A stretch of 64,000 nucleotides of DNA from an uncultured Ignatzschineria sp. (GTDB lineage: Bacteria; Pseudomonadota; Gammaproteobacteria; Cardiobacteriales; Wohlfahrtiimonadaceae). The position numbers and the translations under genes were made by a program. The stretch lies in NCBI GenBank assembly GCA_945639195.1, contig CALZEE010000001.1:186001-250000 (forward strand), given 5' to 3'. The notes under the pieces were generated by a model that saw nothing but the letters and a program-made list of their open reading frames with translations, did not search any database and was not told the origin of the DNA. Below, piece after piece: positions 1 to 64,000 of the stretch. The stretch's first letter is position 1. Every line of letters starts with the position of its first letter.

Positions 1-318
1 TTTTTTAAAGAGAACCCCTTTCCCTTCCATTACAGGTTTGCTTGCTAATGGGCCAATATTTCCAAGGCCAAGCACTGCAGTACCATTACTAATGACGGCA
101 ACAAGGTTTCCACGAGCAGTGTAGTCAAGTGCTGTCAGTGGATCATTTTGAATCTCTTCACAGGCATAAGCAACACCTGGAGAGTAGGCAAGAGAGAGGT
201 CCTTTTGATTGACGAGCGGCTTTGTCGCTTCAACCGAGATTTTACCCGGTTTTGGCTGTGCATGATAGCGAAGCGCTTCAATACGAAGATCTTCAGTTTT
301 ATTATTTGGAGAATCCAT
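1..318 (-). CDS. maeB: NADP-dependent malic enzyme, N-terminal part (runs off the window)
   Basis: Oxidative decarboxylation of malate to pyruvate with NADP+, in the cytoplasm. Only the first 106 codons are present, and the gene continues beyond base 1. The visible protein starts [12 protein letters not shown] and carries the malic enzyme N-terminal block: [19 protein letters not shown], then [36 protein letters not shown]. This is close to the start of the two-domain (malic enzyme plus phosphotransacetylase-like) MaeB type, but the second domain cannot be seen here. The ATG at 318 has an AGGATAG-like ribosome site just upstream. It is divergent from rpoH across a 319-base gap. Family call is firm; MaeB rather than another malic enzyme rests on N-terminal similarity. 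Confidence 0.88.
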
Positions 319-535
319 GGAGATCTATCCTTTATACTGAATTTGGAGGAAATATTAGATACTAACAAGGATTGGGCTTTGAATCTACTGATGGTCTGAT
401 AAAAAAAGTGTTTCGCTTACGTTAGTAGTGAAAATTATTGATTTAATACGAGAATATCGGGATCTTATCCCTAAGTTTAATGCGTTTTATAAGAATATTA
501 AATGAAGATTTAATAGGGACTCGGAGAATCATATT

Positions 536-544
536 TGCTATAAT
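536..544 (+). promoter_or_regulatory. Extended -10 promoter for rpoH
   Basis: A perfect TATAAT at 539-544 is preceded by TGC, giving the extended -10 form TGnTATAAT; no good -35 is seen 17 bases upstream. It lies about 95 bases before the rpoH start. The rest of the 319-637 gap holds a short palindrome (GGGATcttATCCC, 459-471) and nothing else I can name; the maeB promoter must also lie here but is not clear. Confidence 0.55.
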
Positions 545-637
545 GCAACATGATAAAAATTGTAGAAAGAAGGCCTGTTTATTGCCGTAAATTCAATGAG
601 CAGACCTCTTTTGATTGAGTTTTGGAGGGCTATAATA

Positions 638-1516
638 ATGCCTAGTGATGACAAACAATTGGTGCTTAGAGCAAACACATTTCCATCTGTTGCAGATGGC
701 TTGGATGCTTACATAAGCGCCATTGGGGATATCCCAACGTTAACTGCTGAAGAAGAGCAGGCACTTGCCTATCGTCTGATTGAGCATGAGGATCTTCATG
801 CCGCGCAGACGTTGGTGCTTTCACATCTAAAATTTGTGGTGCACGTTGCAAAAAACTACACAGGGTATGGATTACCACTTGTGGATCTTATCCAAGAGGG
901 AAATGTGGGTTTAATGAAAGCCGTTAAACGTTTTGATCCCTCTTATAATGTTCGCTTAATCTCTTTTGCCGTTTATTGGATTAAATCAGAGATTCACGAA
1001 TTTGTAATTCGTAACTGGCGTATTGTGAAAGTTGCGACAACAAAAGCACAAAGAAAACTCTTCTTTAACTTACGTTCTTCTAAAGAGACTTTAGAGTGGC
1101 TTACAGATGATGAAGCTGCAGATATTGCCAAAGAGCTTAATGTGAGTAAAGCAGAAGTGAAAAGAATGGAGATGCGACTTTTCTCTAAAGATTTAGCTTT
1201 TGACCTCCCTGTAGGAAGCGCACCTGATGATGGTGATTTTAGTCCTTCAGATTGGCTTTCAAGTACTGCTTTAGATCCATCCCAAGCTTTAGAGAAGGAA
1301 GATTATGCAGACCATAATAATGCACAATTAAGTGGTGCATTAGAGGCGCTTGATCCTCGTAGTAAGGATATCATTATGCAACGTTGGATGATTGATGAGG
1401 ATGAAGAGCGACCTACATTAACAGAGCTTGCTGATAAGTATTCAGTCTCTGCGGAACGTATTCGACAAATTGAAAATCAGGCAATGAGTAAAATCAAAGA
1501 CCTGTTAACGGTATAA
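638..1516 (+). CDS. rpoH: RNA polymerase sigma-32 factor (heat shock sigma)
   Basis: Alternative sigma factor that directs RNA polymerase to heat-shock promoters. The 292-residue product is slightly longer than E. coli RpoH (284). Region 2 carries DLIQEGNVGLMKAVKRFDP and the aromatic -10 recognition stretch (VRLISFAVYWIKSEI). The RpoH box QRKLFFNLR, diagnostic of this sigma subfamily, follows, and the C-terminal helix-turn-helix is ADKYSVSAERIRQIE. I chose ATG 638 because GGAGGG sits 8 bases upstream; an in-frame ATG at 596 has no ribosome site and would add 14 non-conserved residues. An extended -10 promoter precedes it and a hairpin terminator follows. Regulation of RpoH by mRNA structure or chaperones is known in E. 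coli but not readable here. Confidence 0.96.
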   Translation: MPSDDKQLVLRANTFPSVADGLDAYISAIGDIPTLTAEEEQALAYRLIEHEDLHAAQTLVLSHLKFVVHVAKNYTGYGLPLVDLIQEGNVGLMKAVKRFDPSYNVRLISFAVYWIKSEIHEFVIRNWRIVKVATTKAQRKLFFNLRSSKETLEWLTDDEAADIAKELNVSKAEVKRMEMRLFSKDLAFDLPVGSAPDDGDFSPSDWLSSTALDPSQALEKEDYADHNNAQLSGALEALDPRSKDIIMQRWMIDEDEERPTLTELADKYSVSAERIRQIENQAMSKIKDLLTV

Positions 1517-1540
1517 CTATAAACCTAGCTATTACGTAAA

Positions 1541-1569
1541 GGACTCAGATAAGAATTCTGGGTCTTTTC
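1541..1569 (+). terminator. Intrinsic terminator after rpoH
   Basis: Nine paired positions, GGACTCAGA (1541-1549) with TCTGGGTCT (1557-1565), two of them G-T wobbles, a 7-base loop and a short T-rich tail. It separates rpoH from diaA, whose ATG lies 20 bases after the tail. Confidence 0.7.
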
Positions 1570-1588
1570 TATTATGGAGATGGATAAA

Positions 1589-2158
1589 ATGACAGCTATC
1601 GCGCATATAAAAGAGAGTATTGAAGTTAAGCAGTTAGCCCTTGAATTGATGCCTGAGGTGATCGAAGCAACGGGTAATGTAATGATTGAATCCTTGAAGG
1701 CAGGGAATAAGGTTTTAATCTGTGGTAATGGCGGATCTGCGGCTGATGCGCAACATTTTGCGGCAGAGTTAATGAATCGCTTTGAAACTGAACGTGCACC
1801 ATTGCCGGCAGTTGCGCTAACAACAGATAGCTCGAACCTCACTTCGATTGCTAACGATTATAGTTATGATGAGGTTTTTTCTAAGCAAGTGATGGCGCTG
1901 GGAAATGCGGGTGATATTTTAATTGCGATCAGTACCAGTGGTAATTCAAAGAGTATTAATCTTGCGATTGAAGAAGCATTGAAAAAAGGCATGATTGTTT
2001 TGGCGTTAACAGGCGAAACGGGTGGAAAAATGCGTGAAATAGAATCCCCTGATCTGCATTTAGTAAATGTTCCGAGTAAACGAACAGCACGCGTTCAAGA
2101 AGTGCATATTTTGGTGATTCATATCTGGTGCGCAATGATTGATAAGGTTTTTAAATAG
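1589..2158 (+). CDS. diaA: DnaA initiator-associating protein / SIS-domain phosphoheptose isomerase homologue
   Basis: A single SIS (sugar isomerase) domain protein of 189 residues in the GmhA/DiaA family. Visible family motifs are the phosphosugar loop CGNGGSAADAQHFAAELMNRF, the ANDYSYDEVFSKQV segment, AISTSGNSKSI and the C-terminal RTARVQEVH. DiaA binds DnaA and promotes initiation in E. coli; GmhA is an LPS heptose isomerase. I favour DiaA because the next gene is dolP, reproducing the E. coli diaA-dolP (yraO-yraP) pair. ATG 1589 has GGAG 9 bases upstream; the earlier in-frame ATGs at 1574 and 1580 lack one. Enzymatic activity cannot be excluded from sequence. Confidence 0.85.
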   Translation: MTAIAHIKESIEVKQLALELMPEVIEATGNVMIESLKAGNKVLICGNGGSAADAQHFAAELMNRFETERAPLPAVALTTDSSNLTSIANDYSYDEVFSKQVMALGNAGDILIAISTSGNSKSINLAIEEALKKGMIVLALTGETGGKMREIESPDLHLVNVPSKRTARVQEVHILVIHIWCAMIDKVFK

Positions 2159-2238
2159 ATAAATAGAGTGGTGCAAGTGAATGCTTGTATCAAAATGAAG
2201 CGAACCTAATAGGGTGATATTAACCTTAGGAGATAAAC

Positions 2239-2838
2239 ATGTTAAAGCGATTTTTCTTGTTAAGTAGTTTTATGGTGTTGTTGGCGGGCTGTGTGCCGAT
2301 GATGATTGCCGGAGGAGTTGGTGCGACAGCTGCCGGGGTGAATGATCGACGTACTGCTGGGCAAATTGTTGAAGATAATGCGATTACGGTTAAAGTGCAG
2401 AATATGATTGGCCAGCTTCCTGGGCGTGGTAATGCACATGTCAGTATCTTAAGTTATAACGGCGTTGTATTGATTCTTGGTGAAGTGCCGACAAGAGAGT
2501 TGGGCATTGAAATTGAGAGTTCGGTTCTTAAAACAGAACATGTGAAAGGTGTACATAATGAATTAATCATTGGGCCTGAAGCTTCGTTCCCAAGTATCGC
2601 AACTGACTCGATGATCACAGCGAAAGTGAAAACAGCACTGGCGACAAACATTAAGTTAAAAGGATTTAATGCCGGCAATGTGAAAGTGGAGACGACAGGT
2701 AGAAAAGTCTATCTCATGGGGATTGTTAACAATGCAGAGGCACAAGAGGCCATTAATATCGCACGCCATGTATCGGGTGTTGAAGAGGTCGTTCCTTTCT
2801 TTGATATCGTGAATCGTCAGTTCCATAATATAAACTAA
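2239..2838 (+). CDS. dolP: BON-domain outer membrane lipoprotein DolP
   Basis: A 199-residue lipoprotein; E. coli DolP (YraP) has 191. The signal peptide ends in the lipobox LLAGC, with the lipidated cysteine at residue 18, followed by a glycine-rich stretch. Two BON domains follow at roughly residues 48-115 and 124-193, the second with the typical GRKVYLMGIV strand and the AINIARHVSGVEEVV helix. DolP binds anionic phospholipids and supports outer membrane integrity and BAM function. It follows diaA by 80 bases with its own ribosome site TTAGGAGA. Strong call from domain order and neighbourhood. Confidence 0.9.
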   Translation: MLKRFFLLSSFMVLLAGCVPMMIAGGVGATAAGVNDRRTAGQIVEDNAITVKVQNMIGQLPGRGNAHVSILSYNGVVLILGEVPTRELGIEIESSVLKTEHVKGVHNELIIGPEASFPSIATDSMITAKVKTALATNIKLKGFNAGNVKVETTGRKVYLMGIVNNAEAQEAINIARHVSGVEEVVPFFDIVNRQFHNIN

Positions 2839-2882
2839 AATAAAATATTGAGTAATCGCTCAGTATTAAAACTCGCTAAAGG

Positions 2883-2960
2883 CCCTAATACAGATTCATT
2901 AGGGAAGGGCTTTAAGAGGAGTGGATGTCTTATATAGTGCTGCCAGCATGAGGCTGGCAG
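2883..2960 (+). terminator. Two tandem hairpins between dolP and gorA
   Basis: The first pairs CCCTAAT (2883-2889) with ATTAGGG (2898-2904); the second pairs CTGCCAGC (2940-2947) with GCTGGCAG (2953-2960) around a 5-base loop. Neither has a strong T tract (TATTCATTTC follows the second), so termination is likely but not certain. Confidence 0.45.
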
Positions 2961-3004
2961 TATTCATTTCCAGTCATAACAACTGTAAATAAAAAGGGTT
3001 AAAA

Positions 3005-4360
3005 ATGAGTAAACAGTATGATGCAATTGTAATCGGTGGTGGATCAGGTGGTCTTTCCTATGCAGAGAGAGCGGCAAGCTACGGTGTCAAATGTCTTCTT
3101 ATTGAGAAGGATAAACTCGGGGGTACGTGCGTTAACGTAGGGTGTGTTCCTAAGAAAGTGATGTGGAATGCGGCGAATATTGCCCATATGTTTGATGATG
3201 CAAAAGGGTATGGATTTACCTTTGGTACACCAGAATTCTCATGGAAAGTGCTTAAAGAGAAGCGCGATGAATATATTAATAACATTGTGACGTGGTACAA
3301 CAATAGTTATATGCCAGATGCCGGAGTAGACGTTATTCAAGGCGCTGCAAAATTTGTTGATAATAAGACGGTTGAAGTAAATGGTGAAACCTACAGTGCA
3401 GATATTATTGTTGTTTCAACGGGAGGCTATCCATTAGTGCCTGAAGTGAAGGGCGCTGAGTATGGAATTACTTCAGATGAGTTCTTCTCATTAGAAGAAG
3501 CCCCTAAGCGTGTTGCGGTTGTTGGGGCGGGTTATATCGCGGTAGAACTTGCACAACTTCTCTCGGCATTAGGCAGCGAAGCGCATTTGATTTGCCGTGG
3601 AGATATGGTACTTCGTCATTTTGATAGTTATATCACCTCGCATCTTAAAGATGAGATGGATAAAGATGAGCGTCTCACGCTTCATACGAATTCGAATGTT
3701 CAAGCGGTTGTAAAAAATGCAGATGGCTCATTCACTGTAACAACTGAAAAAGAATCTATGGATGTGGATTTAGTGATCTGGGCGATTGGTCGTGGTTACA
3801 ATACACACAATATCGCTTTAGATAAAACGGATGTTGTGCCAAATGCAGATGGTACGATTACTGTTAACAAATTCCAAGAAACGAATGTTCCAAGTATTTA
3901 TGTCTTAGGTGACATTATTGGTGGAAAGTTCCAATTAACCCCTGTTGCGATTGCGGCGGGTCGTCGTTTGGCGGATAGATTGCACAATGGTATGACAGAT
4001 CGCCATCTTGAGTATCGAGAAATTCCGAGTGTTGTCTTCTCTCATCCTCCTATTGGTACAACGGGGATTACTGAGAAAGAGGCGATTGCAGAATATGGTC
4101 AAGATCAAGTGAAATGTTATACCGCATCCTTTACCGCCATGTACTCAAACTTCAGTTCAAAACCTGTAAAAACGGCAATGAAGATGGTGTGTGTGGGTAA
4201 GGATGAGAAAATTGTTGGGATTCACCTTATAGGACCAACGGTTGACGAGATGCTTCAGGGCTTTGCAGTTGCAGTAAAAATGGGCGCGCACAAAAGAGAT
4301 TTTGATGATACCGTTGCGCTCCACCCGACTGCGGCGGAAGAACTGGTCACAATGCGTTAA
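3005..4360 (+). CDS. gorA: Glutathione-disulfide reductase
   Basis: Cytoplasmic FAD flavoprotein that reduces glutathione disulfide with NADPH. The 451-residue length is typical (E. coli Gor 450). It shows the FAD dinucleotide fold [17 protein letters not shown], the redox-active disulfide in [13 protein letters not shown] (C42, C47), the second dinucleotide motif [15 protein letters not shown], the FAD motif YVLGDI and the C-terminal histidine-glutamate pair in LHPTAAEE. The GCVPKKVMW context, with VPKK rather than IPSK, distinguishes it from lipoamide dehydrogenase. Initiation is from ATG 3005 with a weak GGG ribosome site. It is followed after 37 bases by pit. Confidence 0.95.
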
Positions 4361-4397
4361 CTGACAATCATTGGTATAAAACAGAGTATAAAACATC

Positions 4398-5867
4398 ATG
4401 TTAGAATTTTTTCAGAGTATTGACATCGCTATTATATTAACGCTAGTGCTATCCGTTGGATTAGTGCTGGCGTTTGAGTTTGTAAATGGGTTTCACGACA
4501 CTGCGAATGCAGTTGCAACGGTTATCTACACAAAATCTATGAAGCCAAGATTCGCGGTATTTTTATCGGGTATCTTTAACTTTTTAGGCGTTTTATTTGG
4601 GGGGTTAAGCGTTGCTTATGCCATTGTGAATCTTTTGCCGATGGATCTTTTGGCGAGTGCGAGCTCCACGAAAGGTCTGGTAATGGTTGTTTCATTACTG
4701 GTTTCAGCGCTTATTTGGAACTTGGGGACATGGTACTTCGGTATTCCGGCATCGAGTTCACATACGTTGATCGGATCTATTTTAGGGGTCGGATTGGCTA
4801 ATGCTCTATTAACGGATCACTCTTTAGTGGATGGTGTTAACTGGGAGAAAGCCATGGGTGTTTTTGAATCGTTGCTCTTCTCGCCCTTTATTGGTGCTGG
4901 GTTAGCGGGGATTTTATTACTCTTATTGCTACGTTTTTTACCTAAAAGCTATATTCATAAAACGCCTTATCAGCGCCACGTGATTGAAAAGCGTAAAAGA
5001 CCCCCATTCTGGCCTCGTTTCTGGCTTGTCACCTCAGCAATGGGGATGAGCTATGCGCATGGGCAAAATGATGGGCAGAAAGGGATTGGTCTCGTAATGT
5101 TGGTGCTCTTCAGTGTTGTGCCTGCACACTTTGTTTTAAATCTTAATTCAAGTGTATTTGAGATTGAGCAGACAAGAGTCGCAGCGCAGCAGATGATCGC
5201 TTATTATGAGACGAATCAGACGGCGCTTGATACTCTCTACCCAAAGAATGATACAAAAGTGAGTGATGGTCTCTTTAGTTGTGAATATAGTGAGATGAAG
5301 CAACACTCTGAAAAGCTGATTAATACATTAAGTGGTGTGGATGATTACGATAAACTTACAACGGATCAGCGTTGGGCGGTACGTAATGAAGTGATGTGTT
5401 TAGCGAGTATTGCAAAAACACTTGAATCTGTGAAAGAGCTTCCTGAAGGCTATCGTAAATCTTATAAGGCGATTGGGAAGGATCTGACTAAAACGACGCA
5501 ATATGCGCCATTTTGGGTGATTGTTGCTGTGGCATTAGCGCTCGGAATGGGGACGATGATTGGTTGGAAGCGTGTAGTTGATACGGTAGGTGGTAAGATC
5601 GGGAAAAAAGATATGACTTATGCGCAAGGAATGAGTGCACAGGTCGTTTCAGGAATCGCTATTGCTTCAGCAAGCCACTTTGGTTTTCCTGTTTCTACAA
5701 CGCATATTTTATCGAGCTCTGTTGCGGGAACGATGATCGCGAGTAAAGCGGGCTTACAGAAATCAACTGTTAAAAATATTTTAATCGCATGGATTCTTAC
5801 GTTGCCGGTATCAACCTCGTTATCGTTTGGACTCTATGTCCTTGGTACTTACTTATTTGTGAATTAA
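4398..5867 (+). CDS. pit: Low-affinity inorganic phosphate transporter, Pit family
   Basis: Integral membrane symporter for metal-phosphate and protons, 489 residues, near the E. coli PitA length. Two inverted Pit repeats are visible. The N-terminal one has FVNGFHDTANAVATVIYTKSM and ASSSHTLIGSILGVG; the C-terminal one has MSAQVVSGIAIASASHFGFPVSTTH. A hydrophilic helical insert (about residues 255-370) separates them, as in PitA. The stop codon is one base before tsaC, so the two are co-transcribed and probably translationally coupled. No strong ribosome site precedes ATG 4398. Whether it corresponds to PitA or PitB cannot be decided from the sequence. Confidence 0.92.
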   Translation: MLEFFQSIDIAIILTLVLSVGLVLAFEFVNGFHDTANAVATVIYTKSMKPRFAVFLSGIFNFLGVLFGGLSVAYAIVNLLPMDLLASASSTKGLVMVVSLLVSALIWNLGTWYFGIPASSSHTLIGSILGVGLANALLTDHSLVDGVNWEKAMGVFESLLFSPFIGAGLAGILLLLLLRFLPKSYIHKTPYQRHVIEKRKRPPFWPRFWLVTSAMGMSYAHGQNDGQKGIGLVMLVLFSVVPAHFVLNLNSSVFEIEQTRVAAQQMIAYYETNQTALDTLYPKNDTKVSDGLFSCEYSEMKQHSEKLINTLSGVDDYDKLTTDQRWAVRNEVMCLASIAKTLESVKELPEGYRKSYKAIGKDLTKTTQYAPFWVIVAVALALGMGTMIGWKRVVDTVGGKIGKKDMTYAQGMSAQVVSGIAIASASHFGFPVSTTHILSSSVAGTMIASKAGLQKSTVKNILIAWILTLPVSTSLSFGLYVLGTYLFVN

Positions 5868-5868
5868 G

Positions 5869-6429
5869 ATGAAATTACTCTCTTACGAAGAGGCTGCTGC
5901 AGCCTTAAAAAATGGTGAAGTTATTGCCTATCCTACTGAAGGGGTTTACGGCTTTGCTGCAGATGCAATGAATCAAGAAGCGGTTGAAAAGCTGCTGAAC
6001 ATGAAAGCGCGCTCATCCTCAAAAGGATTTATTGTCATGAGTGCTTCATTACCTCAACTCGCGCCACTCATTAAGCCTTTATCGGCTGATGAGGCGACGG
6101 TGGTATTAGAGAGCCTACGTGGTGGTTTTCGCTATACCTGGATTGTTCCTTGTGTAGAGAGTTGTCCTGAGTATCTTAGAGGGCAATTTTCAACATTAGC
6201 GGTGCGTATTACTAATCACTCTGATGCGCTAGCATTGTGTGAATTAATGCCGGTAGGTGTTGTTTCAACGAGTGCAAATCTTCATAAAGAGGCGCCGCTC
6301 GAAACGCCGGAAGCCATTATGGAAGTTTTTGGTAATCAGATTGCGGGGGTAATGCAAGGGGCAGTTGGGGGCTTGTCTTCGTCAACGCGTATTGTGCATC
6401 TTAAGAGCGGAGATATCATTCGCGCTTAA
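5869..6429 (+). CDS. tsaC: Threonylcarbamoyl-AMP synthase TsaC
   Basis: Makes L-threonylcarbamoyladenylate from threonine, bicarbonate and ATP, the first step of t6A37 tRNA modification. At 186 residues it is the short TsaC form rather than the longer Sua5. Motifs of the YrdC fold are seen: IAYPTEGVYGFAADA, the KxR...S..KG element in LNMKARSSSKGF, and VGVVSTSANLH. It starts one base after the pit stop. A strong terminator lies 54 bases after its stop. The gene is far from other t6A genes, which is common for tsaC. Confidence 0.92.
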   Translation: MKLLSYEEAAAALKNGEVIAYPTEGVYGFAADAMNQEAVEKLLNMKARSSSKGFIVMSASLPQLAPLIKPLSADEATVVLESLRGGFRYTWIVPCVESCPEYLRGQFSTLAVRITNHSDALALCELMPVGVVSTSANLHKEAPLETPEAIMEVFGNQIAGVMQGAVGGLSSSTRIVHLKSGDIIRA

Positions 6430-6482
6430 GCATGATTGATATGAGGGTTCTCTAAAGGAGATACCTTATATTCGCGTCTTGG

Positions 6483-6522
6483 AAAGGGTGTATCTATGTC
6501 ACGATAGATACACCCTTTTTTA
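6483..6522 (+). terminator. Strong terminator after tsaC
   Basis: Perfect 15-bp stem (AAAGGGTGTATCTAT, 6483-6497, with its complement at 6504-6518), a 6-base loop and a run of T. Ends the pit-tsaC transcript. Confidence 0.9.
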
Positions 6523-6573
6523 TTACCGATTTTAATGATTAAAGAGAGTCGGTCGTTATAAAAAACAGGTGAC

Positions 6574-6603
6574 AAAAAAAGCCCTACTAAAAAGTAGGGC
6601 TTT
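6574..6603 (-). terminator. Terminator after rpsT
   Basis: An 11-bp stem, AAAGCCCTACT (6578-6588) and AGTAGGGCTTT (6593-6603), with an A4 loop. The run of A at 6574-6580 gives the T tract on the minus strand, so it terminates rpsT; it could also catch read-through from tsaC. Confidence 0.9.
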
Positions 6604-6634
6604 ATTTTGTATCTTGTTAAAGCGATGCTTAGAA

Positions 6635-6898
6635 TTAAGCGATTGCTTTGATTTGCGCGTTTAAACGGCTAAGAATACGTGCAACTTTGTTCTTATGAAT
6701 AAGACCACGTTTTGCTGAACGATCAAGTGCGCCTTGCGCTTTACCGAATGCTTTAACTGCTTCTTCGCGGTTATTGCCTTTGATAGCGTTAATCGTTTTT
6801 TTAACATAAGTTCTAGTCATAGAACGGTATGATGCGTTAGCTGCATTGCTTTTCTCAGCTTGACGAACGCGTTTTCTTGCTTGTGCTGTATTTGCCAA
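6635..6898 (-). CDS. rpsT: 30S ribosomal protein S20 (UUG start)
   Basis: S20 binds 16S rRNA early in 30S assembly. From TTG 6898 the product is 87 residues, exactly the E. coli length, starting (M)ANTAQARKRVRQAEKSNA and ending LNAQIKAIA. The GGAG 7 bases upstream fixes this start. An ATG further upstream at 6961 would add 21 residues unlike any S20 and has no ribosome site. E. coli rpsT also begins with UUG, and that codon contributes to S20 autorepression there; the same control is likely here. It is a single-gene unit with its own terminator. Confidence 0.96.
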   Translation of the reverse strand: MANTAQARKRVRQAEKSNAANASYRSMTRTYVKKTINAIKGNNREEAVKAFGKAQGALDRSAKRGLIHKNKVARILSRLNAQIKAIA

Positions 6899-7043
6899 GG
6901 TTTTACTCCAGTTTAAAATGTTAGAATTTATAACACAGTGTTGCGACGAAAACCGACGCAATCAAATTTGTAATAATCACATATGATTATCTTTTTTCAG
7001 CATTTTGTCAATCACTTCTGCCAAAGATTGTGAATTTAATCCC

Positions 7044-7823
7044 TTAGAATGCAGGGACAATACTTCCTTTATATTTTTCATCGATGAATTGACGAACGTC
7101 ATCAGAAGTAATCACTTCGATCAATGCTTTAATGCGAGCATCATCTTTGTTCTCTGGGAGAACTGCAATGATATTAGCATAAGGAGAGTCAGCACCTTCA
7201 ATAAAGAGCGAATCTTTTACTGGATTGAGGTTCGCTTCTAAAGCAAAGTTGGTGTTAATCAGCGCAAGATCAACTTCATCGAGCGTACGCGCAAGCATTG
7301 GCGCCTCTAACTCAACAAAAGAGAGTTTGAGTGGGTTCTCTTTGATATCAAAGACAGTTGAGAGAATGTTGTCAGGGTTTGCAAGGGTAATTAAGCCTTC
7401 ATGATGGAGAAGAATTAATGCACGACCACCATTTGCAGGGTCATTAGGAATACTGACTTTAGCCCCTTGTTTTAAATCTTCTTTTGTGGTGATTTTTTGT
7501 GAATAAGCTGCAATTGGTTCTACATGAATCGCCGGATCTAAAGTAATGAGTTTAAGATTATGATTTTTATTGAACTCATCGAGATAGGGAACATGTTGGA
7601 AGAAGTTTGCATCAGCTTCTTTTTCATCAACCATTAAGTTCGGTAGAACGTAGTCAGTAACCACGACAATTTCAAGATTTATCTCTTTTTCAGCAAGCTG
7701 TGGTGCAATGAATTCTAAAATTTCTGCATGAGGAACTGGTGTTGCGACCACTTTAAGTTGATCTGCTGAAAGGCCGATAAATGGAACAAGAGAGAGAGCT
7801 GCTGCTAGTGCTAATTTACGCAT
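7044..7823 (-). CDS. metQ: Substrate-binding protein of a methionine-type ABC importer (MetQ/NlpA family, not a lipoprotein)
   Basis: Periplasmic solute receptor, 259 residues, last gene of a metN-metI-ddh-metQ operon. The NlpA/MetQ core is clear: KVVATPVPHAEILEF, DANFFQHVPYLDEFN, IPNDPANGGRALILLHHEGLI and the C-terminal TSDDVRQFIDEKYKGSIVPAF. The N-terminus is a signal peptide (charged MRK, hydrophobic core to about residue 17, then LSA and DQ). It contains no cysteine, so this receptor should be soluble, whereas E. coli MetQ is a lipoprotein. Methionine is the usual ligand, but the family also includes receptors for other substrates, and the embedded ddh gene raises the possibility of a different or wider ligand. 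Confidence 0.88.
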   Translation of the reverse strand: MRKLALAAALSLVPFIGLSADQLKVVATPVPHAEILEFIAPQLAEKEINLEIVVVTDYVLPNLMVDEKEADANFFQHVPYLDEFNKNHNLKLITLDPAIHVEPIAAYSQKITTKEDLKQGAKVSIPNDPANGGRALILLHHEGLITLANPDNILSTVFDIKENPLKLSFVELEAPMLARTLDEVDLALINTNFALEANLNPVKDSLFIEGADSPYANIIAVLPENKDDARIKALIEVITSDDVRQFIDEKYKGSIVPAF

Positions 7824-7843
7824 GATTTAAATTTCCTTTATAT

Positions 7844-7925
7844 AAAAAATGGGGATTCGAGCCCCGTACCTTCATTTATAGCGAGCTTTTAAAGTTAAAT
7901 CAACAGGAATTATTCTCCCTGTTGA
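7844..7925 (-). terminator. Two hairpins between ddh and metQ
   Basis: Read on the minus strand, TCAACAGG pairs with CCTGTTGA (7900-7925, perfect 8 bp). Then GGGG and CCCC (7851-7865) enclose a 7-base loop and are followed by ATTTTTT. The second looks like an intrinsic terminator or attenuator just before the metQ ribosome site, and would lower metQ expression relative to the upstream genes or allow regulation. Confidence 0.5.
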
Positions 7926-7961
7926 TCTATTTTTTAAAATCCCCTTTTATAACGGAGAGGC

Positions 7962-8852
7962 TTATACCAATGCGCTGATGAGTTCATCACGATCGCCAGG
8001 GAGAAGATCGATCATCGGAATCTCAATCATCGTGTAAGCACCTGGTGCTTGTTTGGTAGCAGCTCTGGCGGTTGAAACAAGGATCTGCGCTGTTAAAGCG
8101 GGGTTATTGACGCGCATATCAAACTCAAAGAGCTGGTTGTCTGTTTTACCAGAAACACCTTTGCGGGTGATAGAAACGCCATGACCAGCATCTTTAAGGG
8201 AGTCGATAGAATCAACTTGCTTGATAACAGTATCGTCATTTTTGAAATAATCATCATTGAGGATTGTTGATTTTACCGTTTCAAAATCTGATCCCGATTC
8301 GACTTCAATATAAACCATGCGGCGATGCTGACCCGTGCCGATGGGAATCGTCATTGAGAGCGCATCCTTGACACCAGGAATTGATTTAACCGCTGTAGAG
8401 TGACCCATGCTCATGCCAGGACCGAAGTTCGTGTAAGAGATCCCTTTAGGTGCACAAGCTAAGAGAAGCGCGCGAATAATCGAATCAGAACCTGGATCCC
8501 AACCTGCAGAAACAATGGCGCTCTTACCATGTGCTTTGGCGATGCTATCGAGTTCTCTACGTGTTGCTGCGATCTCTGAGTGAATATCGAAGCTATCTAC
8601 AGTATTGATACCTAGTTTGAGGCACTCGATGGCGTAGGTTTTGATTTGGCGGCTTGGCACACAAAGAATTGCGATATCGACATTTTCAAGATCTTTAATG
8701 TCCGTTACGATTGGGTAATTTACGCCAGGAATCGTGGTCGCTTGGCGGCGAACAATGCCGGCAACAGAGAAGTCATCGGCGGCTTCAAGAGCATCGAGAA
8801 CGTAACGGCCAATGTTGCCATAGCCAATAATTGCAGCGTTGATTTTATTCAT
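7962..8852 (-). CDS. ddh: meso-Diaminopimelate D-dehydrogenase
   Basis: NADPH-dependent reductive amination of tetrahydrodipicolinate to meso-diaminopimelate, the single-step route to DAP, or the reverse. The 296-residue product shows the nucleotide-binding start IIGYGNIGRYVLDAL, then CVPSRQIKTYAIECL, VDSFDIHSE, the substrate region SAGWDPGSDSIIRAL, NFGPGMSMGHSTAVKSI and PIGTGQHRRMVYIE, all typical of Ddh. ATG 8852 has GGAG 9 bases upstream; the in-frame TTG at 8867 is less likely. It lies between metI and metQ on the same strand with hairpins on both sides. Ddh is uncommon in Gammaproteobacteria, which usually use the succinylase pathway, so horizontal acquisition is possible. Confidence 0.9.
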   Translation of the reverse strand: MNKINAAIIGYGNIGRYVLDALEAADDFSVAGIVRRQATTIPGVNYPIVTDIKDLENVDIAILCVPSRQIKTYAIECLKLGINTVDSFDIHSEIAATRRELDSIAKAHGKSAIVSAGWDPGSDSIIRALLLACAPKGISYTNFGPGMSMGHSTAVKSIPGVKDALSMTIPIGTGQHRRMVYIEVESGSDFETVKSTILNDDYFKNDDTVIKQVDSIDSLKDAGHGVSITRKGVSGKTDNQLFEFDMRVNNPALTAQILVSTARAATKQAPGAYTMIEIPMIDLLPGDRDELISALV

Positions 8853-8883
8853 TAAATAGATCTCCAATAGTAAAAGTTGAGAG

Positions 8884-8927
8884 ACGTGACAGGGGGCATT
8901 GAAAATCTTAGGTCAGCACTGTCACGT
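8884..8927 (-). promoter_or_regulatory. Long inverted repeat between metI and ddh
   Basis: A perfect 9-bp inverted repeat, ACGTGACAG (8884-8892) and CTGTCACGT (8919-8927), is separated by 26 bases. There is no T tract. It could be an RNA hairpin setting the metI/ddh boundary or a DNA operator; the sequence does not say which. Confidence 0.4.
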
Positions 8928-8943
8928 TTGAATAGCGATGATT

Positions 8944-9621
8944 TTATTTGCGAGTATAGTGGCGGATCAGCCAGTCTCCAGTCCATTGCATCACTTGAAC
9001 CATAATAATCAGAACAATGACGATTAGGTACATTAATTCAGCCATATTGCGGTGGAAACCAAATCTTACCGCGACATCTCCAAGACCTCCAGCACCGACT
9101 GTCCCGGCCATTGCCGTATAAGAGAGAATTAAGATCCCTGTGACCGTAATGCCGGCAATCAGGCTAGGGCGTGCTTCTGGGAGTAGAACTTTAAAAATGA
9201 TGGTTTTTAGTGGAGTTCCCATACTTTCAGCAGCTTCAATAACGCCTTTGTCGACTTCTCTAAAGGCAGTTTCCGCAAGGCGTGCAAAAAATGGTGCAGA
9301 GCCAATGACAAGAGGGAAGATTGCGCCTTTTATTCCCATTTTGGTCCCCATTAATTGGAAGGTCAGGGGTAATAACACTACGATTAAGATCAAAAAGGGG
9401 ATGGATCTTAAAATATTGGTCGCAAAGGAAAAGATGCGATAAAAGTTGGGTGCAGAGAGCAGTTGTCCTGGGGATGCAAGGAAGAGCATAACGCCCCACG
9501 GGAGTCCGATTAAAATTGTAAAGAGCCAGGTGAATCCGAGCATGATAAGCGTCACAAGGGTATTGTCCCAAATGATGTTCCAATATTGGGTATTACTGAG
9601 GGCATTTAAAAAATCAGTCAT
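8944..9621 (-). CDS. metI: Methionine-type ABC importer permease
   Basis: Inner membrane channel subunit, 225 residues, about five hydrophobic segments. The coupling motif region is EAAESMGTPLKTIIFKVLLPEARPSLIAG, which contacts MetN, followed by TAMAGTVGAGGLGDVAVRFGF, a highly conserved MetI signature. The first base of its ATG is the last base of the metN stop, so translation is coupled. It is followed by ddh rather than directly by metQ as in the standard metNIQ order. Confidence 0.94.
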   Translation of the reverse strand: MTDFLNALSNTQYWNIIWDNTLVTLIMLGFTWLFTILIGLPWGVMLFLASPGQLLSAPNFYRIFSFATNILRSIPFLILIVVLLPLTFQLMGTKMGIKGAIFPLVIGSAPFFARLAETAFREVDKGVIEAAESMGTPLKTIIFKVLLPEARPSLIAGITVTGILILSYTAMAGTVGAGGLGDVAVRFGFHRNMAELMYLIVIVLIIMVQVMQWTGDWLIRHYTRK

Positions 9622-10691
9622 TATGAAAGCGCTCCTTGTAATGAGGTAGACGTTGATCCAGTTGTGTTATTTTTTTGTCTAAATAACGGCGTTGTAGAGA
9701 TGCCTCTTGCATTAAAGAGCGAGATTGCTTGAATAGTCTCTTTAGGCTCTCCACTTAATGCAACAACGAGCTGGCCATAAGGAATATCGCGAATATAACT
9801 GATTGAGCCAGAGAGAATTGAGAGATCAATATTACTCTTTTTGATAATTTGACTCAGATGAGGTTCGAAGGCCTCGGTGCCGATATAAGAGAGCTGATAG
9901 AGGTAATCTGCTTGTGTAGGATTACGCTTTAGGTACTTCTCTAACTCATTTTGCTCTGTTTTATCGAGAATGAAATCTTGTGTTACGGTTGATTGAGGGT
10001 GAAGGAATACCTCTTCTACGGGACCTTCTTCAATAATCTTACTGTCGTGGATCACCGCAACACGATGGCAGATTGAGCGAATGACTTCCATTTCATGGGT
10101 GATGATCACGATCGTGAGTCCCAATTTTTGGTTGATATCGACTAAGAGTTCTAATATTGATTGCGTGGTTTGTGGATCAAGTGCCGAGGTTGCTTCATCG
10201 CATAGAAGAACTTTTGGGCTATTGGCAATGGCTCTAGCGATCCCGACGCGTTGCTTTTGTCCGCCAGAGAGTTGTGCGGGGTATTTGTCTCGATGGTCTG
10301 TAATATCGACAAGATGTAGGAGTTCTTCTACACGAGCTTTAATCTTTTGTTCCGGCATTTTTTCAAGGCGGAGAGGGAAAGCGATATTGTCGTATATGGT
10401 TTGGCTAGAAAGCAGATTGAAGTGCTGGAAGATCATGCCGATTTTACGGCGTTCGTGCATCAAACCTTTTTTTGAAAGCGCTGTAATATCGACGTCGTCT
10501 ATAATTACATGTCCACTATCAGGTCTTTCTAAAAGGTTTAGGCAACGAATTAGGGTGCTTTTCCCAGCACCTGAATGACCAATCACCCCAAATATCGTCC
10601 CTTCTTCTATCGTAAGTGAGATATCGTTAAGGGCAATTTTGGGGCCTTCTTTTGTCGAGTAGGATTTTTTGAGATGTTCTATTTTTATCAT
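9621..10691 (-). CDS. metN: Methionine-type ABC importer ATPase
   Basis: Cytoplasmic ATPase driving uptake, 356 residues. The N-terminal ABC domain has Walker [14 protein letters not shown], the signature LSGGQKQRVGIARA and Walker B VLLCDEATSALDP with the downstream switch ITHEMEVIRSICHRVAVI. Residues about 270-345 form the NIL domain that in E. coli MetN binds methionine and inhibits transport. This is direct sequence support for a MetN rather than a generic amino-acid ATPase. First gene of the metN-metI-ddh-metQ operon. I could not recognise a MetJ box or SAM riboswitch upstream. A small open frame overlaps its start. Confidence 0.95.
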   Translation of the reverse strand: MIKIEHLKKSYSTKEGPKIALNDISLTIEEGTIFGVIGHSGAGKSTLIRCLNLLERPDSGHVIIDDVDITALSKKGLMHERRKIGMIFQHFNLLSSQTIYDNIAFPLRLEKMPEQKIKARVEELLHLVDITDHRDKYPAQLSGGQKQRVGIARAIANSPKVLLCDEATSALDPQTTQSILELLVDINQKLGLTIVIITHEMEVIRSICHRVAVIHDSKIIEEGPVEEVFLHPQSTVTQDFILDKTEQNELEKYLKRNPTQADYLYQLSYIGTEAFEPHLSQIIKKSNIDLSILSGSISYIRDIPYGQLVVALSGEPKETIQAISLFNARGISTTPLFRQKNNTTGSTSTSLQGALS

Positions 10692-10765
10692 GAGCGTTCT
10701 ATATAAGGTAAGAGATCTTCGAGATCCTCTTTATAAAAGATAAATTCCTGTTTGTGAGAATCCAT
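10688..10765 (-). CDS. Possible 25-codon leader peptide or gene remnant overlapping metN start
   Basis: From ATG 10765 a 25-residue frame (MDSHKQEFIFYKEDLEDLLPYIERS) ends in a TGA that overlaps the metN ATG as ATGA, the usual sign of translational coupling. The same frame is open upstream to 10828 without another ATG and reads like an amphipathic protein tail (NELFDTLENSIFRILASFL). No good ribosome site precedes the ATG (an AGGA lies 17 bases away). It may be a leader peptide, the 3' remnant of a lost first operon gene, or chance. No methionine run suggests classical attenuation. Confidence 0.25.
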   Translation of the reverse strand: MDSHKQEFIFYKEDLEDLLPYIERS

Positions 10766-10828
10766 CAAAAAAGAGGCTAAGATCCTAAAAATACTGTTCT
10801 CTAGAGTATCAAAAAGTTCGTTTCGACG

Positions 10829-11038
10829 TCACAATTTTAACCTTAAAACAAGCATATGATCAGATTTTTCTCTAAGCCATAGATGGGGTTATAGCCTTTT
10901 ACATTTGCGATAGTTCTTTTACTTTTATTTTGAGATAATCCATTATGTTTTATTTTAAATATTTGATCTTTTTGTGTATCTCTTGTTGTTTGTTTTTTTA
11001 GGGGTACTTTTTAGAGTTTTTAGTAATAGGAGTAAGTA
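10829..11038. other. Divergent intergenic region metN / DUF1090 gene
   Basis: AT-rich region that must hold the promoters for the metN operon (minus) and the small periplasmic protein gene (plus). I see poly-T rich tracts but no convincing -35/-10 pair, MetJ box (AGACGTCT repeats) or riboswitch. Confidence 0.4.
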
Positions 11039-11476
11039 ATGAAACGCGTGATTGTAATGACTTTCTTATTTGTCGGTTTTTTGACGCCATCAATTTCGAT
11101 GGCGAATTATGGTTGTGAGCGAAAACTTGCCGCTTTAGAAAAGCAGCTGTCATATGCTAAACAATATGGAAATACCCATAGAGTCGCGGGGCTTGAACGT
11201 GCGATTGCAAACGTAAAGACCTATTGTGGCGGAGGATACAAGGTTGATTCGCCAGAAGCGAAGGATCATTATAAGGCTGAGCTACGTCTTGAAAAGTCTG
11301 AGGAGATTTTAGAGAAAATTGCTGATGCCCATAAAGATCTAGCGAAAGCAGAGTATAAATATGAGAAAGCAAAGTATAAGGGTGATTTTGAAGATCAATT
11401 AGAAGCAGAATATAAAATGAAAGAAGCAAGAATGCGTATTGATATGTATGAGAAATACATGGAGACATTAAAGTAG
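11039..11476 (+). CDS. DUF1090 (YqjC-like) periplasmic coiled-coil protein
   Basis: A 145-residue protein of unknown function. Residues 1-22 are a signal peptide ending SMA, so the protein is periplasmic. The DUF1090 hallmark follows: GCERKLAALEKQLSYAKQYGNTHRVAGLERAIANVKTYC, with the two conserved cysteines likely to form a disulfide. The C-terminal half is a charged lysine/glutamate-rich helix predicted to be coiled coil, ending YEKYMETLK. Related to E. coli YqjC, whose role is undefined. Single-gene unit with ribosome site AGGAGTAAGT. Family call is good; function unknown. Confidence 0.85.
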   Translation: MKRVIVMTFLFVGFLTPSISMANYGCERKLAALEKQLSYAKQYGNTHRVAGLERAIANVKTYCGGGYKVDSPEAKDHYKAELRLEKSEEILEKIADAHKDLAKAEYKYEKAKYKGDFEDQLEAEYKMKEARMRIDMYEKYMETLK

Positions 11477-11496
11477 TTATTGATCATCACTTTATG

Positions 11497-11532
11497 AAAA
11501 GTCCGCTAGAGAGATTGATTCAGGCTTTTTTT
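11497..11532 (+). terminator. Likely terminator after the DUF1090 gene
   Basis: AAAAG(T)CC at 11497-11504 can pair with GGCTTTT starting at 11523 across an 18-base loop, followed by a run of eight T. The stem is imperfect. Confidence 0.5.
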
Positions 11533-11909
11533 GTGCGCTAGAAATTAAAAAAATACGAGAGCGAACAAGCTCTAGAGGCTTTTGAGGTGTTTCTAGCAAA
11601 GAATATAGCGGCGAATAGACGCCAAGAACTTCCATTTCTGTAAATGCTTACGTTAATTTGTGAAGAGAAAAATAAGCGTTATTCTCAACGAATATCCGTT
11701 ATACTGTTAATGATACTTATTTTAATTTGCCTCAAGAAAAGAGATCTTTCCTTGGGGCATCTATTAATTGTGTGAAAAAGCAATCGTGCGAGAAACCGTC
11801 GATTGTTAAATGGATATAGATAAGATGAAAGCTTATCTATTTTGTTTTTCACAAAATAAGCAGAACTGTGAATACGGTGGGGCTTATTTAAGACAAAGAG
11901 GATGATTTT
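11533..11909 (+). promoter_or_regulatory. aceE leader: -10 element, large hairpin and inverted repeat
   Basis: A TATACT -10 candidate lies at 11700-11705, without a clear -35. Downstream is a large hairpin: TGCCTCAAG (11728-11736) and AAAG (11738-11741) pair with CTTT (11746-11749) and CTTGGGGCA (11751-11759), with one A/C mismatch and a GATC-centred 4-base loop; no T tract follows. A second dyad, ATTTTGT (11839-11845) and ACAAAAT (11851-11857), flanked by GCTT/AAGC, lies 50 bases before aceE. Pyruvate-responsive PdhR operators in E. coli are ATTGGTnnnACCAAT dyads; this one differs in sequence and spacing, so its regulator is unknown. No gene is visible in this 377-base stretch. Confidence 0.45.
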
Positions 11910-14579
11910 ATGGTAGACCAAAAGTTGTTGAATGACATCGACCCATTAGAAACCCAAGATTGGGTCGATTCAATCGAGAGTGTCCTTGAAGTTGAAGGCG
12001 AGGAACGCGCGCACTTCTTAATTGAGAAAGTGATCGAGCGAGCACACCGAGATGGTGTTGAAATTCCTTTTGCTGGGACGACAGAATATATCAATACGAT
12101 CCCTGCAGATAAGCAGCCCCGTTATCCAGGAAACTCAGAATTAGAACATAAAATCCGCTCATACATTCGCTGGAATGCAATGGCGATGATCGTTCGTACG
12201 AATACGGAAGATTCAAGCTTAGGCGGACACATTGCGAGTTATGCTTCACTCTCTACAATGTGGGAAGTAGGTTTTAACCACTTCTGGAAAGGGAAGACAG
12301 ATACGCAAGATGGCGATTTAATCTTCTTCCAAGGGCACTCAAGTCCTGGAATCTATGCGCGTGCCTTTATTGAAGGACGTATCACAGAAGAGCAAATGAA
12401 TAGCTTCCGCCGTGAAGTCGACGGTAATGGTCTCTCTTCATATCCGCATCCATGGCTCATGAAAGATTTCTGGCAGTTCCCTACCGTATCAATGGGACTT
12501 GGTCCGCTTCAAGCGATCTATCAGGCGCGTTTCTTAAAGTATCTTCATTCACGTGGCCTTGCGAACACTGAAGGCCGAAAAGTATGGTGCTTCTGTGGGG
12601 ATGGTGAGATGGATGAGCCAGAATCACTAGGCGCAATCTCACTAGCGGGTCGTGAGAAACTCGACAACTTAATCTTTGTGATCAACTGTAACTTACAGCG
12701 TCTTGATGGCCCTGTTCGTGGTAACGGTAAAATCATTCAAGAATTAGAATCAGGTTTCCGTGGAAATAACTGGAACGTGATTAAACTCATCTGGGGTAAT
12801 GGCTGGGATTCACTCCTTGCACAAGACCATGATGGGATTTTACGTAAACGTATGATGGCTTGCGTGGATGGGGATTATCAAACCTATAAATCACGTGATG
12901 GCGCATATGTGCGTGAAAACTTCTTCAATACACCAGAGCTAAAAGCAATGGTAGCGCATATGTCAGACAATGATGTATGGCGTTTAAATCGTGGTGGTCA
13001 TGACGAAAACAAAGTTTATGCCGCTTATGATTCTGCTGTGAAAACAGTGGGTAAACCAACCGTAATTTTAATCAAAACGATTAAAGGTTACGGTATGGGT
13101 CAAGATGGTGAAGCGCAAAACGTCGCTCACCAACAAAAATCAATCAGTATTGAATCGCTTCGTCGCTTCCGTGACCGTTTTGAAGTGCCAATTTCAGATG
13201 AAGATTTGGAAGCAGTAAACTTCATTCGTCCGCCAGAAGGAAGCCCTGAACTTGAGTACCTTCATGAGCGTCGCCGTACACTCGGTGGTTATGTGCCATC
13301 ACGTCGTGTGCAAGCAAATGAAAAGCTCTCTGTACCAAAATTAGATGCTTTCAAGGCGCAATTAGAAGCAACCGCAGAAGGTCGTGAGATCTCAACAACA
13401 ATGAGTTTCGTGCGTATCCTTAACACAATTGTTAAAGATAAAGCGATTGGTAAACGTGTTGTGCCAATTCTTGTGGATGAGTCACGTACATTCGGAATGG
13501 AAGGCATGTTCCGTCAACTTGGTATCTGGTCACAAGCAGGGCAGCAATACACACCGCAAGATGCCGGCCAATTGATGTTCTATAAAGAGACTAAAGATGG
13601 TCAGATTCTCCAAGAGGGAATCAACGAGGCGGGTGGCGTAAGTTCATGGATCGCAGCAGGGACTTCATATTCCAACTCGAACGTTGAGATGATTCCTTTC
13701 TTCGTTTGTTACTCAATGTTCCAAATGCAAAGAACGTTTGACCTTATCTGGGCGGCTGCCGACCAAAGAACTCGCGGGTTCTTAATGGGTGGTACTGCTG
13801 GAAGAACAACGCTTAACGGCGAAGGTCTTCAGCATGAAGATGGTCATAGCCATGTGATGGCGAGCTTAATTCCTAACTGTATGTCGTATGATCCGGCGCT
13901 TCAATTTGAGCTAGCCGTGATTATGCAAGATGGTCTTCGTCGTATGGTTGAAGAGCAAGAAGATGTCTTCTACTACATCACCATGATGAATGAGAATTAC
14001 GCGCATCCTGAGATGCCAAAAGGTGTTGAGAAAGATATTCTAAAAGGAATGTACCTTCTTAAAGCCGGCGATAAAGGGAAGAACCCACGTGTTCGACTCT
14101 TAGGTGCGGGTACTATTTTACAAGAAGTGATTCAAGCTGCTGATCTTCTTAAAAATGACTGGAATGTTGATAGTGATCTCTATAGTTGCCCAAGCTTCAC
14201 AGAGCTTGCGCGTGATTATAATGAGTGTGAGCGTCAAGCGCTCTTCCATCCTGAAAGCGAAAAACCTGAATCATTCGTTTCAAAAATGCTCAATGGCTCT
14301 GACGCGCCTGTGATCGTTTCAACGGACTACGTGCGCATGTATGCAGATCAGATTCGTCCGGCAGTTAAAGCGCCATATCGTGTGCTTGGTACCGATGGTT
14401 TTGGTCGTTCAGATACTCGTGCGCAGCTTCGTAAGTTCTTTGAGGTGGATCGCTACTACGTAGTTATTGCTGCACTTAAAGAGCTTGCAGACGCTGGAAC
14501 AATTGCGCAATCAGTTGTGACAGAAGCAATTAAGAAATACAACATTGACGTTAATAAACCAAATCCACTTTGGGTTTAA
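11910..14579 (+). CDS. aceE: Pyruvate dehydrogenase E1 component, homodimeric
   Basis: Thiamine-diphosphate-dependent decarboxylation of pyruvate and reductive acetylation of E2. At 889 residues it matches the single-chain proteobacterial E1 (E. coli AceE 887). The ThDP motif is GDGEMDEPES followed by NLIFVINCNLQRLDGPVRGNG. HSSPGIYARAF and GGHDENKVYAAYDSAV are in the first domain. GRTTLNGEGLQHEDGHSH and the C-terminal VLGTDGFGRSDTRAQLRKFFEVDRYY are family signatures. The ribosome site GAGGATG precedes ATG 11910. First gene of aceE-aceF-lpd; a hairpin separates it from aceF. Confidence 0.97.
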   Translation: MVDQKLLNDIDPLETQDWVDSIESVLEVEGEERAHFLIEKVIERAHRDGVEIPFAGTTEYINTIPADKQPRYPGNSELEHKIRSYIRWNAMAMIVRTNTEDSSLGGHIASYASLSTMWEVGFNHFWKGKTDTQDGDLIFFQGHSSPGIYARAFIEGRITEEQMNSFRREVDGNGLSSYPHPWLMKDFWQFPTVSMGLGPLQAIYQARFLKYLHSRGLANTEGRKVWCFCGDGEMDEPESLGAISLAGREKLDNLIFVINCNLQRLDGPVRGNGKIIQELESGFRGNNWNVIKLIWGNGWDSLLAQDHDGILRKRMMACVDGDYQTYKSRDGAYVRENFFNTPELKAMVAHMSDNDVWRLNRGGHDENKVYAAYDSAVKTVGKPTVILIKTIKGYGMGQDGEAQNVAHQQKSISIESLRRFRDRFEVPISDEDLEAVNFIRPPEGSPELEYLHERRRTLGGYVPSRRVQANEKLSVPKLDAFKAQLEATAEGREISTTMSFVRILNTIVKDKAIGKRVVPILVDESRTFGMEGMFRQLGIWSQAGQQYTPQDAGQLMFYKETKDGQILQEGINEAGGVSSWIAAGTSYSNSNVEMIPFFVCYSMFQMQRTFDLIWAAADQRTRGFLMGGTAGRTTLNGEGLQHEDGHSHVMASLIPNCMSYDPALQFELAVIMQDGLRRMVEEQEDVFYYITMMNENYAHPEMPKGVEKDILKGMYLLKAGDKGKNPRVRLLGAGTILQEVIQAADLLKNDWNVDSDLYSCPSFTELARDYNECERQALFHPESEKPESFVSKMLNGSDAPVIVSTDYVRMYADQIRPAVKAPYRVLGTDGFGRSDTRAQLRKFFEVDRYYVVIAALKELADAGTIAQSVVTEAIKKYNIDVNKPNPLWV

Positions 14580-14587
14580 TGGATAGG

Positions 14588-14607
14588 GCGCCTCTTTAGC
14601 GAGGCGC
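14588..14607 (+). terminator. Intercistronic hairpin aceE-aceF
   Basis: GCGCCTC (14588-14594) pairs with GAGGCGC (14601-14607) around a 6-base loop, followed by TTCCTC rather than a T run. More likely a processing or stability hairpin, or a weak attenuator, than a full terminator. Confidence 0.5.
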
Positions 14608-14700
14608 TTCCTCATTGTGATGACCTATTGATGATCTCGGCAAGTCGATGCTCTGATCGAATAGGTGAAGGTAAATTAACGGATAAAAAGGATTAAAATT

Positions 14701-16386
14701 ATGGCAAATATTGATTTAAGAGTGCCAGATATCGGGAATTCTGACGCGGTTGACGTCATTGAAATCAACGTCAAAGTTGGTGATGTAGTGGCGATGGATG
14801 ACACGCTCATGACGCTTGAGTCTGATAAAGCATCAATGGATGTGCCGGCTGAGAAAGCGGGTAAAATCACAGAAATTTTGGTAGCAGTTGGGGATCAGGT
14901 AAAAACGGGTGATGTTATTGCACGTATTGAAGCGATCTCAGAAGAAGCGCCCGCTAAAGCGGTTGCGGAAGCTGTGGTAGAAGCGGCACCTGTTGCGGAA
15001 GTTGCTCCGGCGGCCGTTACCGCGCCTGTTGCTACGCCATCAGCACCCGCTGCGAGTAGTTCAGCTGAAACTGCGGAAATTAGAATTCCTGCGGTAGGTA
15101 ACTCAGATGAGTTAGATGTGATCGATATCGCGGTAAAAGTGGGCGATACGGTTGCTGTAGATGATACGCTCGCAACTTTAGAGTCTGATAAAGCCTCAAT
15201 GGATGTTCCTGCTGATAAAGCAGGTGTTGTAACGAGCGTTGCGATTTCTATTGGCGATAAAGTTAAAGAGGGTGATCTTGTTGTTACGATTCAGGTAGCG
15301 GGCAGTGCACCTGCAGTTGCTACAGCTACGCCTGTCGCAGCCCCAGTTGCTGCAGCTGTTGTAACACCGGCATCAAGCAATGTTCATGAAGATGCTTTAA
15401 AGGCGCCTCATAAAGGGGATCAAATTCCTGTTGCGCCGATCACGAATGCAGCAACGCTTGATTTTAGTGGTGCGCATGCATCACCATCAGTCCGCGCTTT
15501 TGCAAGAGAGCTAGGGGCTAACTTGAATGAAGTTGTTGGTTCTGGCCGTAATAAGCGTATCTTGCGTGATGACGTATTAAGTTATGTGAAGAGCGTATTA
15601 AGTGGCTCGGTGCAATCAGCAACGCAAAAATCAGTGGCTTCTAATGGTGGTGGATTAGATCTTCTTCCATGGCCAAAAGTTGATTTCGCGAAGTTTGGTG
15701 AAATTGAAGAGAAATCATTGAGCCGTATCCAGAAAATTTCAGGGGCAAATCTTGCGCGTAACTGGGCGATGATTCCTCATGTTGCGCAGTTTGATGAAGC
15801 GGATATTACAGAGCTTGAGAGCCTTCGTAAGCAGCTTAATAAAGAGTATGAGAGAGAGGGCGCACGCGTCACAATCTTAGCATTCCTCTTTAAGGCAGTC
15901 GTGAAAGCGCTTCAGAAATTCCCGCAATTTAATAGCTCACTTGAGGGTGATAAACTCATTCTTAAAAAATACTACCATATTGGATTTGCAGCAGATACGC
16001 CAAATGGTTTAGTGGTTCCTGTGATTCGTGATTGTGATAAAAAAGGCGTAATCGAGATTGCAGCTGAAATGCGTGAACTCGCAGGTCTTGCACGTGATGG
16101 AAAGTTAAAGCCAGATCAAATGACGGGCGGATGCTTCACGATCTCTTCACTCGGTGGTATCGGTGGTACAAACTTTATCCCAATTATTAATGCACCAGAA
16201 GTGGCAATCTTAGGCGTATCACGCAATACGATTAAGCCTGTCTGGAATGGTAAAGAGTTTGAACCGCGTATGATGATTCCATTATCACTCTCTTACGACC
16301 ATCGTGTGATTGATGGTGCATTGGGCGCACGCTTTATTGTGTATCTCAATGAGCTTCTAACAGATATGCGTCGTATGGTGATCTAG
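14701..16386 (+). CDS. aceF: Dihydrolipoyl acetyltransferase (PDH E2) with two lipoyl domains
   Basis: Core of the pyruvate dehydrogenase complex; transfers the acetyl group from lipoate to CoA. The 561-residue chain has two lipoyl domains (lipoyl lysines K43 and K164, both in ESDKASMDVPA), each followed by an Ala/Pro/Val-rich linker. A peripheral subunit-binding domain follows (ASPSVRAFARELGANLNEVVGSGRNKRILRDDV region), then the catalytic domain ending with the active-site motif SYDHRVIDGALGARF. E. coli AceF has three lipoyl domains; here the third is on E3. Ribosome site AAAGGAT. The lpd start follows 11 bases after the stop. Confidence 0.97.
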   Translation: MANIDLRVPDIGNSDAVDVIEINVKVGDVVAMDDTLMTLESDKASMDVPAEKAGKITEILVAVGDQVKTGDVIARIEAISEEAPAKAVAEAVVEAAPVAEVAPAAVTAPVATPSAPAASSSAETAEIRIPAVGNSDELDVIDIAVKVGDTVAVDDTLATLESDKASMDVPADKAGVVTSVAISIGDKVKEGDLVVTIQVAGSAPAVATATPVAAPVAAAVVTPASSNVHEDALKAPHKGDQIPVAPITNAATLDFSGAHASPSVRAFARELGANLNEVVGSGRNKRILRDDVLSYVKSVLSGSVQSATQKSVASNGGGLDLLPWPKVDFAKFGEIEEKSLSRIQKISGANLARNWAMIPHVAQFDEADITELESLRKQLNKEYEREGARVTILAFLFKAVVKALQKFPQFNSSLEGDKLILKKYYHIGFAADTPNGLVVPVIRDCDKKGVIEIAAEMRELAGLARDGKLKPDQMTGGCFTISSLGGIGGTNFIPIINAPEVAILGVSRNTIKPVWNGKEFEPRMMIPLSLSYDHRVIDGALGARFIVYLNELLTDMRRMVI

Positions 16387-16397
16387 GAGAACATATA

Positions 16398-18161
16398 ATG
16401 ATGGATTTAAAACTCCCAGATCTTGGGAATTTCGACAGTGTTGACGTGATTGAAATTCACGTCAATGTAGGTGATACGGTTGCGGTTGATGATACGCTTT
16501 TAACGCTAGAATCGGATAAAGCATCGATGGATGTTCCTGCAGAGAAAGCAGGCGTTATCAAAGAGATTTTGGTATCGGTAGGCGATGCAGTGAGTGAAGG
16601 CTCTGTCTTTGCTCGTATTGAAGCAACTGAAGTCGCAGCTGACACTAAAGCCTCTGCCACTCCAGAAGTAGAGCGTGTGGTCGCGCCTAAAGTAGAAGAA
16701 GCATCAGCAACCGCTCAACCTCAAGCTGCAATTGAGTCATCAGCGATTATTGATCCAGATTGTGATCTTGTTGTTATCGGTGGCGGTCCTGGTGGTTACT
16801 CTGCAGCATTTAGAGCAGCAGACCTTGGCTTGAAGGTGATTCTCGTTGAGCGTTACCCAACTATTGGGGGAGTTTGCTTAAACGTGGGATGTATTCCTTC
16901 TAAAGCATTGCTTCACGTGGTTGATGTGATGGAAACTGCGAAATCATTTGCGGATATTGGTGTCACATTTGAAGCGCCAAAAGTGGATATTGATAAGCTT
17001 CGTGGCTTTAAAGAGTCTGTTATCGGGAAGTTGACCGGTGGTTTAGCAGGCATGGCGAAGATGCGTAAAGTGGAGATTGTTGAAGGTTTTGCGACCTTTA
17101 AAAATGATCACCATATCACTGTTGCCACAAAAGATGGTGAACGTGAGATTAGCTTCAATAAGGCAATTATTGCAGTAGGGTCATCGGTTGTGAATCTTCC
17201 ATTCTTGCCAGAAGATCCGCGTATTATGGATTCAACAGGCGCGCTTGAATTAACGGATGTTCCTGAAAAACTTCTTGTGATTGGTGGTGGTATTATTGGG
17301 CTTGAGATGGCAACTGTCTACTCAACGCTTGGTAGTGAGATTACCATTGCAGAATTTGCAGATGGCTTAGTGCCGGGAGCAGATAGAGATCTGGTGAAGG
17401 TCTTTGAAAAGTATAATAAGGATCGCTTCCATAAAGTGATGCTTAAAACAGGTGTAACCGGTGCAAAAGTAACAGATGCCGGCATTGAAGTGACATTTGA
17501 AGGTGCAAATGCGCCAGATGGTCCTTTAACGTTTGATCGTGTACTTGTTGCGGTAGGTCGTAAGCCAAATGGCTTGACGGTTGCAGCTGAGAAAGCGGGC
17601 GTGATTGTTGATGAGCGTGGCTTTATTTCAGTGGATAAGCAGATGCGTACAAATGTATCGCATATTTTTGCGATTGGTGATGTCGTCGGGCAGCCAATGC
17701 TTGCACATAAAGCCGTACATGAAGCGCATGTTGCAGCAGAAGTATGTGTTGGTGAGAAACGCTTTTTTGATGCGAAGTTTGTGCCATCGGTTGCATACAC
17801 AGATCCTGAAATCGCTTGGGCGGGATTAACAGAGACAGAGGCAAAATCGAAAGGGATTGCTTATGAGGTATCTGTATTCCCATGGGCTGCAAGTGGTAAA
17901 GCAATTGCGAGTGGACGTGATGAGGGCTTCACGAAGCTTCTTTATGATCCTGAAAGTAAAGTGATTTTAGGGGGCGCAGTTGTGGGGATTCATGCCGGTG
18001 ACTTAATCGGTGAAATTTGTCTTGCGGTTGAAATGGGGGCTGATAATGTGGATATTGGTCATACAATCCATCCTCACCCAACCCTAATTGAATCTGTAGG
18101 AATGGCAGCTGAGAATATTCTTGGTGGCTGTACAGATTTACCGCCGGTCCGTAAAAAGTAA
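16398..18161 (+). CDS. lpd: Dihydrolipoamide dehydrogenase (E3) with N-terminal lipoyl domain
   Basis: Reoxidises dihydrolipoamide with NAD+. The 587-residue chain is about 110 longer than E. coli Lpd. Residues 1-76 form a lipoyl domain (lysine K41 in LESDKASMDVPAEKAG), residues about 77-115 an Ala/Pro/Glu linker, then the flavoprotein. Visible are the FAD fold VIGGGPGGYSAAFRAADLG, the redox disulfide GGVCLNVGCIPSK (C160, C165), the NAD fold IGGGIIGLEMATVYSTLG, FAIGDVVGQPMLAHKAVHE, and the catalytic HPHPTLIE. Lipoyl-tailed E3 is known from Neisseria and betaproteobacterial PDH. Two terminators follow. Confidence 0.97.
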   Translation: MMDLKLPDLGNFDSVDVIEIHVNVGDTVAVDDTLLTLESDKASMDVPAEKAGVIKEILVSVGDAVSEGSVFARIEATEVAADTKASATPEVERVVAPKVEEASATAQPQAAIESSAIIDPDCDLVVIGGGPGGYSAAFRAADLGLKVILVERYPTIGGVCLNVGCIPSKALLHVVDVMETAKSFADIGVTFEAPKVDIDKLRGFKESVIGKLTGGLAGMAKMRKVEIVEGFATFKNDHHITVATKDGEREISFNKAIIAVGSSVVNLPFLPEDPRIMDSTGALELTDVPEKLLVIGGGIIGLEMATVYSTLGSEITIAEFADGLVPGADRDLVKVFEKYNKDRFHKVMLKTGVTGAKVTDAGIEVTFEGANAPDGPLTFDRVLVAVGRKPNGLTVAAEKAGVIVDERGFISVDKQMRTNVSHIFAIGDVVGQPMLAHKAVHEAHVAAEVCVGEKRFFDAKFVPSVAYTDPEIAWAGLTETEAKSKGIAYEVSVFPWAASGKAIASGRDEGFTKLLYDPESKVILGGAVVGIHAGDLIGEICLAVEMGADNVDIGHTIHPHPTLIESVGMAAENILGGCTDLPPVRKK

Positions 18162-18185
18162 TACTGTCATAGAATAGTTCGATTA

Positions 18186-18217
18186 GAGAAGGCGCTATTA
18201 TTGGCGTCTTCTCTTAA
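18186..18217 (+). terminator. Terminator after lpd (first of two)
   Basis: GAGAAGGCGC (18186-18195) pairs along ten positions with 18204-18213 (one G-T), 8-base loop. The tail TTAAAA is poor in T, so it probably works with the next hairpin. Confidence 0.5.
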
Positions 18218-18245
18218 AAGAAGCGTATGACTTTGTGAAAACAAT

Positions 18246-18278
18246 AAAACCCCGAAAGAATTCTTTCGGGGTTTTTGT
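18246..18278. terminator. Bidirectional terminator between lpd and cgtA
   Basis: A perfect palindrome with 15-base arms (AAAACCCCGAAAGAA, 18246-18260, and its complement 18261-18275), T-rich on both strands. It serves the converging lpd (plus) and cgtA (minus) transcripts. Confidence 0.9.
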
Positions 18279-18327
18279 TGGGTAGAACAAATTTGATTGA
18301 ATGAATGTGACAGTTAAGAAATAAGGT

Positions 18328-19539
<1,212 letters not shown>

Positions 19540-19800
19540 TTAAGCAACTGGATCGATGCTTACAAATTTACGTTTGCCTAAACCTTTGGTTTCGAATGTT
19601 ACATGACCGTCGGCTTTAGCAAATAATGTGTGATCTTTACCAACACCTACGTTTAATCCTGCGTGAAAACGTGTACCACGTTGACGAACAATGATTGAAC
19701 CAGCTGTTACAAGCTCACCACCAAAACGCTTTACTCCAAGACGTTTACTTTCCGAGTCACGACCGTTACGGCTCGAACCAACACCTTTCTTCTGTGCCAT
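19540..19800 (-). CDS. rpmA: 50S ribosomal protein L27
   Basis: L27 lies near the peptidyl transferase centre. 86 residues (E. coli 85), beginning [28 protein letters not shown] and ending in VSIDPVA, with the conserved [15 protein letters not shown] block. The N-terminus starts directly with the mature type rather than with the cleavable extension known in Firmicutes. It follows rplU by 25 bases with ribosome site GAGGTA and precedes cgtA after a hairpin. Confidence 0.98.
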
Positions 19801-19825
19801 AGTTTAAGTACCTCTATCTAGTTAA

Positions 19826-20140
19826 TTAAGCGCTGATGCCAGTGATTTTAATTTCAGTAAAATGCTGACGATGACCTGCGTGATGACGATAGTGCTTACG
19901 ACGACGGAATTTGATAATGTCGATCTTACGAGTACGACCTTGTTTTTTCACTTCCGCAGTCACTTTAGCGCCTGCAATCACTGGGGTACCGACAGTTAAA
20001 TTACCATCTGCACTTACAAGAAGAACATCATTAAGTTCGATGTTTGAACCTTCTTCTGCGCCTTCGATTTTTTCAATACGGAGGATTTGACCTTCCGCAA
20101 CGCGATATTGTTTACCGCCCGTTCTAATTACTGCATACAT
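19826..20140 (-). CDS. rplU: 50S ribosomal protein L21
   Basis: L21 binds 23S rRNA on the 50S subunit. 104 residues (E. coli 103), starting [18 protein letters not shown] and ending with the conserved [28 protein letters not shown]-type tail. First gene of rplU-rpmA-cgtA, transcribed from the consensus promoter at 20237-20265, leaving an untranslated leader of roughly 90 bases. Confidence 0.98.
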
Positions 20141-20236
20141 ATTGCTGAATGCTCCGCATAAATTAATTTCATAAAATATTCGATCAAACCAGCCATTTGA
20201 GAGGGGACTACAAAACGGTCGGGTTTAAGAGGGGTA

Positions 20237-20265
20237 ATATTAAAGCCTATCCAAAAAATAGTCAA
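20237..20265 (-). promoter_or_regulatory. Sigma70 promoter of rplU-rpmA-cgtA
   Basis: On the minus strand TTGACT (20260-20265), a 17-base spacer and TAATAT (20237-20242). Correct distance upstream of rplU. Confidence 0.85.
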
Positions 20266-20294
20266 GTATTCTGGAAGGCAATTTATATTGAAAA

Positions 20295-20351
20295 CCCCAT
20301 CACTGATTGTAACGTAAATTTAAGGAGATGGGGAATTTTTATCATTCTCTT
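20295..20351. other. Hairpin upstream of the rplU promoter; otherwise empty gap
   Basis: CCCCATC (20295-20301) pairs with GATGGGG (20337-20343) over a 35-base loop and is followed by AATTTTTA. It resembles a terminator on the plus strand, yet no gene ends here. The remainder of 20266-20547 shows no gene and no clear promoter for the YdhR-like gene. Confidence 0.35.
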
Positions 20352-20547
20352 GGGTAATAACCCTCAGAGAAAAACCATGGCTACTAAGTTTATATATAAT
20401 TCAAAGGGTGGCTATTTATGAATCTATGTTGAGTTTTCATTAATATTAAGAAGTACGTTTGTGTTTGGGGTGCTGTATTACTTTGGCTATTTAGAGTAAA
20501 TAAATTAATAGAGCATCATAAATTTAATAGATATAGGGGTATAAAAA

Positions 20548-20850
20548 ATGATTTTAGTACAGATAAATTTTAAGTTTCCAGTAGAAATGATGGGTGAGGC
20601 ACTGACTGAAGGGGCAAAGGGGCTTGCTGAGAGTATTAATAATGAGAAGGGGTTTATCTCTAAATTGTGGATTGAGAATACTGGTACGGAAGAGAGTGGG
20701 GGTATTTATCTTTTTGAGGATCAAGCTAGTGCGGAGCGCTATGTTGGGATGCACTCTCTTAGGGTGGCTTCAATGGGTGCGACAGATATTTCAGTGAAGT
20801 ATTTTTCAGTGAATGAGTCTTTGAGTCGAATCAATCGAGCCTTGTTATAG
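20548..20850 (+). CDS. YdhR-like putative monooxygenase (dimeric alpha-beta barrel)
   Basis: A 100-residue protein of the YdhR family, small ferredoxin-like dimeric alpha-beta barrels annotated as possible mono-oxygenases. Matching features are the N-terminal MILVQINFKF strand, LAESINNEKGFISKLWIEN, SGGIYLFEDQASAERYVGMH and the C-terminal KYFSVNESLSRINRA. The substrate is unknown and no catalytic residue is diagnostic. It lies 23 bases before the first prepilin-like gene and on the same strand, but a functional link is not evident. Confidence 0.8.
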   Translation: MILVQINFKFPVEMMGEALTEGAKGLAESINNEKGFISKLWIENTGTEESGGIYLFEDQASAERYVGMHSLRVASMGATDISVKYFSVNESLSRINRALL

Positions 20851-20873
20851 ATGGTGTAGAAAGAGGCGTTGAA

Positions 20874-21074
20874 TTGGCGATGGGGGAGAGGAAGGGAGGT
20901 GAAAAAGGATCATTGCTCATCGAGGTTGTACTCGCGTTTGGGCTTCTCATGGCTTTTTTAGTATCTGTGAATCTTTTGCTAGGAGATTTTTTTCAGGCTC
21001 AGGGTGAAATTCGGGCGACTCGGGAAGATTTGAGAGGCGACGTTAACCAGCGGGCGGTAGAACGGGCTCATTAA
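20874..21074 (+). CDS. Short type IV prepilin-like protein (PilV-like)
   Basis: A 66-residue protein with a class III prepilin signal: charged leader, then KG followed by SLLIEVVLAFGLLMAFLVSVNLL. Cleavage after G leaves S at +1 and the conserved E at +5. It is far shorter than usual PilV-type minor pilins, which carry a C-terminal globular part, so it is either a minimal or truncated member. TTG 20874 lies 7 bases after GAGG (20863-20866); the in-frame ATG 20880 is the alternative. Followed after 11 bases by a PilW-like gene. Use of GGG, AGG and GAG codons differs sharply from the neighbouring ribosomal genes. Confidence 0.65.
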   Translation: MAMGERKGGEKGSLLIEVVLAFGLLMAFLVSVNLLLGDFFQAQGEIRATREDLRGDVNQRAVERAH

Positions 21075-21085
21075 TTGGGGGATCT

Positions 21086-22033
21086 ATGGTAGAGCGAGGG
21101 AGGGAGCAGGGTAAAACGCTAGTTGAATTGTTAGTCGGAATGCTCTTGTTTGCGTTGTTAGTCATGGTTTTTAGTGGGGTTATGGCTAGGGTGGTCAGGA
21201 CAATTATATTGTCTGAGCAAGAGATTGAAGTACAAAGTCGAGTTATTCAGGTGGAGGACGCTCTGAGAAAAGAACTTCAGTCTCTTTATTTTGCGCCCTT
21301 TTGCCCCTCTATGCTTCCGGCTTTTTCTGATATGAGGGTAGGTCTTGGGGTAAGTTCTGATTATCATCGTCGACTTACTCAATCAGTGGTGATTTCTTCT
21401 GCTGTGGAATCGGATCGTTTTGCAAAAATGGATCTACATCGATTGAGAGGGCGGGGGAGTTCGACTTATCCTGTGGCGCCTTTAAAGATCTTGCAGGGTA
21501 TTGTGCAAGGCTCTGATATCGTTTCAATCTCTGGATTGAGGCCGACGGGGTTAAGGGTGGAAGGTGATTTGGTTAATGGGGTTCTTCCTGCTGAAATTGT
21601 GGGGGTTAGAAGTGCATACTTTTATATTACAGATTGTCGTAGCGGGATGTTGTTAAAGGCTGATCGTTATCGAGATACTTTTCGTTTTAATGCTGCTGAT
21701 ATTGATCAGTTATCGCAACAAATGGATATGGATCTTATGCATTTGTATGTTGTTAGTGAGTATTTGATCTATTTGCAGGTGAGAAATCAGGTTGCTTATT
21801 TTGTGGTGGATTATTTAGATGGGCAGGCCTTTCTGAGGGTTCCTCATATTTTGGATTTCAAAGCAGAATTGCAGTTTGGTGGGGTGCTGGCTTTTGATCT
21901 TTTGGCAGGTATTCGATCGATCGAGCCGCGACGGGGTTCTTTTTATCGTTATGGATATCATATGGGATATGAGCGGGAATTTGAAAATGATGCATTTGTT
22001 GATGGGTATTCACTACTAATCTCTTTGGAGTAG
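21086..22033 (+). CDS. PilW-like minor prepilin
   Basis: 315 residues. The N-terminus has a prepilin peptidase site, QG followed by KTLVELLVGMLLFALLVMVFSGVMARV, with E at +5 and an unusual K at +1. The long extracytoplasmic part contains the paired cysteines typical of PilW-like proteins and a C-terminal YSLLISLE strand. Likely a minor pilin priming assembly of a type IV pilus or related filament at the inner membrane. Central member of a three-gene prepilin cluster. No pilY1 or pilE homologue is adjacent in this window. Confidence 0.7.
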   Translation: MVERGREQGKTLVELLVGMLLFALLVMVFSGVMARVVRTIILSEQEIEVQSRVIQVEDALRKELQSLYFAPFCPSMLPAFSDMRVGLGVSSDYHRRLTQSVVISSAVESDRFAKMDLHRLRGRGSSTYPVAPLKILQGIVQGSDIVSISGLRPTGLRVEGDLVNGVLPAEIVGVRSAYFYITDCRSGMLLKADRYRDTFRFNAADIDQLSQQMDMDLMHLYVVSEYLIYLQVRNQVAYFVVDYLDGQAFLRVPHILDFKAELQFGGVLAFDLLAGIRSIEPRRGSFYRYGYHMGYEREFENDAFVDGYSLLISLE

Positions 22034-22040
22034 ATATTGT

Positions 22041-23123
22041 ATGCATAAGTGTGAGGCTGGATCTATTTTGGTGGGGCTTATGGTTGTTATGGCTGTAATG
22101 TTAATCATGTTGATTTCACTACAGGGAAGTATTCGGCAAGAGCTTTTTTTGACTCGAAAGACTGTGTTGGCAGTATTAGGGGTGTTGGATAGAGAGTCAG
22201 AATTTTTCAATATAGGGGTTGAGGTTCTTGGTAGGCAGATGGAGCATAATAATATTGTTGGGATAGATGAGAGGTGTTCGCTATTTGGGCGAGATGTAGT
22301 GGCTGGTGATGAGGAGCGGGTTCATATCTCTAGGTTATCTGGTGCTTGTTATGCGGGTAGCGCTAGGATATTGCATCGGATTTATAATATAGATAAGCGC
22401 GAGACAGGAATTACGGAGTATCTCTATATTTATAAAGATCAGAAGTCTATTGATTCAAATTATATTGGTCGTAGTCAACTTACCTGGGGCGTCGATGGGC
22501 TCAATGTTTTAGTTGAGTTTGAAGGGCGCCGATATACTTATCAGTTAGAACGACTGTCATTCAATGCGGGATTTATTAGGCGGGAGGCTGCTCATGTGCT
22601 TGGGTCTGTATCTGAAGATGGTTTTTATTTGCGGATGGAAAATGATTTGTGGTTGTTGCCATTTGATGAGAGTCAAGGGCCTCGGTTACTAGGTGTGTTA
22701 GGGATTGGTTTGAGAGCAATCATGGTGGATTTTATTGTGAACCGGCAATTGAATATCTTGGTTGCAGATAATGTTTTTGGTGATGCTTATAGCAGGATGT
22801 TTACGAGGCTATATTCTCTTGACGCTGCATTGGCAGTGATTAAATCTGAGCAGAGTGAAGGGAGGGGGTTGAGGGATATTTCTTTGGAAAGTTATCAGGT
22901 GCGTATAAATGATCAATACGGAGTGGTGTTGGAAGGCGTGATAGATGGTGGAAATAAGCTGCTTGCAATTGACTGGGGTGGTGCGCCATTGTGGCAAAAT
23001 CGTTATTTGTGGGGTAAGAGGACGCAAGTCGAATGTGGGCTTGAGACTACGTATTTTGAGCCGGTTGAGGGGTGGGTGTTGGGCTGTTGGCGGAAGGCGA
23101 GTACTAAGGTGGGGGTTATTTAA
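22041..23123 (+). CDS. PilX-like minor prepilin
   Basis: 360 residues, starting MHKCEAG followed by SILVGLMVVMAVMLIMLISLQGSIRQELFLTRK, a prepilin signal with G at -1 but lacking glutamate at +5 (glycine instead), as in PilX and other tip-located members. The remaining 320 residues form an extracytoplasmic domain I do not recognise; it contains repeated aromatic-rich strands (for example DGFYLRMENDLWLLPFDE). GGAG lies 11 bases upstream. Family by N-terminus and gene order pilV-pilW-pilX; the large C-terminal domain is of unknown function. Confidence 0.6.
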   Translation: MHKCEAGSILVGLMVVMAVMLIMLISLQGSIRQELFLTRKTVLAVLGVLDRESEFFNIGVEVLGRQMEHNNIVGIDERCSLFGRDVVAGDEERVHISRLSGACYAGSARILHRIYNIDKRETGITEYLYIYKDQKSIDSNYIGRSQLTWGVDGLNVLVEFEGRRYTYQLERLSFNAGFIRREAAHVLGSVSEDGFYLRMENDLWLLPFDESQGPRLLGVLGIGLRAIMVDFIVNRQLNILVADNVFGDAYSRMFTRLYSLDAALAVIKSEQSEGRGLRDISLESYQVRINDQYGVVLEGVIDGGNKLLAIDWGGAPLWQNRYLWGKRTQVECGLETTYFEPVEGWVLGCWRKASTKVGVI

Positions 23124-23136
23124 AGGAGGTGTAGTG

Positions 23137-23208
23137 ATGCAGGTGGCGAGTGATAAACAAGAAAAAGGTCGCGGGGATAATAAGATCGCTGTTGAGCGCT
23201 GTTTTTAG
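23137..23208 (+). CDS. 23-codon open frame with a near-perfect ribosome site
   Basis: ATG 23137 follows AAAGGAGGTG at 7 bases, the best ribosome site in this region, 13 bases after the PilX-like stop. The frame encodes MQVASDKQEKGRGDNKIAVERCF and stops. It may be a real small protein, or the 5' stump of a deleted fourth gene of the cluster. No similarity recognised. Confidence 0.3.
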   Translation: MQVASDKQEKGRGDNKIAVERCF

Positions 23209-23268
23209 AAAATATACATTTTTATGAATCATTTTCTTTTGTATTGGGAAAATTAATCTTGATCGTGG

Positions 23269-23324
23269 TTGACAGAAATAGCTATAAATTATACTATTTC
23301 GTATCCCCTACAATTAATTAGGGG
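23269..23324 (+). promoter_or_regulatory. Promoter and leader hairpin of the str operon
   Basis: Perfect -35 TTGACA (23269-23274), 17-base spacer, -10 TACTAT (23292-23297). Just downstream, CCCCTA (23305-23310) and TAGGGG (23319-23324) form a hairpin at the expected 5' end of the transcript, where it would protect the mRNA from decay. Main promoter of the ribosomal superoperon. Confidence 0.8.
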
Positions 23325-23375
23325 CATTTATGTTATTTTATTGTAACTCATGTTTTAAGCAAGGATTTAGATTTA

Positions 23376-23747
23376 ATGGTAACAGTTAATCAGTTAATCC
23401 GCCGTCCGCGCGGAACGAAAGCTGATAAATCTGACGTTCCTGCACTTGAGGGTTCTCCTCAACGTCGTGGAGTGTGTACAAGGGTTTATACAGCAACACC
23501 TAAAAAGCCTAACTCTGCTATGCGTAAAGTTTGTCGTGTTCGTTTAACTAACGGATTCGAAGTATCTAGCTACATCGGTGGTGAAGGTCATAACTTACAA
23601 GAGCATAGTGTTGTGTTAGTACGTGGCGGAAGAGTAAAAGACCTTCCAGGGGTTCGTTATCACGTTGTACGTGGTGCATTGGACTCACAAGGTGTTGATA
23701 AACGCCGTAAAGGTCGTTCAAAATATGGTGCTAAGAAGCCTAAATAG
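23376..23747 (+). CDS. rpsL: 30S ribosomal protein S12
   Basis: Decoding-centre protein and the streptomycin target. 123 residues (E. coli 124). The conserved [20 protein letters not shown] and [17 protein letters not shown] loops are present, with the wild-type lysines at the usual streptomycin-resistance positions (TPKKPNS and GGRVKDLPG), so no resistance change is seen. First gene of the superoperon, about 75 bases after the predicted transcript start. Confidence 0.98.
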
Positions 23748-23789
23748 GTTATTAGTTTGATTGGATTTAGTATTTGTTGAGAGTATCTC

Positions 23790-24260
23790 ATGTCTAGAAG
23801 AAGAGAAGTCCCAAAACGCGAGATTTTACCTGATGCGCTTTACGGCGATATCATGCTTGCGAAATTTATTAATATGGTGATGATTTCTGGTAAGAAATCA
23901 ATTGCTGAACGTATCATGTACGGTGCTTTAGACATCGTTAAAGAGAAAGGCCACGAGAATCCTGTTGAAGCTTTAGAACAAGCTTTAGACAATATTCGAC
24001 CAAAGGTTGAGGTTAAATCAAGACGTGTTGGTGGTGCGACTTATCAAGTTCCTGTTGAAGTGCGTGCGTCAAGACGTGATGCATTAGCAATGCGCTGGAT
24101 GGTTGATGCGGCAAGAAAACGTTCTGAAAAATCAATGGTTCGTCGTATGGGTGCAGAAATTATTGATGCGCTTGAGAACCGTGGTGCAGCAGTAAGAAAA
24201 AGAGAAGACATGCACCGCATGGCTGAAGCGAATAAAGCGTTCTCGCATTTCCGCTGGTAA
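23790..24260 (+). CDS. rpsG: 30S ribosomal protein S7
   Basis: Primary 16S rRNA binder that nucleates the 30S head. 156 residues, beginning [15 protein letters not shown] and ending FSHFRW, with the conserved [23 protein letters not shown]. In E. coli S7 represses str operon translation by binding the rpsL-rpsG intergenic mRNA; the gap here is only 42 bases and shows no obvious structure. A hairpin follows the gene instead. Confidence 0.98.
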
Positions 24261-24287
24261 GAAATTTACAGAATTTATTCATGTAAT

Positions 24288-24320
24288 TGCGGTGCTCATT
24301 TATTTTGGGTCACCGCATTT
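24288..24320 (+). terminator. Hairpin between rpsG and fusA
   Basis: TGCGGTG (24288-24294) pairs with CACCGCA (24311-24317) over a 16-base loop, then TTT. The T tract is short, so it is probably an attenuator or mRNA processing hairpin rather than a full stop. Confidence 0.5.
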
Positions 24321-24366
24321 GTTGTTTAAAGAAAATTAAGATTTAATTTTAAAAGAAGGATTTATT

Positions 24367-26466
24367 ATGGCTCGAACTATGCCTATTGAACGATACCGTA
24401 ATATTGGTATTAGTGCTCACATTGATGCGGGTAAGACAACTACCTCAGAGCGTATCCTGTTCTATACAGGTAAAAGTCATCGTATTGGTGAGACGCATGA
24501 TGGTACTGCGACAATGGACTGGATGGCTCAGGAGCAAGAGCGTGGTATTACAATCACGTCAGCTGCTACAACTTGCTCATGGGCAGGAATGAAACAACAG
24601 TTCCCTCAGCATCGTATTAACCTTATCGATACACCTGGGCACGTTGACTTCACAATCGAAGTTGAGCGTTCAATGCGTGTGTTAGATGGGGCTGTGATGG
24701 TTTACTGTTCAGTGGGTGGTGTTCAGCCGCAGTCTGAAACAGTATGGCGTCAAGCTAACAAATATGCAGTTCCAAGACTTGCGTTTGTTAATAAAATGGA
24801 CCGTACAGGTGCAGACTTCTTCCGTGTTGTTGAGCAAATGAAAGAACGTCTTCGTGCAAATGCTGTTCCAATTCAAATTCCAATCGGTGCGGAAGATCAC
24901 TTCGAAGGTGTTGTTGACCTCGTAACGATGAAAGCTATTTACTGGAATGAAGAAGATATGGGTATGACGTTCGAAGAACGTGATATTCCTGAAGCGCTTC
25001 TTGCAGAAGCTGAAAATTACCGTTCTAAAATGGTTGAAGCAGCGGCTGAATCTAGTGAAGAGTTAATGGATAAATACCTTGAAGAAGGTGAGTTAACGGA
25101 AGAAGAGATTCGTGCTGGTATTCGTGCACGTACACTCGCTTCTGATATGGTTCCTGTTTGCTGTGGTACAGCATTCAAAAACAAGGGTGTTCAGGCACTT
25201 CTTGATGATGTGATCTATTACCTCCCATCGCCGGTGGAAGTTAAGCCAATCGCTGGTATTTTACCTGATGGTGAGCCAGGGGTTCGTACTTCATCTGATG
25301 ATGCTCCTTTCTCTGCGCTTGCATTCAAACTTGCGAATGACCCATTTGTTGGTAACTTGACGTTTGTTCGTCTTTACTCTGGTGTTATTAAGTCAGGAGA
25401 TCACGTTTATAATCCTGTTAAAGGGAAGCGTGAGCGTGTAGGTCGTTTACTTGCAATGCACTCAAACTCTCGTGAAGAGATTGATGAAGCACGTGCGGGT
25501 GATATTATTGCAATGGTTGGTCTTAAAGATGTTACTACTGGTGATACGCTTTGTGATCAAAAAGAACAAATTACACTTGAGCGTATGGAATTCCCAGAGC
25601 CGGTAATTTTTGTTGCGATTGAGCCAAAAACAAAAGCTGACCAAGAAAAAATGGGTATGGCACTTTCACGTCTTGCACAAGAAGATCCATCTTTCCGTGT
25701 AAGAACTGATGAAGAGTCAGGTCAAACAATCATTGGTGGTATGGGTGAGCTTCACTTAGATATCATTGTTGACCGTTTGAAGCGTGAGTTCAAAGTTGAG
25801 TGTGGCGTTGGTGCTCCTCAAGTTGCTTACCGTGAAACAATCACTAAAGCAGTGGAAGTTGAAGGTAAGTTCGTACGTCAGTCAGGTGGTCGTGGTCAGT
25901 TCGGTCACGTTTGGTTACGTATCGAGCCACAAGAGCTTGGTAAAGGTTATGAGTTCATCGACCAAATCGTTGGTGGGGTTGTTCCAAGAGAATATATTCC
26001 TGCTGTTGACCGTGGGGTTCAAGAACAAATGGCTAACGGTGTAATCGCTGGTTATCCTATCGAAGACGTTAAAGTAACGCTTTATGATGGTTCTTACCAT
26101 GATGTTGACTCCAGTGAAATGGCGTTCAAGATCGCAGGATCTATGGGTTTCAAATCAGGTGTTCAGAAAGCAGGTCCAGTATTACTTGAGCCTGTAATGA
26201 AAGTTGAAGTTGAAACTCCAGAAGATTACATGGGTGACGTTATGGGTGACCTTAACCGTCGTCGTGGAAACCTTCAAGGAATTGATGATGCGTTTGGTTC
26301 TAAAGTTATTAGAGCTGAAGTTCCATTATCTGAAATGTTCGGATATGCAACTGCGCTTCGTTCATCAACACAAGGCCGTGCAACTTACTCAATGGAGTTC
26401 TTGAAATATCAACAAACTCCTAACAACGTTGCCGAGTCAATTATTAACGCAAACAAAAAAGACTAA
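24367..26466 (+). CDS. fusA: Elongation factor G
   Basis: Translocase GTPase. 699 residues (E. coli 704). G1 [16 protein letters not shown]2 region [10 protein letters not shown]3 [10 protein letters not shown]4 [10 protein letters not shown], and the C-terminal domain IV with [15 protein letters not shown] and the [13 protein letters not shown] motif. Ribosome site AGAAGGA. Preceded by a 106-base gap with a hairpin and followed by a terminator/promoter signal before tuf. Confidence 0.98.
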
Positions 26467-26491
26467 TTAAAAGGTCTGATTTAAATAAATG

Positions 26492-26535
26492 TTTGCAATC
26501 TAATAGACAAGCTCTATAATGTAGAGCTTGTTTTT
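26492..26535 (+). promoter_or_regulatory. Overlapping terminator and promoter between fusA and tuf
   Basis: ACAAGCTCTA (26507-26516) pairs with TAGAGCTTGT (26522-26531), 5-base loop, followed by TTTT: an intrinsic terminator shape. The same bases contain a perfect TATAAT (26515-26520) with TTTGCA 17 bases upstream (26492-26497), a good sigma70 promoter. Either or both may act, giving tuf its own transcription. Confidence 0.6.
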
Positions 26536-26565
26536 AGCTCTTTAAAAAATTGGGGTATTAGTAAT

Positions 26566-27756
26566 ATGTCAAAGGAAACTTTTAGTCGTAATAAACCGCA
26601 CGTTAACGTCGGTACAATTGGACACGTTGACCATGGTAAAACAACTTTAACAGCTGCTTTAACTAAAGTAGGTAACGAAGCTGTTGGTGGGAACGTTCGT
26701 GCATACGATCAAATCGATAACGCACCTGAAGAAAGAGAACGTGGTATCACGATTTCTACTTCACACGTTGAATATGAATCAGAAAACCGCCACTATGCGC
26801 ACGTTGACTGCCCAGGGCATGCTGACTATGTTAAAAACATGATCACTGGTGCGGCACAAATGGACGGAGCAATCCTCGTTTGTTCAGCAGCTGATGGTCC
26901 TATGCCACAAACTCGTGAGCACATCCTTTTATCACGCCAAGTTGGTGTTCCATATATTCTTGTTTTCTTAAACAAAGCAGATATGGTTGATGATGCTGAG
27001 TTGATCGAATTAGTAGAGATGGAAGTACGCGAACTTCTTGATGCGTATGACTTCCCTGGTGATGATACCCCAGTAATCGTAGGTTCAGCACTTAAAGCAA
27101 TTGAGGGTGATGAATCTGAAATTGGTGTTCCTGCAATCAAAAAGCTTCTTGCAGCTTTAGATGAGTGGATCCCACAACCAGAGCGTGAAATCGATAAAGC
27201 ATTCTTGATGCCAATCGAAGACGTGTTCTCAATCTCAGGACGTGGTACAGTAGTAACTGGCCGTATCGAGTCTGGTATTGTGAAAACTGGTGAAGAGCTT
27301 GAAATCGTCGGTATTCGTCCAACTCAAAAAACAACTTGTACTGGTGTTGAAATGTTCCGTAAACTACTTGATCGTGGGGAAGCGGGAGACAACGTTGGTG
27401 TTCTTCTTCGTGGTACAAAACGTGAAGACGTTGAACGTGGTCAAGTTTTAGCTAAGCCTGGTTCAATCAAACCACACACTAAATTCGAAGCTGAAGTTTA
27501 CGTTCTTTCTAAAGAAGAAGGTGGACGTCATACTCCGTTCTTCAAAGGCTATCGCCCACAATTCTATTTCCGTACTACAGACGTAACAGGTGCTTGTGAG
27601 CTTCCTGAAGGCGTGGAAATGGTAATGCCTGGTGATAACGTGAAAATGGTTGTAGAATTAATCAACCCTATCGCAATGGATGATGGTTTACGTTTCGCAA
27701 TTCGTGAAGGCGGCCGTACAGTTGGTGCGGGCGTTGTAGCAAAAGTTATTGCCTAA
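26566..27756 (+). CDS. tuf: Elongation factor Tu
   Basis: Delivers aminoacyl-tRNA to the ribosome. 396 residues. G1 [15 protein letters not shown]2 [13 protein letters not shown]3 [10 protein letters not shown]4 LNKADM, G5 GSALKAIEG, and the C-terminal [15 protein letters not shown]. Any second copy elsewhere cannot be judged. Preceded by a terminator/promoter element and followed by a strong hairpin before rpsJ. Confidence 0.98.
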
Positions 27757-27766
27757 TTAATTTTTT

Positions 27767-27796
27767 TCCTAGGCCCTTCGGGGGTCTAGGATTTTT
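27767..27796 (+). terminator. Terminator or attenuator hairpin just before rpsJ
   Basis: TCCTAGGCCC (27767-27776) pairs over ten positions with 27782-27791 (one G-T), 5-base loop, followed by TTTTT. It ends only 13 bases before the rpsJ ATG, so the S10 genes depend on read-through or controlled antitermination unless another promoter exists inside tuf. Confidence 0.85.
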
Positions 27797-27809
27797 GAAT
27801 GAGAGTAGT

Positions 27810-28121
27810 ATGGATAATCAAAGAATCAGAATTCGCCTAAAAGCATTTGACTATCGTTTAATTGATCAGTCAGCGAAAGAAATTGTTGAAACTGCAAAGC
27901 GCACTGGCGCTCAGGTAAAAGGTCCAATTCCTTTGCCTATTAAGCGTGAAGTGTTTACAGTATTAACATCTCCACACGTAAATAAAGATGCGCGTGATCA
28001 GTATGAGTTGAGAACTCACAAGCGTCTTATGGACATTGTTAACCCAACAGATAAGACAGTTGATGCTTTAATGAAACTCGACTTAGCTGCTGGTGTTGAT
28101 GTGCAGATTCGTTTAGGTTAA
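27810..28121 (+). CDS. rpsJ: 30S ribosomal protein S10
   Basis: 30S head protein that also joins NusB in antitermination complexes. 103 residues, the E. coli length, starting [20 protein letters not shown] and containing [32 protein letters not shown] 27810 matches the family start; the upstream TTG frame is not conserved. First S10-operon gene. Confidence 0.98.
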
Positions 28122-28131
28122 CGAATTTGTT

Positions 28132-28166
28132 CGCGATGAAGGTCGCCAACCTTCCTCTCGTTTTTA
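28132..28166 (+). terminator. Hairpin with T tract between rpsJ and rplC
   Basis: GAAGGT (28138-28143) and ACCTTC (28149-28154) with a 5-base loop, extended by imperfect pairing of CGCGA with TCTCG, followed by TTTTTATT. Looks like a weak terminator or processing site inside the S10 operon. Confidence 0.55.
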
Positions 28167-28191
28167 TTATTAATTTATAGAGGTTATTAAA

Positions 28192-28845
28192 ATGGCAGTA
28201 GGATTAATCGGAAAAAAACTCGGGATGAGTAGAGTTTTTGGTGAAGATGGTCGCTCTCTTGCAGTGACTGTTGTGCAAATCGAAAACAATGAAATTGCCC
28301 AAATTAAAACACAAGGTATTGATGGTTACAGCGCTATTCAGGTAGCTCATGGTCCACAATATTCAAGTAAAAAGACAAAAACTTTAGATGGTCATTTTGC
28401 TAAAGCAGGTATCGCATCAGCACGTTCACTTTGGGAGTTTCGTGTAGACGCAGCTCAAGAAGCAGAGTTTGAAGTTGCACAAAAGTTAACTGTAGAACTA
28501 TTTGAAGCAGGTCAAAAAGTTGACGTTTCAGGTACTACACAAGGTAAAGGTTTCGCGGGTACAATTAAGCGTCATAACTTTGCTGGACAACGTAATACGC
28601 ACGGTAACTCATTATCGCATCGTGCACCAGGTTCAATCGGTCAATGTCAAGATCCAGGTCGTGTTTTCAAAGGTAAGAAAATGGCTGGACATATGGGTGC
28701 TGTTCGTAGAACTGCCCAAAATCTTGAGATCGTTGGAGTGGATACGGAGCGTAGCTTACTTCTCATTAAAGGTGCTGTCCCAGGATCTAAGGGGTCAGAT
28801 GTTGTTGTGTCTCCTGCAATCAAAGTGAAAAGAGGTAAGGCGTAA
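28192..28845 (+). CDS. rplC: 50S ribosomal protein L3
   Basis: Early 50S assembly protein. 217 residues (E. coli 209). Starts [16 protein letters not shown] and holds the loop [34 protein letters not shown] that reaches toward the peptidyl transferase centre, including the glutamine methylated in E. coli. The A of its TAA is the A of the rplD ATG. Confidence 0.98.
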
Positions 28846-29453
28846 TGGATATTCAAGTAATCGGCGGATCTCCAGTTGAATTGGACGAAGCATTATTTGC
28901 TCGTGAGTTTAACCAAGCATTAGTGCATCAAGTTGTTACTGCATATCAAGCAGGTGGTAGAGCCGGTACACGCGCTCAAAAGACCCGTGCTGAAGTAGCA
29001 GGTAGCACAGCTAAGCCTTGGAGACAAAAAGGTACAGGTCGTGCACGTGTTGGTAGTAAGCGTAACCCTATCTGGAGAGGTGGTGGTGTAACGTTTGCAG
29101 CTAAACCGCAGAACTGGAGCCAAAAAGTAAACAAAAAAATGTACAAAGCTGCAATGCTTACTATTCTTGCTGAGTTAATCCGCAGTGAAAGATTAGTAGT
29201 TGTTGAAGAGTTCACAATGGCTGAGCCAAAAACTAAAGAGTTTATTGCTAAACTTGCGAACCTCAATGTACAAAACGAGAGCGTATTGATAGTCACTGAA
29301 GCAGTTGACTTCCCATTATATCTAAGTGCAAGAAACGTTCCGCACGTTCTTCTCCTTGATGTTGAAGCAATTGATCCAGTAAGTCTCGTACAATTTAATA
29401 AAGTTGTAATGACTAAACAGGCGCTCGTATCAGTTAAGGAGTGGTTAGCATGA
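28845..29453 (+). CDS. rplD: 50S ribosomal protein L4
   Basis: Lines the exit tunnel; in E. coli L4 also represses the S10 operon by transcription attenuation and translation. 202 residues (E. coli 201). The tunnel loop [41 protein letters not shown] is intact. It overlaps rplC by 1 base and rplW by 4 (ATGA). The hairpin at 27767-27796 could be its attenuation target. Confidence 0.98.
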
Positions 29454-29758
29454 TTCTAGATGTTAAAGAAAGATTAATGAAAGTGATCATTGCTCCTCAT
29501 GCGTCTGAAAAAACAGCGCGTCAAGAAGAGCTCAATAGAGAAGTAACTTTCCGTGTATTAAAAGATGCAAACAAAAAAGAGATTGCTGATGCAGTTGAAT
29601 TAATGTTTGGTCGTAAAGTTGAGAAAGTTACTGTGCTTAACCAGAATGGTAAGCGTAAATCATTTGGACGTCACATGGGTGTTAAGCAAGATTGGAAAAA
29701 GGCTTACGTAACACTTGCTGATGGGGAAGATGAAATTGATTTTTTAGGTGATATGTAA
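29450..29758 (+). CDS. rplW: 50S ribosomal protein L23
   Basis: Tunnel-exit protein that docks trigger factor and SRP. 102 residues (E. coli 100), with [17 protein letters not shown] and the C-terminal [17 protein letters not shown] 29450 overlaps the rplD stop and has AAGGAG 8 bases upstream; the in-frame GTG at 29441 is less likely. Its stop overlaps rplB by one base. Confidence 0.97.
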
Positions 29759-30582
29759 TGAGTATAAAAAAAGCAAAACCAACTTCACCAGGTCGTCGCG
29801 CACTTATTCAGGTTGTAACTCCTGGTCTTCATAAAGGTAAGCCTTACGCTCCTTTAGTAGAGGGACAGCACAGAACTGGTGGTCGTAACAATGACGGACG
29901 TATTACTTCACGTCATCGTGGTGGTGGTCATAAACAACATTATCGTTTAATCGACTTTAAACGTAATAAAGAGAATATCCCTGCAAAAGTTGAGCGTATT
30001 GAATACGATCCAAACCGTACTGCACATATTGCACTTCTTTGCTACGTGGATGGTGAGCGTCGTTATATCATTGCTCCAGCTAAAGTTGAAGTAGGTGATG
30101 TGTTATTTGCGGGTGCAAATGCGCCAATTAAAGCAGGTAACTCACTTCCGCTCCGTAACATTCCAATCGGTACAACGGTTCATTGTATTGAGATGAAGCC
30201 AGGTAAAGGTGCTCAATTAGCACGTTCAGCTGGTACTTCTGTACAATTGATCGCTAAAGAAGGTGAATATTCAACACTTCGTTTACGTTCAGGTGAGGTT
30301 CGTAAAGTTCTCTCTGATTGTAAAGCAACGATTGGTGTTGTAAGTAACGGTGAGCACAGCCTTAGAGTTCTCGGTAAAGCCGGTGCTAAGCGTTGGGCTG
30401 GTGTTAGACCTCAAACCCGTGGGGCAGCGATGAACCCGGTAGATCACCCTCATGGTGGTGGTGAAGGTCGTACTAAGGGTGGTAGACATCCTGTAACACC
30501 TTGGGGACAACCTACTAAAGGTTACAGAACACGTACTAACAAGCGCACAAGCAAGTATATTGTTCGCCGTCGTACTAAATAA
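29758..30582 (+). CDS. rplB: 50S ribosomal protein L2
   Basis: Needed for subunit association and peptidyl transfer. 274 residues (E. coli 273). The conserved C-terminal block [45 protein letters not shown] includes the functional histidine in HPHGGGEG. Overlaps rplW by one base. Confidence 0.98.
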
Positions 30583-30605
30583 TTAAATCGAATAAAGGGT
30601 AAAAT

Positions 30606-30878
30606 ATGCCACGTTCTATAAAGAAAGGTCCATTTATCGATCATCATCTACAGAAGAAAGTAGATGAAGCAGTAGCGTCAAATAACCGTCGTCCAATTAA
30701 GACATGGTCACGCCGCTCAATGATCCTTCCAGAAATGATTGGACTTACAATTGCCGTTCATAACGGTAAAATTCATGTGCCGATTTTAATTACTGAAAAC
30801 ATGATTGGTCATAAGTTGGGTGAGTTTGCGCTTACTCGTACTTATCGTGGTCATGCTGCAGATAAAAAAGCACGTTAA
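30606..30878 (+). CDS. rpsS: 30S ribosomal protein S19
   Basis: 30S head protein near the A and P sites. 90 residues (E. coli 92), [15 protein letters not shown] start and [17 protein letters not shown] end. Ribosome site AAAGGG; follows rplB by 23 bases. Confidence 0.98.
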
Positions 30879-30892
30879 TAAGGGGATAAAAC

Positions 30893-31225
30893 ATGGAAAG
30901 CAGAGCAGTACATCGCCATGCGCGAATTTCTCCTCAGAAAGCGCGCTTAGTAGCAAATCAGGTACGTGGATTACCAGTTGATCGTGCACTTACTTTATTA
31001 CAATTCAGTGATAAAAAAGCAGCGGATCTTATTCTCAAAGTATTGGAATCTTCAATGCAGAATGCTGAGAATAATTTCGGAGCAGACATCGACAATCTTT
31101 TTGTGAAAACAATCATGATTGACGAAGGTCCTCTTCTTAAAAGAATGCGTCCACGTGCTAAAGGCCGTGGTGACCGTATCCTTAAGAAGACCAGTCATAT
31201 CACTGTAATCGTAGCGGAAGCTTAA
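30893..31225 (+). CDS. rplV: 50S ribosomal protein L22
   Basis: Exit tunnel protein. 110 residues, same as E. coli, with [19 protein letters not shown] and the tunnel hairpin [22 protein letters not shown]. Changes in this hairpin cause macrolide resistance in other species; none is evident. 14 bases after rpsS. Confidence 0.98.
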
Positions 31226-31240
31226 TAGGAGTAAGTCAAA

Positions 31241-31933
31241 ATGGGTCAAAAAGTAAATCCAACCGGTATACGCTTAGGGATCTCAAAAGACTGGAATTCG
31301 CGTTGGTACGCGGATTCTAAGACTTTCCCTGAGTTTATTGAATCTGACTTTAAAGTTAGAGAGTATTTAAGAGAGAAACTTGCAGCAGCTGCAGTTTCAA
31401 AGATTCATATCAGTCGTCCTTCAAAATCAGCTCAAGTAGTTATTCATACTGCAAGACCTGGTGTTGTAATTGGTAAGAAAGGCGAAGATATTGAAGTTTT
31501 ACGTAAAGAACTTTCTGAAATCATGGGTTGCCCAGTACACGTATCTATTCAAGAAATCAGAAAACCTGAACTTGATGCGTATCTCGTTGCTGAAGGTATT
31601 GCACAACAATTAGAGCGTCGTGTAATGTTCAGAAGAGCAATGCGTCGCGCTGTAACAAACACAATGCGTGTTGGTGCAGAAGGTATTCGTGTTAACGTTT
31701 CAGGACGTTTGAACGGTGCTGAAATTGCTCGTGCTGAGTGGTATCGTGAAGGTCGAGTGCCATTACATACATTCCGTGCGGATATCGATTACGGAACAGC
31801 GGAAGCATTAACAACTTATGGTATTTTAGGTGTTAAAGTTTGGATCTACAAAGGTGAAGTATTTGATTACCTCGCTGTAGAAGAAGATCAAGCGGCACCT
31901 AAGAGAAGAAACAGAAGAAGGAAAGGTGAGTAA
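31241..31933 (+). CDS. rpsC: 30S ribosomal protein S3
   Basis: mRNA entry channel protein with helicase role. 230 residues (E. coli 233). [24 protein letters not shown] start, KH domain [18 protein letters not shown] and the C-terminal [15 protein letters not shown]. The tail is rich in arginine and lysine (RRNRRRKGE). Confidence 0.98.
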
Positions 31934-31935
31934 TC

Positions 31936-32349
31936 ATGTTGCAACCAAAACGTACTAAATTTAGAAAAATGCGTAAAGGTCGTAACCGCGGTGTTGCGGC
32001 TGCAGGTAATAAGGTAGATTTCGGCGAATTCGGCTTAAAATCTACTGACAACGGCCGTATCAATGCTCGTGAAATCGAAGCAGCGCGTCGTGCGATTACT
32101 CGTTACATCCGCCGTGGTGGTAAAGTTTATATTCGTGTTTTTCCAGATGTTCCAATTACTGGTAAACCATTAGAAGTTCGAATGGGTAGTGGTAAGGGTA
32201 ACGTTGAATACTGGGTAGCAAAAGTACAACCAGGTCGCGTTCTTTTTGAGATTGAAGGCGTCACTGAAACTGTTGCACGTGAAGCATTTAGACTTGCTTC
32301 TGCAAAGCTATCTGTTAAAACAGCATTTGCTGAACGTACAGTTCTTTAA
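31936..32349 (+). CDS. rplP: 50S ribosomal protein L16
   Basis: Sits by the A-site tRNA and helps form the central protuberance. 137 residues (E. coli 136), [19 protein letters not shown] start, then [34 protein letters not shown]. Two bases after rpsC. Confidence 0.98.
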
Positions 32350-32363
32350 TAGGTGAGGAATTC

Positions 32364-32573
32364 ATGACTAAAGTAACGAAAGCAACTCAGTTAAGAGATA
32401 AATCTGTTAACGAGTTAAAAGAAGAGAAACTTCAGTTGCAGCGTGGTTTATTTAACCTTCGTATGCAAAGAGCAACTGGTCAGCTTGCAAAGCCTCACCA
32501 GTTTAATGAGTCTCGTAAAGAAATCGCGAGAATTAACACAGTACTTGGTGAAAAAGAAGAGGGTGGTAAATAA
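32364..32573 (+). CDS. rpmC: 50S ribosomal protein L29
   Basis: Tunnel-exit helical hairpin protein. 69 residues (E. coli 63), with an N-terminal extension of about five residues ([14 protein letters not shown]) and the conserved [13 protein letters not shown]. Its stop TAA shares the final A with the rpsQ ATG (TAATG). Confidence 0.97.
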
Positions 32574-32842
32574 TGACTGCTGCTATTGAACAACAACATG
32601 CTCGTACTGTGCTCGGTACAGTGGTTTCAAATAAGAGTGATAAAACCATTACTGTATATGTGGAAAGATTAGTAAAGCATCCTAAGTATCAAAAATACAT
32701 TAAGCGCTCTACTAAATTCTATGCTCATGATGAAGCGAACACATGTAACATCGGTGATATCGTTGAGATAAAACAAGTACGTCCAATTTCTAAGAAAAAA
32801 ACTTGGGATTTGGTTCGTGTAGTTGAAGAGTCGAGAGGTTAA
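32573..32842 (+). CDS. rpsQ: 30S ribosomal protein S17
   Basis: 16S rRNA-binding OB-fold protein. 89 residues (E. coli 84), with [44 protein letters not shown]. Last gene of the S10 group; the spc group begins two bases later with rplN, with no break between the two. Confidence 0.98.
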
Positions 32843-32844
32843 TA

Positions 32845-33213
32845 ATGATTCAGACACAAACAGTTTTAGACGTAGCTGATAACTCTGGTGCACGTAAAGT
32901 AATGTGTATCAAAGTTCTTGGTGGTTCACATCGTCGATACGCTACCGTTGGAGATGTAATTAAAGTTTCTGTTAAAGAAGCGATTCCACGCGGACGTGCA
33001 AAAAAAGGTGATGTATATAATGCAGTTGTCGTAAGAACTCGTAAAGGTGTTCGTCGTCAAGACGGTTCACTTATCAAGTTTGATGGAAACGCGGCTGTTC
33101 TTCTTAACAATAACTTAGATCCAATCGGAACTCGTATCTTTGGACCAGTAACTCGTGAGTTACGCGGTGACAAATTCATGCGAATTATTTCGCTTGCACC
33201 TGAAGTTATCTAA
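32845..33213 (+). CDS. rplN: 50S ribosomal protein L14
   Basis: Intersubunit bridge protein. 122 residues (E. coli 123), [28 protein letters not shown] start and [21 protein letters not shown] end. No spc promoter is visible in the two-base gap from rpsQ. Confidence 0.98.
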
Positions 33214-33230
33214 TAAAGAGGGTCGTTGAA

Positions 33231-33566
33231 ATGACAAAAATCCGTAAAGGTGATGAAGTTGTAGTAATCACAGGAAAAAGTAAAGGACATCGTGGTAGCG
33301 TTCTTGAAGTAAGAGACGGACGTGTGAAAGTAGCTGGTGCAAACAAAGTTATCAAACACGTTAAACCAAATCCACAGCTCGGTATCGAGGGTGGTAAGGT
33401 TGAACAAGAAACTTACATCGATCTTTCTAATGTAATGATTTACAATCCTGAGACGAAAAAACAAGATAAAATCAAGATCGAAATTTCTGAAGAGACCAGA
33501 GAAAATGGTAAAACTAAGAAAGTTCGTGAAAGAGTTTTCAAATCAACAAATAAAAAAGTTGGCTAG
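33231..33566 (+). CDS. rplX: 50S ribosomal protein L24
   Basis: Assembly initiator for the 50S subunit. 111 residues (E. coli 104), KOW motif in MTKIRKGDEVVVITGKSKGHRG and the VKHVKPNPQLGIEGG block. The C-terminus is longer and very lysine-rich. It is followed by a 105-base gap, the longest inside this group, which holds RNA hairpins. Confidence 0.97.
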   Translation: MTKIRKGDEVVVITGKSKGHRGSVLEVRDGRVKVAGANKVIKHVKPNPQLGIEGGKVEQETYIDLSNVMIYNPETKKQDKIKIEISEETRENGKTKKVRERVFKSTNKKVG

Positions 33567-33671
33567 TTAAAATACTTTTGGTATTATAGCCAGCTCATTT
33601 TATAAATAATTACTGTGCCAAACAGGATGTATCGCATTAAAAGACATATCCGTTTGGCATTAAGGAATATC
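33561..33671 (+). promoter_or_regulatory. Structured leader before rplE, candidate S8 translational operator
   Basis: Two hairpins fill the rplX-rplE gap. The first pairs GGCTA/TAGCC and AATAC/GTATT (33561-33591). The second pairs TGCCAAAC (33616-33623) with GTTTGGCA (33652-33659) and, after a bulged A, GGAT (33625-33628) with ATCC (33648-33651), and it ends one base before the rplE ribosome site TAAGGA. In E. coli S8 represses the spc operon by binding mRNA at the start of rplE, so this position fits. That S8 binds here is inference. Confidence 0.55.
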
Positions 33672-34214
33672 ATGAAAGCAAGATTAAAGCAGTATTATGA
33701 CGAAGTCGTAGTACCAAAACTCATTGAAGAGTTTGGTTACGCTAATCGTATGGAAGTTCCGAAAATCACTAAGATCTCATTAAATATGGGTGTTGGTGAA
33801 GCGGTTCTTGATAAAAAAGTTATGGACAATGCAGTAGCTGAAATGACTGCGGTATCAGGGCAGAAAGCGCAAGTTACGCTTTCAAGAAAGTCTGTGGCTG
33901 GATTTAAAATTCGTGATGGTTGGCCTGTAGGTTGCCGTGTAACGCTTCGTCGTACAACGATGTTTGAATTTTTAGATCGCTTAATTAACATCTCTTTACC
34001 TCGCGTAAGAGACTTCCGTGGTGTTAGTGCACGTTCATTTGACGGTGCAGGAAACTATAACTTCGGTATCAAAGAGCAGATCGTTTTCCCTGAAATCGAG
34101 TATGAAAAAGTAGATGCAGTTCGTGGTATGGATATTAGTATCGCTACAACAGCAAAAACTGATGAAGAAGCAAGAGCACTCCTTAGCGCTTTCAACTTCC
34201 CATTTCGTAATTAA
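33672..34214 (+). CDS. rplE: 50S ribosomal protein L5
   Basis: Binds 5S rRNA and contacts P-site tRNA. 180 residues (E. coli 179), [17 protein letters not shown] start, then [11 protein letters not shown] and [26 protein letters not shown] 33672 is set by TAAGGA (33661-33666); a frame opening at 33615 is upstream hairpin sequence and adds non-conserved residues. Confidence 0.97.
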
Positions 34215-34231
34215 TTATAGAGCAGGAAATT

Positions 34232-34537
34232 ATGGCTAAAGTATCAATGGTTAATCGCGAGAAAAAGCGTGCTGAGCTTGTTGCTAAGTATGCTGAAAAG
34301 CGCGAAGAATTAAAAAAGATTATCGCTAGTGTAGAAACAGGTGCTGAAGAGAAAGAAGCAGCTGTAGTTGCACTTCAAAAGTTACCAAGAGATTCTTCTC
34401 CATCTAGACGTCGTAGACGTTGTAGCATTACAGGTAGACCACACGGTGTATATCGTAAATTTGGTCTTGGTAGAAACAAGTTAAGAGAAATCACTATGCG
34501 TGGTGATATTCCTGGCTTAAGAAAATCTAGCTGGTAG
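34232..34537 (+). CDS. rpsN: 30S ribosomal protein S14 (zinc-free type)
   Basis: 30S head protein. 101 residues as in E. coli. It ends [40 protein letters not shown] and has one cysteine only, so it is the long form without the CXXC zinc site, independent of zinc supply. Confidence 0.98.
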
Positions 34538-34548
34538 GAGAATTAATT

Positions 34549-34947
34549 ATGAGTATGCATGATCCAATTTCAGATATGTTAACTCGCATTCGTAATGCGC
34601 AAACATCTGAAAAAGTAAGCGTCGAGATGCCTTTCTCAAACATGAAGAAATCAATTGCTGATGTTCTTCTTGCTGAAGGTTATATCGCTAGTATCGAAAC
34701 AACAGGTGACAAAGCTTCTAATAAGAAGTTAGTTCTTGCTTTGAAATATCATCAAGGAAGAGCAGTTATCGAGCGCATCGAAAGAGTGAGCAAGCCAAGT
34801 CTTCGCGTTTATCGTGATAAAGACAGCTTACCACAAGTTTTAGGTGGCTTAGGTGTTGCGATTGTTTCTACTTCACAAGGCATGATGACTGACCATAAGG
34901 CGAGATCTTTATCGCTTGGTGGTGAAGTAATCTGCGTTGTAGCTTAA
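34549..34947 (+). CDS. rpsH: 30S ribosomal protein S8
   Basis: Central 16S rRNA binder and, in E. coli, the spc operon repressor. 132 residues (E. coli 130), [18 protein letters not shown] start and [26 protein letters not shown] end. The hairpin before rplE is a plausible target for it. Confidence 0.98.
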
Positions 34948-34959
34948 TAGGGGGTTAGG

Positions 34960-35496
34960 ATGTCACGTGTAGCTAAACAGCTTATTACTGTTCCAGCAGG
35001 TGTTGAAATCACAATCTCTGGTAACAACATTAAAGCAAAAGGTCCTAAGGGTGAGCATAATCTTCAATTGCATTCATCAGTAGGCATTAAACAAGACGGC
35101 AGCGAGCTTCAAATCGTTCCTGATCTTGATCAAAGTAAAGGTAGCTATGCTATCGCGGGAACAATGCGTTCACTAGTAAATAACTTAGTGCTCGGTGTTT
35201 TCGAAGGCTTTGAAAGAAAATTAATTTTAAATGGTGTTGGATATCGTGCGCAAGCACAAGGTTCAAACTTGAATCTTACTCTCGGTTTCTCTCATCCTAT
35301 CGTTCACGCAATGCCAGAAGGTATTACTTGTGAAACTCCTACACAAACAGAAGTTGTGATTAAAGGTGTTGATAAGCAAGTTGTAGGTCAAGTGGCTGCT
35401 AAAATTAGAGCGTATAGACCACCTGAGCCTTACAAAGGTAAAGGCGTTCGTTATTCGGATGAAGTTGTTTCATTGAAAGAAGTTAAGAAGAAATAG
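34960..35496 (+). CDS. rplF: 50S ribosomal protein L6
   Basis: Near the sarcin-ricin loop and factor-binding site. 178 residues (E. coli 177), two similar halves, [22 protein letters not shown] and the C-terminal [29 protein letters not shown]. Confidence 0.98.
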
Positions 35497-35505
35497 GTGA
35501 GAACG

Positions 35506-35859
35506 ATGAAAAAAAGAGACGCAAGATACAGAAGAAGCCTTAAGGCTCGTATCAAAATGAGAGAGTTAGAAGTTGATCGTTTAACTGTCCATAGAACTCC
35601 AAGACACATCTACGCACAAATTATTAGTGGATGTGGCAATAAAGTATTAGCTGCTAGTTCAACACTTGTAGCAGATGTTAAATCACAGATCCAAGGTACT
35701 GGTAACGTTGATGCAGCAGTAGCGGTTGGTAAAGATATCGCAGCTAAAGCGCTTGCAGCTGGTGTTACTAATGTAGCTTTCGATCGTTCAGGATTTAAAT
35801 ATCACGGCCGCGTTAAAGCTCTAGCAGATGCAGCTAGAGAAGCTGGATTAGAGTTTTAA
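35506..35859 (+). CDS. rplR: 50S ribosomal protein L18
   Basis: Binds 5S rRNA with L5. 117 residues, the E. coli length, when started at ATG 35506 ([18 protein letters not shown]); the in-frame GTG at 35497 touches the rplF stop and is less likely. Ends [25 protein letters not shown]. Confidence 0.97.
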
Positions 35860-35874
35860 TAAGGAAGGAAATAA

Positions 35875-36393
35875 ATGACTACAAAAGTTGAAAATCAAAA
35901 CGTAGCAGCAGCTACTGACGGTTACCAAGAAAAGTTAGTAACAGTAAATCGTGTTTCTAAAACTGTAAAAGGTGGTAGACAATTCGCATTTGCAGCACTA
36001 ACAGTTGTTGGTGATGGAAATGGTAAGATTGGTTACGGCTACGCTAAGGCGAAAGAAGTACCAGTAGCTATTAAGAAATCAATTGAACAAGCAAAACGTA
36101 ATATTAAGAACGTTTCATTGAATGGTGGTACACTACAATATTCGGTGACTGGCGTTCATAATGCTGCTCGTGTATACATGCAACCTGCATCGGAAGGTAC
36201 AGGGGTAATTGCAGGTGGTGCGATGCGTGCTGTGTTTGAAGTTGCAGGCGTTAAAGACGTTCTTGCAAAATGTCAAAACTCACGTAACCCAGTGAACGTT
36301 GTTCAAGCAACAATCAAAGGTTTAGCCGCTATGCTCACTCCAGAAGAGATTGCGGCTAAGCGCGGTAAATCTGTTGAAGAGATTAGAGGGTAA
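35875..36393 (+). CDS. rpsE: 30S ribosomal protein S5
   Basis: Decoding fidelity protein. 172 residues (E. coli 167), with [40 protein letters not shown], and [25 protein letters not shown]. The loop altered in spectinomycin resistance (VSKTVKGGR) looks normal. Confidence 0.98.
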
Positions 36394-36397
36394 GTTT

Positions 36398-36577
36398 ATG
36401 ACACAGAAAACTGTTAAAGTAACTCTTATCAAGAGTACAAATAGCCGTTTACAATCACATCGTGATTGTGTAAAAGGTTTAGGTTTACGCCGTCTTCATC
36501 ACACTGTTGAGGTGTTAGATACACCAGAAAACATGGGGATGATTAACAAAGTATCTTACTTGCTTAAAGTTGAGTAG
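36398..36577 (+). CDS. rpmD: 50S ribosomal protein L30
   Basis: 59 residues, the E. coli length, starting [13 protein letters not shown] and ending [15 protein letters not shown] 36398 follows the rpsE stop by four bases; the longer frame from 36350 is rpsE sequence in another frame. Confidence 0.97.
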
Positions 36578-36595
36578 TTGGGAATAGGTATACAA

Positions 36596-37030
36596 ATGAA
36601 ATTAAATACATTAAAACCTGCATTAGGTAGTAAAACTGACAAAAGACGTGTAGGTCGTGGATGCGGTTCAGGCTTTGGTAAAACAGCTGGACGTGGTCAC
36701 AAAGGTCAACATTCAAGATCAGGTGGCTACCATAAAACAGGATTCGAGGGTGGACAACAACCATTACAAAGAAGACTTCCAAAAGTTGGTTTCAACTCAC
36801 AGATTGGTCTTGTAACGGTAGAAGTTCCATTATCAGCACTTAATAAAGTTGCCGGTAATGAAATTACATTTGCATCACTTGTTGATAGCAATGTAATCTC
36901 TGGAAAATATAGTCGTGCAAAAGTTATGCTTTCTGGCGAAATCACTAGAGCGGTTAGCTTGAAAGGTATTCGTGTTACTAAAGGGGCTAAGGCTGCGATT
37001 GAAGCTGCTGGTGGTTCTGTTGAAGAGTAA
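36596..37030 (+). CDS. rplO: 50S ribosomal protein L15
   Basis: Late 50S assembly protein. 144 residues, as in E. coli, [38 protein letters not shown] start with the glycine/arginine-rich region. ATG 36596 fits the family; upstream in-frame codons from 36578 are not conserved. secY follows after two bases. Confidence 0.97.
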
Positions 37031-37032
37031 GT

Positions 37033-38457
37033 ATGCAAAAAAATCAAATAGGGGCTAGTAACCTCGGGCGTTTCTCAGGACTCTTGTCAAGACTATGGTT
37101 TTTAGTCTTGGCATTAGTTGTATACAGAATTGGGGTGTTTATCACTTTGCCAGGCATTGATGCCGTAACGCTTTCGGATGTTATGGATCAGCAAGGGCAG
37201 CAAGGTGGTATATCTGCAATGATTAATCTCTTCTCAGGTGGTGCATTTGAGAAGATGTCAGTGTTCATGCTTGGTGTAATGCCATACATTACTGCTTCGA
37301 TTGTCATTCAGATGTTATCTGTGGTTTATTCCCCACTCGAGCAACTCAAAAAAGAGGGTGAGGCAGGTCGTCGAAAGATGACACAATACACTCGCTATAT
37401 GACGATTGCTTTCGGGACTGTGCAAGGGATTGTTTATTCAATCGCGATCATGAACGGTGGATTTGTTAATGCTGAATTAGTGGTGATACCACCAGTATTA
37501 TTTATTACTCTTTCTACGCTAACACTCGTCACTGGTACGATGTTCTTAGTGTGGTTGGGTGAACAAATTACTGAGAGAGGTATCGGTAACGGTATTTCCA
37601 TGATTATCTTTGCGAGTATTCTTATGGGTGTGCCCTCATCGGTTGCGTTCCTATTTGAAACCGCTACCACCCAAGGTGGTGCAATGTGGTTGTTGATCGT
37701 TGTTTTATTCTTGCTTGTCTTGGCTGTTATCTTTGTGATTGTATTCATCGAGAGAGGGCAGCGTCGAATTACGATTCAGTACGCTAGAAGACAGCAAGGT
37801 AAAATGATGTCGGTTGGTAATCAAACTAACCATCTGCCATTAAAACTCAATATGTCGGGAGTTATACCGGCAATCTTCGGTTCGGCATTCCTTTCTTTTG
37901 TTTATACTATTAGTACTGGTTTAAGCAAAATTAACGTGCCTGAATTGACTGACGCGGATACAGGGCTTTGGGGGAGCTTTAGCTACTATGTATCTTTGAC
38001 ACTTAATAAGCTCGGATTTTACGGAGTTAAATACTTCTCTATAGGACAGCCTGCATACATGATTCTCTTTGCAGCGCTTATCATCTTCTTCTGTTTCTTC
38101 TATACTGCATTGCAGTTTAACTCTAAAGAGACAGCGGAAAACCTTAAGAGAAACGGTGGTTTCATACCAGGAATTCGCCCAGGTATTCATACATCGCAGT
38201 ACTTAGATAGAGTTTTAACGCGTATTACGCTTTGGGGTTCTCTCTATATTACGATTATTTGTTTACTACCTGAATTCTTTAATGGTATTAGCCCTGTACA
38301 AATGTACTTCGGTGGTACTTCAATCCTGATCGCAGTTGTTGTGGTGATGGATTTAGTGACACAAATTCAAGCGTTGTTAATGTCTCAGCAGTATGAGTCT
38401 TTAATGAAAAAAGCAAATATTAGTTCAGCATTGAATGGTACCCCACCAAACTTTTAG
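37033..38457 (+). CDS. secY: Protein translocase channel subunit SecY
   Basis: Core of the SecYEG inner membrane channel. 474 residues, about 30 longer than E. coli SecY (443), mainly through a longer extracytoplasmic loop around residues 295-325 ([23 protein letters not shown]). Ten membrane segments; conserved [24 protein letters not shown] plug region, [14 protein letters not shown], and the C5 loop [19 protein letters not shown] that contacts SecA and the ribosome. In the usual place between rplO and rpmJ. Confidence 0.98.
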
Positions 38458-38477
38458 TAAAATTATTGGAGTTAAAC

Positions 38478-38591
38478 ATGAAAGTAAGAGCGTCGGTTAA
38501 GAAAATATGCCGCAAATGTAAGATTGTAAAGCGTAGCGGAGTTGTTAGAGTGATCTGTGAAGACGGCAGACATAAACAACGTCAAGGCTAA
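38478..38591 (+). CDS. rpmJ: 50S ribosomal protein L36
   Basis: 37 residues, [23 protein letters not shown] to HKQRQG. It keeps the zinc ligands C11, C14, C27 and H32, so this is the zinc-binding form; E. coli L36 has one more residue (38). Ribosome site TTGGAG is 9 bases upstream. Confidence 0.97.
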
Positions 38592-38658
38592 TAATATTGA
38601 GTAAATTTTAATTATCATGTAGAATAATCTACTTGATAGATTTTTAGGATAGGTTTAT
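38592..38658 (+). promoter_or_regulatory. Alpha operon leader with two mutually exclusive hairpins
   Basis: GTAGA/TCTAC (38619-38632) overlaps AATCTA/TAGATT (38626-38642), the latter followed by TTT. The two cannot form together, an attenuator-like arrangement 17-40 bases before rpsM. In E. coli S4 represses the alpha operon through a pseudoknot in this leader. Stems are short, so this is tentative. Confidence 0.35.
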
Positions 38659-39012
38659 ATGGCACGTATAGCAGGTATCAACATACCAGTACAAAAGCAT
38701 GTGATTATTTCACTGCAATCTATTTATGGCGTTGGCCCTACTCGCGCAAAAGCAATCTGTGCAGATGCGAAAGTGGCTCCAACGACAAGAGTAAAAGACT
38801 TAACAGATGAGCAAGTTGACGCACTTCGTGCTCAAGTTAGCGAATATGCGGTAGAAGGTGATTTACGCCGTGAAGTATCATTAAGCATTAAACGTTTAAT
38901 GGACCTCGGTTGTTATCGCGGAATCCGTCATCGTCGTAGCTTACCTTTAAGAGGACAACGCACTAAAACTAATGCACGTACTCGTAAAGGTCCAAGAAGA
39001 CTTGTTAAATAA
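38659..39012 (+). CDS. rpsM: 30S ribosomal protein S13
   Basis: 30S head protein contacting P-site tRNA. 117 residues (E. coli 118), [26 protein letters not shown] start and [19 protein letters not shown] end. First alpha operon gene. Confidence 0.98.
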
Positions 39013-39034
39013 TTTGTTAGGGAAATTTTAAAAA

Positions 39035-39424
39035 ATGGCAAAACCTTCAGTTAAAGCGCGTAAACGCGTGAGAAGAAGTGTTGTTGACGGCATTGCGCAC
39101 GTTCAAGCGTCGTTCAATAACACAATCGTGACTATCTCAGATCGTCAAGGAAACGTTTTATCTTGGGCAACAGCGGGTGGTTCAGGCTTCCGTGGTTCAA
39201 GAAAATCTACGCCTTTCGCAGCACAGGTTGCAGCAGAAAGAGCGGGTACCGTGGCTCAAGAGTACGGTCTTAAAAATTTAGACGTTAATGTAAGTGGTCC
39301 TGGACCAGGTCGTGACTCGGCTGTTCGTGCTCTTAGTGCGATTGGCTATAAAATCACTAGTATCTCTGATGTGACACCTATTCCGCACAATGGTTGTCGT
39401 CCGCCTAAAAAGCGCAGAGTGTAA
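39035..39424 (+). CDS. rpsK: 30S ribosomal protein S11
   Basis: Platform protein near the mRNA exit. 129 residues as in E. coli, with [20 protein letters not shown] and the C-terminal [20 protein letters not shown]. Confidence 0.98.
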
Positions 39425-39451
39425 TTAAATTTTTAAGGAGTATTAATAGTC

Positions 39452-40072
39452 ATGGCACGTTATATTGGCCCAAAATGTAAGTTAGCAAGACGTGAAGGCG
39501 TAGATCTTCAGTTGAAATCAGGCGCACGTTCTTTCGAATCTAAATGTAAGCATGACAGAGCACCTGGTCAACACGGTTCAAAACCTGGCCGTTCATCTGA
39601 TTATGGTCTTCAGTTACGCGAAAAACAAAAATTAAAAAGAATTTACGGTTTATTAGAGAAGCAATTCCATCTTTATTATAAAGAAGCGGACCGTCGTAAG
39701 GGTTCAACAGGTGAAAACCTTCTTGCAATCCTCGAATGCCGTTTAGATAACGTTGTTTATCGTATGGGATTTGCTTCAACTCGTGCAGAAGCGCGTCAGT
39801 TAGTAAGCCATAATTCGATCTTAGTAAATGGTGAAAAGGTTAACATTCCTTCATACCAATTAAAAGCAACTGATTCAGTTTCAATCAGAGAACGTTCTAA
39901 AAAACAAGCACGTATTTCTTATGCGCTTGAGTTAGCAGAAGGTAATGGTTTCGTTGATTGGGTTTCAGTTGATAAAACAAAAATGGAAGGCGAATTCAAA
40001 CGAGTTCCTGAACGTTCAGATTTACCAGCAGATATTAACGAGTCATTAGTTGTAGAGTTGTACTCAAAATAA
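39452..40072 (+). CDS. rpsD: 30S ribosomal protein S4
   Basis: Primary 16S rRNA binder and alpha operon repressor in E. coli. 206 residues as in E. coli, [19 protein letters not shown] start, S4 domain [34 protein letters not shown]. Ribosome site AAGGAG. Confidence 0.98.
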
Positions 40073-40131
40073 TAAGCATATTGGTTTTATTTCGTTCATT
40101 CTTATTATTTAGATCAATCGGGTAAGTACAT

Positions 40132-41136
40132 ATGGCTTTAAATGAGTTGTTAACTCCACGTATAGTGGAGATCAAAACCGACGAAAACCACTTCTCTGAA
40201 ATTTCGCTAGAGCCTCTCGAGAGGGGCTTTGCGCATACCTTAGGGAATGCACTTCGTCGTATTCTGCTATCTTCGATGCCTGGTGCAGCGATTACAGAAT
40301 GTGAAATTGAAGGTGTTTCAAAAGAGTACTCAGCAATACCAGGAATGCATGAAGACGTTATCGATCTTCTTCAAAACCTTAAAGGTATCGCGATTATTCT
40401 TCATGATGCACCGGAAGCGTACATCACCTTAGAGAAGAAAGGCAAGGGTGTTGTAACTGCAGGGGATCTTGAGCTTCCACATAACGTGGAGATCATTAAT
40501 CCTGAACATGTAATTGCAAACCTTACCTCAAGCGGATCTTTAACGATGCGTATTAAGGTGGAAAGTGGTAGAGGATATAGCACAGCTGCAAATCGTGAAA
40601 ACGAAGCAGGGGATAGCTCTTCTATCGCACTTGGTTTATTTAAGTTAGATACGACTTTCAGTCCTGTTAACCGCGTAAGCTATCGTGTTGAAACAGCACG
40701 TGTAGAGCAACGTACTGACTTAGATAGACTAGTAATTGCGTTAGAGACTAACGGAACTTTAGATCCTGAACAAGCAATTCGCAATGCTGCGACTATTCTT
40801 CATGAGCAATTAAGTGTCTTTGTTGACCTTAAACCAATGCCAGAAGAAGAGCCTGTTGAGGAAGAACCAGAGTTTGAAATTGACCCTACGCTATTAAGAC
40901 CTGTTGATGATTTAGAGTTAACTGTTCGATCTGCAAACTGTCTAAAAGCAGAGAGTGTGTATTACATCGGTGATCTGATTCAAAAAACAGAGACAGAACT
41001 ACTTAAAACACCTAATCTTGGTAAGAAATCATTAACAGAGATTAAAGATGTGTTGGCGCAATATGGATTATCATTAGGAATGACGCTAGACAACTGGCCG
41101 CCACCTAATTTAGATACTACAAAACCACCAGCATAA
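40132..41136 (+). CDS. rpoA: RNA polymerase alpha subunit
   Basis: Dimer core of RNA polymerase and activator target. 334 residues (E. coli 329). N-terminal domain with [26 protein letters not shown]; acidic linker ([14 protein letters not shown]); C-terminal domain [48 protein letters not shown] that binds UP elements. Confidence 0.98.
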
Positions 41137-41167
41137 TTTTTAATGAATTGAATAGGAAGTAATAAAA

Positions 41168-41554
41168 ATGCGTCATCGTAAAGCAGGTCGTGCATTTAGT
41201 CGCACCTCAGCACATAGAAAAGCTATGTTCAAAAATATGTCTGTATCTATTCTTGATCATGAAATTATTAAAACAACCCTTCCAAAAGCGAAAGAGCTCC
41301 GCGGTGTAGTTGAGCCTTTAATTACGCTTGCGAAGGTTGATTCAGTTGCAAATCGTCGTAAGGCATTCGCTGAACTTAGATCACGTGAAATGGTTACTAA
41401 ACTTTTCGAAGTTTATGGCCCACTTTTCAAAGATCGTAATGGTGGATATCTTCGCATTATGAAATGTGGTTTCCGCCCAGGAGATAACGCTCCTATGGCA
41501 TACATTGAGTTTGTAGATCGCCCAGCGACATCAAACGAAGCTGATGCCAGCTAA
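41168..41554 (+). CDS. rplQ: 50S ribosomal protein L17
   Basis: Tunnel-exit region protein. 128 residues (E. coli 127), [24 protein letters not shown] start and [15 protein letters not shown] near the end. Last gene of the superoperon; a terminator follows. Confidence 0.98.
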
Positions 41555-41571
41555 ACCATAAATTATTTATT

Positions 41572-41600
41572 AGCCGGTTATTCTTATAGCCGGCTTTTTT
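41572..41600 (+). terminator. Terminator of the ribosomal superoperon
   Basis: AGCCGGTTAT (41572-41581) pairs with ATAGCCGGCT (41586-41595), 4-base TCTT loop, then TTTTTT. It ends 17 bases before the ribF ATG. Confidence 0.9.
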
Positions 41601-41617
41601 ATTTGACGGTCAAAAAT

Positions 41618-42559
41618 ATGGATTTTTTCTTTTATCGAGATTCATGTGTTATTCCTAAAACACCAAGAGTGATGACGATTGGTGCATTTGATGGAATTCA
41701 CCTTGGGCATCAGAAGCTTCTTCATAAGCTCAATGAGCTTCATGCAAAGTTTCCAGAATCTAAACGAACATTGATCACTTTTGAGCCACTACCTCATGAG
41801 TTTTTCCTTTCGGAAAAAGCACCCGGTAGAATTATGTCTCTTAAGGAGAAATTAATATTTTTAAAATCACGTGATTTAGTAGACGAGGTCATTATATTGC
41901 CCTTTACCTCTCAATTACGGGATCAAGCACCCGAAGCATTCATCAATGACTTTTTAGTAAATGATCTCAATATTAAGGGGATCGTGATTGGTGATGACTT
42001 TAGATTTGGTGCAAAGGCAGCAGGATCATTTGATGACCTACTCCAAGCTTCTGAGCAGTTTAACTTTGAGGTTGTTAAAGAGGATTACTACTATATTGGT
42101 GGTATAAGAGTCTCTTCGACCTTGGTACGAGAAGCTTTAAATCATTCGAACTTTAATCAGGCAGAACTCTTTTTAGGGCGTCCTTACGAGATGATTAGCC
42201 GAGTCGTATACGGTAATCAATTGGCAAGGAAGTTTGGGACTGCAACGATTAATCTCCCTCTGAAACGATTTAAACCGTTATTTACGGGTGTTTATAATGT
42301 TGAGACAACATTATGTCGTACAGGCGAGGTATTGAATGGTGTGGCAAATATGGGTTACAGACCAACTGTCAATGGCATAAAACCCAATTTAGAAGTACAC
42401 TTACATGATGTAAATCGGAATTTATATGGGGAGACTTTTAGTGTAAAGTTTCTCTCAAAAATCAGAGATGAACAACGATTTGAGAATATCGAAGCACTAA
42501 AGGCACAGATCTTAGCAGATGCTAAAGCTTCGAAAGATTATTTCAATCTTCAAAAGTAG
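41618..42559 (+). CDS. ribF: Bifunctional riboflavin kinase / FAD synthetase
   Basis: Phosphorylates riboflavin to FMN and adenylates FMN to FAD. 313 residues, the E. coli length. N-terminal FAD synthetase: MTIGAFDGIHLGHQKLL, IVIGDDFRFG, RVSSTLVREAL; C-terminal kinase: LFLGRPYEMISRVVYGNQLARKFGTATINL and GVANMGYRPTVNG. ATG 41618 gives the family length but has no recognisable ribosome site and lies right behind the rplQ terminator; the TTG at 41603 is in frame. Followed by ileS after three bases. Confidence 0.95.
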   Translation: MDFFFYRDSCVIPKTPRVMTIGAFDGIHLGHQKLLHKLNELHAKFPESKRTLITFEPLPHEFFLSEKAPGRIMSLKEKLIFLKSRDLVDEVIILPFTSQLRDQAPEAFINDFLVNDLNIKGIVIGDDFRFGAKAAGSFDDLLQASEQFNFEVVKEDYYYIGGIRVSSTLVREALNHSNFNQAELFLGRPYEMISRVVYGNQLARKFGTATINLPLKRFKPLFTGVYNVETTLCRTGEVLNGVANMGYRPTVNGIKPNLEVHLHDVNRNLYGETFSVKFLSKIRDEQRFENIEALKAQILADAKASKDYFNLQK

Positions 42560-42562
42560 GAT

Positions 42563-45424
42563 ATGAACGTGAGTAAAGCAAACAAGAACGAAGACAAAAA
42601 CGATCACGTTTATCGTGATACGCTCAATTTACCAGAAACAGATTTCCCGATGCGAGGTAATCTTCCAAAGCGTGAGCCTGATTTTATTAAACATTGGGAT
42701 ACGATAGATCTTTATCATAAGCAACGTGAAGTGTTTAAGGGTAAACCTAAATTTATTCTTCATGATGGCCCTCCCTATGCGAATGGATCAATCCATTTAG
42801 GGCATGCTGTGAATAAAGTCTTGAAAGACATGATTGTAAAATCACGTAGCCAATTAGGATTTGATTCTCCTTATGTTGCGGGATGGGATTGCCATGGATT
42901 GCCGATTGAGCTTGTTGTTGAAAAGACTTTTGGGAAAGTGGGTGATAAATTAACCCCTGCAGAATTTAGAGCAAAATGCCGTGAATTTGCCGGCACTCAG
43001 ATTGATATTCAAGCAGCTGGATTTAAACGTTTAGGCGTCCTTTCTTACGAAGAGAAGCCTTATTTGACGATGAATCAAGATACAGAAGCAGATATCGTTC
43101 TCTCATTAAAAGAGATTGTGAAAAAAGGCCATCTTGAAAAAGGGGCACGCCCTGTTAACTGGTGCTTAGATTGTGGATCATCACTAGCTGAAGCAGAAGT
43201 TGAATATCAAGATAAAGTATCACTTAGTATTGATGTAGCATTCCCCGTTGTTGATAGCGCTGACTTAGCTAAACGTATTGGCTTTGCTGTCAATGATGAT
43301 GTTGCAGTGGTTATCTGGACGACAACCCCTTGGACGCTTCCTGGAAACGCAGCGGTATCAGCGCATGCTGAATTCATCTACGCTTTAGTTGCGAAAGGTG
43401 ATAAGCAATATCTTGTTGCGAAAGATCTCGTAGAGACGCTTGAGAAGAGCTGGAAATGCGAATTGCCGATCTTAGCGGAATTTGAAGGTGCAGCAGTTGA
43501 GAATATTCTTGTTAAGCATCCGATTGAAGACAGAAACGTTCCCGTTATTTTAGGCGATCACGTAACGCTTGAGGCAGGAACAGGATTCGTTCATACCGCG
43601 CCTGCACACGGTGAAGAGGACTACGCAGTAGCCCTTAAATATGGTCTTGAATTTGAAAATCCTGTATTAGGTGATGGAACCTATATTGATTCTGTTCCAC
43701 ATTTCGGTGGACAAAATATCCGTGGCATTGAGCCTGCGATGCTTGCGTTCTTAACTGAGCGTGGCATTTTAGTGAATCACTCAAAAATCACCCATAGCTA
43801 TGCTCATTGCTGGAGACATAAATCTCCGACAATCTATCGTGCAACGCCGCAGTGGTTCATTAGCATGGATAACAAAGGACTTCGTCAAGAAGTTCTCGAT
43901 CAGATAGATCAAGTACAATTTATCCCTTCATGGGGACGTGAGCGACTCCATGGTATGATTGCAGATCGTGGTGATTGGTGTATTTCACGTCAACGTTATT
44001 GGGGCGTTCCGATTCCGTTCTTCTTAAACAAAGAGACGGGCGAACTTCATCCTGAAACAGATGCGTTAATGCAAGAAGTATCAGATCGTATTCGTAAAGA
44101 TGGTTTAGAAGCATGGTTTGGTGCAAGTGTAGAAGATTACCTTGGTGCTGAAGCGGCTGATTATCAGAAAAATACAGATACACTTGATGTTTGGTTTGAC
44201 TCAGGAACAACACACTTTAGCGTTCTTTCACGTCGTCCGGAACTTGCGTATCCTGCTGATCTTTACCTTGAAGGATCGGATCAACATCGTGGATGGTTTA
44301 ACTCATCAATCATTACTTCTGTAGCGATGAATGGTGTTGCACCTTATAAAGCGTTATTAACCCATGGTTTCACGGTTGATGCGAATGGTCGTAAGATGTC
44401 GAAATCACTCGGTAATGGTATTGAGCCTGCTGATGTGATCGATAAGATGGGCGCTGATGTGCTTCGTCTTTGGGTCTCTTCAACAGATTATCGTGGAGAA
44501 ATTCCTGTATCTGATGAGATTTTAAAACGTACGTCAGAAACTTATCGTCGTATTCGTAATACGGTCAGATTCTTACTTGCGAACACTAATGAATTTGATT
44601 TAGCAGAAAATGGCGTTTCATTTGATGAAATGTTACCGCTTGATCGTTGGATTGTTGCGCGCGCACTTGAGATTCAAGATGAGATCAAAGAAGCGTATCT
44701 CGATTACTCATTCCATAATGTATATCAGAAATTACAATACTTCTGTTCAATCGATTTAGGTAGTTTCTATCTTGATATCATTAAAGATCGTCAATACACT
44801 GCAGCGAAAGATTCATTGGCAAGACGTTCTGCACAAACGGCTCTCTATCATGTGCTTGAAGCACTTGTACGTTGGATGTCGCCAATTCTGACCTTTACGG
44901 CAGAAGAAGTATGGCTTGCAATGCGTAGCCGTGGTAACGATCGTTTAGAGTCTGTTTACTTAACAGAATTCTACGATGGTCTTGTACCATTAGATGATGC
45001 GAGTGCATTTGATACAGCATTCTGGAATAAGTTATTAGCAGTTCGTGGTGAAGCAGCAAAACAGATCGAAGTGCTTCGTTCTGAGGGTAAAGTTGGGTCA
45101 TCATTACAAGCAAGCATCACTGTTTACGCAACAGATGCGCTCTTGAAAGAAATTTCAATGCTTGAAGATGAGCTTCGCTTTGTGCTTCTCACCTCTTATG
45201 CGACTGTGAAGCCATTTGCAGAGCGTAGCGAAGATTTACCAGTGCATGAGTTAGGTAGCGAGCAATATGCAGTTGCTGTTTCTGTATTGGGCGATGATTA
45301 TCATAAATGCGTAAGATGTTGGCATCATCGTGAAGATGTGGGCCAAAATGCTGAGCATCCTGAACTCTGCGGTCGTTGTGTAGAGAACGTAACGACAGAG
45401 GGCGAAACACGTCATTATGCTTAA
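42563..45424 (+). CDS. ileS: Isoleucyl-tRNA synthetase
   Basis: Charges tRNA-Ile and edits valine. 953 residues (E. coli 938). HIGH motif in [21 protein letters not shown], editing domain with [20 protein letters not shown] loop in [15 protein letters not shown], and a C-terminal zinc site [20 protein letters not shown] 42563 lies only two bases after AGG; GTG 42569 has a better spaced ribosome site (8 bases) and may be the true start ([10 protein letters not shown]). Bacterial mupirocin-sensitive type. Overlaps lspA by 8 bases. Confidence 0.97.
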
Positions 45425-45932
45425 AGGGAAACCTCAAGAAAGACCAGTAAATATGTTTTACTGGTCCATTTTTGTCATTGCCGGCATTCTTTTAGACTTT
45501 GGTTCTAAATATGCAGCGGAGCATCTCTTGCTTTATGGTGAGAGTATTCCTGTATTTACGGGGCTTAATTGGACATTGGCATATAATCCGGGTGCTGCAT
45601 TTAGCTTCTTAGCAGATCAAGCAGGATGGCAACGATGGTTCTTTATTGGGATTACGGTTGTGATCTCAGTTGTGTTGTTTGTTTGGATTAAACGAACGGC
45701 AACGGTAGAGCGATTACTGCGATTTGGCTTGGCTTGCGTGCTTGTGGGTGCGGTGGGAAATTTAATAGATCGAGTTTTCTTAGGGCATGTGATAGATTTT
45801 ATTCATGTCTATTATGGCAACCGAAGCTTCCCGATTTTTAATGTTGCAGATATCTTTGTAACCTCGGGAGTTGGATTTATAATTTTGTCATCGTTCACGG
45901 AAAAAAGACGAAAGTTAGCGATGGACAATTAG
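45417..45932 (+). CDS. lspA: Lipoprotein signal peptidase (signal peptidase II)
   Basis: Inner membrane aspartic protease that removes the signal peptide of prolipoproteins, such as DolP and the PqiC-like protein of this window. 171 residues with four membrane segments. The catalytic aspartates are in [16 protein letters not shown] and [21 protein letters not shown] is a further signature. Its start overlaps the end of ileS, so translation is coupled. Confidence 0.96.
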
Positions 45933-45966
45933 CGATTTAAGTCAAAATATTATAGGGATAATAACA

Positions 45967-46581
45967 ATGGCTGATGATAAATCAATGCTAGATAAGATCT
46001 TAGATCACAATCGTGAGTTTGTTGATTCGAAAGAATATGGCACACTTTGTACGGATAAATATCCGAATAAAGAACTCGCGATTTTGACTTGCATGGATGC
46101 GCGTATTGTAGAGCTCTTGCCAAAAGCAATGGGACTTCGTAATGGAGATGCTAAGGTTATTAAAAATGCAGGCGCATTAGTCACGCACCCTTGGGGCGCT
46201 GTGATGAGAAGCCTATTGGTGGCAGCATTAGAGTTTAACGTTAAAGAGATTATGGTGGTGGGTCATACGGATTGCGGTATGCGAGGGTTTGAGCCAGAGC
46301 ATTTGCTAGATAAAGCACGTCAATTTGGGATTACAGATGGCACGATTACCACCTTAAGAAATGCCGGAATCGACCTTGATGGTTGGCTTCGTGGTTTTGA
46401 TAACGTTGCAGATAGTGTTCGCTTCACGGTGGAGAAGATTCGTAATCATCCATTAATGCCGGGAAGAGTAGTTGTACATGGCCTTGTTATTCATCCGACA
46501 ACAGGAAAGCTTCATACAGTTGTGAATGGGTATGTTGAAAATACCAACCTCCTTGAAGCGCCACCTGAATTAACATTTTAG
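45967..46581 (+). CDS. Beta-class carbonic anhydrase
   Basis: Interconverts CO2 and bicarbonate. 204 residues. Zinc ligands are C42, H100 and C103, with the Asp-Arg dyad D44/R46 in TCMDAR and the HTDCGM motif. The family is the beta-CA subgroup with a Rossmann-like core, also found in Firmicutes and Mycobacterium. It lies between lspA and ispH, the place of the FKBP-type isomerase gene fkpB in E. coli. Bicarbonate supply for carboxylations is the likely role; the link with its neighbours is not evident. Ribosome site AGGGAT. Confidence 0.9.
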
Positions 46582-46589
46582 AAGAGACT

Positions 46590-47549
46590 ATGACAAAGAA
46601 AATTTTTTTAGCGAATCCAAGAGGCTTTTGTGCGGGCGTTGATCGCGCAATTAGCATTGTTGAGAGAGCATTAGATCTATTTGGAGCCCCGATTTATGTA
46701 CGTCATGAAGTTGTACATAATAAATATGTCGTGGATACGCTAAAAGATCGAGGCGCGATTTTTGTGGATGAGCTTGATGAAGTACCCGATGGCAAGATTG
46801 TGATTTTCTCTGCCCATGGTGTTTCTAAAGCAGTTCAAGATGATGCTAAAAATAGAGGCTTAGAAGTTTTTGATGCAACCTGTCCTTTGGTGACTAAAGT
46901 TCACTTAGAAGTTACGCGCTTTGCGAAAGATGCAATGGATACGGTTTTAATAGGTCATGAAGGGCATCCTGAAGTGATTGGAACAATGGGGCAGTTTGAT
47001 ACGAAATATGGTGGAGCAATTCATCTTATTGAAGATCTTGAAGATGCTGATCAATTGACGGTCAAAGATCCTTCAAAAATTGCTTACGTAACGCAAACAA
47101 CTTTGTCGCTTGATGATACTTCACAGATTATTGATCGGTTACGAGAGAGATTCCCAGAGATTCAAGGACCGAAGAAGAGCGATATTTGTTATGCGACACA
47201 AAACCGACAAGATGCAGTTAAGACGTTAGCAGAGGCAAGTAGTTTGATTTTGGTTGTGGGTTCTAAGAACAGTTCGAACTCTAACCGTCTTCGAGAGCTT
47301 GCTGAAAAAGAGGGTGCGACAAGCTATCTTATTGATCGGGCAACGGACATTGATCTGGCTTGGTTAGCAGGACACAATAATATTGGTGTTACTGCGGGTG
47401 CATCTGCGCCTGATATCCTAGTGCGTGAAGTGATTGTTTGTCTTCAAGATAATGGTTATCTCTTAGAAGGAGATCTTCCTGGTTGTGAAGAAGATATTGT
47501 CTTCCCATTACCGAAGCTTCTGAGACCCTCTGAACAACAAGAAGATTAA
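46590..47549 (+). CDS. ispH: 4-Hydroxy-3-methylbut-2-enyl diphosphate reductase
   Basis: Last step of the MEP isoprenoid pathway, making IPP and DMAPP with a [4Fe-4S] cluster. 319 residues (E. coli 316). Cluster cysteines are C14 in [13 protein letters not shown], the one in [12 protein letters not shown] and the one in [14 protein letters not shown]; the catalytic EGHPEVIGT (Glu/His) region and [11 protein letters not shown] are present. Eight bases after the carbonic anhydrase stop, so co-transcribed. Confidence 0.97.
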
Positions 47550-47604
47550 TGGTGAAGGGGTTTTAATATTCCGGAAACAATCGTCTAAAAAATATTGAAA
47601 AGAG

Positions 47605-47638
47605 AGAAGCCGAAGTAGAAATACTTCGGCTTCTTTAT
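47605..47638. terminator. Terminator between ispH and ilvA
   Basis: AGAAGCCGAAGTA (47605-47617) pairs perfectly with 47622-47634, GAAA loop, followed by TTATT. Serves ispH and may also work for the converging ilvA. Confidence 0.85.
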
Positions 47639-47681
47639 TGGTGATTAACAGAGAACGATGAGGTTCTTATTTCTTTTGCCG

Positions 47682-49193
47682 TTATAAGAAGAGCTTAAAG
47701 GCAGGGTTATTATTCTCATCTTCAAAACTATATCCTAACTCATCGAGGAATGACTGGAATGAGCCATCTTCCATGCCTTCTTTAGGCACTTGCATGCCAA
47801 TTAAAACACGACCATAGTCGGAGCCATGATTGCGGTAATGGAAAAGACTAATGTTCCAACGACCGGCTAATGTTGAGAGGAATTCGAGTAATGCTCCCGG
47901 GCGCTCTGGGAATTCAAATCTAAAGAGACGCTCATCTGTGACATTGGCTTTTCCGCCCACCATATGACGAATATGGAGTTTTGCCATCTCATTTTCACTC
48001 AAATCTGTCACATCTAAATCATGTGATTGTAGGCGTTCTAAGATTTTAGCTTTTTCATCATCTCCTTGAGAGAGTTGTAAGCCCACAAATATAACGGCTT
48101 CTTTTTCATTTGCATAACGGTAATTGAACTCAGTAATACTGCGTTTACCAATAATGTTAATGAAATTTTGGAAGCTCCCCGGTGATTCAGGAATTTTGAC
48201 AGCAATTAAAGCCTCATTGCGTTCGCCTAATTCTGTGCGTTCCGCAACATGGCGTAGGCGGTCAAAGTTGATGTTAGCGCCACTCAAAATCCCTCCAATA
48301 TTTTTGAAGTTATGATCAGGGTTTTCATGAATGTATTTTTTAATGCCGGCAATACTGAGCGCACCAGATGGTTCACTAAGCGCTCTTGTATTATTGAAGA
48401 TATCCTTCATTGCAGCACAGAGCTCATCTGTAGATACCGTGATGATTTCATCCACATATTGTTGGCATAACTTAAAGGTCTCTTCACCGACCAGCTTGAC
48501 TGCTGTGCCATCTGCAAATGAACCCACTTGTGATAACTGGATGCGTTTTTGTTCTGTTAATGAGACTTTCATTGAGGCAGATTCTTCTGGCTCAACACCA
48601 ATGATTTTGCAGTTTGGTGCAATAAATTTTACATAAGCTGCAACGCCGGCAATGAGTCCGCCCCCACCGACAGGGATAAAGATCGCATCTAAGTCGGGTT
48701 TTTGTTCAAGCATCTCTTTACCGATCGTGCCTTGGCCAGCAATAACGGATAAATCATCAAATGGGTGCACAAAGCATTTACCCTCATCCTTAGAGAGTTG
48801 AAGTGCAAAGCTATTCGCATCATCAAAGGTATTTCCATGAAGAATAACGGTTGCTCCCATCTCTTTGCAGGCATTAACTTTTAAGGCAGGTGCAGAGATC
48901 GGCATGACAATCGTTGTATTAATTTTGAGATGCAAGCCACTCAGTGCAACCCCTTGGGCATGATTTCCGGCAGAGGCACAAACGACACCACGAGCACGCT
49001 CTTCTTCGCTTAATTGGAAAATCTTATTGAATGCGCCGCGTATCTTGAATGAGAAAATCGGTTGAAGATCTTCACGCTTAAGCCAAATATTACATTTTAA
49101 TTGGCGGCTTAATAGATAGAGGTAGTCTAGTTGCGTATTTTTAGCAACGTCATAGACGCGGGCAGATAAGATATCCCGGATTAGCGAATTCAT
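47682..49193 (-). CDS. ilvA: Threonine dehydratase (biosynthetic)
   Basis: PLP enzyme making 2-oxobutanoate from threonine, first step to isoleucine. 503 residues (E. coli IlvA 514). PLP lysine in FSFKIRGAFNKIF, phosphate loop VGGGGLIAG, SAGNHAQGVA substrate loop, and two C-terminal ACT-like domains (from about residue 325) that bind isoleucine as feedback inhibitor. Start ATG 49193 (MNSLIRDILSARVYDV) has AAAAGG 10 bases upstream; the frame stays open to 49271 but without conserved sequence. Not linked to other ilv genes here. Confidence 0.95.
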   Translation of the reverse strand: MNSLIRDILSARVYDVAKNTQLDYLYLLSRQLKCNIWLKREDLQPIFSFKIRGAFNKIFQLSEEERARGVVCASAGNHAQGVALSGLHLKINTTIVMPISAPALKVNACKEMGATVILHGNTFDDANSFALQLSKDEGKCFVHPFDDLSVIAGQGTIGKEMLEQKPDLDAIFIPVGGGGLIAGVAAYVKFIAPNCKIIGVEPEESASMKVSLTEQKRIQLSQVGSFADGTAVKLVGEETFKLCQQYVDEIITVSTDELCAAMKDIFNNTRALSEPSGALSIAGIKKYIHENPDHNFKNIGGILSGANINFDRLRHVAERTELGERNEALIAVKIPESPGSFQNFINIIGKRSITEFNYRYANEKEAVIFVGLQLSQGDDEKAKILERLQSHDLDVTDLSENEMAKLHIRHMVGGKANVTDERLFRFEFPERPGALLEFLSTLAGRWNISLFHYRNHGSDYGRVLIGMQVPKEGMEDGSFQSFLDELGYSFEDENNNPAFKLFL

Positions 49194-49335
49194 GATGTAT
49201 TGGCCTTTTAATAAAGAAAAATAATAACTCAGTAGAACAGAATGCCTTAGGCGAAAAGAGTTATCAAGCATTAGTTCGAGACAGTAGTGATACCGCCATC
49301 GTTCTTTTCATTGATTGACATCTTATGGCAAAAAC

Positions 49336-50226
49336 TTAATTTATCGCGGGCTCTTTGAGCTGATGATAGATGAAGCTGGAGATCTGTTTAAAATAATCGA
49401 TTTGCGACATTGATGAGAGATGTTCATGCTTGCTCGGGAGCTCAAGAATACGTGTTTTGCGATTCTCAGTGAGAGTATTATCTTGGTAAGTTTTCATTTT
49501 TTCATTGAAGTGGGTAATGAAATGATCATTGCCAATAATCGCTGAGATTGATCGATTGTTGATGTTATAGGATTCGATGAGTGCACTTAAATGACTTGAA
49601 GAGACAGGAATCAAGATGATTTTTTCAAAGTGGAGAATCTCAACGGCATTAAAAAGTTTAGTCAATGAAGGAAGTAAGGTTGATCCGTAAGGAATCGCCT
49701 CATCAATGAAGATGTGTTTGGTAAAGAAAGGGCGAATCATTGTGGGAATAAATGTCCAGTATTGAAAGGGAGTTGTCCGAATTTTTGTCGCTGATACAGG
49801 AAAGTCATCGCGAGGAGGATCGACAAGGCGCACGGGGATATTGAAGTGGACTTCATAAAAGTCCTTGTCTTGGGGCTCGCTACTGAAAATAATCGAAGGA
49901 TCGATCTCTTTTTGTAAAAGAGTCTCTTTTAGGCGGTGACTCCATGCTTCCCAGCCATTAGGGTAGCTCGGAATACCATCTTCGTTGAAATCATGAATAT
50001 GAATGCCGGGAATATCAGCTAATGCAAGTTCTACCCACTGGACACGATCTTTGTTTGAAGGGGGTTTGGTAAATGCGCTTTCTTGGAAGAGTTGATAATC
50101 TCGTTTTGTTTCGCTACAGACAAATATGTGAAGCGTCTCAACAGAGAGTTTTGCTGAGAGAATCATATTGAGATGACCTTGATGTAAGGGGTAGAATTTC
50201 CCGACAATAAGTCCGACTTTTTGCAT
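49336..50226 (-). CDS. NadR-like NMN adenylyltransferase with a degenerate kinase domain
   Basis: 296 residues, closest to Haemophilus-type NadR. Nucleotidyltransferase motif GLIVGKFYPLHQGH, then EDGIPSYPNGWEAWS, FSSEPQDKDFYE and VSATKIRTTPFQYW are all conserved, so NMN adenylylation to NAD is likely. The region after FIPTMIRPFFTKH, where NadR has the Walker A GGESSGKS of ribosylnicotinamide kinase, reads EAIPYGSTLL and lacks the lysine. The remainder is shorter than a normal kinase domain. There is no N-terminal helix-turn-helix. ATG 50226 has no clear ribosome site; an in-frame GTG lies at 50244. Confidence 0.75.
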   Translation of the reverse strand: MQKVGLIVGKFYPLHQGHLNMILSAKLSVETLHIFVCSETKRDYQLFQESAFTKPPSNKDRVQWVELALADIPGIHIHDFNEDGIPSYPNGWEAWSHRLKETLLQKEIDPSIIFSSEPQDKDFYEVHFNIPVRLVDPPRDDFPVSATKIRTTPFQYWTFIPTMIRPFFTKHIFIDEAIPYGSTLLPSLTKLFNAVEILHFEKIILIPVSSSHLSALIESYNINNRSISAIIGNDHFITHFNEKMKTYQDNTLTENRKTRILELPSKHEHLSSMSQIDYFKQISSFIYHQLKEPAIN

Positions 50227-50288
50227 ATATTTTATTTTAACCACAATGATTTACTAAAAATGACGAAAGCGCTTTAATATATTACTCA

Positions 50289-50309
50289 TGCTATAATATT
50301 GAGCAATAT
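50289..50309 (+). promoter_or_regulatory. Extended -10 promoter with overlapping palindrome upstream of cls
   Basis: TGCTATAAT (50289-50297), a perfect extended -10. The palindrome ATATTG-AG-CAATAT (50296-50309) overlaps its end and the transcription start, the right place for a repressor. The regulator is unknown. Confidence 0.5.
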
Positions 50310-50336
50310 ATTCTACCGCTAAAAGAAAGATAAACA

Positions 50337-51821
50337 ATGATTACATCAATACTTACAGGAAGTTTTCTCTGGACAGGAAGTATATTGGCCTTGGTCGTCT
50401 ATTTCCTTTTTATCCTTGCTGTCTGCGTACAGATCATCATGAATACCACGAGTGTGAGTAAGACATTAGGGTATCTTGTTCTTATTGTATTCCTGCCTCT
50501 TTTTGGGGTCATTTTATATATGTCCTTAGGCGTTAATTACCGCAATAAAGTGATGTACGATAAAAAGTTGGAGTATAACGGCGATCTCAAAGAGGAAATT
50601 TACGAGTATACAAAGCATATTGAGCAAGATCCTGCTGCTATTGATAATCCTGTAATTGAGCAATTTAAACGCCTTGCACACTCTGTTTCAACAGAAGATG
50701 TACATTGGATGAGCCTTAATAATGATGTGAAGTTGCTGAAAAATGGGGAGAATAAATTCCCAGAAGTTCTTAAGGCGATTGCGGCTGCAAAAGAGACAAT
50801 CCATATTGAATATTACATTGTTCGTAATGATGTAATTGGTAATCAAATTAAAGATTTGCTTATTCAGAAAGCGAAAGAGGGCGTTAAAATCCGCTTTATT
50901 TTTGATGATTTTGGGAGTAAAAAAATTCGTAAGGAGTTTGCCCAAGAGATGCGCGATGCTGGTATTGAAGTGTTTGCATTTAGAAAATTACTCTTTATCT
51001 TCTGGGCAAACCGTGTCAATTATCGAAATCACCGTAAAATTATTGTGATTGATGGACGCGTTGGTTTTGTGGGGGGGATTAATATAGGGGATGATTATAT
51101 TAATACGCCTGGAAGTGGCAAACCGATCTTGCGGGATATGCATGTGCGTTTAGAAGGCTATAGCTGTTATGCTCTGCAACATATCTTTTTATCTGATTGG
51201 AACTTCTGTGCTAAGCAAAAAGTTGAGCCGAATGCGGCACTATTCCCTGTAGATCTTCGAGAAGATAAAGGGACAACCGCTGTTCAGATAGTCGCAAGTG
51301 GCCCTGACTCAGAAGAACCATTTATTATGAACTCGATTTTGCAGGCGATTGCACTTGCAGAAAAAGAGGTTTTAATTACAACGCCTTATTTTATTCCGAC
51401 TGAGCAGATTTTAACGATGCTTAAAATTGCCGCGAGAAGTCAGGTAAAAATTAAACTATTAGTTCCAGAAAGAACCAACTCATGGTTAGTAAGAATGGCA
51501 AGTCGGGCACTTTATTTGGATCTGTTAAAAGCGGGTGTTGAAATTTATCACTATCAGAAAGGCTTTATTCACGCAAAGACGAGTGTTTATGACCGAAGCT
51601 TATCCATGATAGGAACCGCAAATATGGATATTCGTAGTTTTGATCTCAACTTTGAGGTGAACTCTATTGTGTACGACCGAGATTTCTCAGAAAAAATGAC
51701 GGCACAGTTTTATGATGATCTTGAAAATGCAGTTCCTGTTACGTTAGAAGAGTGGGAAAAACGCCCAAAATACAAGATTTTTGCGGATAAATTTGTCTAT
51801 TTAGCATCTTCATTACTTTAG
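50337..51821 (+). CDS. cls: Cardiolipin synthase (ClsA type)
   Basis: Phospholipase D superfamily membrane enzyme that makes cardiolipin from phosphatidylglycerol. 494 residues. Two N-terminal membrane helices (about residues 10-60), then two HKD motifs: NHRKIIVIDGRVGFVGGINIGDDY and HAKTSVYDRSLSMIGTANMD. Length and the two N-terminal helices fit ClsA rather than ClsB or ClsC. Regulated by the promoter at 50289; ended by a bidirectional terminator. Fits with pgpA and the pgpB-like gene nearby in phospholipid metabolism. Confidence 0.94.
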   Translation: MITSILTGSFLWTGSILALVVYFLFILAVCVQIIMNTTSVSKTLGYLVLIVFLPLFGVILYMSLGVNYRNKVMYDKKLEYNGDLKEEIYEYTKHIEQDPAAIDNPVIEQFKRLAHSVSTEDVHWMSLNNDVKLLKNGENKFPEVLKAIAAAKETIHIEYYIVRNDVIGNQIKDLLIQKAKEGVKIRFIFDDFGSKKIRKEFAQEMRDAGIEVFAFRKLLFIFWANRVNYRNHRKIIVIDGRVGFVGGINIGDDYINTPGSGKPILRDMHVRLEGYSCYALQHIFLSDWNFCAKQKVEPNAALFPVDLREDKGTTAVQIVASGPDSEEPFIMNSILQAIALAEKEVLITTPYFIPTEQILTMLKIAARSQVKIKLLVPERTNSWLVRMASRALYLDLLKAGVEIYHYQKGFIHAKTSVYDRSLSMIGTANMDIRSFDLNFEVNSIVYDRDFSEKMTAQFYDDLENAVPVTLEEWEKRPKYKIFADKFVYLASSLL

Positions 51822-51857
51822 TAGTGTATCGCCAGAGATCTATTTTTGAGTAGAGAT

Positions 51858-51893
51858 AAAAAAGCGCATTCTTAAAAAGGATGCGCTTTTTTT
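51858..51893. terminator. Bidirectional terminator after cls
   Basis: AAAAAAGCGCAT (51858-51869) pairs perfectly with 51881-51892, 11-base loop. T tract on both strands, so it also ends the converging MCE-Nudix operon. Confidence 0.88.
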
Positions 51894-51913
51894 ACAATGA
51901 GAAATAACAATTT

Positions 51914-52783
51914 TTAAGATGTTATTCCGAGTTTTTGTTGAAGATAATGATGCTCTTTTTCTGAAAAATTGGTGAGCTGATGACGAAGCAAAAAGTGGAG
52001 GGTGACTAAGCCACTATTAGGTTTAAATTTTTCACCATCGAGGAGGGCTGCTGCTATTTCTTTGGGAGAAAGACGATAGAAATTCTCCACTTCACCATCA
52101 TTAATACTTGGTGAGAACTCAGCTGGAAGGGGGAGATCAAAGACAAAGATGCATTCATTACGAATCGTTTTATTAAATTCTGCGAGATAATTGAAAGGTG
52201 CTGAAAATTGTAAAGCGCTTGTTAAAGATGCCGGGATATTCGCCTCTTCCATCGCTTCTCTTTGTGCGCTCTCAAATGGCTTCTCCCCAAAGCTTAACCC
52301 TCCCGCTGCTAAATTATCGAGTTTATGGGGCTCAATCATTTTTAGCTTAGAGCGTTTCGCAATCCAAATATGTTCAATAGCTTGCCCTAATGGGGGCTGT
52401 TCATAGCCATTGATATGTACGCCAAATACCCTAAAACCGAGTAGGGGCGCAACACCTCGCTCAATGGTAAAGAGCGGATCTTTGAGATCCGATTGTGGAG
52501 GATAAATCCCATAAGCTTCATTGCGCCAATTATTCACAATTCCATTTTTCAGAAGACTTTGGGAGAAACTAGCGAGGATTGCTACACGCTCGTTAAAAGA
52601 AGCTTCAACAAAATGTTTTGAAAATCGGAGCTGATCACCGTCTTTTAGAAATATATCTGGAAACGCAAGAACGATGTCGAGGTTGTCTCGATGAACCCAG
52701 CCAATGACATAGGTATCAAAAGAGAGCGGCACATAGGCTTGAAAGTCTGGTTTTGGCAGATATTTAAAGAGATTAGTCAGCAT
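51914..52783 (-). CDS. Nudix hydrolase with N-terminal DUF4743-type domain
   Basis: 289 residues. The Nudix box is complete, GGLSFGEKPFESAQREAMEEANI (GX5EX7REUXEE), at about residues 160-182. The preceding region (YVIGWVHRDN, ERGVAPLLGFRVFGVHINGY) resembles the DUF4743 domain of Nudix proteins related to plant/yeast thiamin-damage Nudix enzymes. The substrate is unknown. The start ATG 52783 is ten bases after the lipoprotein stop with no ribosome site, so it probably depends on coupling to that gene. Its link with lipid transport is only positional. Confidence 0.8.
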   Translation of the reverse strand: MLTNLFKYLPKPDFQAYVPLSFDTYVIGWVHRDNLDIVLAFPDIFLKDGDQLRFSKHFVEASFNERVAILASFSQSLLKNGIVNNWRNEAYGIYPPQSDLKDPLFTIERGVAPLLGFRVFGVHINGYEQPPLGQAIEHIWIAKRSKLKMIEPHKLDNLAAGGLSFGEKPFESAQREAMEEANIPASLTSALQFSAPFNYLAEFNKTIRNECIFVFDLPLPAEFSPSINDGEVENFYRLSPKEIAAALLDGEKFKPNSGLVTLHFLLRHQLTNFSEKEHHYLQQKLGITS

Positions 52784-52793
52784 TATCGATAAA

Positions 52794-53396
52794 TTAGCGT
52801 TGATTACGAAGTGTTTGAGAGAGATCTTGAGCAAGCTGTGATGAGATTTGGTTGAGTGCTTTGTTATAAGCTTCAACGCCTCCCTCGGCATTATAATGCG
52901 GGCTTTTCTCTTCTTTGTAATAATTGAAGGTACGGGCAATCTTGTTATTACTATTGTTGATTAAACGAGCCTGTACTTTTAAGACAATATGGCTATCAAC
53001 ATCCGAAGGGAAGTATTGACGCATCTCTAAGATCGTCAGATCTAAGCGATAAGCAGCAGTAACGCTATTGGGTGCCATAACGACATATTGGAAGAGATTT
53101 CGCGCCTCTAGATCTTGTGTAATTGCGGCTTGTAGCATTTGTGCCGGGGGAGCAACCCACTCACTCGTGACAAAGCTCGCAATCTCATTTGTGTTGCGAC
53201 TATAGAGCATGTCGGTAGAGAGTCTACCAATTGATCTTACTTCAGAGATCATCACGGAAGGAAGATTCCCGGCATTCACATTGATCGCCGTTGTATCTGT
53301 CGAAAGAATATAACTTTTCTTAGCTGGCGTAGATGCGCAGCCCGCAATAATAAGCGGAAGAACAAGGATCAGGGCAAATTTTTTAAATCGAATCAT
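52794..53396 (-). CDS. ABC transport auxiliary lipoprotein (PqiC-like)
   Basis: 200 residues. Signal peptide with lipobox LIIAGC, followed by ASTPAKKSYILSTD. The ABC-transport auxiliary (PqiC-like) fold is shown by VMISEVRSIGRLSTDMLYSRNTNEIASFVTSEWVAPPAQMLQ. Such lipoproteins partner MCE proteins at the outer membrane. ATG 53396 has AAGGAG 10 bases upstream. Preceded by a hairpin-containing gap after the MCE gene. Confidence 0.85.
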   Translation of the reverse strand: MIRFKKFALILVLPLIIAGCASTPAKKSYILSTDTTAINVNAGNLPSVMISEVRSIGRLSTDMLYSRNTNEIASFVTSEWVAPPAQMLQAAITQDLEARNLFQYVVMAPNSVTAAYRLDLTILEMRQYFPSDVDSHIVLKVQARLINNSNNKIARTFNYYKEEKSPHYNAEGGVEAYNKALNQISSQLAQDLSQTLRNQR

Positions 53397-53432
53397 GCTA
53401 CGAATTCTCCTTAGAGATAAGCTTGCGATAGA

Positions 53433-53458
53433 TCCCAAGGCCCGATTGGGGCTTGGGA
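53433..53458 (-). other. Intercistronic hairpin in the MCE operon
   Basis: TCCCAAG (53433-53439) and CTTGGGA (53452-53458) plus an inner CCC/GGG around a 4-base loop. No T tract on the minus strand, so it is likely an mRNA stability or processing element between the MCE gene and the lipoprotein gene. Confidence 0.5.
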
Positions 53459-53533
53459 ATTAGTGGTAATCGCATCTACTTATAAATAGTTTGAGGATAA
53501 AGTAAAGGGTGACAATGAGGTTGGCAGAAGAAT

Positions 53534-54457
53534 TTACTCTCCTGGGCCTCGCTGTTGTTTAGGTTTACCTAAAATAATAGAATTGGGTTTTGCTTCAAGC
53601 TCTTGCATTAAGAGCGAGAAATTATAGAGCGCATTTTCAAGCGTAGGAAAGATATTTTGTAAGCTGCCATTCGCTTCTTGACCAAGGCTACCCCAGGTAT
53701 CGAGTGTTGATTTCGCTGAATCAAGCGTACTATTTGCTTTGGTTGTCATCGCTTCGAGTCTTTGAGTTGAACCCTGAACGTGTTCTGCAAAGAGGTATAA
53801 GGCATTCGCAGCGTCAACGATCTTCGGTTCAATGCTCTCAATAACACCACTTGATTTCTCTGTAAGAGTATTAATTTTTTGACTAACGGTTGCAAGTTCA
53901 GCTGTGAACTCATTGGTATTGCTTAAAATATTGCTCAAGTTATCAATATTCTGAGTCGTAAGGATCGATCCCATTTTTTTCGAAAGCTCACCTAGAGAAT
54001 GTGTGATATTTTCGAGTGCTTCATCTAAACGTCGAGAGAGTGATGGGCCATTTGGAATAACGGGAATGGGATCTGCTGCAGTTGGAAGAAGGTCTTCAGA
54101 GCCAGGCGTTCCACCTGTTAAGCTTACGTTAACAAGTCCGGTAATGCCTCGGCTCATAAGAACTGCTTGAGTATCTTTTTTGATGGGTGTACCCACATCA
54201 ATATTTAAAGAAATGATTACATAACGTGGATCTTGGTGATTGAGTTCAATCGCTTCCACTTTCCCTACATTCACTCCGCGATAGTCGATCGGAGAGTTAA
54301 TGGACAAGCCTGATACAGATTCACTCGTGATGACGTGATATTCAATCGTATTGACCTTTTCAAAACCATTCGTAAGCCAAATAATAAGCGCGATTAAACA
54401 GGCGATAAAGCCCAAAACAAAAACGCCGACAATAGTGTAATTAAATTTGTGTTCCAT
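53534..54457 (-). CDS. MlaD-family MCE substrate-binding protein
   Basis: 307 residues. One N-terminal membrane anchor (residues about 9-30), then a single MCE domain (residues about 40-120) with SVSGLSINSPIDYRGVNVGKVEAIEL and VLMSRGITGLVNVSLTGG. A long amphipathic helix region follows (about 135-270), typical of PqiB/LetB/MlaD-like tunnels. Moves phospholipids between inner and outer membranes. Its start overlaps the end of the ATPase gene by 17 bases. Confidence 0.9.
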   Translation of the reverse strand: MEHKFNYTIVGVFVLGFIACLIALIIWLTNGFEKVNTIEYHVITSESVSGLSINSPIDYRGVNVGKVEAIELNHQDPRYVIISLNIDVGTPIKKDTQAVLMSRGITGLVNVSLTGGTPGSEDLLPTAADPIPVIPNGPSLSRRLDEALENITHSLGELSKKMGSILTTQNIDNLSNILSNTNEFTAELATVSQKINTLTEKSSGVIESIEPKIVDAANALYLFAEHVQGSTQRLEAMTTKANSTLDSAKSTLDTWGSLGQEANGSLQNIFPTLENALYNFSLLMQELEAKPNSIILGKPKQQRGPGE

Positions 54458-55259
54458 ATACCTCTCCCACTGCGCGTCCTCTTGGACCTTGGAAGTAATG
54501 TTGAATTAAAGGGTTTTTATTGTTCACAAGATCTTGAATAGGTTCGTAAGCAAGAAGGGTTTTATCGCCTAAAAACGCCACTTTATCTGTGATTGCCCAA
54601 ATTGAATCGAGGTCATGTGTCACCATGACGATCGTAAGGTTTAAAGATTCTTTGAGTTGTTTCATGAGTTGATCAAACTCACTTGCCGCAACAGGATCTA
54701 GACCTGCTGTTGGTTCATCTAAAAAGAGAAGCTCTGGATCGAGCGCCAATGCGCGTGCTAAACTTGCGCGTTTGACCATTCCTCCCGAGAGATCTTTGGG
54801 GAGTAGGCTTGCAGCTTGTGGCTTAAGCCCTGAGAGCGTTAATTTAAGCATCGCCACTTCTTCACGATCTTTACGGTTAAGCTTCGTATGTTCCTGAAGC
54901 GGAACCATGATATTTTCTAATACTGTGAGGGAGCTAAAAAGTGCTCCTCCTTGGAATAGCATACCGAAAGTTTGGCGTAGCTTCTGTTCCTTTCTAGGAG
55001 AAGCCCCCCAAACAGGCTCATTAAAGAGATAGACCTGCCCTTTTGTGGGGCGTTGTAACATGATGATCGAGCGAAGCAGGGTTGTTTTACCTGAGCCGGA
55101 TCCTCCGACAAGGGCAACAAGTTCTCCTCTTTTGACGGTCATGTTAAGGTCTTCGTGAACAGAATGGGTTCCGAAGCTATTATAGACATGTTCAATTCGA
55201 ATCACATCGTCATTACTGACAATTTGTGAGGGAGGAAGTTGAATTTTTGGTTCTTGCAT
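54441..55259 (-). CDS. MlaF-family ABC transporter ATPase
   Basis: 272 residues. Walker A GGSGSGKTTLLRSI, signature LSGGMVKRASLARALA, Walker B LLFLDEPTAGLDP, followed by VMVTHDLDSIWAI. The SGGM signature is typical of MlaF-type ATPases of MCE systems. It energises the MlaE-like permease upstream and the MCE protein downstream. Confidence 0.92.
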   Translation of the reverse strand: MQEPKIQLPPSQIVSNDDVIRIEHVYNSFGTHSVHEDLNMTVKRGELVALVGGSGSGKTTLLRSIIMLQRPTKGQVYLFNEPVWGASPRKEQKLRQTFGMLFQGGALFSSLTVLENIMVPLQEHTKLNRKDREEVAMLKLTLSGLKPQAASLLPKDLSGGMVKRASLARALALDPELLFLDEPTAGLDPVAASEFDQLMKQLKESLNLTIVMVTHDLDSIWAITDKVAFLGDKTLLAYEPIQDLVNNKNPLIQHYFQGPRGRAVGEVYGTQI

Positions 55260-55272
55260 GATTTCCTCCTAT

Positions 55273-56376
55273 TTATAAACCAACGTTGCGCATTAATATA
55301 GAGAAGAGCGCTACGATGATAATTACTAAGAATATAGATTGTACAACAGCTTTCGTTGTCTGCTGACCAACACTATCTGCTCCGCCTGTCACTTGGAAGC
55401 CTTGATAGCAACCCACTAATGTAATCACAATGGCAAAGACAGGGGCTTGTACTAAACCTACAAGAAGCGACCGCCATGTTACGGCATCGGGAATTGCCGA
55501 GATAAACTCTCCAAAAGAGATATCTAGGTAGAAGTATGCCAGCACCATGCTCCCAAAGATCGACATCATATCTGCAAAGAGGGTCAATAACGGAAGCGAT
55601 ACTGCTAATGCATACATTTTGGGAAGAACTAACTGATCGTAACGATTAATACCGATCGTTTCGAGGGCATCAACCTCTTCATTCACGACCATTGTGCCTA
55701 TTTGCGCGGCATAGGCGGCGCCTGTTCGTCCGGCAATAATAATGGCGGTCAGGAGCGGGCCAAGTACGCGAAGAACGGCTACGGCTGAGAAGTCTACGAT
55801 ATAGATACTTGCCCCAAACATTTGGAGAAGATTACCTGCTTGATAGGAGATCACGGCGCCAATTAAGAAATTCAGTAAGCCAATGATGGGTAATGCCCCC
55901 ACTCCGGCAGATTGAATATTTGCCCAGAAAGCACTCCAACGGATAGTCCATGGCGTAAAGGCTTTGCGGATCGCAATCTCTGTTACTTCACCAATAAATT
56001 CGAGGAATTGCTGCATTTCTCGCGCAGCAGAGAAGACGAATTTTCCTGTTTTTGTAATGAAGGATGTTTTTGCGACGGGTGCACTTTTTTGAACGCCGGC
56101 ATCATCAATGCGTGACTTGATAAATAGATAGAGATCAATCTGTTTTTTATCAAAATTTTGATAATCAATTTTGCAGTTCGCAGGTAGAGCGCTTAAAGCA
56201 ACATAGAGCTCTTGGCAACCTATGGTATCGAGCTTACTCATTTTGGCGCCATCTACAATAATCTCACTGACATCGCTAGGCGCCTTAAATTGATTGGCGG
56301 CCGCTTCAATGAGATGAAGATTGGAAAGCGTCCATTCTCCATCAATATATATTGTGTTTTTATCAATCGTTATCAT
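55273..56376 (-). CDS. MlaE-family permease with N-terminal STAS domain
   Basis: 367 residues. Residues about 1-95 form a STAS domain (IIVDGAKMSKLDTIGCQELY), the function of MlaB in E. coli, fused to the permease. The permease has LNFLIGAVISYQAGNLLQMFGASIYIVD, GPLLTAIIIAGRTGAAYAAQIGTMVVNEEVDALETIGI (coupling motif) and five to six membrane helices. First gene of the operon permease-ATPase-MCE-lipoprotein-Nudix. The fusion replaces a separate mlaB, and no mlaC is present here. Confidence 0.92.
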   Translation of the reverse strand: MITIDKNTIYIDGEWTLSNLHLIEAAANQFKAPSDVSEIIVDGAKMSKLDTIGCQELYVALSALPANCKIDYQNFDKKQIDLYLFIKSRIDDAGVQKSAPVAKTSFITKTGKFVFSAAREMQQFLEFIGEVTEIAIRKAFTPWTIRWSAFWANIQSAGVGALPIIGLLNFLIGAVISYQAGNLLQMFGASIYIVDFSAVAVLRVLGPLLTAIIIAGRTGAAYAAQIGTMVVNEEVDALETIGINRYDQLVLPKMYALAVSLPLLTLFADMMSIFGSMVLAYFYLDISFGEFISAIPDAVTWRSLLVGLVQAPVFAIVITLVGCYQGFQVTGGADSVGQQTTKAVVQSIFLVIIIVALFSILMRNVGL

Positions 56377-56426
56377 GATTTCTTGCGCTCATAAAATTCA
56401 AAGGTAACAAGTTAATTGTTACGAAA

Positions 56427-57050
56427 TTAACGCGGGTTCAGTTTTCGCCATGCCGCGGGGTCTTGTTGTGAGCCCCTTTTCCCCCAAATCCCTAATCGAG
56501 ATTTTTTGGCGCGATCTTCCGCTTTTTGATAGGTTGAGTCCTTATTATATTGTGAGTAGACAACCGCTTCACCTTGTTTAACTAAGGCTAAGCCAAGATC
56601 TTCATTGTTGTAAAATAGCTTGCCTACGTAACGACTGTATCGATCAATATCAATAATTTCGACCTTTATAGTAGCATGATTTGACTGAGGTAGAAGCTTA
56701 ATTAGCGCATTTTTGGCGTTTTCACCCCATGGTTTTTGCTTCATTTCCGGGGCATCAATTCCCCATACGCGAATATTAAACTGTGCTTTATTTGAGGGAG
56801 GGCAATGGACGACGATAGTATCTCCATCAACCACCCGATTGAGGGCGCACTCATACTGTTCTTTCACTGAAAGCGCCATCGTTTGTGGTTGTTTCGAACG
56901 GGCGGGATGATCTGCGGGAATAAAATAAGAGATCCCGAGAATGATGATAAATAGAACCGCAATCGTAAATTGCACTTTTCGTGTTTTAAATTGCTGTCGA
57001 ATGAGGTTCTTAAAGTATCGTGTCACAGCTGAAGGGGCATGTTGAGTCAT
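56427..57050 (-). CDS. Membrane-anchored thermonuclease-family (SNase-like) protein
   Basis: 207 residues. A cytoplasmic/basic N-terminus, one membrane helix (about 27-45), then an SNase domain with ALNRVVDGDTIVVHC, IRVWGIDAPEMKQKPWGENAK, IDIDRYSRYVGKLF and GEAVVYSQYN. Active-site Asp/Arg/Glu positions are present (RVWGIDAPE, RYSRYVG). It may be a surface-anchored Ca-dependent nuclease facing the periplasm. Lies 21 bases after pgpA. Confidence 0.85.
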   Translation of the reverse strand: MTQHAPSAVTRYFKNLIRQQFKTRKVQFTIAVLFIIILGISYFIPADHPARSKQPQTMALSVKEQYECALNRVVDGDTIVVHCPPSNKAQFNIRVWGIDAPEMKQKPWGENAKNALIKLLPQSNHATIKVEIIDIDRYSRYVGKLFYNNEDLGLALVKQGEAVVYSQYNKDSTYQKAEDRAKKSRLGIWGKRGSQQDPAAWRKLNPR

Positions 57051-57071
57051 CTTATTAGTTTAATAGATGAC

Positions 57072-57554
57072 TTAAAACAATGGGATTATCCAGATGAAGA
57101 TTATTTGCATACAGATCAGTGCAAAGATCCCCGCGAGGACATCATCGAACATAATTCCAAAGCCACCTTCAATTTTTTCATCGATAAACTTAATAGGCCA
57201 GGGCTTTAAGACATCAAATATACGAAAAAGAATGAATCCTAAAATGGCAGAGGGAAGGGATACTGGGGCGCAAATCATGGTGATCCATAATCCGACGAAC
57301 TCATCCCAGACAATCCCGCCATGATCATGCACTCCGAGTTCATCACTGGCGCGTTGACAGATAGTGATACCAACAATAAAGGCAATAATCGTAACAGCAA
57401 GATAACCCGCTAAAGGGAGATAAGTTGCCATGAGAAACCATAGTGGCATTGCGGCTAATGTGCCCATGGTTCCCGGCGCAATAGGAGAGAGACCAGCGCC
57501 AAAGCCTGATGCTAAAAATTGCCAAGGCGTTTTAATGGTAATTTTAGGTTTCAT
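57072..57554 (-). CDS. pgpA: Phosphatidylglycerophosphatase A
   Basis: Dephosphorylates phosphatidylglycerophosphate to phosphatidylglycerol at the inner membrane. 160 residues (E. coli PgpA 172), with the conserved SGFGAGLSPIAPGTMGTLAA, GIVWDEFVGLW, FRIFDVLKPWPI and GGFGIMFDDVLAGI. Three to four hydrophobic helices. Located after orn and before the SNase gene. Its product feeds the cardiolipin synthase. Confidence 0.95.
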   Translation of the reverse strand: MKPKITIKTPWQFLASGFGAGLSPIAPGTMGTLAAMPLWFLMATYLPLAGYLAVTIIAFIVGITICQRASDELGVHDHGGIVWDEFVGLWITMICAPVSLPSAILGFILFRIFDVLKPWPIKFIDEKIEGGFGIMFDDVLAGIFALICMQIIFIWIIPLF

Positions 57555-57586
57555 GTTGATAATCTTCCTATTGCATAATGAGGGTT

Positions 57587-58123
57587 TTATTTGAAATAAT
57601 GCGTTCTAATGAATTTTAACTCATTAATTGATTCTCGAATATCATCTAGTGCGAGATGGGTATTTTGTTTTTCATAACTTAAAGGATTATCGTACCAGCG
57701 CTTAACGGCCTCTTTAAAAGAGCTCACATCGATGCTGCGGTAGTGACAATATTCATCGAGTTCAGGCATATATTTTTTTAAGAAACGACGATCTGTACCA
57801 ATACTATTACCGCAAAGTGGAGATTTTCCCGCAGGGATCCACTTCTGAGCGAACTCTATCGTTGCATTCATTGCATCGAGAACGGAGACCTTACTATCTC
57901 GAATGCGCGCCGTGAGACCTGAGTTACCGTGAGTTGTTTGACACCAATCATCCATCAATGCAAGAATTTCTTCTGGCTGATAAATCGCAAGATTTGGTCC
58001 TTCCGCTAATACGTTTAAGTCTTTATCGGTAATGATAGAGGCGATCTCGATAATATGATGCGTCTCTTCATCAAGTCCGGTCATCTCGAGGTCTATCCAA
58101 AGGAGGTTACTGTCTGCTTGCAT
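57587..58123 (-). CDS. orn: Oligoribonuclease
   Basis: 3'-5' exoribonuclease of the DEDDh family that degrades nanoRNA and pGpG. 178 residues (E. coli 181). Metal-binding acidic residues are in [31 protein letters not shown], and the catalytic [11 protein letters not shown]. First gene of an orn-pgpA-SNase group on the minus strand. Confidence 0.96.
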
Positions 58124-58422
58124 TATGGGGCCTATATTGATAAGTATTAAAATAGTAAAAAGAGAGCCTTATCATATCATAGCGCCTGATTTGAGTATAT
58201 TTGACGAGGAAGAGAAAAAATGAAAGCTGATAAAGTCAGACCGCTCGTTTTATCGCAATATAGCGCCATTTTTTATTAAAAATGGATTTAGATAGAGAAG
58301 AACATATATCACGTCGTTGAATAGCGCCCGCCAATAATGAATGTTCGATTTAAGGTTTGTTTAGATGAGGATCTGTATATAATACGTTCAATATTTTAAT
58401 AGATCATTACTAGAGGGTTGTT
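58124..58422. other. Divergent gap between orn and the membrane protein gene
   Basis: A TATATAAT stretch (-10 hexamer 58378-58383) lies 40 bases before the plus gene. CCATTTTT (58266-58273) and AAAAATGG (58278-58285) form an 8-bp hairpin. A 19-codon frame starts at 58220 behind GAGGAAGAG but resembles nothing. No other signal seen. Confidence 0.4.
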
Positions 58423-59298
58423 ATGATAAATCAACAAGGTATCTCTGATGGACATGCGGGGAAATTTCAAAAACCAAGCTTAACGCATCATCCTGCAGCG
58501 GAGTATCACTCACTTGCGGATGCGAAAGCGCGACGTTATGACTTTACGATTGGCGGATTATTTTCTGAAGCTTGGCGTTTAACGAAAGGTTTTAAGATGG
58601 ATTTCTTTTTAGGATTCCTGCTCTACTCAGTGATCGGCTCAGCTGTAATGACCGCATTAGTTGTCTTACTATCGATGATCTTTTTTGGAATCATGCTTAG
58701 TTATGCCGGTAGTATGAATATCGTAAGTTTTGCAGATTTAGAATATGCGTTAGCCTATGATCCAGGCATGATGGGGCGCTTGATCCTGATTTATCTGATC
58801 TATTTTGTTTTAATGATACTCGTTTCTATCCCTCTGAATGTTCTTTCAATGGGGCTTTTAGTGATGGCGCAAAAACGCGGGAATGGGGTTAAGGTCGATA
58901 TTGTGGCTGATCTGTTTGCGCCTTTTAAAGTTTTTTGGAAGCTCTTTTTCCTGCAGATCGTGATCGGTCTAATCTATATTGTGGGCATTTTCTTGTTTGT
59001 ATTGCCGGGGATTTATGTGGCGATCGCATCTTGCTTAACATTCTTTATTATTTTTGCTTACCCCAATAGTACGGTATTTGAGATTATCTTTAGCTCATGG
59101 AAGATGGTTAATCAGCATTTCTTTAAAATTTTTGGAATGTTGATATTGCTCTTTTTTATCAATTTTATAGCGATGATTCCTTTCGGAATAGGACTTATTT
59201 GGTCAATGCCATTTAGTTATTTAGTATTAGCTATTTTATTGAGAGAGATTACCAAGGTATCAGAGCCTGCACCTAAACTCTCTATTCCTGGATTTTAA
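58423..59298 (+). CDS. Multipass membrane protein of unknown function
   Basis: 291 residues. The first 55 are hydrophilic, with FTIGGLFSEAWRLTKGFK just before the membrane. Hydrophobic blocks at about 61-93, 117-150, 172-213 and 234-275 give six to eight helices, and the FVLPGIYVAIA motif resembles the DUF975/YciC (UPF0259)-like families. The ending is AILLREITKVSEP. Function not known. Ribosome site AGAGGG; it is a single gene closed by a terminator. Confidence 0.75.
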   Translation: MINQQGISDGHAGKFQKPSLTHHPAAEYHSLADAKARRYDFTIGGLFSEAWRLTKGFKMDFFLGFLLYSVIGSAVMTALVVLLSMIFFGIMLSYAGSMNIVSFADLEYALAYDPGMMGRLILIYLIYFVLMILVSIPLNVLSMGLLVMAQKRGNGVKVDIVADLFAPFKVFWKLFFLQIVIGLIYIVGIFLFVLPGIYVAIASCLTFFIIFAYPNSTVFEIIFSSWKMVNQHFFKIFGMLILLFFINFIAMIPFGIGLIWSMPFSYLVLAILLREITKVSEPAPKLSIPGF

Positions 59299-59320
59299 GG
59301 AGAGATTTAACGGATGATAT

Positions 59321-59355
59321 AAAAAAGCCCGGCTGTAATCAGCTCGGGCTTTTTT
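59321..59355. terminator. Bidirectional terminator between membrane protein gene and yaaA
   Basis: AAAAAAGCCCG plus GCTG (59321-59335) pairs with CAGC plus CGGGCTTTTTT (59340-59355) with one bulged T, TAAT loop. T tracts on both strands. Confidence 0.88.
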
Positions 59356-59396
59356 CTAGATTAAGTATCATTACTATACGATTGCTATTAATGCAT

Positions 59397-60161
59397 TTAT
59401 CCGCGGATAAAGACGATCTCTCCTGTCACATCATTAGGTTTATAAGCATAGCCTTCTAAGTTAAATTTCTTTAGCTCTTGTAGATCTGTAATCTTATTTT
59501 CGCTGACGAAACGCGTCATCAACCCACGCGCTTTCTTTGCATAAACACCAATAACCTTATACTCACCATTGCTGAAATCTTTAAAGATTGGCGTTACAAC
59601 GCGTGCTTTTAATTTTTCAGGTTTGACGGCTTTGAAATACTCATTTGATGCAAGGTTAATCACGACTTTTGCATCGATTTCATCAATACGGGTATTGAGA
59701 TAATCTGTGATGAGATCGCCCCAGAATTCATAGAGGTTTTTGCCTCGCTCATTTTGAAGGGGTGTTCCCATCTCTAAGCGATAAGGCGCAATGAGGTCAA
59801 GCGGTCTTACCGCGCCATAAAGCCCAGAAAGAATCGCTAGATGTTGATTGAGGAATTCCACCTCTTTTTCAGGAAGATCATAGGCTGAAAGCCCTTGATA
59901 CACATCGCCATTAAAGAGGTAAAGTGCTGGTTTTGCATTCTGTGAAGTAAAGGGCACTTGATATGTTTGGAAACGCGCTACGTTCTGTTCTGCAATGCGC
60001 TCAGAAACTTTCATTAAGCTCTGAATCTCTTCGGCTGAGTAACTTCGGAGGATATCGATAAGCGTCTGTGACTCGGTTAAGAGCTTTGGCTCCTCGAGAC
60101 TTGTAATGGGTGGTGGAGTATGTTCATCCAGCATCTTTGCAGGGGAAAGTAAAAACAGCAT
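59397..60161 (-). CDS. yaaA: Peroxide stress protein YaaA (DUF328)
   Basis: 254 residues (E. coli YaaA 258). LLSPAKMLDE start, LYLFNGDVYQGLSAYDL, LSGLYGAVRPLDLIAPYRLEMGTPL and NLASNEYFKAV are family signatures. In E. coli YaaA lowers free iron during peroxide stress and binds DNA. Single-gene unit; ribosome site AGAGGA. Confidence 0.95.
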   Translation of the reverse strand: MLFLLSPAKMLDEHTPPPITSLEEPKLLTESQTLIDILRSYSAEEIQSLMKVSERIAEQNVARFQTYQVPFTSQNAKPALYLFNGDVYQGLSAYDLPEKEVEFLNQHLAILSGLYGAVRPLDLIAPYRLEMGTPLQNERGKNLYEFWGDLITDYLNTRIDEIDAKVVINLASNEYFKAVKPEKLKARVVTPIFKDFSNGEYKVIGVYAKKARGLMTRFVSENKITDLQELKKFNLEGYAYKPNDVTGEIVFIRG

Positions 60162-60409
60162 ATTAATCGTCCTCTTATTGTTGTTCTATCGAATATTCTT
60201 GACGCCTTTTTGATTCATTGTACGGTTAGTAGAGTTATGATTATTGATGTTCCTAAAAGGAGCACTAAGGTCTTTAATGTTATATGGCAATATCATTTGA
60301 TACATCGCCAGCATTTTAGTATCTATTAATTCGGACTCTATATATTAGTTTTATAAAAAAATAACGATAAGTACAAGATGGTGACGTAAAGATTATTTTT
60401 GATCTTGAG
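60162..60409. other. Intergenic region, no gene seen
   Basis: AT-rich, holds the yaaA upstream region on the minus strand. I see no convincing promoter, terminator or OxyR site. Confidence 0.4.
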
Positions 60410-61195
60410 TTATAGATGGGTAACATCTTGTTTTTTAGGGGCGGGTTTGTTAAAGGCTCCATCCATCAGGGTATCTCTTTTTGCTAAAAAGTAAAAGAAA
60501 ATTAGCGCAAGCAGATAAGCGATGATAGTGCTTGTGAAGAGATCGATAGGGAAATGCATTCCTAAACGCAATCGACTAATCATCATGAGACCTGCCCAGA
60601 GCGTCATAATGGTGATTGCGACCATGGTTTTTTTATCTTTTTCTCGCGTCATGAAGCCGACTATGATAAATGCCCACATCACAGCAAAAATGGTGTGACC
60701 TGATGGAAACGAGTAGCCGGTCTCTTTTGTCCAATGTGTTTTCAGCCATTGAGGCGTTTCAGATTCTCCCTCAAGCGTTGTGGCAATCACTACACTGCGT
60801 TCCTTGCGAGGTAATTCATAAAACGGCTCTATCGCAACGCCTTTTTCTACCATATAGCTCATATAGGGGCGAGGCTCTTCCCAGAGTTTTTTGATACCAC
60901 TTTTAAGAATTTGGGTACTACCTTGCAATGCGAAAACACTCAAAAAGATGATCACCCAGTGATGCTGCAGGAGTTTGCATCGCATACTGAGCCAAATAGA
61001 AAATATTAAGGAAGTGATGAGCGCGAAGTAAGGTGCTGAACCTGATTCCGTCACAATGTAGAGCACTAAATCTAACGAAGAGTAGCCTTGAAGCGGTCCC
61101 CAGTGCCAATCGATTGCCCAAGCGATAAGGGGAATTGCGATCAGAAGGAGAAATACAATAGAGAGGTTGCGAACGAGAGTTTTATAAGAGTTCAT
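60410..61195 (-). CDS. pgpB: PAP2-family membrane phosphatase (PgpB-like)
   Basis: 261 residues (E. coli PgpB 254). Acid phosphatase motifs: KKLWEEPRPYM, YSFPSGHTIFA, and SRLRLGMHFPIDL. A periplasmic loop of about 60 residues lies between the first two, and about six membrane helices are present, as in PgpB. It dephosphorylates phosphatidylglycerophosphate, undecaprenyl diphosphate or related lipids. ATG 61195 has no strong ribosome site; the TTG at 61201 is in frame. PgpB specifically, rather than another PAP2 lipid phosphatase, is inference from the overall layout. Confidence 0.82.
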   Translation of the reverse strand: MNSYKTLVRNLSIVFLLLIAIPLIAWAIDWHWGPLQGYSSLDLVLYIVTESGSAPYFALITSLIFSIWLSMRCKLLQHHWVIIFLSVFALQGSTQILKSGIKKLWEEPRPYMSYMVEKGVAIEPFYELPRKERSVVIATTLEGESETPQWLKTHWTKETGYSFPSGHTIFAVMWAFIIVGFMTREKDKKTMVAITIMTLWAGLMMISRLRLGMHFPIDLFTSTIIAYLLALIFFYFLAKRDTLMDGAFNKPAPKKQDVTHL

Positions 61196-61279
61196 AGTCA
61201 ATAGTGTGTCATGAAGAAAGGTGTTCAGGGGGATTTTGTCTTAGCTATATCAAATCTTGGCGAAAATAGATGAGCGCAG

Positions 61280-62077
61280 TTAGAAGTATTTGAGCTCAAA
61301 AAGTGTATCGAGCGTTTTTGCGACGCTGTCTTCAATATTTGTTCCAATAATTCTATCCGGGAAGTGGTTTTTGAGGCGCTCAGTGGCATTGCCCATTACA
61401 AAGGGATGCGCAACGAGAGAGAGTAGTTCAAAGTCGTTGAGTTGATCCCCAAATGCAACGCAATGTTTTGGATCGATGTTGAGTGCTTCGAGAACATGCT
61501 TCGCCCCCACTGACTTGTTAATACCTTTGGGCATGATTTCAAGATAGGTCGGTGATGATGTAGAGACAGAAGCCCCTTCGAAATAATCATAAGCGACATC
61601 AAGGTGGGTGATAAGCTCCGTTTCTGGAAGAACAAAGAGCGCCTTCGTTAAGGTCTCATTTACCCAGTCATGATGAGGGTCGAGAATTTCAAAACGCTCA
61701 CCAGGGCAAGTATAATGATGAGGAATCCCATCTTTAGTGTAAATGATATTATTGTGATAAAAGATCGGTGGGTAGGCAATTTTCCCGGAGAAATCAAAAA
61801 CGCGCTCCAAAATGGGTTTCGGGAGCGTTGCTTCATGCAGTACTCTTTCTCGGTGAAAATCAAAAACGCGCGCACCATTGTAGTTGATCATAAATTCGGT
61901 TCCACCAATTGCTTTAGCAAAGGGCAGCGCGCCGGCAAAACTACGACCGGTGCTGAAGATGATATGAATTCCTTTTCTTTTTAAGGTGATGAGTATCTCT
62001 TGAAGCGCAGGAGAGAGGGCATTATTGTTGTTTAGGCTCGTGCCATCAAGGTCGAGAAAAAGCGCTTTTAAAGTCAT
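61280..62077 (-). CDS. Cof-type HAD-IIB phosphatase
   Basis: 265 residues. Motif I FLDLDGTSLNN, motif II FSTGRS, motif III lysine in GINKSVGAKHVLEAL, motif IV FGDQLNDFELLSLV. The C2 cap is of the Cof type. Likely a sugar-phosphate or nucleotide phosphatase; the substrate is unknown. E. coli has several similar proteins (YidA, YbhA) and I cannot assign it to one of them. Confidence 0.88.
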   Translation of the reverse strand: MTLKALFLDLDGTSLNNNNALSPALQEILITLKRKGIHIIFSTGRSFAGALPFAKAIGGTEFMINYNGARVFDFHRERVLHEATLPKPILERVFDFSGKIAYPPIFYHNNIIYTKDGIPHHYTCPGERFEILDPHHDWVNETLTKALFVLPETELITHLDVAYDYFEGASVSTSSPTYLEIMPKGINKSVGAKHVLEALNIDPKHCVAFGDQLNDFELLSLVAHPFVMGNATERLKNHFPDRIIGTNIEDSVAKTLDTLFELKYF

Positions 62078-62382
62078 AAGGAATCCCTTTAATTGATTGA
62101 TTGCTCGTTGTTACTCAATGAGAGAGTATAGTGGGATTCTGCACTGACGACAACCTTCGATCCGTCAGGGGAATTCTACGTCTGAGTGATTTGCTCCTAT
62201 TTTAGGAAGATAGGGAAAACTTATTTTTCTTTCAATGGGTAAATGGATTATAATTGATCCAATGACAAGCCTGAATGATTCAGGGGTTATGCTAAAATAG
62301 AGTCGGATTTCTTGTAGCGCTCTGCTATAAAAATAATGAACTCATCATGTATGAAGATAAGAACGAATAAGTGAGAACCACA
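62078..62382 (+). promoter_or_regulatory. Upstream region of hfq with several -10 candidates
   Basis: Three candidates on the plus strand: TATAAT (62249-62254), extended -10 TGCTAAAAT (62290-62298) and extended -10 TGCTATAAA (62323-62331). CCTGAA-TGA-TTCAGG (62270-62284) is an inverted repeat between the first two, and CTGACG/CGTCAG (62144-62168) is another. In E. coli hfq has several promoters inside and upstream of miaA; here miaA is absent and this gap must carry them. No gene seen in these 305 bases. Confidence 0.5.
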
Positions 62383-62634
62383 ATGGCAAAAATGCAATCC
62401 CTCCAAGACCCCTTTTTAAACCTGCTTCGTAAGGAGCGTGTTCCTGTTTCAATTTTCTTAATCAATGGTATTAAGCTTCAAGGACAAATTGAATCATTTG
62501 ACCAATTCGTGATCCTTTTAAGATCGAACGTTAGCCAAATGATCTATAAACATGCGGTATCAACGATTGTTCCTGCACGTAATGTGAATTTGGGAACTGA
62601 AATGGATGAAGCTGACGCACCAAGCGGTGAATAA
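62383..62634 (+). CDS. hfq: RNA chaperone Hfq
   Basis: Hexameric RNA-binding protein that pairs small RNAs with mRNAs. 83 residues (E. coli 102). Sm1 motif [36 protein letters not shown] and Sm2 [10 protein letters not shown] are intact. The C-terminal tail is short ([19 protein letters not shown]). ATG 62383 gives [11 protein letters not shown]; an in-frame ATG at 62392 is possible and a GTG at 62371 is unlikely. Unlike E. coli there is no miaA before it; hflX follows after 295 bases. Confidence 0.96.
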
Positions 62635-62649
62635 TGGCTGTTTTAAGAG

Positions 62650-62726
62650 AACCTGCTAGTACTTTCTATGATCGATAAGATCAGTAGGTCTTTCAAAATG
62701 AAAGAATATAGGTACTAGTCGGTTTT
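62650..62726 (+). ncRNA. Three-way-junction RNA structure with terminator tail between hfq and hflX
   Basis: AACC-TG-CTAGTAC (62650-62662) pairs with GTACTAG-TC-GGTT (62712-62724), followed by TTTTTT. Inside, CTAT (62666-62669) pairs with ATAG (62708-62711) and encloses two small hairpins: GATC-gataa-GATC (62670-62682) and TCTTTC-aaaat-GAAAGA (62689-62705). The fold is complex for a simple terminator. It may end the hfq mRNA or be the 3' part of a small RNA. No known RNA family recognised. Confidence 0.45.
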
Positions 62727-62929
62727 TTGTTGTTAAGATTAAGTTGTTTAGATCGTTTTTCGATCGATGTTTTAAATAGTTTTAAAAGTTGTTGTCTTTG
62801 AATGATCCGTTTTGCGTTTTGTCGGTCGAATACCGTGGCGCGTTGTTTAAGAAGCTTTAAATATAAACAGGTCTATTCAATTTATGTTGTATCCATAGCA
62901 AGTTTTTATTGAGGTGTGCACTCTTTATA

Positions 62930-64000
62930 ATGAGTCATATAGTTGAAGAATTAAGTCACGCTGATGACCGAGCGATTATTGTTTCCTTAGAGATGCCTGA
63001 TAGCGAAGATGGTGATCTGGCAGAATTTCGGGAACTCGTTACTTCGGCTGGAGTACAGATTGAACACTGTATTACCGGTAGCCGACAAACACCCCATCAT
63101 AAATATTTCTTAGGTACCGGTAAGGCAGATGAAGTTAAAGATGCTATCGAAGCCTATGATGCGAATGTCGTATTGATTAATCACGACTTAACGCCGAGTC
63201 AAAACCGAAATTTAGAGAGCCTTTGTGGCGTTCGTGTGGTTGATCGCACCGGTTTGATTCTCGATATCTTTGCGCAAAGAGCCCAAAGCTTTGAGGGAAA
63301 GCTTCAGGTTGAGCTTGCGCAGCTCACAAGATTATCGACGCGTTTAGTTCGCAAACACAGTAATCTTGAGCAACAGCGTGGTGGTGCTGTGGGCCTTCGT
63401 GGTCCTGGTGAAACCCGTCTTGAAATGGATCGGCGTGTTATTAGTGACCGTATTCGGCAGTTGAAAAAACGACTCGAAACAGTCACCAAGATGCGTCATC
63501 AAGGACGTGTTGCAAGAGAGCGTAACGAAGTTCCTACTATTGCACTTGTTGGCTATACAAATGCCGGGAAATCATCACTTTTCAATCGATTAACAGATGC
63601 TGGAGTTTATGTTCAGGATCAGCTTTTTGCCACATTAGATCCTACGCATCGCGCATTAGAGATTGAACATGTGGGACGCAGCGTTATTGTTGATACCGTT
63701 GGTTTTATCTCTAAATTACCGCATGATCTTGTGGAAGCATTTAAATCAACGCTCCAAGAGGCAATGGAAGCTGATCTCTTATTGGAAGTGATTGATGTGG
63801 TCGATCCTGAGCGAGAATTAAAGTCTCGTGAAGTCGCATCTGTTTTAGAGCAGATTGGGGCGAATGAAGTTCCTAAGTTACAAGTATTTAATAAAATTGA
63901 TTTAAATCCTGAAATTGATCCCCACGTTTCTATTGGTGCAGAGGGCGTTGTGAACGCTGTCTGGGTCTCAGCAGTTGAGAATCAGGGAATCGATCTTTTG
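62930..64000 (+). CDS. hflX: GTPase HflX (3' end beyond the window)
   Basis: Ribosome-binding GTPase that splits stalled 70S ribosomes. The first 357 codons are present. The N-terminal domain has the conserved SSRQTP-like [19 protein letters not shown] and [12 protein letters not shown]. The linker carries [16 protein letters not shown], and the G domain has G1 [17 protein letters not shown]3 [17 protein letters not shown] and G4 NKID. The ATG at 62930 fits the family; GAGG lies 15 bases upstream, further than usual. Conserved partner of hfq. Confidence 0.95.

Follow-up and report, generated by a model that had tools for sequence, protein, structure and literature searches.

A conserved pilV-pilW-pilX minor-prepilin cluster, the likely tip portion of a pared-down type IV pilus in Ignatzschineria and related genera

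The three consecutive genes described here probably encode three tip subunits (PilV, PilW and PilX, of types I, J and K) of a reduced type IV pilus, most likely one used for DNA uptake. They lie in a window of 64,000 nucleotides (the whole stretch of DNA analyzed) taken from an Ignatzschineria assembly of 2.45 Mb in 19 contigs. The direct basis for this assignment consists of gene content, conservation, selection, prepilin signals and the presence or absence of machinery genes in the genomes examined, and from these we infer assembly order, location at the tip and a role in DNA uptake. The kind of system is already known, and the novelty lies in how far it has been reduced and in its exceptions to the glutamate at position +5 (Glu+5).

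Organization and conservation of the locus

A class III prepilin signal, with Gly at -1 followed by a hydrophobic stretch, can be read in all three window proteins (Table 1), in agreement with an earlier sequence-only reading of this DNA that had proposed a pilV/pilW/pilX-like cluster with a first member of only 66 residues. That reading extended the cluster to position 23208, which is instead the end of an 87-aa open reading frame (ORF) overlapping pilX in another frame. The start codon of pilV is TTG, and an in-frame ATG at 20880 would yield a protein of 64 aa instead. Among curated models, only PilW passes the cut-off of Pfam N_methyl, and does so in the six-frame genome scan only (21.8 bits, against 18.1 bits as an ORF, for a cut-off of 21.2), and the window PilV and PilX reach the cut-off of no pilin model in Pfam or NCBIfam. 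The intergenic gaps are short (23 bases between ydhR and pilV, 11 between pilV and pilW, and 7 between pilW and pilX), and ydhR is likely the first gene of a transcription unit shared with pilV-pilW-pilX, with a product that probably lies outside pilus function. A promoter and terminator scan of the locus returned signal no greater than in shuffles.

Table 1. Genes of the window locus and the evidence for their assignment.
Gene	Product	Position	Strand	Evidence
ydhR	YdhR-like putative mono-oxygenase	20548..20850	+	PF08803, 113.1 bits
pilV	PilV/GspI-type minor prepilin, 66 aa	20874..21074	+	GEKG|SLLIE, Glu at +5
pilW	PilW/GspJ-type minor prepilin, 315 aa	21086..22033	+	REQG|KTLVE, Glu at +5; N_methyl; orthologs
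pilX	PilX/GspK-type capping minor prepilin, 360 aa	22041..23123	+	CEAG|SILVG, no Glu at +5; orthologs

The cluster was sought with a PilW profile in a sample of 18 family genomes, in which g1 designates Ignatzschineria and g2 includes Wohlfahrtiimonas, and the loci were then read. It is present in 16 of the 18 (g1, 8/9; g2, 6/6; g4, 2/2), a count that includes G001, where the contig starts inside pilW and only partial pilW and pilX are visible. In G008 no cluster was found, but the rpsL-rpsG match is absent too, and the genome is hence uninformative; G010, which is 80% complete, shows no rpsL-linked cluster. A 105-aa PilV-like ORF was also observed at a contig end of G010 (L097), beside a gene read as rpsT. 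The rpsL-rpsG pair lies downstream, on the same side, in all 14 genomes in which that flank could be read, and an FdhD-like gene (Pfam-checked in four of them) is inserted between pilX and rpsL in every one of these except the window. On the upstream side, the window, G004, G011 and G013 have ydhR as the neighbor (confirmed by Pfam in all but G013, with PF08803 scoring 114.4 bits in G004, L027, and 107.9 bits in G011, L100), and g2 has a dinB-like gene, named from its sequence. Such synteny, together with conservation in other species, makes the window ORFs more than chance frames. Because G011 also harbors, close to a gene for a PilT-like ATPase, a further, separate set of canonical appearance (L099; pilin, fimT-like, pilV of 147 aa, pilW of 295 aa and pilX of 171 aa), the rpsL-linked cluster is most readily interpreted as the family's second set of minor pilins. 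An N_methyl scan of the window genome returned no further minor-pilin set. Other FimT/PilV/PilW-like ORFs occur on a small contig of G001 (L105), a genome rated 4% contaminated.

Selection was gauged through NG86 dN/dS ratios in three close pairs; in more distant ones the dS of PilV is saturated and yields no ratio. For G003/G006, G002/G007 and G016/G017, respectively, the ratios are 0.24, 0.09 and 0.14 for PilW, 0.31, 0.25 and 0.21 for PilX, and 0.09, 0.04 and 0.07 for the fdhD yardstick; those of PilV are 0.42 (a leaderless form of only 49 codons), 0.26 and 0.17. The pilV, pilW and pilX genes are thus fast-evolving yet constrained, under weaker selection than the neighboring fdhD. Their codon use does differ from the flanks, as the earlier reading had pointed out: ydhR, pilW and pilX show the three highest GGG shares of the window ORFs scored (0.56, 0.50 and 0.41, against 0.13 in 58 background ORFs); for AGG, the top two shares belong to pilX and pilW. 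This bias is not a sign of recent import, because the pilC, pilD and pilQ genes of the same genome share it (GGG in 12/30, 10/24 and 11/43 codons, respectively) and the pilW and pilX of several relatives deviate in the same direction; with synteny also maintained, a recent foreign origin was rejected.

Reduction and exceptions in the three prepilins

The window PilV, with about 54 residues left after the leader, shows no recognizable globular head of an I subunit, and it matches NCBIfam models only below their cut-offs (type II secretion XpsI, E 0.0097; ComGE, E 0.027); the G009 protein comes closer to ComGE (E 5.1e-5), still below cut-off. Short PilV proteins, of 49–95 aa, are found in all 15 family genomes in which the gene could be read (the window and 14 others). 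Subject to uncertain starts, their lengths are 66 aa in the window, 95 in G002, 93 in G007, 89 in G011 and G013, 81 in G015, 75 in G012, 68 in G014, 65 in G009, 63 in G017, 62 in G004 and G016, and 49 in each of G003, G005 and G006. Decay of pilV, or a frameshift concealing a longer gene, which the sequence-only reading had entertained, was accordingly rejected: the pilV genes of relatives are equally short. To judge from these sequences, PilV would be reduced to its α1 helix, almost without a head. The leader itself is missing in G003, G005 and G006, which form one clade (tree support 100) and whose reading frame begins with a Met located two positions upstream of the conserved Glu. Stop codons directly precede this Met in G003, and no start codon occurs between the upstream stop and the Met in G005. 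The G005 and G003 genes differ at 18, 13 and 29 sites in codon positions 1, 2 and 3, and this predominance of third-position differences is the pattern of a translated frame. The PilV of G015 carries Arg in place of Gly at -1.

PilW and PilX have larger extracytoplasmic parts, which obtain no family assignment from Pfam or NCBIfam, as anticipated in the earlier reading; searches of solved structures with profiles of either protein returned nothing useful. The cysteines at positions 73 and 184 of PilW are invariant across ten aligned orthologs and those at positions 79, 103, 332 and 349 of PilX across eight aligned g1 orthologs, and because of this invariance both heads are likely to be disulfide-stabilized. 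A structure model of PilW, built on an alignment of six rows (pLDDT 69.3), is nearest to Thermus TTHA1219, with a Z of 7.6 over 141 residues at 3.5 Å (the best non-pilin row reaching 4.1), a value under 8 that may reflect just a common arrangement. TTHA1219 has been placed closest to GspJ/XcpW (PMC5131608, partial text). A Foldseek search with the same model gave nothing significant (best E 0.19).

The model of PilX is of low confidence (pLDDT 50.1) and displays a long helix followed by a β-rich part. With this poor model, Foldseek (best E 5.8e-4) and VIA (Z values of up to 6.7, none at or above 8) retrieve unrelated structures, most of which contain a β-propeller, and a GspK-like fold was not found. 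Pfam returned a single chance match (YecM, E 0.25) for eight PilX members. The g1 and g2 PilX profiles match each other (E 7.5e-7 over some 160 columns), and since no profile match links g2 PilX to that of G011, the latter is assigned by position alone. PilX may carry a β-rich domain without a known family. That PilX could be a shortened PilY1 is a weak lead suggested by the model; the PilX profile retrieved nothing against the PilY1 domain (E 0.75), and the PilW control behaved alike (E 0.72).

In the V. cholerae competence pilus, all subunits but the cap are described as requiring Glu+5 to neutralize the N-terminus of the preceding subunit, and the modeled order from the tip is PilX, PilV, PilW and FimT (PMC12040237, partial text). 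The absence of Glu+5 that the earlier reading had noted in the third member extends to the PilX of all 16 genomes read, with Gly at this position in the window. PilV has Glu+5 in 13 of 15 genomes and Ser in the remaining two (G011 and G013). For PilW, Glu+5 is found in 8/15 (the window, G004 and six g2 genomes), Ser in 5/15, all of them g1 (G002, G003, G005, G006 and G007), and neither residue in the two g4 genomes, G011 and G013, where Glu is hence absent from both PilV and PilW. The three species with a leaderless PilV all have Ser+5 in PilW, but G002 and G007 have lost the PilW glutamate with the PilV Gly(-1) site kept, and G015 retains it next to an odd PilV site. The possibility that loss of the PilV leader explains that of Glu+5 in PilW would therefore be only partly borne out, the two traits failing to track strictly over what the tree, whose deeper g1 nodes have supports of 39 and 53, depicts as few independent events.

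Pilus machinery and competing explanations

Pilus and competence machinery was searched for in 31 genomes of the order, nine of them g1. The stretch of window that was read holds no pilin, PilY1 or assembly gene next to the cluster, and the description of the cluster as isolated is correct in this local sense; it fails for the genome as a whole, where single copies of PilB, PilC, PilD and PilQ, a major pilin (PF00114) and a FimT-ComEA pair are encoded elsewhere. Hence, of the pilD, pilB, pilQ and pilY1 genes that the earlier reading proposed to look for, the first three were located. PilY1 (PF05567) was found in none of the nine g1 genomes and in 20 of the 22 other genomes of the order; that of G009 is weak, a 1125-aa ORF over the cut-off in the genome scan with no Pfam hit at E 0.001. 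PilM shows no strong match in the nine g1 genomes (44 bits at best, in G007, and 27–33 bits in the others, in frames presumably of FtsA-like length), and the model scores at least 167 bits in 21 of the 22 non-g1 genomes. In the window genome, PilB has 760 aa; PilD has 240 aa, contains only the A24 domain and is encoded next to pilC; PilQ has 480 aa and one Secretin_N domain, and two genes without family matches occupy the place before pilQ expected of PilN/PilO. Each g1 genome has one secretin, one prepilin peptidase and two T2SSE-family ATPases over cut-off, against at least three such ATPases in each of the nine other family members. The two ATPases of the window genome are a long PilB-like protein and a member of the PilT family. 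ComEC is encoded in all nine g1 genomes. Besides the PilW of the cluster, the N_methyl proteins of the window genome are limited to FimT and two pilins, one of PilA type and one of GspG type. The GspH/FimT-type pilin (PF12019) adjoins ComEA (TIGR00426, 70.1 bits; cut-off 53.1), and FimT occurs in all 18 family genomes. At its C-terminal site, the DNA-binding motif G-[RK]-x-[RK] of FimT is intact in 6/6 g2 genomes (GRLR or GRTR) and degenerate in 9/9 g1 genomes (GYFR or GYSR); four of these nine, the window genome included, have GRIK at a different position. On these sequences, the degenerate motif would count against a simple reading of FimT-mediated DNA uptake.

Alternatively, the cluster could supply the minor pilins of a type IV pilus for ordinary adhesion or twitching, with DNA uptake incidental; the same degenerate motif speaks for this, as do the full major pilin and the retraction ATPase of the PilT family. 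This explanation is nonetheless unlikely, given that the usual tip adhesin, PilY1, was found in none of the nine g1 genomes, that none of the nine genomes has a second PilT/PilU-type ATPase over cut-off and that FimT adjoins comEA. Much more improbable still is a type II secretion pseudopilin set. Weak N-terminal matches to the GspI, GspJ and XpsI models and the lone GspG-type pilin encoded at another genomic locus (TIGR01710, 94.7 bits; cut-off 88.85) speak for it, but the sole secretin is of PilQ type by NCBIfam (TIGR02515, 324 bits; cut-off 284) and falls short of the GspD model (187.6 bits; cut-off 351.35), and only two T2SSE-family ATPases exceed the cut-off in the window genome. With no GspD and GspE of its own encountered there, type II secretion is disfavored.

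The sequence-only reading had suggested that the locus may be divergent or decaying, and only the former term is supported. Pilus loss in the lineage, leaving a pilV fragment and aberrant signals as remnants, would account for a tiny PilV that lacks its leader in three species and has Arg at -1 in G015, for the loss of Glu+5 from PilW in five g1 genomes and for the highest of the PilV dN/dS ratios, computed from 49 codons. Yet the frames are open in every genome read with the genes inside a contig, across at least three genera; PilW and PilX are under purifying selection in the three close pairs (0.09–0.31); the leaderless frame is common to three species, with mostly third-position differences between G005 and G003; and the single-copy assembly genes have been retained. 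Decay is therefore very unlikely.

Relation to known systems and a possible assembly pathway

The probable assignment to the tip of a DNA-uptake pilus fits several characterized systems in part. Like the competence pilus of V. cholerae (FimT, PilV, PilW and PilX; PMC12040237, partial text), the system has four minor pilins, FimT among them, and a PilX cap without Glu+5; unlike it, fimT is here at a separate locus and its motif is degenerate, PilV is nearly headless, PilX is large and β-rich, and the PilW of some relatives lacks Glu+5. The Streptococcus Com pilus (ComGD-GF-GE-GG; PMC10790768, partial text) is likewise a reduced pilus for DNA uptake whose H-J-I-K complex has a cap subunit devoid of Glu+5, and its ComGE is the protein that the window PilV resembles below cut-off (E 0.027), but the present system belongs to a diderm with PilQ, its PilW and PilX are larger and its genes are not in the machinery operon. 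In Thermus thermophilus, the pair Tt1218/Tt1219 (PMC5131608, partial text) includes the protein nearest to the PilW model, and ComZ/PilA2 is a pilin of the competence system onto which a large β domain has been grafted, one argued to be located at the tip (PMC6561018, partial text); the ComZ domain is a β-solenoid, however, and PilX, whose own fold may differ, shows no sequence match. The gene order pilV-pilW-pilX is identical to that of the canonical Legionella fimU-pilV-pilW-pilX-pilY1-pilE operon (PMC8897410, partial text), but no fimU, pilY1 or pilE adjoins the genes here, and the window PilV, at 66 aa, contrasts with a canonical length of about 147 aa, as in the second set of G011. The open-licence literature yielded no work on pili or natural transformation in Ignatzschineria or on pili in Wohlfahrtiimonas, and no paper on leaderless minor pilins.

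In the proposed pathway, PilV, PilW and PilX would start pilus assembly and end up at the tip, with FimT, encoded elsewhere beside comEA, as the H-type fourth subunit. PilD would cleave the three leaders, and PilX, lacking Glu+5, would be placed first and cap the filament, PilV, PilW and FimT then being added in the order modeled for V. cholerae. PilB and PilC would insert the major pilin behind them, the filament would exit through PilQ and be retracted by the PilT-type ATPase, and the DNA taken up would feed the ComEA/ComEC route. The bulk of the exposed tip would come from PilW and the large β-rich domain of PilX, with PilV adding little beyond its helix. The lack of a recognizable head in PilV counts against this pathway, and so do the PilW proteins without Glu+5 in five g1 and two g4 genomes, a trait unexpected under the assembly model.

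A more radical and rather doubtful extension holds that Ignatzschineria has rebuilt the tip of its pilus: PilY1 and PilM would have been lost, PilV would have become a bare helix, and the large β domain of PilX, perhaps a small propeller, would replace PilY1 as the tip receptor. In one clade, the 49-residue leaderless PilV would then join the complex unprocessed by PilD and lacking the usual N-terminus. With no processed PilV N-terminus to neutralize, PilW would need no Glu+5; all three leaderless species have Ser in its place.

The probable placement of the three genes at the tip of a DNA-uptake pilus bears on several questions. Even if only ordinary DNA uptake is involved, pilV, pilW and pilX constitute a missing annotation, having passed few or no curated family models. 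On the one hand, the cluster provides a natural test case for whether every non-cap subunit needs Glu+5, and for whether each tip subunit needs processing by the prepilin peptidase and a globular head. On the other hand, a genus that seemingly keeps its pilus without PilY1 or a recognizable PilM would help define which components a functional diderm pilus requires.

Minor-pilin-like frames in related genomes

Between pilX and rpsL, the window carries no FdhD-like gene at positions 23124-23375, whereas the other loci read have the order pilX-[FdhD-like]-rpsL. A second group of FimT-, PilV- and PilW-like open reading frames, possibly contamination, lies on a 5.2-kb contig (C167) of G001, another Ignatzschineria genome. 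The PilV-like frame of G010, from a different genus of the family (g3), adjoins an rpsT-like gene at the end of its contig, and perhaps reflects relocation of the cluster in that genus. In the relative G015, the prepilin site of PilV reads GER/MTLIE, so that Arg occupies the -1 position in place of Gly.

Coordinates (within each locus) of pilus-related features in the window's own genome (G000) and in relatives
Feature	Genome, contig	Locus	Position	Length
Two genes upstream of pilQ	G000, C12	L064	2752-4861	240 and 461 aa
Solitary GspG-type pilin	G000, C9	L036	4291-4731	
PilB-like ATPase (T2SSE domain, 379-756)	G000, C3	L066	2939-5221	760 aa
PilV-like frame	G010	L097	4249-4566	105 aa
PilV	G015	L106	113-358	
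Second FimT/PilV/PilW-like group	G001, C167	L105		

A solitary GspG-type pilin

The GspG-type pilin scores over the cut-off for TIGR01710 (94.7 bits) and is flanked by EPSP-synthase-like and pseudouridine-synthase-like genes, both named from sequence reading; no type II secretion set to accompany it was found in G000.

The assembly machine

Open frames of the PilB-like ATPase span 747-848 aa in Ignatzschineria, as against about 475-596 aa in most other genomes searched, and this greater length points to additional N-terminal sequence in the genus. Neither gene preceding pilQ in G000 has a family match above cut-off, and a strong PilM match was obtained in none of the nine Ignatzschineria genomes searched. 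The pilMNOP part of the machine has either been replaced or diverged strongly.
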